From assembly GCA_016780245.1 (NCBI GenBank), contig JADHME010000002.1, positions 1 to 64,000 of the forward strand: DNA of 64,000 nt, written 5' to 3'. Made by a program: the position numbers and the translations under genes. Within the stretch, counting starts at the first letter, position 1; every line of letters begins with the position of its first letter. This stretch comes from Flavobacteriaceae bacterium (GTDB lineage: Bacteria; Bacteroidota; Bacteroidia; Flavobacteriales; Flavobacteriaceae). This document shows, piece after piece, positions 1 to 64,000 of this stretch. Below the pieces are notes generated by a model. The model did not search any database. It worked only from the letters and a program-made list of their open reading frames with translations, and had not been told where the DNA came from.

Positions 1-1472
1 AGATTGGACCTAGACTTACAGGGACCCCTCAAATGCAATTAGCACATGATTGGGTAGTTAATACATATGCTAAGTGGGACATAAATGCAAAAAATGAACA
101 ATTTGGTCAGTGGAGAGCATGGGAAAGAGGGATAAGTCACATGGATATGATGACTCCTTGGGTGAAATCCTTAGAAGGGCAACAATTATCTTGGAGTGCT
201 AGCACGAAAAAAAATGGAGTTTTAGCTGAAGCAGTGTTAATACCCTATGAATCAAAAGAAGTTTTTGATGAATGGTTAAAAACAATTAAAGGCAAACATA
301 TTTTACTATCCGAAACAGACATCTCCGGAAGACCCGATTATGATTTAGAGAGGTGGGCAAAAGAGAGCACATTGGAAGAGATCAGAAGATATAGAATTAG
401 TGCTAGAAGTAGATATGTTAGGAATCAAAGAAAGACAGGATATAGCAGACAGGATATGATTAAAGCAATTGAAGATGCTAAGCCTGCTTCAATACTAACT
501 AGTAACTGGAGAGGTGGATTTGGTACTAACACAATTTTTAGTCCTGGATATTATGGAATTAGCCCAAAAACTCCTACTGTTGATCTTAGTATGGAAGATT
601 ATGGACTTTTATATAGACTAGCTCAAAGCAATCAAAAACCAACACTGAATGTTAACGTGCAATCAAAAGAATTAGGAAAGGTTCCAACATACAATTCCAT
701 AGCAAGAATTGAAGGTATAGAAAAACCCAACGAATATATAATTCTATCTGCACATTTAGATACTACAGGTGGTGGAACTGGGGCAACTGACAATGGAACT
801 GGAACTATTGTAATGATGGAAGCAATGAGAATTTTAAAGAAGATTTACCCAAATCCCAAAAGAACTATAATTGCTGGTCATTGGGGTGCTGAGGAGCAAG
901 GTTTAAATGGATCAAGTGCATTTGTAGAAGATAATCCTGAAATTGTAAATAATCTTCAAGCTCTGTTTAATCAAGATAATGGGACTGGTAGAACTGTTCA
1001 GATAAGTGGTCACGGGTTTACTGAGGCATATAGATTTATTGGGGATTGGCTTCAATATGTTCCATCTGAGATAAGAGATGAAATTAAGACAGATTTTCCT
1101 GGAGTTCCAATTCCATTATTTCAAAAGGAATCTAACGGAAGAATGGTTAGAGCTGGAGGTTCATCTGATTGGAGAAATTTTGTTTCTTCAGGTGTTCCAG
1201 GTTTCAATCTTACTTCATTAGATTTTTCTTATGGAGGGAAAAGTAAATATTTTTATACCTGGCACACAAACAGAGACACCTATGATAAGATTGTGTTTGA
1301 TGATGTTAGAGATAATGCAATTCTTGTAGCTATATTGACATACCTTGCAAGTGAAGAAGATGAATTAATGCCAAGAGATAGAAGAGTACTTCCTATTAAT
1401 CCTTTAACTGGAGAAAGAGGAGAATGGCCTTCTCTAAGGATTCCTAATAGAGACGGATCTGAAGATAATTAG
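1..1472 (+). CDS. M28 family metallopeptidase (5' partial)
   Basis: The frame stays open upstream of the ORF-track ATG (IGPRLTGTPQMQLAHDW), so the gene starts outside the window. M28 motifs seen: SAHLDTT, TGATDNGTGT, WGAEEQGL. Confidence 0.9.
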   Translation, partial: IGPRLTGTPQMQLAHDWVVNTYAKWDINAKNEQFGQWRAWERGISHMDMMTPWVKSLEGQQLSWSASTKKNGVLAEAVLIPYESKEVFDEWLKTIKGKHILLSETDISGRPDYDLERWAKESTLEEIRRYRISARSRYVRNQRKTGYSRQDMIKAIEDAKPASILTSNWRGGFGTNTIFSPGYYGISPKTPTVDLSMEDYGLLYRLAQSNQKPTLNVNVQSKELGKVPTYNSIARIEGIEKPNEYIILSAHLDTTGGGTGATDNGTGTIVMMEAMRILKKIYPNPKRTIIAGHWGAEEQGLNGSSAFVEDNPEIVNNLQALFNQDNGTGRTVQISGHGFTEAYRFIGDWLQYVPSEIRDEIKTDFPGVPIPLFQKESNGRMVRAGGSSDWRNFVSSGVPGFNLTSLDFSYGGKSKYFYTWHTNRDTYDKIVFDDVRDNAILVAILTYLASEEDELMPRDRRVLPINPLTGERGEWPSLRIPNRDGSEDN

Positions 1473-1473
1473 T

Positions 1474-2295
1474 ATGGAAAACTTATTATTGCTATTTGAA
1501 AATATTTCATCTGTTAATAGAGCAGTAATAATTATTTCTGGTATTACCTTTTTTTGGGTAATTGAAGGTATTGTGCCTTTTAAATTTCTCAACTATAAGA
1601 AATGGATTCATTCAATTCCAAATTTTCTATTAACTCTAACAACAATAATTGTCAATTTTTTCTTTGCATTTTTACTAGTTTTCGCCTCTGATTGGTCAAA
1701 TGAAAATAGTTTTGGAATTATACATTTTATAAACTCATCTACATTAGTAAGTTTAATTATTGGATTGTTATTACTTGATTTAATTGGAGCATATCTACCT
1801 CATCTAGTTCAACATAAGGTTAAATTATTGTGGCACATACATATTGTTCATCATACTGACCATAAAGTTGACACAACAACTGCAAACAGACACCATCCAT
1901 TAGAAAGTGTAGTAAGATTTATTTTTACATTTATTGGAATATTTGTATCAGGAGCTCCTATTGGTCTTGTTCTTCTATATCAATCTATCTCAGTTCTTGC
2001 TTCTCAATTTAATCATGCTAATATTCAAATCTCTAATAGGATTGATAATATTTTAAGCTATGTGATAGTGTCTCCAAATATGCATAAGGTTCATCATCAC
2101 TTTGAATTGCCATATACAGATTCAAACTATGGAAATATTTTTTCTATTTGGGATAGAATTTTTGGAACCTTTATGGAATTAGACAAGAGTAAAATAAAAT
2201 ATGGAGTAGATACTGATCTTGACGAGAAGTTAAATTCTAAATTTATTAGCCTGCTTGAGAGACCATTTAAAAAATGGTATAAATATTTTAGCTGA
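1474..2295 (+). CDS. Sterol desaturase / fatty acid hydroxylase superfamily membrane protein
   Basis: His-box motifs HLVQH, HIVHHTD, NRHHP and NMHKVHHH, plus multiple TM segments. Confidence 0.85.
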   Translation: MENLLLLFENISSVNRAVIIISGITFFWVIEGIVPFKFLNYKKWIHSIPNFLLTLTTIIVNFFFAFLLVFASDWSNENSFGIIHFINSSTLVSLIIGLLLLDLIGAYLPHLVQHKVKLLWHIHIVHHTDHKVDTTTANRHHPLESVVRFIFTFIGIFVSGAPIGLVLLYQSISVLASQFNHANIQISNRIDNILSYVIVSPNMHKVHHHFELPYTDSNYGNIFSIWDRIFGTFMELDKSKIKYGVDTDLDEKLNSKFISLLERPFKKWYKYFS

Positions 2296-3667
2296 TTTCT
2301 TTAATTTTTTCAGCTAAAGAATCTATTTGCATGAATGTTAACTCATCTCCTTTTGACATATCCTTAACTTTAAAAATGTCTTTCTTCAATTCATCATCAC
2401 CAATAATTACAACAAAGTCAATTCCTTTTTTATTGGCGTAGTCTAGTTGCTTTTTAATTTTAACATCAACAGGATAAATTTCGCAAACAATACAATCTTT
2501 CCTTAACTGATTTACAGAGTCAATAAAATACGATATTTTATCAGTCCCAAAATTTAAAAATAAAAATGACTTAGATGAGTCTAATAGATTAGGAAAAAGA
2601 TTAAGCTCCTCAAGAATTAAAAAAATCCTATCGAAACCAAAAGATATACCAAAACCACTTAATTTAGGATTATTCTTCTGAACTAGATCGTCATATCTAC
2701 CTCCTCCCCCAATAGAGCCTAAGCTGAAGTCTTTGGGAGAGGAAACTTCAACGATAGTCCCGGTATAATACCCCAAACCTCTTGCTAGAGATAAGTCAAA
2801 TTCAATCTCAATATTGTTTAACTTAAATTGATTACAAGTATTAATTATTTCTTCAATTGAATCAATTGCATTAGAAGGAATATTTTTACTATTGAACTCC
2901 TTTCTGACTAAATCAATTTTACTTTTATTAGAACCCTTGATATTAAGTAAAAAGATAAGTTTATCTATTGACTTAGTCTTCATACCTTTTTTAGATAATT
3001 CATCTACTACTCCATCAATGCCAATTTTATCAGACTTATCTAGTGTTGAAGAGATTTCAGATAAGCTTTCAAGATTCATAATCTTCGATATACCTTCTAA
3101 AATTTCTCTATTATTTATTCTAAGAACTAGTTTTGGTAATCCAAGATTTTCAAAAACATGGTCATATACTTTAATACACTCAACCTCGTTTAAAAAGTTT
3201 TTTTCTCCAATTATATCAACGTCGCACTGAAGAAATTCTCTATATCTACCCTTTTGAGGTCTATCTGCTCTCCAAACTAATTGAGTTTGAAATCTTTTAA
3301 ATGGTAGAGTAATTTCATTTAAGTTTTGTTGCACAAACCTAGACAAAGGTACTGTAAGATCGTACCTAAGGGCCTTATCACTTATAGAATTGGCAAACTT
3401 GGATAGCTTCCCATCATTAAGTGAGCTTATATCTGCTTTTTTTACTTTTTCACCAGAGGATAAAATTTTAAACATTAAAGAATCCTCTTCATCTCCATAT
3501 TTATCTGTAAGTGTGGATAAATTTTCAAATGAAGGTGTCTGTATCTCCTGGAAATTAAATGATTTGAAACTGTCTCTTAAAACTTTTAAAAGGTAATTTC
3601 TTTTTTTTAATTCTAGTGAAGAAAAATCTCTTGTTCCCTTTGGTGTATTCAGTTTATGAGACATCAA
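2288..3667 (-). CDS. hisS: Histidyl-tRNA synthetase
   Basis: Class II aaRS motifs: GTRDFSSLELKKRNYL, RADRPQKGRYREFLQCDVDIIG, GGGGRYDDL. Confidence 0.95.
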   Translation of the reverse strand: MMSHKLNTPKGTRDFSSLELKKRNYLLKVLRDSFKSFNFQEIQTPSFENLSTLTDKYGDEEDSLMFKILSSGEKVKKADISSLNDGKLSKFANSISDKALRYDLTVPLSRFVQQNLNEITLPFKRFQTQLVWRADRPQKGRYREFLQCDVDIIGEKNFLNEVECIKVYDHVFENLGLPKLVLRINNREILEGISKIMNLESLSEISSTLDKSDKIGIDGVVDELSKKGMKTKSIDKLIFLLNIKGSNKSKIDLVRKEFNSKNIPSNAIDSIEEIINTCNQFKLNNIEIEFDLSLARGLGYYTGTIVEVSSPKDFSLGSIGGGGRYDDLVQKNNPKLSGFGISFGFDRIFLILEELNLFPNLLDSSKSFLFLNFGTDKISYFIDSVNQLRKDCIVCEIYPVDVKIKKQLDYANKKGIDFVVIIGDDELKKDIFKVKDMSKGDELTFMQIDSLAEKIKEIS

Positions 3668-3707
3668 AAATTTATTTGATAATCAAGTGAACAATAAAGT
3701 TATGAAA

Positions 3708-4160
3708 TTATTTCTTTTCGGCTAGAAGCTCGAAATTTAATTGAGTGGAAACCTCTCTGTGAAGCCTTATAGATGCCTGATATTTTCCTATTCTTTTAAT
3801 GGATTTACCTGGAATTGAGATATTTTCTTTTTCTACTTCAATTTTTTTACCAACTAAGCCTTTAGCAACATCAGCGTTAGATATTGAACCAAAAAGTTTT
3901 CCATCTGGACCAACTTTTGCAGAAATCTTAAGATCAAGTTTAGAAATTTTTGCAGCTAACTTCTCAGCATCGTCAATTATAGACTTTTCCTTAAAAGCCT
4001 TTTGTTTTAGATTTTCAGCTAAAACTTTTTTGGCAGACTCAGTTGCTAAAACAGCTTTTCCTGTTGGTATAAGAAAGTTTCTACCATATCCAGCCTTAAC
4101 TATTACAATTTCATCTTTAAAACCTACGTTAGCAACGTTCTCTTTTAGTATAATCTCCAT
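3708..4160 (-). CDS. rplI: 50S ribosomal protein L9
   Basis: N-terminus MEIILKENVANVGFKDEIVIVKAGYGRNFLIPTGKA; rpsF-rpsR-rplI order. Confidence 0.97.
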   Translation of the reverse strand: MEIILKENVANVGFKDEIVIVKAGYGRNFLIPTGKAVLATESAKKVLAENLKQKAFKEKSIIDDAEKLAAKISKLDLKISAKVGPDGKLFGSISNADVAKGLVGKKIEVEKENISIPGKSIKRIGKYQASIRLHREVSTQLNFELLAEKK

Positions 4161-4162
4161 AA

Positions 4163-4459
4163 TTATTTTAATAAGTCTCCAACATATGGCAATAAAGCTA
4201 AGTGTCTAGCTCTCTTTACTGCTGTAGCAACTTTTCTTTGATATTTTAGTGAAGTACCTGTTAACCTTCTTGGCAAAATTTTTCCTTGCTCATTAATGAA
4301 TCTGTTTAAAAAATCTGGATCTTTATAATCAACATATTTAATACCTGATCTTCTAAACATGCAATATTTCTTTGCTTTAGAAGTATTGATATCTAAAGGA
4401 GAAAGATATCTAATCTCACCCTCGTTTTTAATTTTTGATTGCTCATCAATGCCTGCCAT
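4163..4459 (-). CDS. rpsR: 30S ribosomal protein S18
   Basis: [48 protein letters not shown]. Confidence 0.97.
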
Positions 4460-4461
4460 AA

Positions 4462-4803
4462 TTAACTAGCTTTTTTTGTATTTCTATTTCTTCTTTTTTC
4501 TGCCCACTCAATAGCATCTTTTTCAAGAGTTACTGTTAAGTATCTCATAATGGTTTCATCTCTTTTAAACTCAACTTCTAGAGACGAGACAGTATCTGCG
4601 GGAGCAGAATATTCAATAAGATTATAAAATCCACTGTTTTTATTTTGAATAGTATATGCTAACTTTTTTAAACCCCAAATTTCTTTACTTACAATCTTAG
4701 CACCATTAGACTTTAAATACTTATCATATTTGTCTACTGCTTTTTCAACTTGCTCTTCAGAAAGAGCAGGGTTTAAAATAAATACTGTTTCGTAGTTTTT
4801 CAT
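4462..4803 (-). CDS. rpsF: 30S ribosomal protein S6
   Basis: [20 protein letters not shown]; gene order. Confidence 0.96.
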
Positions 4804-4820
4804 CTTAAAATCTTAGGCCG

Positions 4821-4828
4821 CAAAATTA
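4821..4828 (-). promoter_or_regulatory. Bacteroidetes-type -7 box TAATTTTG upstream of rpsF
   Basis: Plus-strand CAAAATTA, 18-25 nt upstream of the rpsF ATG; matches TAnnTTTG. Confidence 0.65.
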
Positions 4829-4874
4829 GGTTTTTATATAATATCTGCCAAATTTATTTTAAGTAAACTATATT

Positions 4875-7319
4875 CTAATTAGGATCAACATCTACAATGA
4901 CTTTTACACTTCTATATTTTGATATTGAATCAAAACTTTTCATTATTAATTGAAATTTACTTCTAAAGATATTTAGATCCTTTAAATCTGATAGTTTTAC
5001 CAAAAATTCTTTATGATATTTATTTTTAATTCTTGAGATTTCAGGGTATACAGGCCCTAATACTAAACCTTTAAAATTTGCTCTAATAGCTTTGTTTATC
5101 CAATCAGAAGAACTATTTAATTTATCAAAACTTTTGTCTTTCATAGTTATCCTAATAAGTCTTACAAAAGGTGGGTATTTGTAATCCTTTCTTTCAATGA
5201 GTTGTTTAGCATACATTTTATCGAAATCGTTATTTATTACATTTATAATAATTGGATGATCTGGTTGATATGTCTGTAAATACACACTACCCCTTTCACC
5301 TGACCTTCCTGATCTTCCAGCAACTTGAGTTAAAACTTGAAAAGCTTTTTCATGTGCTCTAAAATCTGGAAAATTCAAAAAATGATCAGTATTAATTACT
5401 CCGACAAGACCTACGTTTTTAAAGTCTAAACCTTTAGTTATCATCTGCGTACCAATTAAAATATCGATTTCATGATCAGCAAACGAATTAATTATTTTAT
5501 CAAATGCCCATTTACCTCTAGTTGTATCCCAATCCATTCTACTTACATTTGAATTAGGAAAAATTTCTTTTACAACTTCTTCTATTTGTTGAGTTCCGTC
5601 TCCATTATAACCCATTGTTTGCATTCCACAAGAATTACATTTTATCTCTGCTTTTAATTGAAATCCACAATAGTGGCATCTTAATGTATTTGAGTGTAAA
5701 TGATATGTTAAAGTAACATCACAATTATCACACATAATATTATGACCACAAGAACCACACTGCCATTGGGGGGAATATCCTCTTCTATTTCTAAATAGAA
5801 TAACTTGTTTTCCTTTATCTACTGCTTTATTTATTTCATCGACCAATTTTTTAGAAAATATAGAACTGAATTCATGTTTAGGTTCAGATTTCATATCAAT
5901 TGTATGGATAAAAGGCATCTCTATATTTCCATATCTTTCTTTTATTTCAACAAAACCATATTTATTATTTCTAGCATTGTAAGTTGATTCAATTGAGGGA
6001 GTAGCTGAGCCTAAAATAATTTTAGTTTTAAAAATTTTGGATAAATATATAGCTGAATCTCTTGCATTATATCTGGGTGAAGGCTCTTGCTGTTTATATG
6101 AAACTTCATGTTCCTCATCAACAATAATAAGACCTAAATCGTCAAATGGAAGAAACACAGATGACCGTGCACCAATAACTAACTGTGAATTCTCTTTATT
6201 ATTACTTATACTTTCCCAAACTTCAGTTCTTTCATTAAGAGAGTATCTCGAATGGTAAACAGATATTTGATTAGCAAAATGATTTCTTAATTTTTGAATT
6301 ATCTGGGTTGTTAAGGAAATCTCAGGTAATAAATAAAGTACTTGCTTACCATGTTTCAAGTATTTCTCAATGAGCTTTATATATATTTCAGTTTTTCCAG
6401 AAGAAGTAACACCGTGAAGAAGAATAATATCTTTTTCCTTAAGTTGTTTATTCAATTTAGATAAAACATCTTTTTGGAGTTTAGTTAATAAATTGGAAGA
6501 ATCAATGTTTACTTCTCTAATATGATTTCTATCAATCTTTATTTTCTTTATAGTTATAAAACCCTTTTTCTCAAGACTTTTAAGAGTAGTGTCAGAGAAT
6601 TTAATAGTCTTTTTTAGATCCTTAATAATTAAATAGTCCTTAGATTGAATCATACTAATAATTGACAATAAAAGCTCTTTTTGCTTAGGTGTACTCTTTA
6701 ATAGATCTAAAGAATCTTTTATGTTTATTTCATCAATTAATCTACTCTCAAGAAATATTACATTTAAAAGTTTTGGACTGTACTTTTCCTTTAGCTCATA
6801 GTTTAATTCAACATACCCGTTTAATATCATCTTTTGAATAATAGGGTATGGATTTTTTTTATTTAAAATTTCAGATATATCATTTAGCTTAAGATTTTGA
6901 AAATCAAGTGCATCATATATCAAATATTCTTCATCTGACATTTTATTAGCAACATCATCAGATATCTCTTTTTTTATAATTAAACTATCACTTTCAAGGA
7001 GGAAGGTAGAGGGTACTGCAGCTTTCATAACATCACCAATTGGTACGAAATAGTATCTTGAAAGCCAATTCCAAAAATCTATTTGATTTTGTGATACTAG
7101 GCTCTTATCGTCATATATAAATTCAATTGGTTTAGTTTCATATGATTCAGGTTTATTGTTATGTAATTCATTTACTATACCAGTGTAAATTTTTCTTTTT
7201 CCAAAACATACAGCAACCCTAAAGCCAATCTCTAATTTGTTAAATTCATCTTGCGATAATTCATATGTAAAAGTGCCCTTAAGTGGAAGAGGGAGTATAA
7301 CATCTACATAGTAATTCAT
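4875..7319 (-). CDS. priA: Primosomal protein N' (PriA helicase)
   Basis: GVTSSGKTEIYIKLIEK Walker A, DEEH box, paired Cys zinc-binding motifs (CGSCGHNIMCDNCDVTL...CHYCG), TQMITKGLDF. Confidence 0.96.
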   Translation of the reverse strand: MNYYVDVILPLPLKGTFTYELSQDEFNKLEIGFRVAVCFGKRKIYTGIVNELHNNKPESYETKPIEFIYDDKSLVSQNQIDFWNWLSRYYFVPIGDVMKAAVPSTFLLESDSLIIKKEISDDVANKMSDEEYLIYDALDFQNLKLNDISEILNKKNPYPIIQKMILNGYVELNYELKEKYSPKLLNVIFLESRLIDEINIKDSLDLLKSTPKQKELLLSIISMIQSKDYLIIKDLKKTIKFSDTTLKSLEKKGFITIKKIKIDRNHIREVNIDSSNLLTKLQKDVLSKLNKQLKEKDIILLHGVTSSGKTEIYIKLIEKYLKHGKQVLYLLPEISLTTQIIQKLRNHFANQISVYHSRYSLNERTEVWESISNNKENSQLVIGARSSVFLPFDDLGLIIVDEEHEVSYKQQEPSPRYNARDSAIYLSKIFKTKIILGSATPSIESTYNARNNKYGFVEIKERYGNIEMPFIHTIDMKSEPKHEFSSIFSKKLVDEINKAVDKGKQVILFRNRRGYSPQWQCGSCGHNIMCDNCDVTLTYHLHSNTLRCHYCGFQLKAEIKCNSCGMQTMGYNGDGTQQIEEVVKEIFPNSNVSRMDWDTTRGKWAFDKIINSFADHEIDILIGTQMITKGLDFKNVGLVGVINTDHFLNFPDFRAHEKAFQVLTQVAGRSGRSGERGSVYLQTYQPDHPIIINVINNDFDKMYAKQLIERKDYKYPPFVRLIRITMKDKSFDKLNSSSDWINKAIRANFKGLVLGPVYPEISRIKNKYHKEFLVKLSDLKDLNIFRSKFQLIMKSFDSISKYRSVKVIVDVDPN

Positions 7320-7361
7320 GCTTAATTATAATTTATTCTTTCTAATTTAGCAATTAGCCTG

Positions 7362-8120
7362 ATGAAAAAGTTTTTTTTAATTATAATTCTTTTGATTTCT
7401 TCTTTAGCTTCCTCTCAAAATCAAACTGATTTGGTTAAGGGAAGAGTTCAAAGTGAAACTTCTGAATCAATTCTTCAAAACGTTCACGTTCTTAATCTAA
7501 CTATGGTTAAAGGAACTATTACAAACTCTTCAGGAGAATTTGAAATACAGGCAAAGGTTAACGATACTCTTTATTTTTCCTATATAGGGTATAAACCTTT
7601 AAAAATAGTTGTAACTAATGATCTAGTAAGATTTGAGGATAACACTTTTGAATTAACAGAACTTGCTTTTGCACTGGAAGAAGTAATAATAAAACCTTAT
7701 CAATTAACTGGTTATCTAGAAATCGATGTAAAGAATGCACCTGTAAATACATCAACAAGATATAGAATTATAGGTCTAAATTTAGGCTATGAGGCAGGAA
7801 GAAGGTCAAGATCAGGTATATCAAAAGTGATTGGCGCAATATTTAATCCAGCAGATTTTTTGAATAATTTATTCAAAAAAAAATCTTCACAAATGGATAA
7901 GTTAAGGCTAATGAGGGAGGATGAAGAGATAAAGAACTTATTATCAACTAAGTTTGATAGAGAAGTACTTGTTCAATTACTTGGAGTTGAAAAAATTGAT
8001 ATAGACGAAATTTTAAGAAACTGTAATTTTTCTGACACTTTTATACAACAAGCAAATGACCTTCAAATAATGGAAGCTATTAATGAGTGTTATGATGAAT
8101 ACAAGCTTCTTGAATTTTAA
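7362..8120 (+). CDS. Carboxypeptidase-regulatory-like domain secreted protein
   Basis: Signal peptide, then VKGRVQSETSESILQNVHVLNLTMVKGTITNSSGEFEIQ, typical of CarboxypepD_reg-like domains. Confidence 0.75.
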   Translation: MKKFFLIIILLISSLASSQNQTDLVKGRVQSETSESILQNVHVLNLTMVKGTITNSSGEFEIQAKVNDTLYFSYIGYKPLKIVVTNDLVRFEDNTFELTELAFALEEVIIKPYQLTGYLEIDVKNAPVNTSTRYRIIGLNLGYEAGRRSRSGISKVIGAIFNPADFLNNLFKKKSSQMDKLRLMREDEEIKNLLSTKFDREVLVQLLGVEKIDIDEILRNCNFSDTFIQQANDLQIMEAINECYDEYKLLEF

Positions 8121-8138
8121 TATACTATTCAGTTAGCT

Positions 8139-8146
8139 TATCTTTG
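8139..8146 (+). promoter_or_regulatory. -7 box TATCTTTG immediately upstream of purB
   Basis: TATCTTTGCCAGATG; the box ends 5 nt before the ATG. Confidence 0.6.
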
Positions 8147-8150
8147 CCAG

Positions 8151-9494
8151 ATGAATGAAAAAAATTTGGAGGCCATATCTCCTATTGATGGAAGATATTT
8201 TGATAAGATTGAAAAACTAAAAAAATATTTTAGCGAAAAGGCTCTAATTTATTATAGACTTAAAGTTGAAGTCGAATACTTTATAGCATTGTGTGAAGCT
8301 CAGATTCCTCAATTAAGTAATTTCAATCATTCAAAATTTAAAGATTTAAGGAAAATTTATCTTGATTTCACAATTGATGATGCCATAGAAATTAAGAAAA
8401 TTGAGAAGTCCACTAATCATGATGTTAAAGCAGTTGAATATTTCATTAAACAAAAATTTGATAAAATTGGTATATCTGAGTATAAGGAGTTCATTCACTT
8501 TGGACTTACATCTCAGGATATAAACAATACAGCCATTCCTTTATCAATAAAAGATTTCATAAATGAGGTATATCTAATTAAAATTGAAGAGTTATTAAAT
8601 TCAATTGAAGATAAATGCAATGAGTATAAGGATATAACAATAATATCAAGGACACATGGTCAGCCTGCATCTCCTACTAAACTTGGCAAAGAGTTTAAAG
8701 TATTTTGGACAAGGATCCATGAACAATTAAATAGCTTGAAAAAAATTCCAAATTCTGCCAAATTTTCTGGAGCAGTTGGTAATTTTAATGCACATAAAGT
8801 TGCCTATCCAAAAATTAATTGGAAGAATTTCGGTCTAGATTTTGTTGAAAATAAACTTGGATTGCATTATTCCTATCCGACTACACAGATTGAACACTAT
8901 GATTCGTTTGCTTCACTATCAGATAATTGTAGAAGAATTAACAATATTTTGTTGGATATGTGTATTGATATATGGACCTACATTTCGCATGATTATTTTA
9001 ATCAAAAAATTGTTAAAAATGAGGTAGGTTCATCTGCAATGCCTCATAAAGTTAATCCTATTGATTTTGAAAACGCTGAAGGTAATTTAGGAATAGCAAA
9101 CTCAACATTTAGTTTCTTTTCCAATAAATTAACTAAATCAAGGCTTCAGAGGGATCTATCTGATAGTACTGTACTTAGAAATATTGGTGTACCATTTAGT
9201 CATACTTTAATCTCTTTTGAATCAATCCTTAAAGGGTTAAGTAAAATTTATTTAAATGAGAGTAAGATTAACAATGATATTGAAGATAATTGGATAGTAG
9301 TTTCAGAGGCAATCCAAACAATCTTAAGAAGAGAGGGTTACCCAGAGCCCTATGAAGTAATGAAGGAACTTACAAGAAATAATGAGAAAATAGATAAATC
9401 AAAACTTCATAATTTTATTGATACTTTGAATGTAGATCAGGCTATTAAAAAAGAGTTAAAAAAAATCACTCCGTATAATTATACAGGTATATAA
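8151..9494 (+). CDS. purB: Adenylosuccinate lyase
   Basis: Fumarase/aspartase signature GSSAMPHKVNPIDFENAEGN; SPIDGRY near the N-terminus. Confidence 0.96.
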   Translation: MNEKNLEAISPIDGRYFDKIEKLKKYFSEKALIYYRLKVEVEYFIALCEAQIPQLSNFNHSKFKDLRKIYLDFTIDDAIEIKKIEKSTNHDVKAVEYFIKQKFDKIGISEYKEFIHFGLTSQDINNTAIPLSIKDFINEVYLIKIEELLNSIEDKCNEYKDITIISRTHGQPASPTKLGKEFKVFWTRIHEQLNSLKKIPNSAKFSGAVGNFNAHKVAYPKINWKNFGLDFVENKLGLHYSYPTTQIEHYDSFASLSDNCRRINNILLDMCIDIWTYISHDYFNQKIVKNEVGSSAMPHKVNPIDFENAEGNLGIANSTFSFFSNKLTKSRLQRDLSDSTVLRNIGVPFSHTLISFESILKGLSKIYLNESKINNDIEDNWIVVSEAIQTILRREGYPEPYEVMKELTRNNEKIDKSKLHNFIDTLNVDQAIKKELKKITPYNYTGI

Positions 9495-9508
9495 TCTTAA
9501 GTTTAATC

Positions 9509-10972
9509 ATGAAAAAATTAAGTTTATTACTTCTCTCTTTACTTTTATTGATTGTTGGTTGTAAAAAAGCTGATGATAACGATGATCCAAATATTATAAG
9601 ACTTGAGACTGATCTAGAAGTCAGTGATTTTATATGGAGAGGTTTAAATCAATATTATTATTGGCAAGAAACTGTTTCGAATTTATCTGATTCAAAATTA
9701 GATAATGAGGCTGAATATGCATACTATTTGAGTCAAAATTCAGATCCTGACTCTTTTTTTAATTCACTTTTACATCCTGATGACAGGTTTAGTTGGATAG
9801 TTGACAATTATGTAGATTTAGAGAACATGCTTCAAGGTATTTCAGATTCTGACGGAATGGAGTTTGGATTGTATGTAGAGTGCAATGATCAAAACGTTTT
9901 TGGATTTGTTAGGTATGTTCATAAAAATTCTGATGCTGAATCAAAAGGTGTAAAAAGGGGTATGCTTTTTAGTGAGATAAATGGAAATAGATTAACTCGA
10001 GATAATTATAGAGACCTTCTTTTCAATAATCAAAGTAACTCATATTCAATAAAATTCTCACAGCTGAGTTACAATCAAAATAATCAATGTGCTAACATTA
10101 TACCAGGCTCGGATAGCATAACTCTTGTTAAATCAAGGTTGGTTAAAAATCCTGTGCATATATCTAAAATATTAGAAGTTGATGGTAAAAAAATTGCATA
10201 TTTAATGTATAATCAATTTTTAGGAGTAGTTGATTCTGAAAACAAAGATTACAACCTAGAGTTAAATAATATTTTTTCTAACTATAAATCAGAAAATGTT
10301 GATGAACTTATAATTGATCTAAGATATAATCCAGGTGGAAGAATTAATACATCTATTAATCTTGCATCTATGATTACAGGTCAATTTAATAATCAAATAT
10401 TTGCTAAGGAAAGATGGAACTCTAAATTAATGAATTACTGGGAGGAAAATAATCCTGAAGCACTAGTAAATAGATTTACTGATAAGCTTGATAACAATAT
10501 TCCTATAAGCTCATTAAATTTAAACAAACTATTCGTAATTACTACCTCAAGATCAGCATCTGCAAGTGAGTTATTGATTAATGGTCTTGACCCATATATT
10601 GATGTTATTCATATTGGAGATTATACTGTTGGAAAGAATCAGGGCTCAATAACAGTTTATGATTACATAAACGATTCTAGAGATAAAAACCCTAACCATA
10701 AATATGCAATGCAGCCAATAGTATTGAAAATAGGAAATGTTGCCGGTTACACAGATTTTCCTGATGGTCTTACTCCTGACATAATTAAAAAGGAGTCAAT
10801 ATCAAATCCTGGAATTCTTGGAGACCCTGAAGAACCTCTTTTGAAAATTGCATTAGATAATATTAGAGGTATTCAAACTTCGATAAGTCAAACTGAGAAT
10901 TATAAACAAATTGATAAGCCAACTGATAAAATTTATCAAAGAATTGAAGTAAATAAGAAGACTATAGAATAG
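9509..10972 (+). CDS. S41 family peptidase, predicted lipoprotein
   Basis: Lipobox LLLLIVGC; IIDLRYNPGGRINTSINLASMI and TTSRSASASELLINGL tail-specific protease motifs. Confidence 0.88.
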   Translation: MKKLSLLLLSLLLLIVGCKKADDNDDPNIIRLETDLEVSDFIWRGLNQYYYWQETVSNLSDSKLDNEAEYAYYLSQNSDPDSFFNSLLHPDDRFSWIVDNYVDLENMLQGISDSDGMEFGLYVECNDQNVFGFVRYVHKNSDAESKGVKRGMLFSEINGNRLTRDNYRDLLFNNQSNSYSIKFSQLSYNQNNQCANIIPGSDSITLVKSRLVKNPVHISKILEVDGKKIAYLMYNQFLGVVDSENKDYNLELNNIFSNYKSENVDELIIDLRYNPGGRINTSINLASMITGQFNNQIFAKERWNSKLMNYWEENNPEALVNRFTDKLDNNIPISSLNLNKLFVITTSRSASASELLINGLDPYIDVIHIGDYTVGKNQGSITVYDYINDSRDKNPNHKYAMQPIVLKIGNVAGYTDFPDGLTPDIIKKESISNPGILGDPEEPLLKIALDNIRGIQTSISQTENYKQIDKPTDKIYQRIEVNKKTIE

Positions 10973-13825
10973 CTACTTGGTTAAGTACATTTTTCTTCTA
11001 GAATATAATTCAAAGAATTCATCATCATTTAAATCATCTATAAATAATATACTCTCACCGGTACTTTTCATTTCCGGACCAAGTTGTTTGTTAACATCAG
11101 GAAATTTATTAAAGGAGAATACAGGTTGTTTTATTGCATAGCCTTTAAGTTCTGGCTTAAACTTAAAATCTTTTAACTTATTTTCCCCCAGCATTATTTT
11201 TGTTGCATAATTTACATAGGGCTCTTTATATGCCTTAGAAATGAATGGAACTGTTCTGGATGCCCTTGGGTTAGCTTCAATAATAAATACCTTATCATCT
11301 TTAATCGCAAATTGTATATTAATTAAACCAACCGTATTTAAAGCTAAGGCAATTTTTTTTGTATGGTCTCTAATTTGTTTTACAGTAAATTCACCAAGAT
11401 TAAATACTGGAAGAGTTGCATTTGAATCACCAGAGTGTATTCCACATGGCTCAATATGTTCCATAATTCCAATAATATACACATCTTCACCATCACATAC
11501 AGCATCAGCTTCAGCCTCGATTGCTCCATCTAAATAGTGGTCTAATAATAATTTATTATTAGGAATTTTTGATAGTAGATCTACAACATGTTCCTCGAGT
11601 TCTTCTTTATTAATAACAATTTTCATTCCTTGACCACCTAATACATAGGATGGTCTTACTAGTATTGGGAAATTAAGTTTATTTGATAATTCAACAGCTT
11701 CTTTTGCACTTGTAGCAACTCCAAAATCCGGATAAGGTATATTGTTATCTTTTAGCAAATTGGAAAAGCTACCTCTATCTTCGGCTAAATCAAGAGATTT
11801 AAACTCTGTACCAATAATCTTAATATTGTAGCGATCAAGTTTTTCAGCAAGTTTAAGAGCAGTTTGACCACCTAATTGAACAATAACACCTTCAGGTTTT
11901 TCATGCCTAATTATATCATAAATATGTTCCCAAAATACTGGTTCAAAATACAGTTTATCAGAGATATCAAAATCGGTTGAGACAGTTTCAGGGTTACAAT
12001 TTATCATGATTGTTTCATATCCACATTCACTAGCAGCAAGAACACCATGCACACAGCAATAATCAAATTCAATACCTTGACCAATTCTATTAGGACCAGA
12101 GCCTAAAACAACAATTTTTCTTTTATTAGACACAGAGCTCTCATTTTCAGAAAACTCAGTATTTTCATTAGTCTTTATTTTTTCTTCAAATGTAGAGTAG
12201 TAGTAAGGAGTTTGAGCAGGAAATTCAGCAGCACAAGTATCAACTAATTTATAGACTCTTTTGATATCTAATTCGTCTCTTTTATTATAAACTTCACTTT
12301 CAAGACATCCAAGCATATATGCAATTTGTCTATCAGCAAAGCCTTTTTGTTTTGCTTCTAAGAGTAAGTCATAATCAATTTTGTCAATATTAGTTTTGGA
12401 AATCTCTTTTTCAAGAATGTGAAGTTCTTCATATTGTTTTAAAAACCACATATCAATCTTAGTCAAATCATATATCCTATCTAATGGAATACCTGCTTGA
12501 ATAGCATCATAAATGACAAATACTCTATCCCAACTTGCATTTGTTAGTTTACTTATTATAGTGTTATAATCTTTATGACCTTTTCCATCTGCACCTAATC
12601 CGTTTCTTTTAATTTCAAGAGATTGAGTTGCTTTATGAAGAGCTTCTTGAAATGAACGGCCTATTCCCATAACCTCACCCACAGCTTTCATTTGTAAGCC
12701 AAGAGTTCTGTCAGATCCCTCAAATTTGTCAAAATTCCATCTAGGGATTTTTACAATTACATAGTCTAATGTAGGTTCAAAAAGAGCAGAAGTAGATTTA
12801 GTAATTTGATTATTTAACTCATCTAAAGTATAACCTAAAGCAAGTTTAGCAGCAACTTTTGCAATTGGATACCCGGATGCCTTAGATGCTAATGCAGATG
12901 ATCTTGAAACTCTTGGGTTAATTTCAATTGCAATAATATCTTCTTTCTCATCAGGACTAACAGCAAATTGAACATTACATCCACCAGCAAAATCCCCGAT
13001 GCTCTTCATCATTTTAATAGCCATATCTCTCATTCTCTGATATGTTGTGTCGGATAACGTCATAGCAGGTGCTACAGTTATTGAATCACCTGTATGGATA
13101 CCCATCGGATCCATATTTTCAATTGTACAGATAATTACAATATTGTCATTCTTATCTCTAAGGAGCTCTAACTCATATTCTTTCCAACCTATTAAAGCCT
13201 TGTCGATTAATACTTCGTGTATAGGAGAAGATTCAAGGCCTCTGGTAAGTAAATCATTAAATTTTTCTTCCTCAAATACTATAGATGCTCCAGTACCTCC
13301 AAGTGTAAATGAAGGTCTAATTACCAGAGGAAAACCAAATTTTTGTGCAATTTCTTTACCTTTTAAAAAAGATGAAGCACTTTCAGCTGGAGCTACTGGA
13401 ATATTAATTTCATTTAATAGGGTCCTAAACTTTTCTCTATCCTCTGTAATCTCAATTGCATCAATGTCAACGCCAATAATATCAACATTAAATCTAGACC
13501 AAATCTCTTTTTCTTGAGCTTCAATACACAGATTTAAAGCAGTTTGACCTCCCATTGTTGGGAGAACTGCGTCAATATCATTATGGATTTCTAATATTTC
13601 AATTATGGATTTTGTTGTAAGAGGCTTTAAATATATATGATCTGCCATGGAAGGATCAGTCATAATTGTAGCAGGATTAGAATTAATAAGAATAGTCTTA
13701 ATTCCATCTTCCTTTAATGATCTCAAAGCCTGAGAGCCGGAATAATCAAATTCACAAGCTTGACCAATAATTATAGGTCCTGAGCCGATTATAAGAATTG
13801 ATTTAATTTTTTTATCCTTGGGCAT
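10973..13825 (-). CDS. carB: Carbamoyl-phosphate synthase large subunit
   Basis: Duplicated ATP-grasp halves: IIGSGPIIIGQACEFDYSGSQA and VLGSGPNRIGQGIEFDYCCVH. Confidence 0.97.
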   Translation of the reverse strand: MPKDKKIKSILIIGSGPIIIGQACEFDYSGSQALRSLKEDGIKTILINSNPATIMTDPSMADHIYLKPLTTKSIIEILEIHNDIDAVLPTMGGQTALNLCIEAQEKEIWSRFNVDIIGVDIDAIEITEDREKFRTLLNEINIPVAPAESASSFLKGKEIAQKFGFPLVIRPSFTLGGTGASIVFEEEKFNDLLTRGLESSPIHEVLIDKALIGWKEYELELLRDKNDNIVIICTIENMDPMGIHTGDSITVAPAMTLSDTTYQRMRDMAIKMMKSIGDFAGGCNVQFAVSPDEKEDIIAIEINPRVSRSSALASKASGYPIAKVAAKLALGYTLDELNNQITKSTSALFEPTLDYVIVKIPRWNFDKFEGSDRTLGLQMKAVGEVMGIGRSFQEALHKATQSLEIKRNGLGADGKGHKDYNTIISKLTNASWDRVFVIYDAIQAGIPLDRIYDLTKIDMWFLKQYEELHILEKEISKTNIDKIDYDLLLEAKQKGFADRQIAYMLGCLESEVYNKRDELDIKRVYKLVDTCAAEFPAQTPYYYSTFEEKIKTNENTEFSENESSVSNKRKIVVLGSGPNRIGQGIEFDYCCVHGVLAASECGYETIMINCNPETVSTDFDISDKLYFEPVFWEHIYDIIRHEKPEGVIVQLGGQTALKLAEKLDRYNIKIIGTEFKSLDLAEDRGSFSNLLKDNNIPYPDFGVATSAKEAVELSNKLNFPILVRPSYVLGGQGMKIVINKEELEEHVVDLLSKIPNNKLLLDHYLDGAIEAEADAVCDGEDVYIIGIMEHIEPCGIHSGDSNATLPVFNLGEFTVKQIRDHTKKIALALNTVGLINIQFAIKDDKVFIIEANPRASRTVPFISKAYKEPYVNYATKIMLGENKLKDFKFKPELKGYAIKQPVFSFNKFPDVNKQLGPEMKSTGESILFIDDLNDDEFFELYSRRKMYLTK

Positions 13826-13850
13826 AAAATCACACTAAAATATAAAAAAA

Positions 13851-13871
13851 AAGGTGCCATAAAAGCACCAT
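13851..13871 (-). terminator. Intrinsic terminator downstream of rpmH
   Basis: Minus strand GGTGC-TTTTATG-GCACC followed by TTTTTTTTT. Confidence 0.7.
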
Positions 13872-13891
13872 CTAAAAAAAGTTATTAAAAA

Positions 13892-14050
13892 TTATTTCTT
13901 ATGACGAGATTCGTCTGATACAGATAATTTTTTTCTGCCTTTAGCTCTTCTACTAGCAAGAACTCTACGTCCATTTGATGTAGACATTCTGTCCATGAAA
14001 CCATGCTTATTTCTTCTTTTTCTCTTAGATGGCTGATAAGTCCTTTTCAC
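13892..14050 (-). CDS. rpmH: 50S ribosomal protein L34 (52 aa, GTG start)
   Basis: Hand translation [52 protein letters not shown]; absent from the ORF track because it is short. Confidence 0.96.
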
Positions 14051-14071
14051 AATTGACTATTTAATCGGACG

Positions 14072-14079
14072 CAAATATA
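14072..14079 (-). promoter_or_regulatory. -7 box TATATTTG upstream of rpmH
   Basis: Plus-strand CAAATATA about 22 nt upstream of the GTG. Confidence 0.6.
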
Positions 14080-14119
14080 ATATCTTTTTATTCAACTTCA
14101 TATAAATATTTTTAAATTG

Positions 14120-14127
14120 TAAATTTG
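14120..14127 (+). promoter_or_regulatory. -7 box TAAATTTG upstream of the TPR-like gene
   Basis: TAAATTTGCACTAAATATG; the box ends about 9 nt before the ATG. Confidence 0.55.
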
Positions 14128-14135
14128 CACTAAAT

Positions 14136-14651
14136 ATGATACCAAAAATTATTAAGCTTATAGCATCTATTTCTCTTTTTGGATACGGAGTATACCAAAT
14201 AACAGAAACATTTATAGGAAATGGAATTTTCCTAATTATTCTTTCAATTCTTCTAGTAGTTTTATATTTCAAAAATGAAGTTTTAATATTCGCTTTCTTA
14301 AGTTTAAGAAAACAAGATTTTGATAGAACTGAAAGAATACTAAAGCTAATTAAGAATCCAAAGTCTGCTCTAGTAACAAAACAGCAGGGTTTCTATCATT
14401 ATCTAAATGGTTTAATACAATCTCAGAAAAATCTAACAATTGCTGAAAAACATTTCCGTGAAGCACTAAAATTAGGTTTAAGTATGAGTCATGATATTGC
14501 TATGGCTAAACTAAGTCTAGCTGGAATAATGATGCAAAAAAGGAGAAAAAGAGAGGCCCAATCATTACTAACTGAAGCAAAATCTTTCGATAAACACAAT
14601 ATGCTTACTGCTCAAATAAAGTTAATGCAAGAGCAGATGAAAAGAATTTAG
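14136..14651 (+). CDS. Small membrane protein with TPR-like C-terminus, unknown function
   Basis: Two N-terminal TM segments; repeat-like helices AEKHFREALKLGLSMSHDIAMAKLSLAGIMMQKRRKREAQSLL. Confidence 0.65.
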   Translation: MIPKIIKLIASISLFGYGVYQITETFIGNGIFLIILSILLVVLYFKNEVLIFAFLSLRKQDFDRTERILKLIKNPKSALVTKQQGFYHYLNGLIQSQKNLTIAEKHFREALKLGLSMSHDIAMAKLSLAGIMMQKRRKREAQSLLTEAKSFDKHNMLTAQIKLMQEQMKRI

Positions 14652-14687
14652 TAATAAGTTTTTTTTATCAGAAATAGATTTTTTTTT

Positions 14688-14695
14688 ATCTTTGC
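14688..14695 (+). promoter_or_regulatory. -7 box TATCTTTG upstream of the GNAT-like gene
   Basis: TTTTTTTATCTTTGCTGTCC 18 nt before the ATG at 14714. Confidence 0.6.
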
Positions 14696-14713
14696 TGTCC
14701 GACTTTTTTATTT

Positions 14714-15007
14714 ATGAGTGATATTACTATTGAAAATAATGAGTTTTTAAGACAATTTGAAGTCAAAGTTTCAGACTCATTAGCAAGAATAGAATACGCT
14801 GAACAAGAAAGAAAAATTTTCTTAACTAAAATTCACATACCTGATACAATTAAGGATAAGTCTTTTGAAGAAGAATTCATAATTAAGGTTTTAGAATTCA
14901 TTGAGAGTAAAAATTTGAGGGTTGTGCCAACCTCCCCTAGAATTGCTGGTTTTGTTAGAAAAAACAAATCCTTTAAGCATTTATTACCTGTCGGAATAAA
15001 GCTTTAA
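14714..15007 (+). CDS. YjdJ-type small N-acetyltransferase domain protein
   Basis: 97 aa; FEVKVSDSLARIEYAEQERKIFLTKIHIP...VVPTSPRIAGFVRKN fits the short GNAT subfamily. Confidence 0.7.
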   Translation: MSDITIENNEFLRQFEVKVSDSLARIEYAEQERKIFLTKIHIPDTIKDKSFEEEFIIKVLEFIESKNLRVVPTSPRIAGFVRKNKSFKHLLPVGIKL

Positions 15008-16336
15008 TTAAATTGCAAATCCTTCTGTATCAATTTCATTAAATTTCATTTGTTTAATGGTCCCTGCCAATTTTGGATCCCAAATTGTTCTAAAACGAAT
15101 ATAGTTTTCAGAGAAACCTTCAATATATCCATTCTTATTTTCTGACTCAAATAAAACATTATTTGTAGTACCAATATTACTTTTATAAAAATCAGATTTT
15201 TTTCTACTTGATAGAAGCCTCAAAAGCTTACTCCTTTTAGATCTAGTGTTTGAATTAACAATTCCAGGTAAAGTTATTGCGTGGGTATTGTCTCTTTCAG
15301 AATAAGTAAATACATGGAGGTATGACACATCTAGTGCCTCTATAAAATTCATGCTTTCTAAGAATTTATCATCGTCTTCTCCAGGAAAACCAACTATTAC
15401 ATCTACTCCGATTGAAGCGTCTGGCATTAATTCCTTAATCATTTCGATTCGACTTTTATATAAACTTGAATCATATCTTCTTCTCATTAGCTTTAAAACA
15501 GAGTCACTTCCACTTTGAAGTGGAATATGAAAATGGGGAACAAATTTTTCACTTTTACTTATGAATTCAATTATTTCATTAGTCAATAAATTAGGTTCAA
15601 TTGATGATATTCTAAACCTAATATTTGTTTCTAGATTTTCAATCTCTTTAATTAAATCGTAAAAATTATATTTAATATTTGACTCATGATTTTTACCAAA
15701 ATCACCAAGGTTAATACCAGTTAGCACAATCTCTTTTATTTCCTGAGAATCAATTTTTCTTATATTTTTTAAGACATTATCTATGCTATCACTTCTAGAT
15801 TTGCCTCGTGCAAGTGGTATTGTACAAAAGCTGCATTTATAGTCACAGCCATCCTGCACTTTTAGGAATGCTCTGGTTCTATGATTTAATGAATAGCTTT
15901 CTTTAAATATGTTCACCTCATTTATATTACATGAATGAACTTTATTAGAGAGATCACTATCAATATTTTTTAAATAATCCAATAAGTTAAACTTATCTGA
16001 TGCACCAAGGACTAAATCTACTCCATCAACATCAAGCAGCTCTTTAGGTTTTAATTGTGCGTAACATCCTATGGCAGCAATAAATGCATCTGGATTGATT
16101 TTTTGTGCCTGCTTTACATAATACTTGAATTTTTTATCTGCATTTTCCGTCACAGAGCATGTATTAATAACATATGCATCTGCATGATCATTAAAATCAA
16201 CAATTTCGTAATCGTTTTCTTTTAAGGATTTTAATATATATGAAGATTCAGAAAAGTTTAATTTACAACCTAGTGTGAAAATAGCAACAGAGGAAATCTT
16301 TCTTTTAGACTTATAAGATACGGATATTGAAGACAA
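15008..16336 (-). CDS. mtaB: tRNA t6A37 methylthiotransferase, MtaB-like radical SAM
   Basis: MTTase N-domain TLGCKLNFSESS, radical SAM CDYKCSFCTIPLARGKSRS, C-terminal TRAM-like region. Confidence 0.88.
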   Translation of the reverse strand: MSSISVSYKSKRKISSVAIFTLGCKLNFSESSYILKSLKENDYEIVDFNDHADAYVINTCSVTENADKKFKYYVKQAQKINPDAFIAAIGCYAQLKPKELLDVDGVDLVLGASDKFNLLDYLKNIDSDLSNKVHSCNINEVNIFKESYSLNHRTRAFLKVQDGCDYKCSFCTIPLARGKSRSDSIDNVLKNIRKIDSQEIKEIVLTGINLGDFGKNHESNIKYNFYDLIKEIENLETNIRFRISSIEPNLLTNEIIEFISKSEKFVPHFHIPLQSGSDSVLKLMRRRYDSSLYKSRIEMIKELMPDASIGVDVIVGFPGEDDDKFLESMNFIEALDVSYLHVFTYSERDNTHAITLPGIVNSNTRSKRSKLLRLLSSRKKSDFYKSNIGTTNNVLFESENKNGYIEGFSENYIRFRTIWDPKLAGTIKQMKFNEIDTEGFAI

Positions 16337-16347
16337 AACTTGGATTT

Positions 16348-16776
16348 TTAAGAATCAGATTCTTCTTCAGAGGATTCGGAAGTAGCCTCTTCAACAGGTG
16401 CCTCAGCAGTAGCCTCTTCAACAGGTGCCTCAGCAGTAGCCTCTTCAACAGGTGCCTCAGCAGTAGCCTCTTCAACAGGTGCTTCAGCAGTAGCCTCTTC
16501 AGAAGCAGGTGAATCGCCAGAGACTGACTGGTTGAAGTTTGCATATTTACTTCTAAACTTATCAACTCTACCAGCAGTATCTACAAGTTTTGACTTACCT
16601 GTGTAATAAGGATGAGATGTTCTTGAAATCTCTAATTTAAAAAGTGGATATTCTACACCATCAATCTTAGTAGTTTCTTTTGTATCTACTGTTGATTTAG
16701 TAATAAATACATCATTATTAGACATATCTTTAAACGCTACTAATCTATAGTTTTCAGGATGTGTATTACTTTTCAT
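16348..16776 (-). CDS. rpmE2: 50S ribosomal protein L31 type B with long acidic Ala/Glu/Pro C-terminal tail
   Basis: [76 protein letters not shown], then repeats of EEATAEAPV. Confidence 0.93.
16385..16500 (-). repeat. 27-bp in-frame tandem repeat (about 4.3 copies) coding EEATAEAPV
   Basis: gcctcttcaacaggtgcctcagcagta repeats at 16385, 16412, 16439 and 16466 (last copy has one c-to-t), then a partial copy. Confidence 0.97.
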
Positions 16777-16792
16777 AGCTTAAAAGTGAGTG

Positions 16793-16800
16793 CAAATTTA
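16793..16800 (-). promoter_or_regulatory. -7 box TAAATTTG upstream of rpmE2
   Basis: Minus strand AAAAAAATTTTAAATTTGCAC, the same 21-mer as upstream of rpsL. Confidence 0.7.
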
Positions 16801-16835
16801 AAATTTTTTTCATATATCCTATCATTATAATTGCT

Positions 16836-16843
16836 TAATTTTG
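16836..16843 (+). promoter_or_regulatory. -7 box TAATTTTG upstream of the DUF4199-like gene
   Basis: TTGCTTAATTTTGCTTTTCAC; overlaps the start of the long ORF call, favouring the ATG at 16868. Confidence 0.6.
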
Positions 16844-16867
16844 CTTTTCACATTTAACACAAACAAA

Positions 16868-17392
16868 ATGATACAAACTAATGGAACAATAAAATCAGTA
16901 ATAATTAATTATGGGCTTCTTCTAGGGGGAGTTACAGTTGCATTTGCACTGATGTTATTCTTAATGGACATGAACATCGAACAAGGTTCTCTTCAGAATA
17001 TTGTAGGCTTTATTCTAACTGTTGGAGCTATTGTATTTGGACAATTAGCTTTCAAAAAAGCAAATGAAGGCTTCATAAGCTTAGGAGAAGGATTTAAAAT
17101 AGGACTTGGTATTTGTGTGGTGGGGTCAATTGTTGGTCTTATATATGGAATTTTTCAGATGACAGTCCTTGATCCAGAAACTATGACTAAAGTAATGGAG
17201 TATTCAATTGATCAGGCAATTCAACAGAATCCTGAGCTTACAGATGAAATGATAGAGGCAATTGAGGGTAGTATTGAATTTTTCACTTCTCCTTCAATGA
17301 TTGCTGTATTTGGTCTTGGATCAGCTTTATTTTTTGGAAGTATAATTTCATTAATAACCGGATTAGCACTTAAGAAAAATAAACCTGCTTAA
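16868..17392 (+). CDS. DUF4199-like four-TM membrane protein
   Basis: MIQTNGTIKSVIINYGLLLGGVTVAFALMLF...GFKIGLGICVVGSIVGLIYGIF; start moved from 16841 because that region holds the promoter box. Confidence 0.7.
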   Translation: MIQTNGTIKSVIINYGLLLGGVTVAFALMLFLMDMNIEQGSLQNIVGFILTVGAIVFGQLAFKKANEGFISLGEGFKIGLGICVVGSIVGLIYGIFQMTVLDPETMTKVMEYSIDQAIQQNPELTDEMIEAIEGSIEFFTSPSMIAVFGLGSALFFGSIISLITGLALKKNKPA

Positions 17393-17400
17393 TTAAATTT

Positions 17401-18345
17401 ATGGATGTTTCAATCATCATACCTCTTTTTAATGAATCTGAGTCACTAAAGGAACTTGATGATTGGATATCATTATCTTTTAAATATAAAGATTTAGATT
17501 ATGAGGTTATTTACATTGATGATGGGAGCAATGACTCATCATGGGATATAATTAAGAGTATAAGTCAAAATAATTCAAATCGAAAAGGAATTTCTTTCAT
17601 CAAAAACTATGGAAAATCTCAAGCTTTGAGTGTTGGTTTTTCAGAAGCAAAAGGAAAGTATATCGCTACCTTGGATGCAGATCTTCAAGACTCGCCTGAA
17701 GAAATTCCATTAATGATAGCAATACTTGCAGAAAAAGATCTTGATTTGATCTCTGGTTGGAAAAAGAAAAGACATGATTCATTTATTACTAAAAGAATTC
17801 CTTCTTATTTTTTTAATCTAGTTGCAAGAGTCTTTTCAGGAATTAATCTAAATGACTTTAACTGTGGTATAAAAGTATACAGGAAGGAAGTTGCTAAGTC
17901 AATAAGTTTATATGCAGATATGCATAGATTTATTCCAATACTTGCAAAGAACCAAGGATTTAATAGAATAGGTGAACATGTTGTAAAACATCAAGCAAGA
18001 AAATATGGTAAAACCAAATTTGGTAATGAGAGATTTATAAGAGGGTTTCTAGATATAATTACTTTATGGTTTACTGAAAAATTTGGTAGGAGACCAATGC
18101 ATTTTTTTGGAACTGTAGGCACCATAATGTTTACAGTTGGTATTTTATTTACAATTTATCTTGGTTATAATAAACTTTTCATAGATACTTCCTCTAGATT
18201 AATAACATCAAAACCTGAGTTCTATATTGCTTTAATTACAATAGTATTAGGTGCCCAATTTTTTATAGCGGGATTTTTAGCTGAGTTAATAATTAAATTT
18301 AATATTAGTAAAAATAAATACTCAATTAAAGAGAAAACTTTTTAA
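17401..18345 (+). CDS. Glycosyltransferase family 2 (DPM/ArnC-like, two C-terminal TMs)
   Basis: VSIIIPLFNESESLKELDDW, YIDDGSNDSSW, LDADLQDSPEEIP; C-terminal TMs. Confidence 0.9.
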   Translation: MDVSIIIPLFNESESLKELDDWISLSFKYKDLDYEVIYIDDGSNDSSWDIIKSISQNNSNRKGISFIKNYGKSQALSVGFSEAKGKYIATLDADLQDSPEEIPLMIAILAEKDLDLISGWKKKRHDSFITKRIPSYFFNLVARVFSGINLNDFNCGIKVYRKEVAKSISLYADMHRFIPILAKNQGFNRIGEHVVKHQARKYGKTKFGNERFIRGFLDIITLWFTEKFGRRPMHFFGTVGTIMFTVGILFTIYLGYNKLFIDTSSRLITSKPEFYIALITIVLGAQFFIAGFLAELIIKFNISKNKYSIKEKTF

Positions 18346-20160
18346 ATGAATTACTTTACTAAAGTTCTAAAATATGGTCTAGATTATACTTATTATGGAG
18401 TATTAAACATTGTATTTAATATACTCTATGCAATTTTTAGTGCTTTAGCTTTTGTATCATTTATTCCAATGCTTGATGTACTTTTTAAACAAACAAAGCA
18501 AGTTTATATAGAGCCAGAGTATTCCGGAATCAGTAACATAAGAGAATATTTAGAGAATTACTTTAACTATTATATATCAAGACAATTAGAAACTGATATT
18601 TCATCAACACTAATTTTAGTTGTTGGGATTGTGATTTTCTTTTTTTTAATGAAAAATTTATTCAATTACTTGGCACTCTATAATATAACTTTTGTAAAAA
18701 ATGGGTTACTTAAAAACATACGAGGTAAACTTTACTCCACAGTAATCTCCATGCCAATTTCCTATTTTTTAAATAAGAAAAAAGGTGATTTGATGTCTAG
18801 AATTACAGCAGATATACTAGAAATTCAGACTTCATATCTTTCTATTTTAGAGCTCATGGTTAGAGAGCCTTTAACAATTTTGTTCACCTTAATTGTAATG
18901 TTCACCATAAGTCCTGAGCTAACTTTATTTGTTATCCTATTTATTCCAATTTCAGGATTTATAATTTCAATAATTGGAAAAAAACTTAGAAAAGATTCCA
19001 AAGAAGTTCAACAACAACAAAGTAATTTTCTTTCAATGATTGATGAGACTATAAGTGGTCAAAAAGTTATTAAGTCTTTTCTTTCAGAGTCATTTTTTAA
19101 TCAAAAATTTGATAGTATTAATGAAATACTGTATAAATTTTCTAATAAGGTAATAAACAGGAAAAACTTAGCAGGTCCATTTAGTGAATTCATGGGTATT
19201 TTAGTCATAGGAGTTCTACTTTGGTTTGGAGGTAAAATGGTATTAATTAATGAAACAATTTCTGGGACAACGTTTATAGTTTTTATGGGTCTTGCTTATA
19301 ATATTTTAACTCCAGCTAAAAATTTGAGCAAATCTTTTTACAGTATAAAAAAGGGAAATGCTGCAGCTGAAAGGGTATTCGAAATAATTGAATTTAAACT
19401 TGACAATGATTCAAATAGAGATCAATTACTTGAAACATTTAAAGATAAAATAGAATTTAAAAATGTTGATTTCTCATACAGACAATCAAAAATATTGGAT
19501 AAGATTTCTTTCACAATCAAGAAAGGTCAGAGTATTGCTTTGGTTGGTTCCTCTGGAAGTGGAAAAACGACTATTGCAAACTTATTAAATGGGTTTTATA
19601 ATTCTGACTCTGGATCAATAAGCATAGATGGGATGGAAATCTCCTCTATCACTCGTGAGTCTTTGTATAAAAAAATATCTATTGTTACACAAGAATCAAT
19701 CCTTTTCAATGATACAATTATGAACAATATAAGAATTGGAGATTTAGACTCTGTAGATGGAGATGTTATAAATGCTGCAAAAGAAGCTAATGCTCACGAA
19801 TTTATACTTGAACAAAGCGAAAAATATGACACTAATATAGGTGATTATGGAGGTAAGCTTTCAGGTGGACAGAAGCAAAGGTTAACAATTGCAAGGGCAA
19901 TGCTTAAGAGTCCGTCAATTTTGATTTTAGATGAAGCTACATCATCTTTAGATAGTGAATCAGAAAAGAAAATTCAAGATGCAATTGGTAAGTTAATGCT
20001 GGGCAAAACTTCATTAATAATTGCTCATAAGTTTTCAACAATTAAAAAATGTGATAAAATAATTTTAATTGATAAAGGCAGAATAGTAGCAGAAGGAACA
20101 CATGATGAACTTATTAACTCAAATTCTTCATATAAAAATATGAATGAACTTCAAATGTAA
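18346..20160 (+). CDS. MsbA-like ABC transporter (fused TMD-NBD)
   Basis: Walker A GSSGSGKTT, signature LSGGQKQRL, Walker B ILILDEATSSLD. Confidence 0.92.
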   Translation: MNYFTKVLKYGLDYTYYGVLNIVFNILYAIFSALAFVSFIPMLDVLFKQTKQVYIEPEYSGISNIREYLENYFNYYISRQLETDISSTLILVVGIVIFFFLMKNLFNYLALYNITFVKNGLLKNIRGKLYSTVISMPISYFLNKKKGDLMSRITADILEIQTSYLSILELMVREPLTILFTLIVMFTISPELTLFVILFIPISGFIISIIGKKLRKDSKEVQQQQSNFLSMIDETISGQKVIKSFLSESFFNQKFDSINEILYKFSNKVINRKNLAGPFSEFMGILVIGVLLWFGGKMVLINETISGTTFIVFMGLAYNILTPAKNLSKSFYSIKKGNAAAERVFEIIEFKLDNDSNRDQLLETFKDKIEFKNVDFSYRQSKILDKISFTIKKGQSIALVGSSGSGKTTIANLLNGFYNSDSGSISIDGMEISSITRESLYKKISIVTQESILFNDTIMNNIRIGDLDSVDGDVINAAKEANAHEFILEQSEKYDTNIGDYGGKLSGGQKQRLTIARAMLKSPSILILDEATSSLDSESEKKIQDAIGKLMLGKTSLIIAHKFSTIKKCDKIILIDKGRIVAEGTHDELINSNSSYKNMNELQM

Positions 20161-20197
20161 TTTTAAATCAATTAAATTTACAGCTTAATATTCTGAA

Positions 20198-23100
20198 ATG
20201 ATATTATTTTTTGGTGATTCAAAATCAAAAGTTTTTGCTGTAGAAACCTCTGAAAAATTATCAGCTGAAAATTTAGAAAAAATATCCTGGGCACTTAATT
20301 CGCCAATAATTAATAAAGATATAATTGAGGAAAAGTTTATTGGACCTAAGTCTTCAATGATTTCTCCTTGGAGTACAAATGCTGTTGAGATTACAAAAAA
20401 TATGGGAGTTAAATCATTGATACGTATTGAGGAGTTCAACAATGTCACGATTAATAGATACTTCGATAGAATGATTCACCAGAAATATGATAAATTGAAT
20501 CAAAAAGTTTTTGCTAACATTCTAAATCCTGAAAAACAGTTAATTATTGATAATATAAAAGCTTACAATGATGAACATGGATTAGCACTTGACGAGTTTG
20601 AAATTTCATATCTAAAAAAGTTGTCAAAAAAAATAGGAAGGCCATTAACTGACTCTGAGGTTTATGGATTTTCACAGGTAAACTCTGAACATTGTAGACA
20701 CAAAATATTTAATGGAAAATTTATAATTAACGGAAAAGAAAAAAAAGAGAGCTTATTTGGTTTAATAAAAAATACTTCTAAGGCAAATAAAAATGGTATT
20801 GTTTCAGCATATTCTGATAATGTAGCATTTATTGAAGGTCCTAATATTCTTCAATTTCAACCTCAATTCCCTGATAAAAGTAGTTTCTATATTAATAAAG
20901 AAATAGATAGTATAATCTCACTAAAAGCAGAAACACATAATTTTCCAACAACAGTTGAACCATACAATGGAGCAGCTACAGGTTCAGGTGGAGAAATTAG
21001 AGATCGAGCCTCAGGTGGAACTGGTTCCATACCATTAATTGGATCGGCTGTATACATGACTCCATATTCGAGATTAGATAATAATAAACCGTGGGAAAAA
21101 AATATTTCAGAAAGAATATGGAAATATCAAACACCAGTAGATATTTTAGTAAAAGCATCTAATGGTGCTTCTGACTTTGGTAATTGTTTTGGTCAACCAC
21201 TTATAGTTGGTTCTTTATTTACATTTGAGCATAGCGAAAACAATAATTTGCAATCTTTTGACAAAGTCATAATGTTAGCAGGTGGTGTTGGGTTTGGGGA
21301 ATTGAGTCAGGCAATGAAAAGAACTCCTGAAAAAGGGGATACCATAGTACTACTTGGAGGAGATAATTACAGAATAGGTATGGGTGGCGCCTCTGTTTCA
21401 TCAACAGATACTGGTAGTTATAATGATGCAATAGAATTAAATGCTGTTCAAAGATCTAATCCAGAAATGCAAAAAAGAGTTACAAATACAATTAGATCTT
21501 TGTTTGAGATGGATGAAAATCCTATAATATCTATACATGACCATGGAGCAGGTGGACATCTTAATTGTTTTTCAGAGTTAGTTGAGGATATTGGAGGTGA
21601 AATATATCTAGATTCACTTCCAGTTGGAGACCCCTCTCTATCATACAAAGAAATAATTGGTAATGAATCTCAAGAGAGGATAGGTATAATAATTAAAGAG
21701 AAACATTATGAATTGGTGAAAAAAATTGCTGATAGAGAAAGAGCTCCAATATTTAAGGTTGGAAAAATCACAGCTGACAAAAAATTTAGAGTAAAAGATA
21801 GATCAAATGATATTGAGACTATTGATCTAGATTTAGATAGTCTTTTTGGTGATGCACCTAAAAAAATTATGACTGATTCATCAATAGAATCAAATTACAT
21901 GGAAATTGAATATGATAGTAAACTATTTAATTACTACCTGGAAGATGTATTAAGAATAGAGGCTGTTGCATGCAAAGATTGGCTTACAAATAAAGTTGAT
22001 AGATGTGTAACTGGAAGAATTGCTCAACAACAAACAGTTGGAGAGATTCAACTTCCTCTTGCTAATTGTGGAGTTGTTGGATTAGACTATACAGGTTATG
22101 ATGGAATTGCATCATCAATTGGACATTCTCCAGTTTCTGGTTTAATCGATGCAAAAATTGGAAGCATAAATTCAATTGCTGAATCTTTAACAAATATTGT
22201 ATGGGCTCCTCTAAAAGATAGAATAAATTCAGTTTCTCTATCTGCAAACTGGATGTGGCCATGCGGAAATGAAGGTGAGGATTCAAGATTATATGATGCT
22301 GTAGAAGCATGTTCAGATTTTGCAATATCATTAGGGATAAATATTCCAACTGGAAAAGATTCACTATCAATGGTTCAAAAATATGATGGACAAAAAGTAA
22401 AATCTCCTGGTACCGTGATTGTATCTGCATCTGCTCATTGTATTGATATTAGAAAAGTTATTAAACCAGTTCTTAGAAAATACAAGGGTGAAATTTTTTA
22501 TATAAATCTTTCTTCAGATGACTATAAGTTAGGGGGATCATCTTTTGGCCAAACACTTAATAGAATTGGATCTGAATCCCCTACTGTTAAAGATTCTGAA
22601 AAGTTTAAAAGTTCATTTAATTTAATACAAGATTTAATAATTGATAATAAAATTATATCAGGACATGATATATCATCTGGTGGGTTAATTACCTCATTAC
22701 TTGAGATGTGTTTTACAAGTGATAATGTTGGTATGAATATTAATCTTAATGAAGTGAATTGTAAAGATTCAATAAGATTACTGTTTTCTGAAAATCCAGG
22801 AGTTTTAATTCAATCAGAATTTGACTTAACTAAAGTTTTCCATGGTATAGGTGTAAATTGTTTTAAAATTGGTAACGTAAACCTAGAGGGTAAATTAAAT
22901 ATAATAAACTATAAGGATGAATTCACTTTTGATATAGAGACATATAGAGACATATGGTATTCTACTTCTAAGGACTTTGACAATAAACAGACACAAAAAA
23001 ACAAATCAAGTGAAAGGTTTAATAATTATAAAAAACAGCCTCTAAAGTTCTCATTTCCAAAAAATTTTAGTGGATCGTTACTCACAAATAATAGAAATAA

Positions 23101-23845
23101 AATTAATGCTGCTGTAATAAGAGAAAAAGGGAGTAATTCTGAGAGGGAGATGGCATTTATGATGAGTGCTGCAGGTTTCAATGTGAAAGACATACATATG
23201 ACAGATATAATATCTGGTAGAGAGAGCCTAGAAGATATTCAACTTTTGGTAGCAGTTGGAGGATTTTCAAATTCAGATGTTCTTGGATCTGCAAAGGGAT
23301 GGGCTGGCTCATTTATTTTTAATCCCGTTGCTAAAAAAGCACTCGAAAATTTCTTTGATAGAGATGATACTCTATCCCTTGGAGTATGCAATGGCTGCCA
23401 GTTATTTATTGAACTTGGATTAATTAACAAAGATCACTCTAATAAACCTAAAATGTTGCATAATGACTCAGGAAAATTTGAATGTATATTTTCCTCCGTT
23501 GAAATTAAAGATTCATCTTCAATTATGTTAAAAGGAATGGAGGGCAGTATACTAGGTGTATGGTCAGCACATGGTGAAGGAAAATTTAATTTTCCATACT
23601 CGGAAGATAAATATTCCATAGCTGGAAAATTTCTTTACGATTCATATCCAGGAAATCCTAATGGCTCTGATTTCAATACAGCAATGCTAGTTTCGGATGA
23701 TGGAAGACATCTTGTAATGATGCCGCATCTAGAAAGGTCAATTTATCCTCATAACTGGGCTTATTATCCTGAAAATAGAAATGATAAGTTCACTCCATGG
23801 ATTAAAGTATTTGATAATAGTTATCAGTGGCTCTCAAATACCTAA
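20198..23845 (+). CDS. purL: Phosphoribosylformylglycinamidine synthase, single-chain large form
   Basis: SEVYGFSQVNSEHCRHKIFNGKF; KAETHNFPTTVEPYNGAATGSGGEIRD; glutaminase SLGVCNGCQLFIELG; 1215 aa. Confidence 0.96.
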   Translation: MILFFGDSKSKVFAVETSEKLSAENLEKISWALNSPIINKDIIEEKFIGPKSSMISPWSTNAVEITKNMGVKSLIRIEEFNNVTINRYFDRMIHQKYDKLNQKVFANILNPEKQLIIDNIKAYNDEHGLALDEFEISYLKKLSKKIGRPLTDSEVYGFSQVNSEHCRHKIFNGKFIINGKEKKESLFGLIKNTSKANKNGIVSAYSDNVAFIEGPNILQFQPQFPDKSSFYINKEIDSIISLKAETHNFPTTVEPYNGAATGSGGEIRDRASGGTGSIPLIGSAVYMTPYSRLDNNKPWEKNISERIWKYQTPVDILVKASNGASDFGNCFGQPLIVGSLFTFEHSENNNLQSFDKVIMLAGGVGFGELSQAMKRTPEKGDTIVLLGGDNYRIGMGGASVSSTDTGSYNDAIELNAVQRSNPEMQKRVTNTIRSLFEMDENPIISIHDHGAGGHLNCFSELVEDIGGEIYLDSLPVGDPSLSYKEIIGNESQERIGIIIKEKHYELVKKIADRERAPIFKVGKITADKKFRVKDRSNDIETIDLDLDSLFGDAPKKIMTDSSIESNYMEIEYDSKLFNYYLEDVLRIEAVACKDWLTNKVDRCVTGRIAQQQTVGEIQLPLANCGVVGLDYTGYDGIASSIGHSPVSGLIDAKIGSINSIAESLTNIVWAPLKDRINSVSLSANWMWPCGNEGEDSRLYDAVEACSDFAISLGINIPTGKDSLSMVQKYDGQKVKSPGTVIVSASAHCIDIRKVIKPVLRKYKGEIFYINLSSDDYKLGGSSFGQTLNRIGSESPTVKDSEKFKSSFNLIQDLIIDNKIISGHDISSGGLITSLLEMCFTSDNVGMNINLNEVNCKDSIRLLFSENPGVLIQSEFDLTKVFHGIGVNCFKIGNVNLEGKLNIINYKDEFTFDIETYRDIWYSTSKDFDNKQTQKNKSSERFNNYKKQPLKFSFPKNFSGSLLTNNRNKINAAVIREKGSNSEREMAFMMSAAGFNVKDIHMTDIISGRESLEDIQLLVAVGGFSNSDVLGSAKGWAGSFIFNPVAKKALENFFDRDDTLSLGVCNGCQLFIELGLINKDHSNKPKMLHNDSGKFECIFSSVEIKDSSSIMLKGMEGSILGVWSAHGEGKFNFPYSEDKYSIAGKFLYDSYPGNPNGSDFNTAMLVSDDGRHLVMMPHLERSIYPHNWAYYPENRNDKFTPWIKVFDNSYQWLSNT

Positions 23846-24002
23846 AAGTATTTTTAATTTAATTAGAAATAGTTATTATATAATTATATATAACTGATTT
23901 ACAATATTTTAAAATTAATATAATTATCTGAGTATTGTAAATATTTAGTTATTTTGATATGTCAAAAAATTAAAAAAACGAATTTTAAAAAAATTAATAA
24001 AT

Positions 24003-25793
24003 ATGCCCACAAAAAATAAAACAAAGCTTAAAGGAGGAGAGTTTATTTTAAAGGAATCATTATCCGATGAGATTTTTACTCCTGAAGACTTTTCAGAAGA
24101 ACAATTAATGATGAAAGAAACCATAATTGATTTTATGGACAGAGAAATATGGCCAGATAAAATGAAATATGAAGAAAAAAATTATGATTTAACTGTTGAA
24201 GCAATGAAGAAGATTGGAGAACTCGGTTTACTCGGTGTTTCTCTTGAAGAAAAGTATGGCGGAATGGGAATGGACTTTGTCTCAACTATGCTTGCTGTTG
24301 ACTACGTCTCTGGAGTATCTGGATCTGTAGCAACTGCTTATGGTGCTCATACAGGAATAGCAATTCTTCCAATTTACTTATTTGGTAACGAAGATCAAAA
24401 GCAAAAATATTTGCCAAAGTTGGCTTCTGGAGAATGGTTTGGATCATATTGTTTAACTGAACCTACAGCAGGTTCTGATGCAAATTCTGGAAAAACAAAA
24501 GCAGAATTAAGTAATGATGGTAAACATTATAAAATCAATGGTCAAAAAATGTGGATATCTAATGCAGGGTTTGCCAATTTGTTTATAGTTTTTGCAAGAA
24601 TTGAAGATGATAAAAATATTACTGCGTTTATAGTTCCTAATGAGGCTGACAACGGTATTAAACTTGGTGAAGAAGAAAAGAAACTTGGTATTCACTCATC
24701 ATCAACTAGACAAGTATTCTTTACAGATACAATTGTTCCTGTTGAAAATTTACTTGGTGAAAGAAATGGTGGATTTAAAATTGCCATGAATGCTCTTAAT
24801 GTAGGAAGAATTAAATTGGGTGCAGGCAACTTAGATGGACAAAGAAGATCTATAAGCATTTCTACTGAATATGCAAATAATAGGGTACAGTTCAAACAAC
24901 CTATCTCTAGCTTTGGGGCTATAAAAGAAAAACTTGCCTCAATGGCAACATCTTGTTATGCTGGAGAATCAGCATGTTATCGTGCAGCTAGTGATGTTCA
25001 ATCTAAAATAGATGAATATGAATCTAGTGGTTTAACCAAACAAGAGTCTGAACTTAAAGGTGTAGAAGAATTCGCTGTTGAATGTTCTATACTTAAAGTT
25101 GCAATTTCAGAGGATATGCAGATATGTGCTGATGAAGGGGTTCAAATATTTGGAGGAATGGGTTTCTCAGCGGAAGCACCGATTGAAAGCGCCTGGAGAG
25201 ACGCAAGAATTGGAAGAATTTATGAAGGAACAAATGAAATAAACAGAATGCTAAGCATAGGAATGATTCTTAAGAAAGCTATGAAAGGAGAACTTGATAT
25301 TATGTCTGCTTATCAAGATATAATTGAAAATAAATCTCAAGAAATTATTGAGAATTCAGACGAACTAAATGATGAAATAACTTTAGTTGAAAATATGAAA
25401 AAGGTTTTCTTACTATTATTAGGAAAATCTTTTGAAAAATTTGGTCCTGAGATTGATAAGAATCAGCAGGTACTTCTAAGTCTTTCTGATTTAGCTATTG
25501 AGACCTACATCTCTGAGTCAACTTTAAAAAGAACAGTAAAGAATATTAAAAGAACATCTACCATTGATCAAGAATATCAAATAAGTATGTCAAAATTATA
25601 TATTTATGAAGCTGCTAAAATCATTGAAAAAAAATCCAGAGATATTATAAATAGCATCATAGATGGTGATAATCAAGAAAATATTTATTCTTCTATATCA
25701 AAGAAGCTTAGCTATACAAAAAATCCAAATATATTTGAGCTAAAGACTCACGTTGCAGATAAAATAATTGCTGAAAATAAATATTGCTTCTAA
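24003..25793 (+). CDS. Acyl-CoA dehydrogenase family protein
   Basis: CLTEPTAGSDANSGKTKAEL; QIFGGMGFSAEAPIESAWRDARIGRIYEGTNEINRM. Confidence 0.92.
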   Translation: MPTKNKTKLKGGEFILKESLSDEIFTPEDFSEEQLMMKETIIDFMDREIWPDKMKYEEKNYDLTVEAMKKIGELGLLGVSLEEKYGGMGMDFVSTMLAVDYVSGVSGSVATAYGAHTGIAILPIYLFGNEDQKQKYLPKLASGEWFGSYCLTEPTAGSDANSGKTKAELSNDGKHYKINGQKMWISNAGFANLFIVFARIEDDKNITAFIVPNEADNGIKLGEEEKKLGIHSSSTRQVFFTDTIVPVENLLGERNGGFKIAMNALNVGRIKLGAGNLDGQRRSISISTEYANNRVQFKQPISSFGAIKEKLASMATSCYAGESACYRAASDVQSKIDEYESSGLTKQESELKGVEEFAVECSILKVAISEDMQICADEGVQIFGGMGFSAEAPIESAWRDARIGRIYEGTNEINRMLSIGMILKKAMKGELDIMSAYQDIIENKSQEIIENSDELNDEITLVENMKKVFLLLLGKSFEKFGPEIDKNQQVLLSLSDLAIETYISESTLKRTVKNIKRTSTIDQEYQISMSKLYIYEAAKIIEKKSRDIINSIIDGDNQENIYSSISKKLSYTKNPNIFELKTHVADKIIAENKYCF

Positions 25794-27127
25794 TGAGAAG
25801 GATACCATCTTTAATTCTTTTTTTATCCATAACATTTATATACCCTCAAGATTCAAAGATGTATAAAATAATTGAGGATGTATCAACTGAAAGAATAGAA
25901 AGCGATATAACAAATTTAGTTTCATTTGGAACTAGACACACACTAAGCGATACTATCTCAGAGACAAGAGGAATAGGAGCTGCAAGAAGATGGATTAAAA
26001 AAGAATTTGAAAAAATTTCTAATGAATGTAATCAATGCTTAGAAGTTTTTTATGAAAAAAGTTATGTAACTAGTGTGAATAGTGAAAGAGTTATATTTCC
26101 AACATGGGTATACAATGTAGTAGCTATTCAAAGAGGAGAAAAAAATCCAAATAGATATATAATTATGAGTGGAGATATAGACTCAAGGGTATCTGATCCA
26201 ACAAACTATATTGATGACTCACCTGGAGCTAATGATAATGCTAGTGGAATGGCAGGTACTATTGAAGCAGCAAGAGTATTATCAAAATATAAATTTGATA
26301 ATAGCATTATCTATGTTGGACTTAGCGGGGAAGAACAAGGACTTCTTGGAGGCAAAAGTTTAGCTTCATATGCTAAGAATAAAGGTTGGGAGATTATAGG
26401 TGTACTTAATAACGATATGATTGGTAATATTGAAGGAGTTGACGGAGTTATTGATAATAGAAGCTTTAGAATTTTTTCTGAACCTTTTTCTTTTAATCCT
26501 AAGTATGCAAACGGGCTAAATATGAGAACACAAGGGGGTGAAAATGATGGCCTTTCAAGACAGCTTGCAAGATATGTTCATAAGACAGTAAAGAAATATA
26601 TGCCGGAACTTAATCCAATTATGATCTATAGGTTAGATAGATTTGGTAGAGGTGGACATCATAGACCTTTTAATGATGAAGGATTTGCAGGTATTAGAAT
26701 TATGGAAGCTCATGAAAATTACATAAGACAGCATAATGATATAAGAAATGAAAATGGAATAGATTATGGGGATGTTTTATCAGGAGTAAATTTTGATTAT
26801 GCAGCAAAATTAACTTCTGTTAACGCAATTTCTTTGGCAAGTATAGCATCGTCACCAAAACCCCCAAAAAATTTAAAAATCGGTGGTATAGTTGAGCCAA
26901 GTGTAAAATTTAGATGGGAGCAGCCAGATGATTCATCTGTAATTGGTTATAAAATTTATTGGAGAGAGACAACCTCCTCAACATGGGAGTATAGTAAAAC
27001 TATTGGACTTGTTGATAATTATATACTTGAGGGAATTGTGATTGATAATTTTATATTTGGAGTTTCATCTATAAATTCAGAGGGATATGAAAGCTTGGTT
27101 GTTTTCCCAGGATCTACATTCAGATAA
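25793..27127 (+). CDS. Secreted M28 family peptidase with C-terminal FnIII-like domain
   Basis: Signal peptide; SGDIDSR, GANDNASGMAGTIEAARVL, GLSGEEQGLLG; C-terminal PPKNLKIGG...VIGYKIYWRETTSS. Confidence 0.85.
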   Translation: MRRIPSLILFLSITFIYPQDSKMYKIIEDVSTERIESDITNLVSFGTRHTLSDTISETRGIGAARRWIKKEFEKISNECNQCLEVFYEKSYVTSVNSERVIFPTWVYNVVAIQRGEKNPNRYIIMSGDIDSRVSDPTNYIDDSPGANDNASGMAGTIEAARVLSKYKFDNSIIYVGLSGEEQGLLGGKSLASYAKNKGWEIIGVLNNDMIGNIEGVDGVIDNRSFRIFSEPFSFNPKYANGLNMRTQGGENDGLSRQLARYVHKTVKKYMPELNPIMIYRLDRFGRGGHHRPFNDEGFAGIRIMEAHENYIRQHNDIRNENGIDYGDVLSGVNFDYAAKLTSVNAISLASIASSPKPPKNLKIGGIVEPSVKFRWEQPDDSSVIGYKIYWRETTSSTWEYSKTIGLVDNYILEGIVIDNFIFGVSSINSEGYESLVVFPGSTFR

Positions 27128-27130
27128 CAA

Positions 27131-28108
27131 TTAAATAAATCCTTTGTCTTTCATCCATTCATCATTATAAATCTTTCCTATATATCTACTGCCAGAATCA
27201 TGAAGGAGCACAACAACGACTTGACCTTTTTTAAAATTAGATTTTAGTTGAATCATTCCAGCTATAGCTGCACCACAGGAATTACCTGCAAAGATACCTT
27301 CTTCTTTAGCTAACTTTCTTGTATATAAAGCAGCATCTTTATCAGTTACTTTTTCAAAATGATCTATAACCCCAAAATCAACATTTTTAGGTAAAATATC
27401 TTCCCCAATACCCTCTGTAGAATATGGGTAAATTTCTTTCTCATCAAAAATTCCTGTTTCATGATATTTCTTAAATACAGATCCATAAGTATCAATACCC
27501 CATATTTTAACACTAGGTTTCATTTCTTTTAAATATTTTCCAACACCAGAAATTGTCCCACCTGTACCTACACCTACAACAAAGTGATCAATCTTTCCAT
27601 TAGTCTGTTTCCATATTTCAGGACCAGTTGATTCGTAATGAGCTATAGTATTTGATGGATTGTCATACTGATTTACATACCATGAGTTCTTAGTTTCTTC
27701 TGAAATTCTTTTGGAGACTGAATAATAAGACCTTGGATCATCAGCCTCAACATCTGTTGGACAAACTACTACTTCAGCGCCCATAGCTCTTAGAACATCA
27801 AACTTTTCTTTAGATTGTTTATCATTTGATACGCATATTAATTTATAACCTTTAACTATAGCTGCAAGCGCTAATCCCATACCAGTATTACCAGAAGTAC
27901 CTTCAACTATTGTTCCACCTGGCTTTAATCTTCCATCTTTTTCAGCATCCTCAATCATTTTTACAGCCATTCTGTCTTTGACTGAATTTCCAGGATTAAA
28001 ACTTTCAACTTTGACAAATACACTTGATTCAATCAAATTAGAAATTTTATTTAGCTTAATTAAAGGTGTATCGCCAATAGTTTCGAGAATATTTTTGTAA
28101 TACTTCAT
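27131..28108 (-). CDS. PLP-dependent cysteine synthase / cystathionine beta-synthase family
   Basis: IGDTPLIKLNKIS, NPGNSVKDRMAVKMI, EGTSGNTGMGLA, GVGTGGTISGVGKYLKE; no CBS domain pair. Confidence 0.88.
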   Translation of the reverse strand: MKYYKNILETIGDTPLIKLNKISNLIESSVFVKVESFNPGNSVKDRMAVKMIEDAEKDGRLKPGGTIVEGTSGNTGMGLALAAIVKGYKLICVSNDKQSKEKFDVLRAMGAEVVVCPTDVEADDPRSYYSVSKRISEETKNSWYVNQYDNPSNTIAHYESTGPEIWKQTNGKIDHFVVGVGTGGTISGVGKYLKEMKPSVKIWGIDTYGSVFKKYHETGIFDEKEIYPYSTEGIGEDILPKNVDFGVIDHFEKVTDKDAALYTRKLAKEEGIFAGNSCGAAIAGMIQLKSNFKKGQVVVVLLHDSGSRYIGKIYNDEWMKDKGFI

Positions 28109-28109
28109 T

Positions 28110-29342
28110 TTAGGTGTTTATATTAATTGTTGGAACAAATCTAGTAATTGATGAAAAAGTTACAAATAGAATGATTATTCCAATAGCAGCAAAGATTAAG
28201 TTAAGAGAAATTATATATAAAGCATCTACAATAAAAGGTATTGAGTCTACATAGTAATCATTAGGATTTAGTTTTAATATATTATAATTATTCTGTAAAA
28301 ACGAAACAATTATAAATAAAATATTACCAGGAATAATTCCTTTAAGAAGAATATCAATACCCTGATAAACAAAAACTTTTCCTAATAATTTATTATCAGC
28401 ACCCATAGAGCTCATAATACCAATCATTTTTATTCTTTCAAAGATTAGTGTAAGCATAGAGATGATAATACTTATAATTGCCACAATTATCATAAGTATT
28501 ATAACTATCAAAATATTAAAATCAAATATTGATATCCAATTAAATATATTATTGTACTTATCTTGAACAGTAACTATAGATAGATTATTATCTAAAAACA
28601 AATCCTGGGCAGATAACTTATTTTCAATATCCATAACACTTTCTTTATCTACAATTATTAGCTCAATTGATCCTACATCATTAGAATTTAATTTGTATAA
28701 ATTTTGAAGAGATTCTATGCTTCCAATTATATAGCTCGAATCAAAATCGGGAAAATCAGTTTCATAAATACCATAAACTCTATAATATCTTATATTCGGT
28801 ATTTTTTGATTATCAAAAGTTTGAAAATAGAGTGTAATATTATCTCCAATACTAATATTAAGCTTTTCAAGTAATGATTTAGATATTATGATATCGTTTA
28901 AACTATTTGGAGAATCATTTAATTTTTCTAAAATAAATTGATCAAATTTTTTAAAATTTAATTCGTCTTTAAAGCCTCTGAATATAACTGTTTCTAAAGA
29001 ATTATCAATTGTAACTATTGATGGCTTTTCAAGAATAGAATTTATTCTAATGTCAGGATATAATGTTTTTATTGCATCTATTATATCTTCTGATTCTTGA
29101 ATTATTTCTGATGCAATTCCTCTATTATTATTTTCATAACTAGATATTGATAAATCAGAACTGATATTAAATAATTTTTCTTTAATTGAGACTTGGAGAC
29201 CCTTTCCAATTGAGACTGCACTTAATGATACAAATATTCCAACAAAAACAGAAAAAATTGCAATTTTTATAATACGAGATGAAATATTACTTTTGTCAGT
29301 ATTAGTTTTTAATTTCCTGTAAATGAAAAGAGGTAGATTCAT
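28110..29342 (-). CDS. FtsX/LolC-like ABC transporter permease
   Basis: N-terminal TM, large periplasmic region, C-terminal TM trio with MSSMGADNKLLGKVFVYQG; start set at MNLPLFIYRKLK. Confidence 0.75.
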   Translation of the reverse strand: MNLPLFIYRKLKTNTDKSNISSRIIKIAIFSVFVGIFVSLSAVSIGKGLQVSIKEKLFNISSDLSISSYENNNRGIASEIIQESEDIIDAIKTLYPDIRINSILEKPSIVTIDNSLETVIFRGFKDELNFKKFDQFILEKLNDSPNSLNDIIISKSLLEKLNISIGDNITLYFQTFDNQKIPNIRYYRVYGIYETDFPDFDSSYIIGSIESLQNLYKLNSNDVGSIELIIVDKESVMDIENKLSAQDLFLDNNLSIVTVQDKYNNIFNWISIFDFNILIVIILMIIVAIISIIISMLTLIFERIKMIGIMSSMGADNKLLGKVFVYQGIDILLKGIIPGNILFIIVSFLQNNYNILKLNPNDYYVDSIPFIVDALYIISLNLIFAAIGIIILFVTFSSITRFVPTININT

Positions 29343-30498
29343 ATTAAATCTTTTGTTCAAAAATACACTTTTATTTATTCTGTTTTTTCAGTTAAGCAAT
29401 TCTGTTTTTTCACAAGAAATAATTCAGGGTGCTGAAAGAGTTGACTACTATTTTAATAAACTAAATGATAAAAAAATTGCTATAATCGCTAATAACACTA
29501 GCGTAATAAAAACCTCAAAAGGAAGTACTCATATTATAGATACTTTAATTGCTAGAGGCCTATCAATTTATAAAATCTTTAGTCCAGAACATGGTTTCTT
29601 AGGAGATAAAGATGACGGAGAAAAATTTGAAAACGATTTCTATAATAACATTGAGATAATTTCTCTTTATGGTGGAAATAGAAGATTGAAAGACGAAGAT
29701 ATTGAAGATATTGATATCATAATTTTTGATATCCAAGATGTTGGTGTAAGATTCTATACATATTTATCTACACTTCACTATGCGATGCAGTCAGCTGCCA
29801 GAAAAAATAAAAAGTTTATAATTATGGACAGAGCTAATCCTAACTCATTTTATATAGATGGTCCTGTTTTAGACCTTAAGAACTCAAGCTTTATTGGGCT
29901 TCATCCTGTACCTGTAGTATATGGAATGACAATAGGAGAATATGGCTTAATGATAAATGGAGAAGGTTGGCTTGAAAATAATTTAAAAGTTGATCTTGAG
30001 GTTATCAAACTCAAGAACTATAATCATAAGTTAAAATATGAACCTCCAATTAGACCCTCACCTAACCTACCAAATATTCAATCAATTTATTTGTATCCAA
30101 GTTTAGCTTTTCTAGAAAAAACAGAGGTTAGTGTAGGTAGAGGAACTACAACTCAATTTCAAATATACGGACACCCTGATTTCAAAGGTGAATTTAGCTT
30201 TACACCTCAACCTAATTTTGGAAGCCAATATCCAAAATTAAAAGGAGTCCTGTCTTATGGTGAAGATCTTAGAAATTATAAAACTTCAAACATAATTGAA
30301 CTTAAATGGCTTATAAATTCATTTGCACAAATAAATGACAAAAATAATTTTTTTAGAAGTGACTTTGATAAATTATCAGGAACTTCAAATCTGAAGAAAC
30401 AAATCATTGAAGGCTTGAGTGAATCAGAAATAAGAGATTCGTGGAAAGAAGATCTTGAAAAGTTTAAAAAAATTAGAAAGAAATATTTATTATATTGA
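29323..30498 (+). CDS. DUF1343 / NamZ-like exo-beta-N-acetylmuramidase family protein
   Basis: Signal peptide; SPEHGFLGDKDDGEKF, FDIQDVGVRFYTYLSTLHYAM, RPSPNLPNIQSIYLYPSLAFLEKTEVSVGRGT. Confidence 0.85.
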   Translation: MKRGRFILNLLFKNTLLFILFFQLSNSVFSQEIIQGAERVDYYFNKLNDKKIAIIANNTSVIKTSKGSTHIIDTLIARGLSIYKIFSPEHGFLGDKDDGEKFENDFYNNIEIISLYGGNRRLKDEDIEDIDIIIFDIQDVGVRFYTYLSTLHYAMQSAARKNKKFIIMDRANPNSFYIDGPVLDLKNSSFIGLHPVPVVYGMTIGEYGLMINGEGWLENNLKVDLEVIKLKNYNHKLKYEPPIRPSPNLPNIQSIYLYPSLAFLEKTEVSVGRGTTTQFQIYGHPDFKGEFSFTPQPNFGSQYPKLKGVLSYGEDLRNYKTSNIIELKWLINSFAQINDKNNFFRSDFDKLSGTSNLKKQIIEGLSESEIRDSWKEDLEKFKKIRKKYLLY

Positions 30499-30505
30499 AA
30501 CAGTT

Positions 30506-30934
30506 ATGTCAAAACTATCACCTTTTCATTTAGCAATTCCAGTAAAGAATCTTTCTGAATCCAAAAATTTTTATAAAAATATTCTTGGTTGTAAACCAGG
30601 CAGAGAGTCTGAAGAATGGGCAGACTATGACTTTTTTGGTCATCAATTAGTCATTCATGTGGATCCAAATCATGAAGGAAAAAAACATCACAATGAAGTG
30701 GATGGGAAATCGGTACCAATACCACATTTTGGCGTTGTTATACCATGGGATGATTTTGATAATTTTGCTAAATCATTGTCCGATAATAATATTAATTTTG
30801 TTATCGAACCTTATGTTAGATTTGAAGGTCTTCCCGGTGAACAAAAGACAATGTTTTTTTATGACAACTCTGGTAATGCACTTGAATTTAAATCATTTAA
30901 AGATATGGGAATGCTCTTCTCAACTAAACTTTAA
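30506..30934 (+). CDS. VOC/glyoxalase superfamily protein
   Basis: PFHLAIPVKNLSESKNFYKNILGCKPGRES...HFGVVIPWDDF...FYDNSGNALEFKSF; start set at MSKLSPF. Confidence 0.85.
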   Translation: MSKLSPFHLAIPVKNLSESKNFYKNILGCKPGRESEEWADYDFFGHQLVIHVDPNHEGKKHHNEVDGKSVPIPHFGVVIPWDDFDNFAKSLSDNNINFVIEPYVRFEGLPGEQKTMFFYDNSGNALEFKSFKDMGMLFSTKL

Positions 30935-30936
30935 AT

Positions 30937-31806
30937 ATGCTTAAACTTAGTTCTAAAATATTTGATTTTATTTTCTCTGAGGAGAACAGAAAAAAGATAG
31001 AAGGATTTACAATATGGACTGCTACTATTGGATTTATTTTCCATCTTTCATTAGTTCTACTTAATAATAATTCAATTATTAATATAGGTAATGAGAGCCT
31101 ATTATTAACTAATCCTATTTCAGCAATATATACTCCTTTCTCAATAATTCTTTATTATGAAATATTCTTATTAATTTTTTATTTACCAAGATCATTTACA
31201 ACCTCTATTTTAAAACAGTTTGAAATCATTTCACTAATTATCATAAGAAGAATTTTTTATGATATTCCAAAGCTTGATCTTAAAGCAGAAAGCTGGTTTG
31301 AAAATCCTGATAATCTTCAAATTACCTATGATCTTTTATGTATTTTGATTCTGTTTTTTTTAATTTATTTATTTAATCTAGTTAAATCTAGAATTGAATT
31401 TAAAAAAAGCAGTAAAAGCATAGTAAGATTTATTGATTCAAAGAAGATAATTAGCATAGTTCTTATTCCTATTATGTTTGTATTATTCCTTTTAGGTTTA
31501 TATAATTGGTATTCTATTGGAATGAGTTCAAATTTTGCAAGCTCTTTCTATTATGTTAATGAAGTTTTTTACACAACTTTTTTCTCAATACTTATTATTG
31601 CAGATGTTTTTATTCTTCTATTATCTTTCCTTTATACTGAAAGGTATAGTCAAATAATGAGAAATACTGGTTTTATTATTTGTACTATTTTGATAAGACT
31701 TTCATTTTCCTCAACAGGATTAACAAATCTTCTTCTGATTGTATCTAGTGTAATTTTTGGACTACTAATATTAAAAATTTATAGTCTTATGAATAAGATT
31801 GAGTAA
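30937..31806 (+). CDS. Multi-TM membrane protein of unknown function
   Basis: About 7 hydrophobic segments in a long ORF; no recognisable family motif. Confidence 0.7.
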   Translation: MLKLSSKIFDFIFSEENRKKIEGFTIWTATIGFIFHLSLVLLNNNSIINIGNESLLLTNPISAIYTPFSIILYYEIFLLIFYLPRSFTTSILKQFEIISLIIIRRIFYDIPKLDLKAESWFENPDNLQITYDLLCILILFFLIYLFNLVKSRIEFKKSSKSIVRFIDSKKIISIVLIPIMFVLFLLGLYNWYSIGMSSNFASSFYYVNEVFYTTFFSILIIADVFILLLSFLYTERYSQIMRNTGFIICTILIRLSFSSTGLTNLLLIVSSVIFGLLILKIYSLMNKIE

Positions 31807-32682
31807 TCAGTCTTTAAGCTCGCATGCTTTTAGTGTATTTTTTAGTAACATTGAAATTGTCATAGGTCCAACTCCTCCAGGCACAGGTGTTATCATTACA
31901 TCTCTTTGACTAAAATCCTCGAAGTCAACATCACCAACAATTTTATAACCTTTTGAAGAAGTCTCATCATCAACTCTTGAAATTCCAACATCAATTATGA
32001 TTGAGTTATCACTAACCATTTTAGATTTTAAAAACTTTGGAATACCAATTGCAGATATGATTATATCTGAATTAATACACAGTGTCTCTAATTCTTTAGA
32101 TCTACTATGAGCAACAGTTACTGTTGCATTTGCAAAGGATTGGTTTTGACTAAGAAGAATACTAATCGGACGACCAACTATTTGACTTCTACCTATTACA
32201 AGACAATGTTTGCCTGATAAGTCAATCTTATATCTTTTTATTAATTCAACAATACCAGCTGGAGTAGCAGGTATAAAAGTATCAATTCCTAAAGTCATTT
32301 TACCATAATTAAAAGGATGGAATCCATCTACATCCTTCTCTGGAGATACTTGAGTTAATATCTTCTCTTGGTTAATATTTGAAGGCAATGGAAGCTGAAC
32401 AATAAATCCATCAATTTCTTTATTTTCATTGATCTTAGTGATTTCATTTAACAACTCATCCTCGGTAATATTATCATTGAATTTGAATAAAGATGAATTA
32501 AATCCAACTCTTTCACATGCCTTAATCTTACTATTAACATATGTTTGACTTGGGCCGTCGTCCCCAACAAGAATTGCAGCTAAGTGTGGAACTTTTTTTC
32601 TATTATTTATTCTATCCTCTACATGATTTTTAATTTCATCTAGAACATCATTAGAAATCTTTTTACCATCAATTATTTTCAT
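31807..32682 (-). CDS. folD: Methylenetetrahydrofolate dehydrogenase/cyclohydrolase
   Basis: YVNSKIKACERVGF, DGFIVQLPLPSNI, DVDGFHPFNYGKM, PATPAGIVELI, VIGRSQIVGRPIS, TPVPGGVGPMTISML. Confidence 0.97.
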   Translation of the reverse strand: MKIIDGKKISNDVLDEIKNHVEDRINNRKKVPHLAAILVGDDGPSQTYVNSKIKACERVGFNSSLFKFNDNITEDELLNEITKINENKEIDGFIVQLPLPSNINQEKILTQVSPEKDVDGFHPFNYGKMTLGIDTFIPATPAGIVELIKRYKIDLSGKHCLVIGRSQIVGRPISILLSQNQSFANATVTVAHSRSKELETLCINSDIIISAIGIPKFLKSKMVSDNSIIIDVGISRVDDETSSKGYKIVGDVDFEDFSQRDVMITPVPGGVGPMTISMLLKNTLKACELKD

Positions 32683-32695
32683 AGAACATTTTTTT

Positions 32696-32703
32696 CAAAT
32701 ATA
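32696..32703 (-). promoter_or_regulatory. -7 box TATATTTG upstream of folD
   Basis: Plus-strand CAAATATA about 14 nt upstream of the ATG. Confidence 0.55.
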
Positions 32704-32720
32704 CATATTGCACAGACTAT

Positions 32721-33605
32721 TTATTTCATGCTTCTATACATTTTTTCAATTACTATAACATGTGGAAAAGTAATTGCTGCCAGAAAGGTAAAAATAATAG
32801 GAAGAAGATCGCTATTATCAATTTCAGTGTAGTTATAGAACAAAATTAAAAAGATAATAGCCAGAATAAAATAAGGCATAGAATTTAATAAATATCTATT
32901 TAAACTATTGGAATTATTACTTCCATAAATATACTTTACCTGGTCCTTTATTGACAGTATACTATGAAAAAAGATAAAATAAACTGAGAAGCATAAAATT
33001 AATGTTGAACTTAATGATAGAAAATAAAAAAGAACAAAAAACAAAATCTCACTAAAAATAAAAGATGTCAGATATTTATTAATAACTAAAGTGGATATAT
33101 ATACAATTGAAACTGTAATTAAAATTATATTCAAGGTACTGGAATTCAAAAAGTTAATTTTAAATGATAAAAAAACATTATTTACAGTATCAATATTATT
33201 CATAAAAATTATTGTAAATAGTATAATTCCATGAGATACAATAGATATAAACCTGTAATTGTTTTTTAAACTTCTAGTTATTGGTATCGCTTCCAAATGT
33301 TGCTCACCAAAATGGTAGATAGATACAATAATAAAAGTAACTAAGGCAAATGAAGGGAAAAGATAAAAGAAGATTAACCCAACAAAAACAACACCTACAT
33401 ATGCAAAAAACGTCCTAAATTGACTAAAATTTGATATAGATTTTGAATTTTTCTTAATTATTAACAAGTCATTTGCACCATGGATTAGTCCAACAGATAA
33501 AACAAGTGCAAACCCTAACATATCCTGGTAATTTGCTGATAATAAATAGCTTAATGTTAAAAAAATTGTAAAAACAGCTATTCTGAATATTATAATTTTT
33601 GTCAC
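32721..33605 (-). CDS. blh: Brp/Blh family putative beta-carotene 15,15'-dioxygenase (GTG start)
   Basis: Polytopic protein with family-type His motifs LIHGANDLLII, SIYHFGEQHL and FFHSILSIKDQ; adjacent to the rhodopsin gene. Confidence 0.82.
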   Translation of the reverse strand: MTKIIIFRIAVFTIFLTLSYLLSANYQDMLGFALVLSVGLIHGANDLLIIKKNSKSISNFSQFRTFFAYVGVVFVGLIFFYLFPSFALVTFIIVSIYHFGEQHLEAIPITRSLKNNYRFISIVSHGIILFTIIFMNNIDTVNNVFLSFKINFLNSSTLNIILITVSIVYISTLVINKYLTSFIFSEILFFVLFYFLSLSSTLILCFSVYFIFFHSILSIKDQVKYIYGSNNSNSLNRYLLNSMPYFILAIIFLILFYNYTEIDNSDLLPIIFTFLAAITFPHVIVIEKMYRSMK

Positions 33606-33714
33606 AATTCATTAAATATTTGATAAAAAAAGATATGATTTTTTTTTAAATAATCTTTTTTTACTCCATTATTTTATTTAATTTACTTTTCTATAAACAA
33701 TAATTAATTTAATT

Positions 33715-34431
33715 ATGGAAAATTTATTAAGTATTTTACCAGTTTTAGCTACTGACTTAAGCTTGACTGATTTCACTTTTTGGATTGGGTTTGCTGCAAT
33801 GTTTGCATCTACTCTTTTCTTTTTCTCTGCTATGAATTTAGTAGCTGATAAGTGGAAGACTTCAATGTTAGTTTCAGCTCTTATTACTGGTATCGCAGCT
33901 CTTCACTATTATTATATGAGAAATGCTGCCATGGAAGGCGATATAACTACTGCCTATAGATATGTTGATTGGATTCTAACTGTACCACTTATGTGTGTTG
34001 AGTTTTATCTAATTTTAAAGCCATCTGGTGCTACAAAAAGTCTATTATGGAAGTTAATCGGTCTTTCAGTCGTGATGCTTGTTACCGGATATTTCGGAGA
34101 AGCAGGTATCGGACCACTAGATGCTCAGCTATGGGGTCTTGTTTCAGGTCTAGCATACTTCTGGATATTATATGAAGTAGCTATGGGTGGCGCAGCACAG
34201 CTTGCTAAATCAGCAGGTGGAAACGTAGAGAGTGCGCATAAAATGCTAGTTAAATTCGTATTTATTGGTTGGGCAATTTATCCTATTGGATATATGGCTG
34301 GAACTGATGGATGGTATAGCGGTCTATTTGGATTCTTAGATGGTCAAATGGATGTTATTTATAACATAGGTGATGCAGTTAACAAAATCGGTTTTGGTCT
34401 TGTTGTGTATAATCTTGCTGTATCTAAGTAA
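33715..34431 (+). CDS. Proteorhodopsin, DTE-motif putative proton pump, green-type
   Basis: RYVDWILTVPLMCVEFY gives D85/T89/E96 with Met93 at the tuning site; H64 (ALHYYYMR); Schiff-base K224 (GDAVNKIGFGL); 7 TM. Confidence 0.97.
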   Translation: MENLLSILPVLATDLSLTDFTFWIGFAAMFASTLFFFSAMNLVADKWKTSMLVSALITGIAALHYYYMRNAAMEGDITTAYRYVDWILTVPLMCVEFYLILKPSGATKSLLWKLIGLSVVMLVTGYFGEAGIGPLDAQLWGLVSGLAYFWILYEVAMGGAAQLAKSAGGNVESAHKMLVKFVFIGWAIYPIGYMAGTDGWYSGLFGFLDGQMDVIYNIGDAVNKIGFGLVVYNLAVSK

Positions 34432-34453
34432 TTTACACTCAGATAAATTAAAA

Positions 34454-34478
34454 GTCACCTTCGGGTGACTTTTTTTTT
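34454..34478. terminator. UUCG-tetraloop intrinsic terminator between convergent proteorhodopsin and argS
   Basis: GTCACC-TTCG-GGTGAC followed by T9; preceded by an A run, so it may also work for argS. Confidence 0.92.
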
Positions 34479-36249
34479 ACATTTTATTTGGCAAACTTAT
34501 ACCTAAAAGGTCAGAACATAACTTTATTATATCTCTTGTTTTCAGAGATATCAATAGCCTAACAGATGTTGATTCTTTAGATTCAGAATTTAAAATATTA
34601 AAATTTTGATACAAAGAATTGTAGCTTTTGACTAAATCATACAAATAGTTTGCTATTAGCGCAGGAGAAAGCTCTTTATATGAATTTTTAATTACTAAAG
34701 GCAAATCATATATAATCTTCAAAACTTCTTTTTCTTTATCATTAAGAGAGTATCCCTTATCAATAGAAATTTCATTATTATACTTTTTTATAATTGACTG
34801 AATTCTAACAAATGCGTATTGAATAAAAGGACCAGTATTTCCATTAAGATCAATTGATTCTTCTGGATTAAATAGAATGTTTTTCTTAGGATCAACTTTG
34901 AGTATATAGTATTTTAGAGCACCAAGAGCAATACTTTTATAATCTTCATAATCTAATGCTTCATTTTTTGATTTAAATTTATCAAGGTTCTCAGTAGTTT
35001 CTTTTACATTATCAATTAATTCAAATATTAAATCATCAGCATCAACTACAGTTCCTTCTCTGCTTTTCATTTTACCAGACGGAAGATCAACCATTCCATA
35101 GCTTAAATGAGAAAGATAACTAGCCCAATCATAACCTAGTCTTTTTAAAATTTTAAATAATACGCTAAAGTGATAGTCTTGTTCATTTCCTACAGTATAA
35201 ATCATTCCTTTAACATTTTCATTATCAGAAATTCTCTGAACTGCTGTACCAAGATCTTGAGTCATATAAACAGATGTTCCATCTGATCTTAACAATAATT
35301 TTTCATCAAGACCCTCGTCATCAAGATTTATCCATATAGATGAATCTTCTTTTGTATAAAATACATTTTTACTAAGTCCTTCTTTAATTATATCCTTTCC
35401 TAATAAATAAGTCTGACTTTCATAATAATTTTTATCAAAAGAAACTCCTAATAATTTATATGTACTTTCAAATCCTTCATATACCCATTGATTCATCATG
35501 TTCCAAATTTTTAGTGTTTCTTCATCATTATTTTCCCAATTCATTAACTCATTTTTAGCATCTTGCATTATTTGAGTAGTATCCTCAGCTTTATCTTTTT
35601 CAATACCAGACTTTAAAAGTTCATTTTTTTGTTCATTATGTATCTTATCAAAAAGTATATAATAATCTCCAACAAATTTATCTCCTTTGATATTTTCTGA
35701 TTTAGGCGTTTTACCCTCACCATATTGCTTCCATGCAATCATTGACTTACAAATATGTATCCCTCTATCATTTATGATTTGAACTTTCTTCACATTTTTC
35801 CCATTTGCTTCGAGAATTTTTGAAATAGAGAAACCCAGTAGATTATTTCTTATGTGTCCTAGATGAAGAGGTTTGTTTGTATTTGGAGATGAAAATTCAA
35901 CAATAAAAGTCTCGTTTTGTTTTTTTGATTTTCCAAAACCAACATCGTCTTTAATTGACTCGATAAAGTTTAAGTAATATTCATCAGAGATAGTAAGATT
36001 TAAAAAACCACCAACTATATTAAAAGAACTAATATTTTCAGAATTACTTACTAAATTTTCTCCTAGATCTTTCCCAAAAGATGAAATCTGTTCTTTTTTT
36101 AGGTCTTTATAAAAAGGAAAGAGGATAATAGTTAAATCACCTTGAAAATCTTTTTTTGTATTTTGAATTTCAATTTCGTTTGTTTTTATATTAAATTTTT
36201 TTTCTAAAAAAACTGAAACTAACTTTGAAATATCTGATTTGATATCCAT
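34477..36249 (-). CDS. argS: Arginyl-tRNA synthetase
   Basis: VEFSSPNTNKPLHLGHIRNNLLG, YGMVDLPSGKMKSREGTVVDADDL. Confidence 0.97.
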   Translation of the reverse strand: MDIKSDISKLVSVFLEKKFNIKTNEIEIQNTKKDFQGDLTIILFPFYKDLKKEQISSFGKDLGENLVSNSENISSFNIVGGFLNLTISDEYYLNFIESIKDDVGFGKSKKQNETFIVEFSSPNTNKPLHLGHIRNNLLGFSISKILEANGKNVKKVQIINDRGIHICKSMIAWKQYGEGKTPKSENIKGDKFVGDYYILFDKIHNEQKNELLKSGIEKDKAEDTTQIMQDAKNELMNWENNDEETLKIWNMMNQWVYEGFESTYKLLGVSFDKNYYESQTYLLGKDIIKEGLSKNVFYTKEDSSIWINLDDEGLDEKLLLRSDGTSVYMTQDLGTAVQRISDNENVKGMIYTVGNEQDYHFSVLFKILKRLGYDWASYLSHLSYGMVDLPSGKMKSREGTVVDADDLIFELIDNVKETTENLDKFKSKNEALDYEDYKSIALGALKYYILKVDPKKNILFNPEESIDLNGNTGPFIQYAFVRIQSIIKKYNNEISIDKGYSLNDKEKEVLKIIYDLPLVIKNSYKELSPALIANYLYDLVKSYNSLYQNFNILNSESKESTSVRLLISLKTRDIIKLCSDLLGISLPNKM

Positions 36250-36254
36250 TGAAT

Positions 36255-37550
36255 TTATGAAATTGACCTATGTGTTGGACCATTATATATCTGTCTTGGC
36301 CTTCCAATTGGATTTTTAGAGTCTCTCATTTCTTTCCACTGAGCAATCCAACCAGGTATTCTTCCTAGAGCAAACATAACAGTAAACATTTCGGTAGGTA
36401 TACCTAAAGCTCTGTAAATAATACCAGAGTAAAAGTCCACATTAGGATATAATTTTTTTTCAATAAAGTATTCATCGTTTAATGCTTTTTCTTCAATTGA
36501 TTTAGCAATTTCAAGTATTGGATCATCAATACCAAGATCATTAAGAACTTGATCAGCAGCTTTTTTAATTATTTTTGCTCTGGGATCAAAGTTTTTATAA
36601 ACTCTATGACCAAATCCCATCAATCTAAATGGATCAGACTTATCTTTTGCTTTGTCAATATATTTGTCAATATCCGAACCATCATTTTTAATCAATTCTA
36701 GCATCTCAATTACAGCTTGATTAGCACCTCCATGTAATCTTCCCCAAAGGGCAGAAATTCCTGCAGATATTGATGCATATAAACCAGCATATGATGATCC
36801 TACGATTCTTACAGTTGATGTTGAACAATTTTGTTCGTGATCAGCGTGAAGAATCAAGAGTGTGTTCAAAGCATTAACTATTATATCATTTTGCTTATAG
36901 TCTTGATTTGGCTTAGCAAACATCATATACGCAATATTTTCTGTATACTCTAAATTATTGTTACTATAATTTAAAGGCAAACCTTTGATTTTTCGTAACG
37001 TCCAGGACGACATAATAGGAAACTTTGCAAGAAGTCTGATTGTAGATAAATACATTTTATCTTTTTCTGATGTACCTGCTGTATCTTTTAATGAAATTTT
37101 TGTTTCATTTAAAGGGTTAAATGCAATCAAAGCAGATGTAAGAGAAGATAATACACCCATTGGATGAGCAGATTTAGGGAAACTTTTAAAGATTTGCTTA
37201 AGATCTTCATCCACAAGAGCTTCTTCTCTAATATCCTCTTGAAACTTATGTATCTCTGACTTTGTTGGTAAATCTCCATAAATTAAAAGATAGGCGACTT
37301 CTAAAAAAGATTTTTTTTGACATAATTCATCAACAGAGTAGCCTCTATATCTTAAAATACCATTCTCTCCATCAAGGTAAGTTATTTCACTGATACAATG
37401 GCCTGTGTTTTTATAACCCGGATCATAGGTAATCAAACCTGTTTCTGACCTTAATTGATTTATATCAATTGCCTCCTCATTTTCAGATCCAGTAACTACA
37501 GGAAAAGTATAAGATTTTCCATCAAATTCAATTTTTGCAAATTTTCCCAT
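36255..37550 (-). CDS. gltA: Citrate synthase
   Basis: LILHADHEQNCSTSTVRIVGSS, GRLHGGANQAVIEML, GFGHRVYKNFDPRA, PNVDFYSGIIYRALG. Confidence 0.97.
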   Translation of the reverse strand: MGKFAKIEFDGKSYTFPVVTGSENEEAIDINQLRSETGLITYDPGYKNTGHCISEITYLDGENGILRYRGYSVDELCQKKSFLEVAYLLIYGDLPTKSEIHKFQEDIREEALVDEDLKQIFKSFPKSAHPMGVLSSLTSALIAFNPLNETKISLKDTAGTSEKDKMYLSTIRLLAKFPIMSSWTLRKIKGLPLNYSNNNLEYTENIAYMMFAKPNQDYKQNDIIVNALNTLLILHADHEQNCSTSTVRIVGSSYAGLYASISAGISALWGRLHGGANQAVIEMLELIKNDGSDIDKYIDKAKDKSDPFRLMGFGHRVYKNFDPRAKIIKKAADQVLNDLGIDDPILEIAKSIEEKALNDEYFIEKKLYPNVDFYSGIIYRALGIPTEMFTVMFALGRIPGWIAQWKEMRDSKNPIGRPRQIYNGPTHRSIS

Positions 37551-37565
37551 AATTAGGTGTTTCTA

Positions 37566-37573
37566 CAAATTTA
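37566..37573 (-). promoter_or_regulatory. -7 box TAAATTTG upstream of gltA
   Basis: Plus-strand CAAATTTA about 16 nt upstream of the ATG. Confidence 0.6.
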
Positions 37574-37613
37574 ATTTACCTGCAGTTAAGAAAAAAATTA
37601 ATTAAAATTTAAA

Positions 37614-38909
37614 TTAAGAAAGCTTTAAATTAAATGCCTCTTTTCCAGGAAATCTTGCATTTTTACCAAGCTCTTCCTCAATCCTTAGTAATTGATTATA
37701 TTTTGACATTCTATCACTTCTTGACATTGAACCGGTTTTAATTTGACCAGTATTAAAAGCTACACAAAGGTCTGCGATAGTAGAATCTTCGGTTTCACCT
37801 GATCTATGAGAAATTACAGAGGTAAAATTATTGGCAGATGCAAGATTAATTGAAGAAATGGTCTCAGATAATGATCCGACTTGATTAAATTTTATAAGAA
37901 TAGAATTCCCAATTTTTTCATTTATTCCTTTAGACAATCTATTTAAATCAGTTACAAAAAGATCGTCCCCAACAAGTTGAACTTTATCACCAATTTTTTC
38001 TGTTAAAAGCTTCCATCCGTCCCAATCATTTTCATCCATTCCATCCTCTATTGAAATTATTGGATATTTTTCACATAATTCAACTAAGAAGTCAACTTGC
38101 TGATTAGAATTTAACTTTGTTGAATTATTTTTTTCAAATATTGAATAATCATAATTTCCATCTTTAAAAAATTCTGATGACGCACAATCTAATGCTATCA
38201 TTACATCTTTTTTCATCTCATATCCTGCTTTATTTACTGCCTCAATAATTGTATTTATTGCGTCTTCAGTACCATCTAGTTCTGGAGCAAATCCACCTTC
38301 GTCACCAACAGCTGTTGAAAGACCTCTAGACTTCAGAATAGACTTTAGATTATGAAAAACTTCATTACCAATCTGTAAAGCATTGGTAAAACTTTTTGCT
38401 CCGACAGGAACAATCATAAACTCTTGAAATGAAATTGGTGAGTCAGAATGACTTCCACCATTAATTATGTTCATAAGTGGAACAGGCAAAACATTTGAAT
38501 TTGAATCACCTAAATATTTAAAAAGAGATATATTCTTTTCATTAGCAGCAGCCTTAGAAACAGCTAGAGAAACTGAAAGAATAGCATTTGCTCCAAGTTT
38601 AGATTTATTATTTGTACCATCCAGCTTAATCATTTTTTCATCAATAAGTTCCTGATCAAAAATTGATATATTATTTAATTCTTTTGAAATAATTTCATTT
38701 ACATTTTTTACAGCATTAAAAACAGATTTCCCCATGTACGAGTCTAATTCATCTCTTAATTCTACAGACTCATGTTCACCTGTAGATGCTCCAGATGGAA
38801 CAGCAGCCCTACCAATTATATTATTTGTTGTGATTACATCAGTTTCAACTGTAGGATTTCCTCTTGAGTCAAAAATCTGTCTCGATACTATATTTTTTAT
38901 TTTAGTCAT
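37614..38909 (-). CDS. eno: Enolase
   Basis: [64 protein letters not shown]. Confidence 0.98.
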
Positions 38910-38912
38910 TGG

Positions 38913-40007
38913 TTAATTTAGTTTTGATAAGAATTGATCAAATAAATAATTTCCATCATTAGGACCAGGACCAGCCTCAGGATGATATTGAACGGAGAAA
39001 CAATTCTTAGATTTTATTTCAAGACCAGCGACTGTTTGATCATTCAAATGTTTATGTGAGATTTTAACTGACTTGTTAGCAACAGCAGTATCATAATCAA
39101 CAGCAAAACCATGATTTTGAGATGTTATTTCACCTTTACCTGTATTAATGTTTAAAACAGGGTGGTTGATACCTCTATGTCCATTAAACATTTTGTATGT
39201 TTTTATATCATTAGCCAATGCAATAACTTGATGACCAAGACAAATACCAAATAATGGATAATTTTTTTCAAGAATTTCTTTTGTTGTTTCTATCACTGTT
39301 TTTAATGGTTCAGGATCACCAGGACCATTTGAAAGGAAAAATCCATTAGGTTTAAATTTTAGCATTTCACCTAGACTTGAATTATATGGAAAAACTTTGA
39401 CAAACATATCTCTTTTAACAAAATTATCAAGTATATTTTTTTTAATTCCTAAGTCGACTACTGCTAACCTTTTATTAGATTGTTTATTTCCAATTTCATA
39501 AGGTTCTTTTGTAGAAACTTTAGATGCAAGCTCTAATCCATTCATACTTGGAAAATTGCTAAGTTTTTTCTTGATATCTGAAATTTTATCGACCTCTGTA
39601 GTTATAGCAGCATTCATTGCACCATTATCTCTTATATACCTTACAAGAGCTCTAGTGTCAACATCACATAAAGTAACTAGTTTATTTGATTCAAACCATT
39701 TTTTAATTGATTTAGAGTTTGGTCTTGAGTTTACAGAACTAAAATTTTTACAAATTAGTCCACTGATATAAATTTTATTTGATTGAGATTCGGACATTTT
39801 GATACCGTAGTTTCCAATATGAGAAGTTGTAGTTACCATAATTTGTCCAAAATAAGATGGATCAGTAAATATTTCTTGATATCCAGTTACTCCAGTATTA
39901 AAACAGATTTCACCAAAAGAAGTGCCATTGATTCCGGTAGAACGACCATAAAAAATCGTACCGTCAGCTAACAGTACGACTCCTTTTTTCCTTTTTTTGT
40001 AAGTCAT
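38913..40007 (-). CDS. carA: Carbamoyl-phosphate synthase small subunit
   Basis: GTSFGEICFNTGVTGYQEIFTDPSY, PLFGICLGHQVIALA; start set at MTYKKRKK because the longer ORF runs through a terminator hairpin. Confidence 0.95.
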   Translation of the reverse strand: MTYKKRKKGVVLLADGTIFYGRSTGINGTSFGEICFNTGVTGYQEIFTDPSYFGQIMVTTTSHIGNYGIKMSESQSNKIYISGLICKNFSSVNSRPNSKSIKKWFESNKLVTLCDVDTRALVRYIRDNGAMNAAITTEVDKISDIKKKLSNFPSMNGLELASKVSTKEPYEIGNKQSNKRLAVVDLGIKKNILDNFVKRDMFVKVFPYNSSLGEMLKFKPNGFFLSNGPGDPEPLKTVIETTKEILEKNYPLFGICLGHQVIALANDIKTYKMFNGHRGINHPVLNINTGKGEITSQNHGFAVDYDTAVANKSVKISHKHLNDQTVAGLEIKSKNCFSVQYHPEAGPGPNDGNYLFDQFLSKLN

Positions 40008-40024
40008 TTCAGAAAGTAAAATTA

Positions 40025-40062
40025 CATAAAAAAAGGACATATGAAAAAACATATGTCCTTTT
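40025..40062 (-). terminator. Intrinsic terminator of the ribosomal superoperon (after rplQ)
   Basis: 13-bp perfect stem AAAAGGACATATG-(6 nt)-CATATGTCCTTTT, continuing into a T run on the minus strand. Confidence 0.88.
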
Positions 40063-40087
40063 GTTAATTACTTTTTATTTAGTGTTA

Positions 40088-40522
40088 TTAAGACTCAGCT
40101 TTTTCCTCTGAATCGACCACTTGTTCTTCAGAAGATTCCTTAAATTGATTTGAGTTATACAGGTTATTAAAATCTACAAGCTCAATCATAGCCATTGATG
40201 CATTATCTCCCATTCTGTTACCTAATTTGATTATTCTCGTATATCCACCTGGTCTATTAGCTACCTTTTGAGCTATCTCATCAAATAGAGTCTTGACACC
40301 ATCCTTATTCCTCAATTTGCTAAAGCATAGTCTTCTATTATGTGTATTATCATTTTTAGACTTGGTAATTAAAGGCTCAATAAAAATCTTTAAAGCTTTA
40401 GCTTTAGTTGATGTAGTAGTAATCCTCTTATGCTCAATTAATGATACTGACATATTAGCTAACATAGCTTTTCTATGAGCTGACTTTCTACCAAGTTTAA
40501 TTGTTTTTTTACCGTGTCTCAT
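40088..40522 (-). CDS. rplQ: 50S ribosomal protein L17
   Basis: [24 protein letters not shown]; acidic tail [16 protein letters not shown]. Confidence 0.97.
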
Positions 40523-40525
40523 TGT

Positions 40526-41518
40526 TTAATCTTTATCTAGTTTATATTTAGTAAGATCCATACCAAATGATAAACCTTTTAGTATAACTAATTCTTCTAG
40601 CTCTGTTAAAGACTTTCTACCAAAGTTTCTAAACTTCATTAAGTCATTTTTATTAAAGGAAACAAGATCACCCAATGTATCAACCTCAGCAGCTTTTAGA
40701 CAATTTAAAGCTCTAACAGATAAATCCATATCTATAAGCTTTGTCTTAAGAAGCTGTCTCATGTGAAGAGATTCTTCATCATAAGTCTCAGATTGAGCGA
40801 TTTCATCTGCCTCAAGAGTAATAAGTTCATCAGAGAATAGCATGAAATGGTGAATAAGTATTTTTGCAGCTTCAGTAAGAGCATCTTTTGGATGAATAGA
40901 GCCATCGGTAATTATTTCAAAAACAAGTTTTTCAAAATCAGTCTTTTGTTCTACTCTGTAATTTTCAATATCATACTTAACATTCTTAATTGGAGTGTAA
41001 ATTGAATCAATAGCAATTACCCCAACAGACTCATTATATTTTTTGTTTTCCTCAGATGGAACGTATCCTCTACCCTTATCAATGCTTAGTTCAATACTTA
41101 ACTTAACATCTTTCTCAAGATTACATATAACAAGATCAGGATTAAGAATTTGGAAACCAGATATGAATTTTTGAAGGTCTGAGGCTTTTAGTACTTTCTG
41201 ATTGCCAACTATTACATTAATCTTCTCGTTATCGACATCGTCAATTTGTCTCTTAAGTCTAATTTGCTTTATGTTTAAGATGATTTCTGTTACATCCTCG
41301 ACAACTCCTTCAATTGTAGAAAATTCATGATCTACACCGTCAATTTTGATGGATGTAAACGCATAACCTTCTAAAGAAGATAATAATACTCTTCTAAGAG
41401 CGTTACCAATAGTTAAACCATATCCTGGTTCTAAAGGTCTAAATTCGAATTTACCATGAGACTCTGTAGAGTCTGTCATGATTACTTTATCTGGTTTTTG
41501 AAAGTTTAAAATTGCCAT
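40526..41518 (-). CDS. rpoA: RNA polymerase subunit alpha
   Basis: [31 protein letters not shown]-terminal domain [18 protein letters not shown]. Confidence 0.98.
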
Positions 41519-41523
41519 ATTTT

Positions 41524-42129
41524 TTATTTTGAGTATAATTCAACAATAAGTTGTTCCTTAATATTTTCAGGAATTTGCTCTCTTTCAGGAAGAGAAATAA
41601 ATTCACCTTCAAGACGTTCTCTATTAAATTTTATCCATTCATATTCAGATATATTTTCTCTGAGAGAACTCTCAATTGCTTTTAGAGACTTAGATTTCTC
41701 TCTTATAGAAATCTTGTCTCCAGGTCTTAGCGTGTATGATGGAATATTAACAATTGATCCATTGACAAGTATATGTTTGTGAGAGACTAACTGTCTTGCA
41801 CCATCTCTTGTATTAGATATTCCCATCCTAAATACAACATTATCTAGTCTAGATTCACATAGCTGTAAAAGTAGTTCACCTGTAATACCTTTCCCTCTGT
41901 TTGCCTTATCATATATGTTTCTAAACTGCTTTTCAAGAATACCATAGGTGTATTTTGCTTTCTGCTTTTCCATAAGCTGAATTGCATATTCTGATTTTTT
42001 GGCTCTTCTTTTTGTATTACCATGTTGCCCCGGTGGGTAATTTTTTTTCTCTAAAGTACGATCCTCACCAAATAAGGGTTCACCGAACTTTCTAGATATT
42101 TTTGTTTTTGGTCCTCTGTATCTTGCCAT
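41524..42129 (-). CDS. rpsD: 30S ribosomal protein S4
   Basis: [21 protein letters not shown]...[12 protein letters not shown]...[14 protein letters not shown]. Confidence 0.98.
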
Positions 42130-42143
42130 TTAAATTCTATTAA

Positions 42144-42527
42144 TTAAACTCTTCTTCTTTTTGGTGGTCTACATCCATTATGTGGCATAGGAGTAACATC
42201 AACAATTTCAGAAACTTCTAAGCCGTTGTTATGTAAAGTTCTAATAGCTGATTCTCTTCCATTTCCAGGTCCTTTTACTAAAACTTTAATTCTTCTAACA
42301 CCAGCATCATGAGCGGTTTTAGCTGCATCCTCTGCCGCAGTTTGAGCAGCAAACGGAGTATTTTTCTTAGAACCTCTAAAACCCATTTTTCCTGCTGAGG
42401 ACCATGAAATAACTTCACCTTTTAAATTAGTAATTGATATAATAATGTTATTGAATGAAGCGTTTATATGAGCTTCACCAGTTGTATCAACAATTACTTT
42501 TCTTTTTTTACTAGTAGATTTTGCCAT
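42144..42527 (-). CDS. rpsK: 30S ribosomal protein S11
   Basis: [46 protein letters not shown]. Confidence 0.98.
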
Positions 42528-42529
42528 AA

Positions 42530-42904
42530 TTATTTAGTTGCTTTTTTCTTATTAGCTACAGTTTTTCTTTTTCCTTTTCTTGTTCTGGAATTATTTTTTG
42601 TTCTTTGACCTCTTAGTGGTAAACCAGTCCTATGTCTAATACCTCTAAAACTTCCAATATCCATTAATCTTTTAATGTTTAATTGTGTCTCTGATCTTAA
42701 CTCACCTTCAATTTGAAGTTTTCCAACAACATCCCTTACACTAGCAATATCTTTATCATCCCAATCAGAAACTTTCTTATTTAAATCAACTTTAGCTTCT
42801 TCTAAGATTGTTAACGCAAGGCTTCTACCTATTCCATATATGTAGGTTAAAGCTATTGCTCCTCTTTTATCCTTTGGTATATCTATTCCTGAAATTCTTG
42901 CCAT
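42530..42904 (-). CDS. rpsM: 30S ribosomal protein S13
   Basis: [26 protein letters not shown]...[22 protein letters not shown]. Confidence 0.98.
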
Positions 42905-42906
42905 AA

Positions 42907-43023
42907 TTAACCTTGTCTTTGTTTAAATCGTGGATTCTTTTTATTAATTACATATAATCGACCTTTCCTTCTGACGATTTTACATTCACTACTTCTTTTC
43001 TTTATTGATGCTCTTACTTTCAT
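42907..43023 (-). CDS. rpmJ: 50S ribosomal protein L36 (38 aa)
   Basis: Hand translation [38 protein letters not shown]; too short for the ORF track. Confidence 0.97.
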
Positions 43024-43030
43024 AATATTT

Positions 43031-43246
43031 TTACATTCTAAATGTTATTCTTGCCTTTGTCAAATCATATGGACTCATTTCAAGTTTTACTTTATCACCT
43101 GGAAGAAGCTTTATATAATGCAAACGCATCTTACCAGAAATATGAGCAGTAACAACATGTCCATTCTCAAGTTCTACTCTAAACATAGCATTAGAAAGAG
43201 CCTCTTTAATTTTACCTTCTTGTTCTATAGATTTCTGTTTAGCCAT
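43031..43246 (-). CDS. infA: Translation initiation factor IF-1
   Basis: [44 protein letters not shown]. Confidence 0.98.
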
Positions 43247-43247
43247 A

Positions 43248-44600
43248 TTATATAGTTGGTTTACTTCTCATTGAACCAGATTTCATAAGTCCATCATAAT
43301 GATGATTAAGTAAATATGCATTTACTTGCTGTATTGTGTCAATAGCAACTCCTACCATAATTAGAAGAGATGTACCTCCATAAAAAAGTGCCCAACCTTG
43401 TTGCATACCAATTAATTGGACAACTATAGCAGGGAAGATTGCTATAACTGCTAGATAAAGAGATCCAGGAAAAGTAATATAAGACATCACTGAATCTAAA
43501 TATTCTGATGTTTCGTTACCTGGTCTTATACCAGGGACAAATCCACCGCTTCTTTTTAAATCATCTGACATTTTATTAGTAGGTACTGTAATAGCAGTAT
43601 AGAAAAATGTAAAGATTATAACTAGAAGTGCAAATAAAACATTATACCATAATCCAAATATGTCAGAAAAACTTGCTTGAAGCCATTGACCAATTGATGA
43701 GTCACTAAAAACACTACCAATTGTTGCTGGTGCAAACATTAGTGCCTGAGCAAAGATTATTGGCATAACACCTGAAGCATTAAGCTTTAGGGGTATATAT
43801 TGTCTTGTAGCCATACCTGGAGATTGAGATCCAGGTACAGAGTTTCTTCTTGCATATTGAACAGGTATTTGTCTTACAGCCATAACTAATAGTATTGATA
43901 ATAGAATAACTACTAACCACACTGCTAGCTCTATAACTACCATTATTAAACCTCCGTTACTTTCAGAAACTCTTGAGACAAGGTTTTGGGTAAACGAAAG
44001 TGGTAAAGTAGCAACAATACCAACAGTTATAAGAAGTGATATTCCATTTCCAATTCCTTTGTCTGTTATTTTTTCACCTAGCCACATTGCAAAAATACAA
44101 CCCGTAACTAGAATAATAATTGATGATAGAACGAACATTGGGGTTCTACCAAAAATAAATGCACTATCAGGAACACCAAGTGCACTAAGTCCGTATAAAT
44201 AAGCAGGAGCCTGAACAACACAGATAAAGATTGTTAGCCATCGAGTAATTTGTGTTATTTTTTTTCTACCACTCTCACCTTCTTTCTGAAGCTTTTGAAG
44301 ATATGGAAGAGCTACACCCATTAATTGAACAACAATAGCTGCTGAAATATATGGCATAATACCAAGTGCAAATATGGATGCATTTGCGAAAGCACCACCA
44401 GTGAATGCATTTAATATACCTAATAAGCCTCCTCCATCAGATCTTGTTGAAAGATCAGACAAAGCAAGAGAATCAACACCAGGAAGCACAACCTGAGCTC
44501 CTAATCTGTAGACCAATAGTAAACCTAGAGTAAAAAGAATTCTATCTCTTAGCTCTTTAATATTATATATATTTTTTATTATGTCTACTAATTTATTCAC
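43248..44600 (-). CDS. secY: Protein translocase subunit SecY
   Basis: Ten-TM protein; [40 protein letters not shown]. Confidence 0.98.
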
Positions 44601-44601
44601 T

Positions 44602-45054
44602 TTATATCTTAGTTATTTTTCCACCTGCCTTTTCAATTAATTTTTCAGCTGATGCAGAAAATTTATGAGCAGCGACATTTACAGGAACATCAATTTTTCC
44701 TCTGCCTAAAACTTTAATAAGATCACCTTTTTTAACAATTCTTAACTCAATCATTTTTTCAAAGGTTAAATCTTTTTTGATTTTTTTATCTTCAACTAAA
44801 GTCTGTATATCATCTACGTTAATAGTTTTATATTCAATTCTATTTATATTATTAAAACCAAACTTTGGAATCCTTCTTTGAAGTGGCATCTGTCCACCTT
44901 CAAAACCTATCTTTCTAGAATATCCAGATCTTGACTGAGAACCATTATGACCTTTTGTTGAGGTACCTCCTTTTCCAGAACCTTGACCTCTACCAAGCCT
45001 TTTACCACTTGTCTTGTTTGAACCTTTTACAGGCTGTAAATTATTTAAGCTCAT
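44602..45054 (-). CDS. rplO: 50S ribosomal protein L15
   Basis: KRLGRGQGSGKGGTSTKGHNGSQSRSG...GFEGGQMPLQRRIPKFGF. Confidence 0.97.
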   Translation of the reverse strand: MSLNNLQPVKGSNKTSGKRLGRGQGSGKGGTSTKGHNGSQSRSGYSRKIGFEGGQMPLQRRIPKFGFNNINRIEYKTINVDDIQTLVEDKKIKKDLTFEKMIELRIVKKGDLIKVLGRGKIDVPVNVAAHKFSASAEKLIEKAGGKITKI

Positions 45055-45056
45055 AA

Positions 45057-45245
45057 TTATTTGTTTACAGAATTAATCTCTACAAGATGTTTAACTTTAT
45101 CTATCATGCCAGAAATTGATGGGCTTAACTCATGTTCAACTTCCATTCCAATTTTCCTTAAGCCTAAAGCCCTAAGAGTTCTCTTTTGAGACTCTAGTTT
45201 TTTAATCGTACTTCTTACTTGTTTAATTCTAACTTTCTTGCTCAT
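45057..45245 (-). CDS. rpmD: 50S ribosomal protein L30
   Basis: [30 protein letters not shown]. Confidence 0.96.
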
Positions 45246-45766
45246 CCTTTAAATACTTTATCAAGAGAAATACCTCTTTGTTTTGAAATCATTAACGGAC
45301 TTCTTAAATTAAGTAGTGCGTCAAAGGTAGCTTTAACAACATTATGTGGATTTGAGGATCCCTGAGATTTAGAAAGTACATTTTGAACACCAACAGCTTC
45401 TAAAACAGTTCTTACTGCACCACCAGCAATTACCCCCGTACCTTCAGTTGCAGGCTTAATAAATACTTTAGCACCTCCAAATTTACCTTTTTGCTCATGT
45501 GGAAGTGTTCCGTTATCAATTGGAATCCTTACTAAATTTTTCTTTGCATCTTCAACAGCTTTAGAAATTGCAATTGTAACTTCTTTTGCTTTTCCAAGAC
45601 CGTGTCCAACAACACCATTTTCATCACCTACCACAACAATAGCAGAGAATCCAAAAGCCCTACCACCTTTAGTCACTTTAGTTACTCTTTGAATACCTAC
45701 AAGTCTATCTTTAAGATCTAATCCAGCAGGTTTTACAAGTTCGACGTTTTTATAATTTTTATACAT
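45242..45766 (-). CDS. rpsE: 30S ribosomal protein S5
   Basis: [42 protein letters not shown]. Confidence 0.98.
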
Positions 45767-45768
45767 AA

Positions 45769-46128
45769 TTAAAATTTAAGTCCACCTTCCCTTGCACCTT
45801 CAGCAAGTGATTTAACTCTTCCATGATAAAGGTAACCACCTCTATCAAATTTTATTTTTTTAATACCTTTTTTAACAGCTTTTTCAGCAAGTATCTTACC
45901 GACATTAAATGAAACATCCATGTTAGTCTCTAATTTTAAATCAGTGATAGACTTGTCACGAGAAGAAGATTGCATTAAAGTCTTTCCACTAACATCGTCG
46001 ATTAACTGGCAATAAATTTCTTTGTTACTTCTAAATACAGATAATCTAGGAGAATCTGATGTACCTGAAATCACTTTCTTAATTCTTTGTCTAATTCTAT
46101 TTCTTCTGTATGTCTTAGTATTTCCCAT
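45769..46128 (-). CDS. rplR: 50S ribosomal protein L18
   Basis: [24 protein letters not shown]...[26 protein letters not shown]. Confidence 0.98.
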
Positions 46129-46129
46129 A

Positions 46130-46672
46130 TTAAGCTGATTTACCTGCTTTTCTTCTTATTTGTTCACCAACGAACTTAATACCTTTTCCTTTGTAAGGCT
46201 CTGGCTTTCTAAAAGAACGAATTTTAGCAGCAACATGACCTACTAGTTGCTTGTCCATTGATGTAAGTTTAATAATTGGATTTTGTCCTTTTTCATTAAT
46301 AGCTTCGACTTTAACCTCTGGAGCTATATCCAATACAATCGTGTGAGAAAACCCAAGTGAAAGATCTAATTTTTGACCAGAATTGCTTGCTCTGTAACCA
46401 ACCCCAACTAGTTCAAGTTCTTTTGTAAAACCTTCTGAAACTCCAGTTACCATATTTGCAACTAGTGATCTGTATAATCCATGCTTTGATTTGTGATCCT
46501 TAGATTCAGAATTTCTTTTTACTAGAATTGTATTATCTGATATATCAAAGCTAACTCCATCAAAAACTTGAGACATTTCACCATTTTTACCATTGACAGT
46601 AATAACATTATTATTAACGTTTACTGAAACACCTTCTGGAATACTTATTGGATTATTTCCTATTCTTGACAT
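46130..46672 (-). CDS. rplF: 50S ribosomal protein L6
   Basis: MSRIGNNPISIPEGVSV...PEPYKGKGIKFVGEQIRRKAGKSA. Confidence 0.98.
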   Translation of the reverse strand: MSRIGNNPISIPEGVSVNVNNNVITVNGKNGEMSQVFDGVSFDISDNTILVKRNSESKDHKSKHGLYRSLVANMVTGVSEGFTKELELVGVGYRASNSGQKLDLSLGFSHTIVLDIAPEVKVEAINEKGQNPIIKLTSMDKQLVGHVAAKIRSFRKPEPYKGKGIKFVGEQIRRKAGKSA

Positions 46673-46682
46673 AACTTATATT

Positions 46683-47084
46683 TTAAAATACATAACAGAT
46701 TAATTCACCCCCAATATTCTGGCTAGCAGCTTGCTTCCCTGTCATAACACCTTTTGATGTAGAAACTATTGATATTCCCAAACCATTTAAAATTCTTGGG
46801 AATTCTTGAGAATTAGAGTATTTTCTCAAACCAGGCTTACTAATTCTTTGTATTTCTTTAATTACAGGCTCTTTAGAAATTGAATCGTACTTCAAAGCAA
46901 TTTTTATACTACCTTGATTGTTTTTTGTTTCCTCGAACTTATAACTAAGAATGTAACCTTGATCAAAAAGTATTTTTGTGATATCCTTCTTAATATTAGA
47001 TGAAGGTATGTCAACAACTTTATGACCTGCCATGCTGGCATTTCTAATTCTAGTTAAATAATCTGCAATAGTGTCTGTATACAT
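46683..47084 (-). CDS. rpsH: 30S ribosomal protein S8
   Basis: DTIADYLTRIRNASMAGHKVVDIPSS...LGISIVSTSKGVMTGKQAASQNIGGELICYVF. Confidence 0.98.
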   Translation of the reverse strand: MYTDTIADYLTRIRNASMAGHKVVDIPSSNIKKDITKILFDQGYILSYKFEETKNNQGSIKIALKYDSISKEPVIKEIQRISKPGLRKYSNSQEFPRILNGLGISIVSTSKGVMTGKQAASQNIGGELICYVF

Positions 47085-47094
47085 AATCTTTAAT

Positions 47095-47364
47095 TTACCA
47101 ACTTGCTTTAGTTACTCCTGGGATTAAACCTTTATTAGCCATTTCTCTAAACATAACTCTAGAAACCCCAAATTGCCTTATATATCCTTTTGGTCTTCCA
47201 GTAAGTTTACATCGGTTATGTAATCTAATAGGTGAAGCATTTTTAGGAAGTTTTTGAAGACCCACATAATCTTTTGCATCTTTTAGTGCTTGCCTTTTTG
47301 CAGCATATTTTGCAACTATACGTTGTCTTTTTCTTTCCCTAGCTTTCATTGATTCTTTTGCCAT
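47095..47364 (-). CDS. rpsN: 30S ribosomal protein S14
   Basis: [21 protein letters not shown]...[39 protein letters not shown]. Confidence 0.98.
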
Positions 47365-47369
47365 AATTC

Positions 47370-47918
47370 TTATTTTTTAAATGGTAATCCTAAATCTGTT
47401 AATAATGCTTGAGCCTCTTTATCAGAGTTTGTACTTGTAACAAAGGTTATATCCATACCTGCAATCTTATTTACTCTATCGATGTTTATCTCAGGAAATA
47501 TAATTTGTTCTCTAATTCCAAGATTGTAATTTCCTCTCCCATCAAATCCTTTGGGGTTTATACCTTGGAAATCTCTAACCCTAGGAAGAGCAATAGTAAT
47601 AAGCCTATCAAGAAATTCATACATTCTCTCACCTCTTAATGTTACTTTAGCTCCAATTGGAGATCCTTTACGAAGCTTAAATGAAGCAACATCCTTCTTT
47701 GATAGAGTTGCAATAGCTTTTTGACCTGAGATAAGTGTTAATTCCTCAACAGCATGATCTACAAGTTTTTTATCACTAACTGCAGCACCAACTCCTCTAG
47801 AAATAACAATTTTTTCTAAAACTGGAACCTGCATTATGTTATCCAACTGAAGTTTGTCTTTTAATTCATTAACGATCTTGTTAGAGTAATCTTCTTTAAG
47901 TCTTGGTGTATAGCTCAT
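47370..47918 (-). CDS. rplE: 50S ribosomal protein L5
   Basis: [15 protein letters not shown]...[21 protein letters not shown]...[16 protein letters not shown]-type region. Confidence 0.98.
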
Positions 47919-47920
47919 TT

Positions 47921-48232
47921 TTAGATTATTTCTTTAGATTTTTTAGATATCCTAACTTTTTTTCCATCCTCAACTTTATAACCTACCCTAGTTTTCTCAC
48001 CATCCTTAGTCATTAATGATAAATTAGAAATATTAATAGGTAGCTGTTTCTCAACTATACCACCTTTAGGATTCTCAGAGTTTGGCTTAGTATGTCTTTT
48101 AACTGTATTAACGCCTTCGACAATTGCTTTATTTGAGTTATAAAGGATTTTAAGGACTGTACCTTTAGCTCCTTTATTCTCTCCGGCAATAACTAATACT
48201 TGATCTCCTTTTTTTATTTTTATTTTATTCAT
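47921..48232 (-). CDS. rplX: 50S ribosomal protein L24
   Basis: [29 protein letters not shown]; start set at the ATG at 48232 (the track uses an upstream TTG). Confidence 0.96.
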
Positions 48233-48243
48233 CACATTCAATA

Positions 48244-48612
48244 TTATAAAACTTCAGGTGCAAGAGATACTATTTTCATAAATTGCTTATCTCTTAATTC
48301 TCTAGCCACAGGGCCGAATACTCTAGTTCCTCTCATCTCTCCTGTTTGAGATAATAAAACACAAGCATTTTCATCGAATCTAATGTAAGATCCATCATTT
48401 CTTCTAACTTCTTTTTTTGTTCTAACAACTACCGCAATTGAAACTTGACCTTTTTTTACAGTTCCATTTGGAGTAGCATCTTTAACAGTTACAACAATTT
48501 TATCACCTAGTCTGGCATACCTTCTTTTCGTTCCACCTAAAACTCTTATAGTTAGAACTTCTTTTGCTCCAGTATTATCTGCTACCTTAAGTCTTGATTC
48601 TTGTTGTACCAT
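48244..48612 (-). CDS. rplN: 50S ribosomal protein L14
   Basis: [44 protein letters not shown]. Confidence 0.98.
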
Positions 48613-48613
48613 T

Positions 48614-48871
48614 TTATTTTGCTCTTTCTATTATTTCTACAATTCTCCACTTTTTTGTCTTACTCATTGGTCTAGTCTCCATAATTTTTACAGTATCTCC
48701 TTCATTACAATCATTCTTTTCATCGTGTGCAACGTACTTTTTTGTTTTTAAGACAAACTTTCCATACACAGGATGCTTTACTTTTTTAACCTCTGAAACA
48801 ACAACAGACTTATCCATTTTATCAGATGAAACAATTCCAATTCTTTCTTTTCTTAAACTTCTAGTTGACAT
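48614..48871 (-). CDS. rpsQ: 30S ribosomal protein S17
   Basis: [47 protein letters not shown]. Confidence 0.98.
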
Positions 48872-49063
48872 TTAATCTTGTTTTTTTTCGTTTAATATTG
48901 TTTTTAACTTAGCTATCTGTCTTCTTAAAATTTTAATTTCAAGAGGATTTTCAATAGTTTGAACTGAGTTATTGAATTTAAGTTGTGATAATTTTTTTGA
49001 TGTATCAGTCAGCTTTTCGTTTAACTCGTCAATGGTCATATTTCTAATTTCAGTTATCTTCAT
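48872..49063 (-). CDS. rpmC: 50S ribosomal protein L29
   Basis: MKITEIRNMTIDELNEKLTDTSKKLSQLKFN; position between L16 and S17. Confidence 0.96.
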   Translation of the reverse strand: MKITEIRNMTIDELNEKLTDTSKKLSQLKFNNSVQTIENPLEIKILRRQIAKLKTILNEKKQD

Positions 49064-49065
49064 AA

Positions 49066-49485
49066 TTATCCTTCAAAATCTCTTGCTACTATAAACTTCG
49101 TTTTAACAGGCAGTTTTTGTGCAGCTAATCTTAATGCCTCTTTAGCAACTGCAATTGGTACACCAGATGCTTCAAAAAGAACTCTTCCGGGCTTTACAAC
49201 TGCAACAAAATATTCAGGAGCACCCTTACCTTTACCCATCCTAACCTCAAGGGGTTTTTTTGTAATTGGTTTATCTGGGAAAATTTTAATCCAAAGCTGA
49301 CCTTCTCTTTTCATGTATCTTGTAGCAGCAATCCTAGCAGCCTCTATCTGTCTTGAAGTTAAAAACTTAGACTCTAAAGATTTAATTCCAAACATACCAT
49401 TAGATAGTCTATGTCCTCTCTGGGACAAACCTTTCATTCGGCCTTTCTGAGCTTTTCTGTATTTAGTTCTTTTTGGTGTTAACAT
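49066..49485 (-). CDS. rplP: 50S ribosomal protein L16
   Basis: [24 protein letters not shown]...[24 protein letters not shown]. Confidence 0.98.
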
Positions 49486-49491
49486 ATCTAA

Positions 49492-50202
49492 TTAACTTTT
49501 TCTTTCTCTTTGTCTATTATTCTTCTTAGAATTACCAGAAGACTTTTTCATTCCCACTAATGGAGATAATTCTCTTTTTCCATATACTTCACCTTTCATT
49601 ATCCAAACCTTAATTCCAAGTCTACCATAAGTAGTATGAGCTTCAACTATAGCATAGTCAATATCCGCCCTAAAAGTAGAAAGAGGAATTCGACCTTCTT
49701 TATATGACTCTGACCTAGCCATTTCTGCACCATTCAGTCTTCCTGATATTTGAATTTTAATACCTTCAGCATTCATTCTCATTGCTGCAGCAATAGCCAT
49801 TTTTATTGCTCTTCTAAAGGAAATTCTATTCTCAATTTGTCTTGCAATACTGTTACCTACAAGGAAGGAGTCTAATTCAGGTCTTTTAATTTCATGTATG
49901 TTGAGCTGAACGTCTTTTGAGGTAATCTTTTTTAATTCCTCTTTTAATTTATCAACTTCTTGACCAGCTTTACCAATTATAATTCCAGGTCTAGCTGTAG
50001 TAATAGTAATGATTATTGACTTAAGTGTTCTTTCAATTATTATGCTTGAAACACTAGCACGTGAAAGTCTTGCATAAATATACTTTCTAATCTTATCATC
50101 TTCTGCAAGCTTATCTCCATAATCTCTTCCTCCATACCAGTTAGAATCCCAGCCTCTAATAATACCTAATCTATTTCCTATTGGATTTGTTTTTTGTCCC
50201 AT
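49492..50202 (-). CDS. rpsC: 30S ribosomal protein S3
   Basis: [27 protein letters not shown] domain [20 protein letters not shown]. Confidence 0.98.
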
Positions 50203-50604
50203 TTAATTTATTGTTTTTGATGAAAGTATTAATGTTACATGATTAGATCTTTTTCTAATTCTATGAGCTCTACCCTGAGGAGCTGTCCTTATTCTTTTGA
50301 GCATACCAGCACTATCAACTCTAATCTCTTTGACAAACAGCTGAGCTGAGTCTATATCAGCATTTTCATTCTTAAGTTGCCAATTAGAAATTGCTGAGAC
50401 AAGAAGCTTTTCTAATCTTCTTGAAGCCTCCTTTGGACTAAATTTTAAAATAGATAGAGCGCTTGAGATATCTTCACCTCTTATTTGATCAGCTACTAAT
50501 CGCATCTTTCTAGGAGAAGTAGGGCAATTATTAAGTTTAGCAAATGCTAAGTCTTTCTTTACCTCTTTTATTTTCTCTGCGCTATTTCTTTTTCTTGAAC
50601 CCAT
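50203..50604 (-). CDS. rplV: 50S ribosomal protein L22
   Basis: [22 protein letters not shown]...[28 protein letters not shown]. Confidence 0.98.
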
Positions 50605-50870
50605 TATCTTTTATTTCCAGAATGTCCTCTAAAGGATCTTGTCGGAGAAAACTCTCCTAGTTTATGACCAACCATATTTTCTGTTATATAAACAGGAATA
50701 AATTGTCTACCATTATGAACGGCAATAGTCTGTCCAACAAAGTCAGGAATAATCATAGAAGATCTTGACCATGTTTTAATAACAGTTTTTTTATTATCCT
50801 CTAAATTCTTGTTAACCTTCTTTAGAAGGCTAAGATGAACATATGGTCCTTTTTTTAATGATCTAGACAT
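50604..50870 (-). CDS. rpsS: 30S ribosomal protein S19
   Basis: [19 protein letters not shown]...[20 protein letters not shown]. Confidence 0.98.
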
Positions 50871-50876
50871 ACTTTT

Positions 50877-51701
50877 TTATTTTTTTCTTCTTTCAATAAT
50901 AAATTTTGAAGATGCTTTCTTCTTCGATCTTGTTCTATATCCTTTTGCAGGAATACCTTTTTTAGACCTAGGATGACCACCGGATGCTTTTCCTTCACCT
51001 CCACCCATTGGATGGTCAACAGGGTTCATAGCAACAGGTCTAGTTCTTGGTCTAATACCTAACCATCTCTTTCTACCTGCTTTTCCTGATGATACTAACT
51101 GGTTATCTGAATTAGAGACAGCACCTATTGTGGCATAACATGTATTTAATATCAACCTTGTCTCTCCAGAAGGTAACTTGATTGTAACATACTTACCGTC
51201 TTTAGCCATTAACTGGGCAAATGATCCAGCACTTCTAGAAATGCTAGCACCTTTTCCTGGATTAAGCTCAATACACGAAATTATTGTACCAAGAGGAATT
51301 TTACTTACAGGCATCGCGTTACCAATTTCAGGTGTTGCTTTGTCACCAGACATAACACTTTGTCCAACTTTTAAACCATTTTGAGCAATAATGTATCTCT
51401 TCTCACCATCTTTATATTCTACTAGAGAGATAAATGCAGTTCTGTTAGGATCATATTCAATAGATTTAACCTCAGCAATTACATCAAACTTATCTCTTTT
51501 GAAATCAATAATTCTATATCTTCTTTTATGACCACCACCACGGTACTTACTTGTCATTTTACCATGGTTATTTCTACCACCAGTTCTCTTTTTTGTAGTT
51601 AGTAAAGACTTTTCAGGTTTATCTGTTGTGATGGCATCAAATCCATTTACAATTCTGAATCTCTGCGAGGGTGTTACTGGTTTTAATTTTCTTACAGGCA
51701 T
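50877..51701 (-). CDS. rplB: 50S ribosomal protein L2
   Basis: [15 protein letters not shown]...[22 protein letters not shown]...[22 protein letters not shown]. Confidence 0.98.
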
Positions 51702-51703
51702 AA

Positions 51704-51994
51704 TTATAGATTAGCGAAGAAGTCAATTCTATCTCCTTCAGATATTTTTACTACCGCTTTCTTGTATGAACCTTTCTTACTATTTTGAATACCTCTTTTG
51801 GTATATCTAGTTCTAGACTCTGCTCCATATATCATGGTTCTTACTTTCTTTACTGAAACTCCATAAGAAGATTCAACTGCTTTTTTAATTTCAACTTTAT
51901 TAGCATTCTTAGACACAAGAAAAGTGTAAGTATTTCTTAGTTCACTTTCGTTGGATGCTTTTTCAGTTAATATTGGTTTTATAAGTATATCCAT
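51704..51994 (-). CDS. rplW: 50S ribosomal protein L23
   Basis: [18 protein letters not shown]...[29 protein letters not shown]. Confidence 0.97.
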
Positions 51995-52002
51995 AATATA
52001 AT

Positions 52003-52629
52003 TTATTTCAAGGTTGATTCTATTCCCTCAACCGCACTTTCTAAAATCAAGATGTTATTTGCATCAGTAATTTCATAAGTGTTTAATTCTGAGTTAATTA
52101 TAACTTTAGAATTTTTAATGTTTCTTGATGATAAATAAATGTTATTATTAATTTCATTTATTACCAATAATGTCTTTTTTGATTCCAATCCAAATGCTTT
52201 GATAATTTTCAAATAATCAGAAGTTTTTGGATTTGATAGCTTGAAATCCTCTAATATTAATATCTCATTATTTTTCACCTTGTAGGCTAATGCAGATTTT
52301 CTAGCAAGCTTTTTTACCTTTTTATTTATTTTTTGATAATAAGATCTAGGTCTTGGGCCAAATATTGTACCACCTCCTCTAAATAATGGGTTTTTAATAC
52401 TTCCAGCCCTAGCAGTACCTGTACCTTTTTGCTTTTTTATCTTTCTAGTACTTCCTGCAATCTCAGCTCTTTCCTTTGACTTATGAAGACCTTTTCTATT
52501 GTTTGCAAGATATTGTTTAACATCAAGATAAATAGCATGATCATTTGGCTCAATACCAAATATAGCTTTGTCAAGCTTAATTTTTTTATCAGTTTCTTTA
52601 CCCTTTATGTTATGTACTTTAAGCTCCAT
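52003..52629 (-). CDS. rplD: 50S ribosomal protein L4
   Basis: KQKGTGTARAGSIKNPLFRGGGTIFGPRPRSYYQKINKKVKKLARKSAL. Confidence 0.98.
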   Translation of the reverse strand: MELKVHNIKGKETDKKIKLDKAIFGIEPNDHAIYLDVKQYLANNRKGLHKSKERAEIAGSTRKIKKQKGTGTARAGSIKNPLFRGGGTIFGPRPRSYYQKINKKVKKLARKSALAYKVKNNEILILEDFKLSNPKTSDYLKIIKAFGLESKKTLLVINEINNNIYLSSRNIKNSKVIINSELNTYEITDANNILILESAVEGIESTLK

Positions 52630-53243
52630 TATTTTCTAACTGTTATATATGAGTTGTTATGACCAGGAACACTTCCCTTTACAATTAAAATATTATCCTC
52701 CGACATTACTTTAACAACTTTTAAATTCAATACCTTAACTTTTGAATTTCCTGTTTGACCAGCCATTCTCATTCCTTTAAATACTCTTGAAGGATCAGAA
52801 CCAGCACCAATAGAACCTGGAGCTCTCATCCTGTTATGCTGACCATGTGTTGAATCACCTACACCAGCAAATCCGTGTCTTTTAACAACACCTTGAAAAC
52901 CTTTACCCTTTGTTATACCAGAAATATCTACAAACTCTCCTTCAACAAAATGATCAACAGTTATCTTATCTCCCAATTTAAAGTCACCATTGAATCCCTT
53001 GAACTCGACAAGTTTATTCATAGGTTTAGATTTGCTTTTCTTGAATTGACCTTCATATGACTTAGTAGTATTTTTGATTTTTTCATCAAATCCAAGCTGA
53101 AAAGAAAAATAGCCATCTTTATCATCAGTTTTAATTTGAGTAATAGTACAAGGTCCTACCTGAAGTATAGTACAAGGAATGTTCTTACCACTTTCGTCGT
53201 AAATACTAGTCATTCCTATTTTTTTTCCAATTATACCTGACAT
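52629..53243 (-). CDS. rplC: 50S ribosomal protein L3
   Basis: [28 protein letters not shown]...[19 protein letters not shown]. Confidence 0.98.
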
Positions 53244-53248
53244 AATGA

Positions 53249-53554
53249 TTACACTTTAATTTCAACTTCAACTCCACTAGGAAGCTCTAACTTCATTAGA
53301 GCATCTACAGTTTTTGATGAAGAACTATATATATCTAATAGCCTTTTATAAGAACACAGTTTAAATTGCTCTCTTGATTTTTTATTTACATGAGGAGATC
53401 TAAGAACAGTAAAAATCTTTTTGTGAGTTGGAAGAGGTATAGGTCCAGAAACAATAGCACCAGTATTCTTAACAGTCTTCACAATCTTGTCAGCAGACTT
53501 GTCAACTAAGTTGTAGTCGTAAGATTTTAATTTTATTCTAATTTTCTGACTCAT
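53249..53554 (-). CDS. rpsJ: 30S ribosomal protein S10
   Basis: [61 protein letters not shown]. Confidence 0.98.
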
Positions 53555-53564
53555 AATTTATTTT

Positions 53565-55694
53565 TTATTCTGTTGTATTTCCTCTTATTTCAGAAATAAC
53601 AGTTTCTGATATATTAGAAGGAGTTTCTGCATAATGAGAAAATTCCATTGTTGAAGTTGCTCTACCTGATGATAGAGTTCTTAATGATGTAACATATCCA
53701 AACATTTCAGATAATGGAACCTCACCTTTCACAACTTTTGCTCCTGCTCTATCATCCATAGAGTTAACCTGACCTCTTCTCCTATTTAAATCTCCTACTA
53801 TATCACCCATATTCTCTTCTGGAGTAATAACTTCTAATTTCATTATAGGCTCCATAATAACCGCTTTTGCAGCTTTAGCTGCTACCTTAAATGCAATTTT
53901 TGCAGCAAGTTCAAAAGAAAGTGAATCAGAATCTACAGGGTGGAAAGAACCATCCTCAAGAGTTACCTTCATAGAATCAACTTCAAATCCAGCAAGAGGA
54001 CCATTTTTCATTGAATCCTTAAATCCTTTTTCAACAGATGGAATATACTCTCTAGGGATATTTCCACCTTTAATTAAGTTTACAAATTCAAGACCAGATT
54101 TACCTTGTTCACCTGGTTCAATTGTAAATACAATATCAGCAAATTTACCACGCCCTCCAGTTTGCTTTTTATAAACTTCCCTATGGCTTGCAGATTGAGT
54201 TAGAGCTTCTTTGTACTCAACTTGAGGTTGACCTTGATTAACTTCTACTTTAAACTCCCTTCTAAGTCTGTCAACAATAATATCTAGGTGTAACTCACCC
54301 ATACCTGAAATAACAGTCTGACCAGAGGCTTCATCAGTTTTTACTTGGAATGTTGGATCTTCCTCAGCAAGTTTTGAAAGGGCTAGCCCAAGCTTATCAA
54401 CATCAGCTTTTGTTTTTGGCTCAACAGCAACACCAATTACGGGATCAGGGAATACCATACTTTCCAGAATAATTGGGGCTTTTTCAAATGAAAGAGTATC
54501 ACCTGTTTTAATATCTTTAAATCCAACTGCCGCACCAATATCTCCAGCTTCGATAAAGTCAATAGCATTTTGCTTGTTGGAGTGCATTTGGTATATTCTT
54601 GAAATTCTTTCTCTGTCACCTGATCTGTTATTTAGGACATAAGAACCTGCATCAAGTCTTCCAGAATAAACTCTAAAGAAAGCAAGTCTTCCTACAAATG
54701 GATCAGTGGCAATTTTGAATGCTAGAGCAGAAAATGGTTCTGAAACCTTTGGTAATCTTGAAATTTCCTCTTCAGAATCTGGCTTAGTTCCAACAATTGC
54801 ATCTTTATCTTCAGGTGAAGGCAAATATCTACACACAGCGTCCAAAAGAAATTGAACACCTTTGTTTTTGAATGCTGAACCACAGATCATAGGAATTATA
54901 CTAATATCTTGTGTAGCAGCTCTAAGTGCATTATGAACTTCATCTTCAGTAATAGAGTCTGGATCATCGAAATATTTCTCAAGTAAATTTTCATCATATT
55001 CAGCAACAGCTTCAATCAGTTCACCTCTAAGTCTTTCAGCTTCTTCTTTTAAATCATCTGGAATGTCAACAACATCAAATGTTGATCCAAAATTATCCTC
55101 ATGCCAAACCATTGCAACATTCTTTACAAGGTCAACAATACCCTTGAAATCCTCTTCGTCACCAATATTAAGAACAATTGGTACTGCTTTTGAACCTAAC
55201 TTTTCAATTACTTGATTACAAACACCTAAGAAGTTTGAACCTTGTCTATCCATTTTGTTAACAAAGCCTATTCTAGGAACTTTATAATTATCAGCTAGCC
55301 TCCAATTTGTTTCAGACTGAGGCTCTACACCATCAACAGCTGAAAATAAAAAAACAAGACCATCAAGAACTCTTAATGATCTATTTACCTCAACTGTGAA
55401 ATCAACGTGACCTGGGGTGTCTATAATGTTGAAATGATATGATTTGGTTGAATCAATAGCATTACCTTGATCAGTTGGAAAATTCCAGTTACATGTTGTG
55501 GCTGCAGATGTAATTGTAATACCTCTTTCTTGTTCCTGTTCCATCCAATCCATAGTTGCTGCACCATCATGAACCTCACCAATTTTGTGACTTACTCCAG
55601 TGTAGAATAAAATTCTTTCAGTAGTGGTAGTTTTACCAGCATCAATGTGAGCTGCAATACCAATATTTCTTGTAAATTTTAAATCTCTTGCCAT
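53565..55694 (-). CDS. fusA: Elongation factor G
   Basis: [48 protein letters not shown]; 709 aa. Confidence 0.98.
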
Positions 55695-55703
55695 AATAAT
55701 GTA

Positions 55704-56180
55704 TTAAAATCTGAAGTGTGAGAATGCTTTATTTGCTTCAGCCATTTTGTGAGTATCAACACGCTTTTTAACAGCAGCACCTTCTTCTTTAGCAGCTGCT
55801 AATATTTCTTGTGCAAGTTTAACAGCCATTGACTTTTCATTTCTTTTTCTTGAAGATGCTATAAGCCACTTCATAGCTAATGAAATTTTTCTATCAGGTC
55901 TAATGGGTGAAGGTATTTGAAATGTAGCTCCTCCTACTCTTCTGCTTCTAACTTCAACTTGTGGCATAACATTTGAAAGAGCATCTTTCCACAATTCAAG
56001 AGAGGTCTTTTCTTTATCTTCTTTTTTACTTTCAATAATTTCTATCGCATCATAGAAAATCTTATATGCTGTAGATTTTTTTCCCTGCTGCATAAGGTTA
56101 TTGACAAACCTTGTTACCAATTGGTCATTAAACTTTGGATCAGGAATAAGGTCTCTTTTCTTGGATTGTTTCTTTCTCAT
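55704..56180 (-). CDS. rpsG: 30S ribosomal protein S7
   Basis: [32 protein letters not shown]...[12 protein letters not shown]. Confidence 0.98.
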
Positions 56181-56186
56181 TATGGT

Positions 56187-56561
56187 TTATTTTTTTGGTT
56201 TTTTACCACCATACTTGGACCTTCGTTGCAGTCTCCCTTCCACACCAGCAGTGTCTAATGCTCCTCTGACAATATGGTATCTAACTCCAGGAAGATCTTT
56301 AACTCTACCTCCTCTTACCAAAACGATTGAGTGTTCTTGAAGATTGTGACCTTCACCTGGAATGTATGCATTGACTTCTTTTCCATTAGTAAGCCTAACC
56401 CTTGCTACTTTTCTCATAGCAGAATTTGGCTTTTTTGGAGTAGTAGTATATACCCTTGTACAAACTCCTCTTTTTTGAGGCGATTTATCAAGTGCAGCGG
56501 ACTTACTCTTTTTTGACTGTGAAGTCCTTCCTTTTCTAACTAATTGCGATATTGTCGGCAT
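56187..56561 (-). CDS. rpsL: 30S ribosomal protein S12
   Basis: [12 protein letters not shown]...[50 protein letters not shown]. Confidence 0.98.
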
Positions 56562-56593
56562 ACAATAATTATTAAATTCCGTATTAAAGCGTG

Positions 56594-56601
56594 CAAATTT
56601 A
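56594..56601 (-). promoter_or_regulatory. -7 box TAAATTTG, main promoter candidate of the ribosomal superoperon
   Basis: Minus strand AAAAAAAAATTTTAAATTTGCACGC upstream of rpsL. Confidence 0.72.
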
Positions 56602-56625
56602 AAATTTTTTTTTGGTTATTGTATG

Positions 56626-56661
56626 TATTATTGCATGTTTTTTTTAAAAAAAACAATAATA
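56626..56661 (-). terminator. Possible AT hairpin/terminator between mnmA and rpsL
   Basis: TATTATTG...CAATAATA inverted repeat enclosing the perfect palindrome GTTTTTTTTAAAAAAAAC (56637-56654). Confidence 0.45.
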
Positions 56662-56664
56662 AAC

Positions 56665-57855
56665 TTAAAGAATTACACCAGAGGCAATTAATTGATTTTT
56701 CTGGTAAATAGCTACAAATTGACCTGGAGTTATAGCAGATTGAAATTCTTTAAATTCTACAAAAAGAAAGTCATCAAATTTTTCAACTTTTATATCTTGA
56801 AGTTTTTGCCTGTACCTTATTCTTGCTTTCAATTCTAAATCCTTTAAAATCAGATAGTTATAAGTATTATTTACCCAATTAATCTCAGAGTATTTTATTT
56901 TTAATACTTTTTTAAGCAATCCAGGGTGACTTTTTCCTTCACCAACATAAATTTCATTTGAAGATGTATTTGTAGAGATAACAAACAATGGATCTTTGTA
57001 ACCACCTATTGACAAACCTTTTCTCTGCCCAATTGTAAAAAAATGAGCTCCATGGTGTTGACCAATTATTCTTCCATCATTTTTTTTGTAAGAAATTCTA
57101 GTTGAGAGAAACTCTAGTTCTTCATATTTGTCAAGTTGATTTATATCATTTTTATATAAATCTGACTCCGAGAATATCTCGATAACATCACCTGTTCTTT
57201 TCTTTAATTTTTGTTGTAAAAAATCAGGAAGACTTACCTTTCCGACAAAGCAAAGTCCCTGTGAGTCTTTTTTCTCAGCTGTAATTAAATTATTTTCTCT
57301 AGCAATCTTTCTTACTTCTGTTTTACTTAGATCACCTATTGGAAAAATTATTTTTTTTAATTGACTTTGACTAAGTTGACATAAAAAATATGATTGATCT
57401 TTAAGATTATCAATACCAGCATGAAGTTGGTAAGTAACATCTTCATTATTATTGTCCTCAATTACTCTACAATAGTGACCAGTTGCAACATAATCCGCAC
57501 CTAGTGAAATAGCAATATCCATGAACACATCAAACTTTATTTCTCTGTTGCATAAAATGTCAGGATTTGGTGTATTTCCTTTTGAATACTCATCAAACAT
57601 ATAGTCAATTATTCTTTCTTTGTACTCTTTACTTAAATCAACTGTTTGGAATGGTATATTTAATTTTTCTGCAACAAGCATTGCATCATTACTGTCTTCT
57701 AACCAAGGACATTCATCAGAAATAGTTACATTTTCATCATGCCAATTCTTCATAAATAAACCTATCAAATCGTAGCCTTTCTTTTTTAATAAAAAGGCTG
57801 CAACACTTGAGTCTACTCCTCCAGACAAGGCTATAACTACTTTATTTGTTTTCAT
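56665..57855 (-). CDS. mnmA: tRNA-specific 2-thiouridylase MnmA
   Basis: VIALSGGVDSSVAAFLLKKKGYDLIGLFMKNW; GLCFVGKVSLPDFL; FFTIGQRKGLSIGG. Confidence 0.96.
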   Translation of the reverse strand: MKTNKVVIALSGGVDSSVAAFLLKKKGYDLIGLFMKNWHDENVTISDECPWLEDSNDAMLVAEKLNIPFQTVDLSKEYKERIIDYMFDEYSKGNTPNPDILCNREIKFDVFMDIAISLGADYVATGHYCRVIEDNNNEDVTYQLHAGIDNLKDQSYFLCQLSQSQLKKIIFPIGDLSKTEVRKIARENNLITAEKKDSQGLCFVGKVSLPDFLQQKLKKRTGDVIEIFSESDLYKNDINQLDKYEELEFLSTRISYKKNDGRIIGQHHGAHFFTIGQRKGLSIGGYKDPLFVISTNTSSNEIYVGEGKSHPGLLKKVLKIKYSEINWVNNTYNYLILKDLELKARIRYRQKLQDIKVEKFDDFLFVEFKEFQSAITPGQFVAIYQKNQLIASGVIL

Positions 57856-57860
57856 TGAGA

Positions 57861-59642
57861 CTATTGACCTCTACTTTTCTTTTGTTTCTCTGCTTCCTCA
57901 AGAGCCTTTTGAAGCCTAGCTCTAAATCCACCAACTTTTAATGGCTTCTTTTTATTCTCTTCGATTTCTGATAATACTTTTTGATCATCAATAATAAAGT
58001 TTTTGATAACTAACATTAATATAATGGTTAATAAATTTGAGATGAAGTAATAAAGACTTAGACCACTAGCATAATTGTTAAAGAAAAATAGCATCATTAC
58101 AGGCATCATATACATTATTACCTTCATATTAACACCTCCTGTTTGAGAAGGAGACATCATTTGCTGACCAGTAGTCATTTTTGTATAAAAGAAGATTGCT
58201 GCAGATGCTAAAATTGGGAATAAACTAATATGATCTCCATATAAAGGTATGTAAAATCCAAGGTCTAGAATTGAATCATAAGATGATAAGTCATCAGCCC
58301 ATAAAAAGCTTTTTTGTCTTAGGGAAAAAGCTACGGGGAAAAATGTAAATAGTGCAAAGAAAATTGGCATTTGAAGAAATGCTGGCAAACAACCAGACAT
58401 CGGATTAGCTCCAGACTTAGTATAAAGGTTCATAGTTTCCTGTTGCTTCTTCATTGGATCATCCCCAAACTTTTCATTAATAATTTCAAGTTCAGGTTTT
58501 AAAATTTTCATTTTGATCTGAGATAAATATGACTTATATGTTAGAGGAGATATAGCAACCTTAACAATTATTGTCATTAAAATTATTGATATTCCATAGG
58601 AAAAATAATTTGTTAAAAATGAAAATAGTGGAAAGAAGATAAATCTATTTAACCAGCCAAAAATACCCCATCCTATTGGAACTGAGTTTTCAAGATTTAA
58701 ATTATACTCCTTTAAAGTTTCATAGTCAGTTGGGCCATAATACATGCTAAAACTTAGTTGATTATCTGAGTCAAGACTTAGTGGAATATTTGCAAGAAAT
58801 CTTTTTGTAAATTTTTTATCCAAAGCATCATTTCCGGAAAGATCCTCTGAGCTAATTTCAACTTGGTTAGATTCATTATTTAAAATTAAAATAGAACTAA
58901 AGAAATGTTCTCTAAAAGACACCCAATTAACGTTGTCTATTACCTTATTTGTAGTACCAGAAACGGATAAGTAAGAATCTTTATTGTTTTCAAAACCATA
59001 AGATAATGCTGTGTATCTGTTTTCATAGTCTATACTTTTTGAATTTCTAAATGAATCTCTACCCCATATCAACTCAACATTTTCATAATTTGAATTTGTA
59101 TTATCAATTATATCTAATTCAAAATCAACTATGCTAGAGTTATCTGCTAAAAAAAATGACAGCTCGAGTTCACTCCTAGAATCAATTTGAGCTTTTAGTT
59201 TTACAGATGAATTTTCATCAATTATTTCTGCAGTATAATTTAGATCTTGTGAATTAATATTTGAATTTCTTCCAACAGGAATATTAAAGCTAAAAATTGA
59301 CTTATTGTTATCAATTAAAAATAGAGGGTCATCGTTATAGTTATTAAAATCTTTGAGTAAAAGTTTCTTAATTTCAGCTCCCTTTGTACTTACTTCTAAT
59401 AAAATGTTTGAGTTTTCAAGAACAATAATTTCCTCACTAAATTCGTCATTATCTTCATAGTCATTGTAAGATGAATCAACAATATTCGAAGGCTGCTCAA
59501 CTACTTCAATTTGGCTATCATCAACTATTTCCTCTTGATTTTCAATCATATTTGATTGATTATCATAAAACCAAAACATTAGTATTCCCGATATTAATAA
59601 AAATCCTATAAACTGAAGGGGGTCAAACCTGTTTTCTTCCAT
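57861..59642 (-). CDS. yidC: Membrane protein insertase YidC
   Basis: N-terminal TM plus periplasmic domain; YKSYLSQIKMKILKPELEIINEKFGDDPMKKQQETMNLYTKSGANPMSGCLPAFLQMPIFFALF. Confidence 0.97.
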   Translation of the reverse strand: MEENRFDPLQFIGFLLISGILMFWFYDNQSNMIENQEEIVDDSQIEVVEQPSNIVDSSYNDYEDNDEFSEEIIVLENSNILLEVSTKGAEIKKLLLKDFNNYNDDPLFLIDNNKSIFSFNIPVGRNSNINSQDLNYTAEIIDENSSVKLKAQIDSRSELELSFFLADNSSIVDFELDIIDNTNSNYENVELIWGRDSFRNSKSIDYENRYTALSYGFENNKDSYLSVSGTTNKVIDNVNWVSFREHFFSSILILNNESNQVEISSEDLSGNDALDKKFTKRFLANIPLSLDSDNQLSFSMYYGPTDYETLKEYNLNLENSVPIGWGIFGWLNRFIFFPLFSFLTNYFSYGISIILMTIIVKVAISPLTYKSYLSQIKMKILKPELEIINEKFGDDPMKKQQETMNLYTKSGANPMSGCLPAFLQMPIFFALFTFFPVAFSLRQKSFLWADDLSSYDSILDLGFYIPLYGDHISLFPILASAAIFFYTKMTTGQQMMSPSQTGGVNMKVIMYMMPVMMLFFFNNYASGLSLYYFISNLLTIILMLVIKNFIIDDQKVLSEIEENKKKPLKVGGFRARLQKALEEAEKQKKSRGQ

Positions 59643-59644
59643 AA

Positions 59645-61258
59645 TTATTTTTTTAGGTAGTTTTTTAAACTAGCTTTTACAAAGTTTACAAAAATTGGGT
59701 GAGGATTGTATACACTACTTTTATATTCTGGATGAAATTGAACACCAACAAACCATGGATGATCTTTATTTTCAACAATTTCAACTAGATTAGTCTCTGG
59801 ATTTTTACCAGCAACAATAAAGTTTTCATCAAAAATCTTTTTTGAATATTCATCATTAAACTCGTATCTGTGCCTATGTCTTTCGGAAACTACTTTTTTA
59901 CTATAAATTTTATTAGAAATTGTATTCTTAAGAATTTCACAATCCCAAGCCCCTAATCTCATTGTACCTCCCTTATTAATTATTTCTTTTTGAGATGTCA
60001 TTAAATCAATAACTGGATCTTTACATTTTTCTGAAATTTCTGTTGAATTAGCGTACCTTATCTTTTTTACATTTCTAGCATATTCGATTACTGCCATTTG
60101 CATACCAAGACATATCCCTAGGAAAGGAATTTTATTTACTCTAGCATATTCTACAGCTAATATTTTACCATCTAATCCTCTTTGGCCAAAACCTGGAGCA
60201 ACAATTATTCCATCGAGATCAATTAACTCTTTATTAATATTTTCTTTATCAAGATATTCAGAGTGAATAGACTTAACATTGACTTTTACTTCATTTTCAG
60301 TTCCAGCATGAATTAATGACTCAATAATTGATTTATATGAATCATTTAACTCAACGTATTTCCCAACTAAACCAATATTAATCTGATGAGTAGGATTTTT
60401 TAGTTTGTGTAAAAAGTTTTTCCATTTATCTAAGTCTGGTTCAGATTCTTTAATTTTCAATTTTTGAAGAGTTACTTTATCAAGGCCTTCATCTCTCATC
60501 TTCATAGGAACATCATAAATAGTTTCAACATCAATAGATTGAATTACACAATCTAGTTTTACATTACAGAAAAGCGCAAGCTTATTTTTGACTTCATCTG
60601 AAAGATCTCTATCTGATCTACAAACTAGAACATCTGCTTTTAGACCAAGCTCCATCAAGGTTTTTACTGAATGTTGAGTAGGCTTTGTTTTAAGTTCACC
60701 AGTTGCAGATAAGTATGGAATTAAAGTTAAGTGAATTACCATAGAGTTTTCAGGGCCTTCTTCATAAATAACTTGTCTAACTGCTTCTATAAATGGTAAA
60801 GATTCAATATCCCCTACAGTACCACCTATTTCTGTAATAATGATGTCAAGATTATTTTTATAGTCAAGATTTCTTATATTTTCTTTTATCTCATTTGTTA
60901 TATGAGGTATAACCTGAACTGTTTTACCCAAAAACTCTCCTTTCCTCTCCTTTTCAATTACATTTTGATATATTTTTCCTGTGGTAATATTGTTTCTCTG
61001 TGAGGTGTTTCTGCTTAAAAATCTTTCATAATGGCCTAAATCAAGATCGGTTTCAGCTCCATCATCTGTTACATAACATTCTCCATGCTCATATGGATTA
61101 AGAGTTCCTGGATCAACATTTATGTAGGGGTCTAATTTTTGAATAGCAACATTTAAGCCCTGAGCTTGAAGAAGACGAGCTAGAGAAGCAGAGACAATAC
61201 CCTTCCCGAGGGATGATGTAACACCACCAGTAACAAAAATATATTTTGGCTTATTCAT
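59645..61258 (-). CDS. pyrG: CTP synthase
   Basis: KYIFVTGGVTSSLGKGIVSASLARLLQAQGLNVAIQKLDPYINVDPGTLNPYEHGECYVTDDGAETDLDLGHYERF. Confidence 0.98.
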   Translation of the reverse strand: MNKPKYIFVTGGVTSSLGKGIVSASLARLLQAQGLNVAIQKLDPYINVDPGTLNPYEHGECYVTDDGAETDLDLGHYERFLSRNTSQRNNITTGKIYQNVIEKERKGEFLGKTVQVIPHITNEIKENIRNLDYKNNLDIIITEIGGTVGDIESLPFIEAVRQVIYEEGPENSMVIHLTLIPYLSATGELKTKPTQHSVKTLMELGLKADVLVCRSDRDLSDEVKNKLALFCNVKLDCVIQSIDVETIYDVPMKMRDEGLDKVTLQKLKIKESEPDLDKWKNFLHKLKNPTHQINIGLVGKYVELNDSYKSIIESLIHAGTENEVKVNVKSIHSEYLDKENINKELIDLDGIIVAPGFGQRGLDGKILAVEYARVNKIPFLGICLGMQMAVIEYARNVKKIRYANSTEISEKCKDPVIDLMTSQKEIINKGGTMRLGAWDCEILKNTISNKIYSKKVVSERHRHRYEFNDEYSKKIFDENFIVAGKNPETNLVEIVENKDHPWFVGVQFHPEYKSSVYNPHPIFVNFVKASLKNYLKK

Positions 61259-61283
61259 CCGGATAGAATAACATTTCCGGACT

Positions 61284-61291
61284 CAAATTTA
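61284..61291 (-). promoter_or_regulatory. -7 box TAAATTTG upstream of pyrG
   Basis: Plus-strand CAAATTTA about 26 nt upstream of the ATG. Confidence 0.6.
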
Positions 61292-61318
61292 CAAAATAAT
61301 AAGGTATTATATAATTTA

Positions 61319-62707
61319 TTATTCATTAATCTCCTCAATACTATAGTCAACATGCTTTAAAAGAAAAATAGATGAATTAAATAAACCACCTAGCGTATCT
61401 TTTTTATAGAGAAATTTAGATTCATTGTAAGTCTGTTCATCATATTTTACAGTTCTATTTAAATTATTATCAAGTAGCTTTCTAAGTAGAATATCCCTAG
61501 TAACATCATAACCCCTAGCAATATCTTTGTTTGGAAAGCTACCAAATAGATTTATATAATTACTTTCAAAATCTGTTATTGAATCCTGATTAATTTTTCT
61601 TGAAATAGAGGCATATGTGAATCTTAAGTTACCAAGATCCTTGATGTTTATACTAGGGTCGTCATATTGATTTCCCCTGTAAGTTGTGTAGAGTCTAACA
61701 TCTCTCTCAGATGTAATTTGAGAGTTTAATTGAGATATGACACTGGAGATAAGAGTAAATATTTCAGATTCAACAATTACTTTATTAGGAAGTGTATCAA
61801 CTAGTAGAGAATCGAGTAGCTCTGGTAATATGTATCCTTCAAACTCAGGTTTAATTTTGGTTGCATTAGGAAAAATATTTGTAAGCCTATTTTCAATATC
61901 TACATTAAGTGAATCTGCTATTATGACAATATTTTCATCTCTATTTAAATTAGTATCCAAGTAATCTAGCATTTTTTCCCTCAAAAGATTTCTGGGAGTA
62001 ACAGTCTGTACGACTCCTTTTAATATTTTTATTGGGATGGTAGAAAGGGGGAAAACTTTTGGTATTGCTTCCAAGAAATCAAGACTAGAAAAAGTCTCAA
62101 AATTCCTTGGAATAAGAGGTCCAATTATTATATCAGAGTTAATAATTTTTTCGTTATTAGATATCTCAAAAATTTTATTTAATGAGTTTTCCGTATCAAA
62201 AACATTCAAATTAATTGAGACACCCATTTTACTTATATCATTAATTGCATAAAGTATTCCAGAGTAAAAATCTAAAGCAATGGTATAAAGATTTCTATCT
62301 TCAAAAAGTGATTCAACCTCTTGAATTGAGTCAAAATTAACTTCAGATGATCTAAATGGTAAAAGTACAGATACATTCAATTCATCATTTTTTCTTTTCT
62401 TTTGAATGTAAATAGAGTCTAGAGAGGTTAATTCTGTTTCGATCAATTCATTTTCCACAACTTTTAAATTTAAATCCTCTGGAGATTTAAATACAGGGAT
62501 AAGTATAGTTGATCTTCTTCTAAGTCTCGAGTCTCTAAGCTCTGGATTTAAGCTTAATAAATCATTGATAGTTATTTTATATTTCTGAGAAATTGAAAAA
62601 AGAGTTTCTTTTCTTTCAACCTTATGAAAAATTGTATCTGTAACAATATTTTGAGAAAATATTGAAGTACTTGATAGAAGGAATATTATTAGTATAAATC
62701 TTCTCAT
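61319..62707 (-). CDS. Secreted LysM-domain protein with periplasmic-binding-protein-like domain
   Basis: Signal peptide; LysM HKVERKETLFSISQKYKITINDLLSLNPEL; downstream region resembles a type 1 PBP-like fold. Confidence 0.75.
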   Translation of the reverse strand: MRRFILIIFLLSSTSIFSQNIVTDTIFHKVERKETLFSISQKYKITINDLLSLNPELRDSRLRRRSTILIPVFKSPEDLNLKVVENELIETELTSLDSIYIQKKRKNDELNVSVLLPFRSSEVNFDSIQEVESLFEDRNLYTIALDFYSGILYAINDISKMGVSINLNVFDTENSLNKIFEISNNEKIINSDIIIGPLIPRNFETFSSLDFLEAIPKVFPLSTIPIKILKGVVQTVTPRNLLREKMLDYLDTNLNRDENIVIIADSLNVDIENRLTNIFPNATKIKPEFEGYILPELLDSLLVDTLPNKVIVESEIFTLISSVISQLNSQITSERDVRLYTTYRGNQYDDPSINIKDLGNLRFTYASISRKINQDSITDFESNYINLFGSFPNKDIARGYDVTRDILLRKLLDNNLNRTVKYDEQTYNESKFLYKKDTLGGLFNSSIFLLKHVDYSIEEINE

Positions 62708-63241
62708 TTATTTTTGCTTTTCAAGTTTCCAGCTTTCATAGTCCTGATTATTAACTATATATGACCAATGTAATAAAGACTGTTGAATTCTAGGTGAAAT
62801 ATCTTTTGAATTTTCAATTTTTAAACCTGATTTGAAAATTTTATTATAAATAGCATTTCTAAATCTACCTTTAGGACCACAGAAAGCTAGCCATCTTTTG
62901 ATCTGTCTAATATCATCTTTGTGACGTCTTCCGATGTAGTACTTACAATACCATTCAAACCAGCCTCTAGGATCATCTTGATGAATCCATCCTTTTTCCT
63001 CCCACTCTTCTTGAGTTTGTCCTGATTTAATTTTAAATAAATTAATTTTTACTAAATATTTTTTTGATAGGTAATAGGATTCATCAAGATCCTTAAACCA
63101 ATCTTTTGGAAAAATTCTGTAATCGACAAGTTGATTAAAATATGTACCTCCAAATATACCCTTGTGTAGCATCTTTTTTGGAGTTAACATCGGTTTAAAT
63201 GAATTATGAAGTTCTTCCATTTTTATTTTATTCCCACTCAA
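62708..63241 (-). CDS. Conserved protein of unknown function
   Basis: 177 aa; motif-rich: [61 protein letters not shown]. Confidence 0.75.
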
Positions 63242-64000
63242 TTGTGGCAGGAGGTTTAGAACTTATGTCATAAACAACTCTATTTATTCCTTTAACTTTA
63301 TTAATAATATTATTGGAAACCTCTTTCAAGAAATCATTTGGAAATTCATACCAATCCGCTGTCATTCCATCAGTTGAAACTACGGCTCTTAATGATACAC
63401 ATCTTTCATAAGTTCTTTCGTCTCCCATCACACCAACACTTTTAACTGGCAAGAGTATAGATCCAGCTTGCCAAATTTTATTGTAGAGATTCCATTTTTT
63501 TAAAGCATCAATATATATTTTATCAGCTTCCTGAATAAGCCCTATACTTTCATAGTCAACTTCGCCAAGAATTCTTATTCCAAGACCTGGACCTGGAAAA
63601 GGATGTCTAGATAGTATCTCTTGAGGCATTTTTAGAGTGGTACCAATTTTTCTTACTTCATCTTTAAATAACATCTTAAGAGGCTCAATAACTTTAAGAT
63701 TCATTTTTTCAGGAAGTCCTCCAACGTTATGATGAGATTTAATAGTAGCAGAGGGCCCCTTTACTGATATTGATTCAATTACATCTGGATAGATAGTTCC
63801 TTGTGCAAGCCATTTTGCATTGGATATTTTTTTTGATTCTTCATCAAAAACATCAATAAATGTATTACCAATTATCTTTCTTTTTCTCTCAGGATCAGTC
63901 ACACCTTTAAGACCATTAATAAATTGATCTGATGCGTCAACACCTTTGACATTTAGGCCCATTCCAATATATTGATCTAATACTTCATCATATTCATTTT
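63228..64000 (-). CDS. guaA: GMP synthase (glutamine-hydrolysing), C-terminal part; 5' end outside window
   Basis: Frame open to the window edge ([23 protein letters not shown]); [18 protein letters not shown]-terminus [11 protein letters not shown]. Confidence 0.96.

Follow-up and report, generated by a model that had tools for sequence, protein, structure and literature searches.

A flavobacterial proteorhodopsin that shares the fenestration glycine of its clade and probably partners a 3-hydroxylated carotenoid

Does the proteorhodopsin (PR) encoded in a 64,000-nucleotide stretch of flavobacterial DNA (the window) use a carotenoid as a light-harvesting antenna? The question arose from a first-pass annotation, which read a glycine in helix E of the predicted protein as a side opening (fenestration) that would admit a carotenoid to the retinal and proposed that either a hydroxylated or a keto-carotenoid might be bound. 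The features that bear on the answer are collected in Table 1.

Table 1 Positions of the PR gene, its pocket residues and the genes of retinal and carotenoid synthesis. Coordinates without a contig refer to the window; G000 is the draft genome.
Feature	Position	Strand	Basis
Proteorhodopsin gene, 238 aa	33715..34431	+	ORF/translation; PF01036; 63% identical to NM-R1 (9jou)
Trp140-Gly141 codons, helix E	34132..34137	+	Alignment with XR, GR, Kin4B8, NM-R1, GPR and BPR; AlphaFold helix
Tyr193, equivalent of XR Tyr207/Kin4B8 Tyr204 (carotenoid pocket)	34291..34293	+	Alignment; role from PMC12308411
Thr197, aligned with Kin4B8 Ser208	34303..34305	+	Alignment; PMC12308411
blh, beta-carotene 15,15'-dioxygenase, retinal synthesis	32721..33605	-	TIGR03753, PF15461
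109-bp AT-rich intergenic region between blh and the PR gene	33606..33714	.	Sequence
crtB, with crtZ directly downstream	G000:C44, 1091-1825 and 1912-2295		Genome search
crtY beside a polyprenyl synthase gene	G000:C16		Synthase named by eye
crtI, C-terminal part at contig edge	G000:C4		
crtA-like, crtD and cruF in a row	G000:C48 (L046:14333-17098)		

The PR reading frame is intact and its match to the Pfam Bac_rhodopsin family (PF01036) spans residues 17-236 (E 2e-43). The retinal lysine K224, together with the seven long helices of the AlphaFold model (mean pLDDT 85, with residues 137-156 modeled as helix), identifies the product as a seven-helix microbial rhodopsin. H64, R82, D85, T89, M93, E96, D220 and K224 are all present, and the Asp-Thr-Glu triad (acceptor D85, T89 and donor E96) is conserved in all 80 relatives, as are H64 and R82, which belong to the counterion complex. 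D85/T89/E96, M93 and K224 had been named in the first-pass annotation, and a reference alignment matched them to the pump residues and the tuning site, where M93 is the green-type residue. By these residues the product is a green-type proteorhodopsin of the outward H+ pump type, and pumping is its predicted activity.

To place the glycine we used MAFFT alignments in which the reference residues were taken from PDB chains. Gly141 fell opposite XR Gly156, GR Gly178, Kin4B8 Gly153 and NM-R1 (9jou) Gly142, with W140 aligned to the Trp that precedes the Gly in all four proteins. In the SAR86-type PRs the residue opposite is Phe, F152 of GPR and F153 of BPR (F136 of the GPR 7b03 chain is F152 in GPR numbering because chain D81 is D97). 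The by-eye placement of G141 at Phe152 of the SAR86 green PR was thus correct, and the sequence alignment with XR, GR and Kin4B8, the proteins that the annotation had named for a check, put Gly, rather than a bulky aromatic residue, at the fenestration position. An alignment artefact was ruled out, as the PDB-reference, family, genus and phylum alignments agree and the downstream segment is ungapped. In Kin4B8 mutants the glycine is necessary, although its sufficiency is not proven. The remainder of the pocket is also recognizable. Tyr193 occupies the site of a tyrosine with a pocket role in XR and Kin4B8 (PMC12308411), and Thr197 replaces Ser yet keeps a hydroxyl side chain at the site of Kin4B8 Ser208, a residue reported to be crucial for binding of 3-hydroxy-carotenoids (PMC12308411).

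The best PDB match of the AlphaFold model, found with Foldseek, was 9jou (63% identity, rmsd 1.7 Å), a cryo-EM structure entitled 'zeaxanthin-bound light-driven proton pumping rhodopsin, NM-R1'. We take NM-R1 to be the proteorhodopsin of Nonlabens marinus and 9jou to belong to Fujiwara et al. 2025, Nat Microbiol. NM-R1 has the same D-T-M-E residues, the same Trp-Gly in helix E and likewise Thr at the Kin4B8 Ser208 site. Helix F is identical in the two proteins at all 13 positions of residues 185-197, whereas helix E (138-152) is identical at 11 of 15, four residues around the Gly being different. Carotenoid binding has been demonstrated for NM-R1 and is predicted for the protein studied here. 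Another flavobacterial PR, KR1 of Dokdonia eikasta (BAN14807), which we liken to it by description rather than by sequence, is reported to bind lutein and zeaxanthin (PMC12308411). Kin4B8 (8i2z) and Salinibacter xanthorhodopsin (3ddl) share the fenestration Gly and the pocket Tyr, but both are of the XR family, have Leu at the tuning site and are only 29% and 33.5% identical to the query; xanthorhodopsin moreover uses the keto-carotenoid salinixanthin. Conversely, the SAR86-type green and blue PRs (7b03 and 4knf; 43-45% identity) share fold and pump motif and differ in having Phe at the fenestration position. Membership in the xanthorhodopsin family proper was rejected, given 29-36% identity to XR, GR and Kin4B8 versus 63% to NM-R1 and 45% to GPR, and M93 rather than Leu. 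By sequence, the query protein is a member of the Bacteroidota (flavobacterial) proteorhodopsin clade.

Within that clade the glycine is no rarity. It was found in all 29 PRs of the family sample, all 18 genus PRs in which the site is covered, all 80 named genomes and all 29 rhodopsins of the phylum sample (about six of xanthorhodopsin type), the four sets being partly overlapping and their counts therefore not independent. A 2026 study likewise reported Gly in all Bacteroidota proteorhodopsins of its set (PMC13043013). The idea that the residue is rare among PRs of this group was discarded, since it is invariant in every relative examined, and it cannot serve as the distinctive trait for which it had been taken. 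As judged from these alignments, Gly141 is not unusual for a flavobacterial PR and looks special only against the SAR86 protein; the predicted side opening is real yet common to essentially all relatives.

The first-pass annotation had seen no crt genes in the window and considered the pigment source unknown, but it overlooked the retinal gene blh, which adjoins the PR gene divergently; the source is now largely resolved. The blh product scored 160.9 bits against TIGR03753 (cut-off 95) and was also above the cut-off for PF15461. Both promoters presumably lie in the intergenic region between the two genes. The divergent PR-blh pair is the usual arrangement, being present at 26 of 29 family loci (one further locus has blh downstream of the PR gene) and at 75 of 80 named loci.

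A search of the draft genome (1.07 Mb, 74% complete) found crtB, crtY, crtZ, crtD, cruF, a crtA-like gene and a partial crtI, a set whose predicted product is a hydroxylated carotenoid. CrtZ is a protein of 154 residues with His-box motifs. The crtA-like gene matched NF045923 (E 3e-41), crtD was above the NF042421 cut-off, and cruF was assigned by PF04240. Such a set yields myxol in Nonlabens spongiae, zeaxanthin being the other predicted product (PMC11855829); the genes form a single cluster in Nonlabens, whereas here they are scattered over several places. We read the crtA-like-crtD-cruF run as a sign that this small-genome marine flavobacterium has a pathway to monocyclic carotenoids of the myxol type. 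Retinal synthesis itself depends on the crt genes as far as beta-carotene, so finding them permits an antenna without proving one; the genes that point to a xanthophyll are crtZ, crtD and cruF. The protein encoded beside crtB (L203:184-1020, minus strand) carries almost identical EKVEEVVK repeats in succession close to its C-terminus.

Of the two genes that the annotation had suggested seeking in the rest of the genome, crtZ was thus found, whereas the PF00487 matches of the draft genome included no candidate for the ketolase CrtW. The only PF00487 protein (C22; L091:1189-2235, 348 residues) has, by eye, AlkB-type His motifs and looks like an AlkB-like membrane hydroxylase/desaturase rather than CrtW. 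Most genomes of the genus carry it once, and each of the 20 genus genomes with a PF00487 match has exactly one. The window itself encodes an FA_hydroxylase-family protein (1474-2295) that is not CrtZ; its similarity to OlsE, an ornithine lipid hydroxylase, is weak at 82 bits and falls short of the cut-off.

Given the hydroxy-carotenoid gene set and the lack of a ketolase candidate, a 3-hydroxylated carotenoid is the likely partner. We consider it very probable that the protein is a green-light proton pump of the Bacteroidota clade that binds such a pigment (zeaxanthin or myxol) as NM-R1 does. The hydroxylated half of the original proposal is accordingly strengthened as a prediction, because the nearest solved homologue is zeaxanthin-bound and crtZ is in the same genome. 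The keto half fared poorly. XR and GR do use keto-carotenoids (PMC12308411), but against a native 4-keto-carotenoid as in xanthorhodopsin stands the PF00487 result, which gave only the AlkB-like protein; the pocket, moreover, resembles that of NM-R1 and not that of XR. We regard this reading as very nearly excluded.

A more serious competitor, although in our view an improbable one, is that the Gly has been kept by descent and the pump runs on retinal alone, with carotenoids serving only retinal supply and photoprotection and a lipid filling the opening. A residue invariant across the clade tells nothing specific about the source species, and carotenoid genes are also retained in some genus members in which no PR was detected (G165), a caveat to the explanation that we prefer. 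However, invariance over long divergence suggests selection on the Gly, and the retinal-alone pump would have to be reconciled with a zeaxanthin-bound nearest solved homologue and with retention of crtZ in a streamlined genome.

In the antenna reading that we favor, CrtE, CrtB, CrtI and CrtY would make beta-carotene, which Blh would cleave to the retinal that binds Lys224. CrtZ would hydroxylate part of the carotenoid pool to give zeaxanthin, and CruF, CrtD and the CrtA-like enzyme would lead to myxol. The 3-hydroxylated beta-ring would then enter through the Gly141 opening and come to lie beside the ring of the retinal, in the manner of NM-R1 and Kin4B8, and the bound carotenoid may transfer blue-green excitation, accelerate the photocycle, or both. 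Carotenoid-protein pairing is specific, in that Kin4B8 binds salinixanthin without energy transfer. A bolder proposal, which we hold tentatively and would not bet on, is that these small-genome pelagic flavobacteria natively pair their rhodopsin with myxol, or with a derivative of it, in place of zeaxanthin, the pigment being held via its 3-hydroxy-beta end, and that pathway and rhodopsin are gained and lost together. If a carotenoid is bound, an uncultured marine flavobacterium of this type would harvest blue-green light beyond the band of retinal itself. Carotenoid-aided light harvest has already been published for marine Bacteroidota; what the present analysis adds is a further genome that allows rhodopsin, retinal enzyme and the gene set for a hydroxy-carotenoid to be considered jointly.

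Elsewhere in the genus, which otherwise bears PR, gene remnants suggest that rhodopsin phototrophy was lost in at least two species, an assembly artefact being possible. Neither of the two drafts (G153 and G156, each 82% complete) contains a full blh. The G153 draft gave no convincing match to crtB, crtI, crtY, crtZ or crtD, and crtB, crtZ and crtD were not found in that of G156. Both genomes have relics of PR and blh between argS and folD (L200 in G153:C15 and L115 in G156:C77). In G156 approximately residues 1-38 and 218-238 of the PR survive, along with the N-terminal part of blh, and in G153 only the ends of both genes are left.
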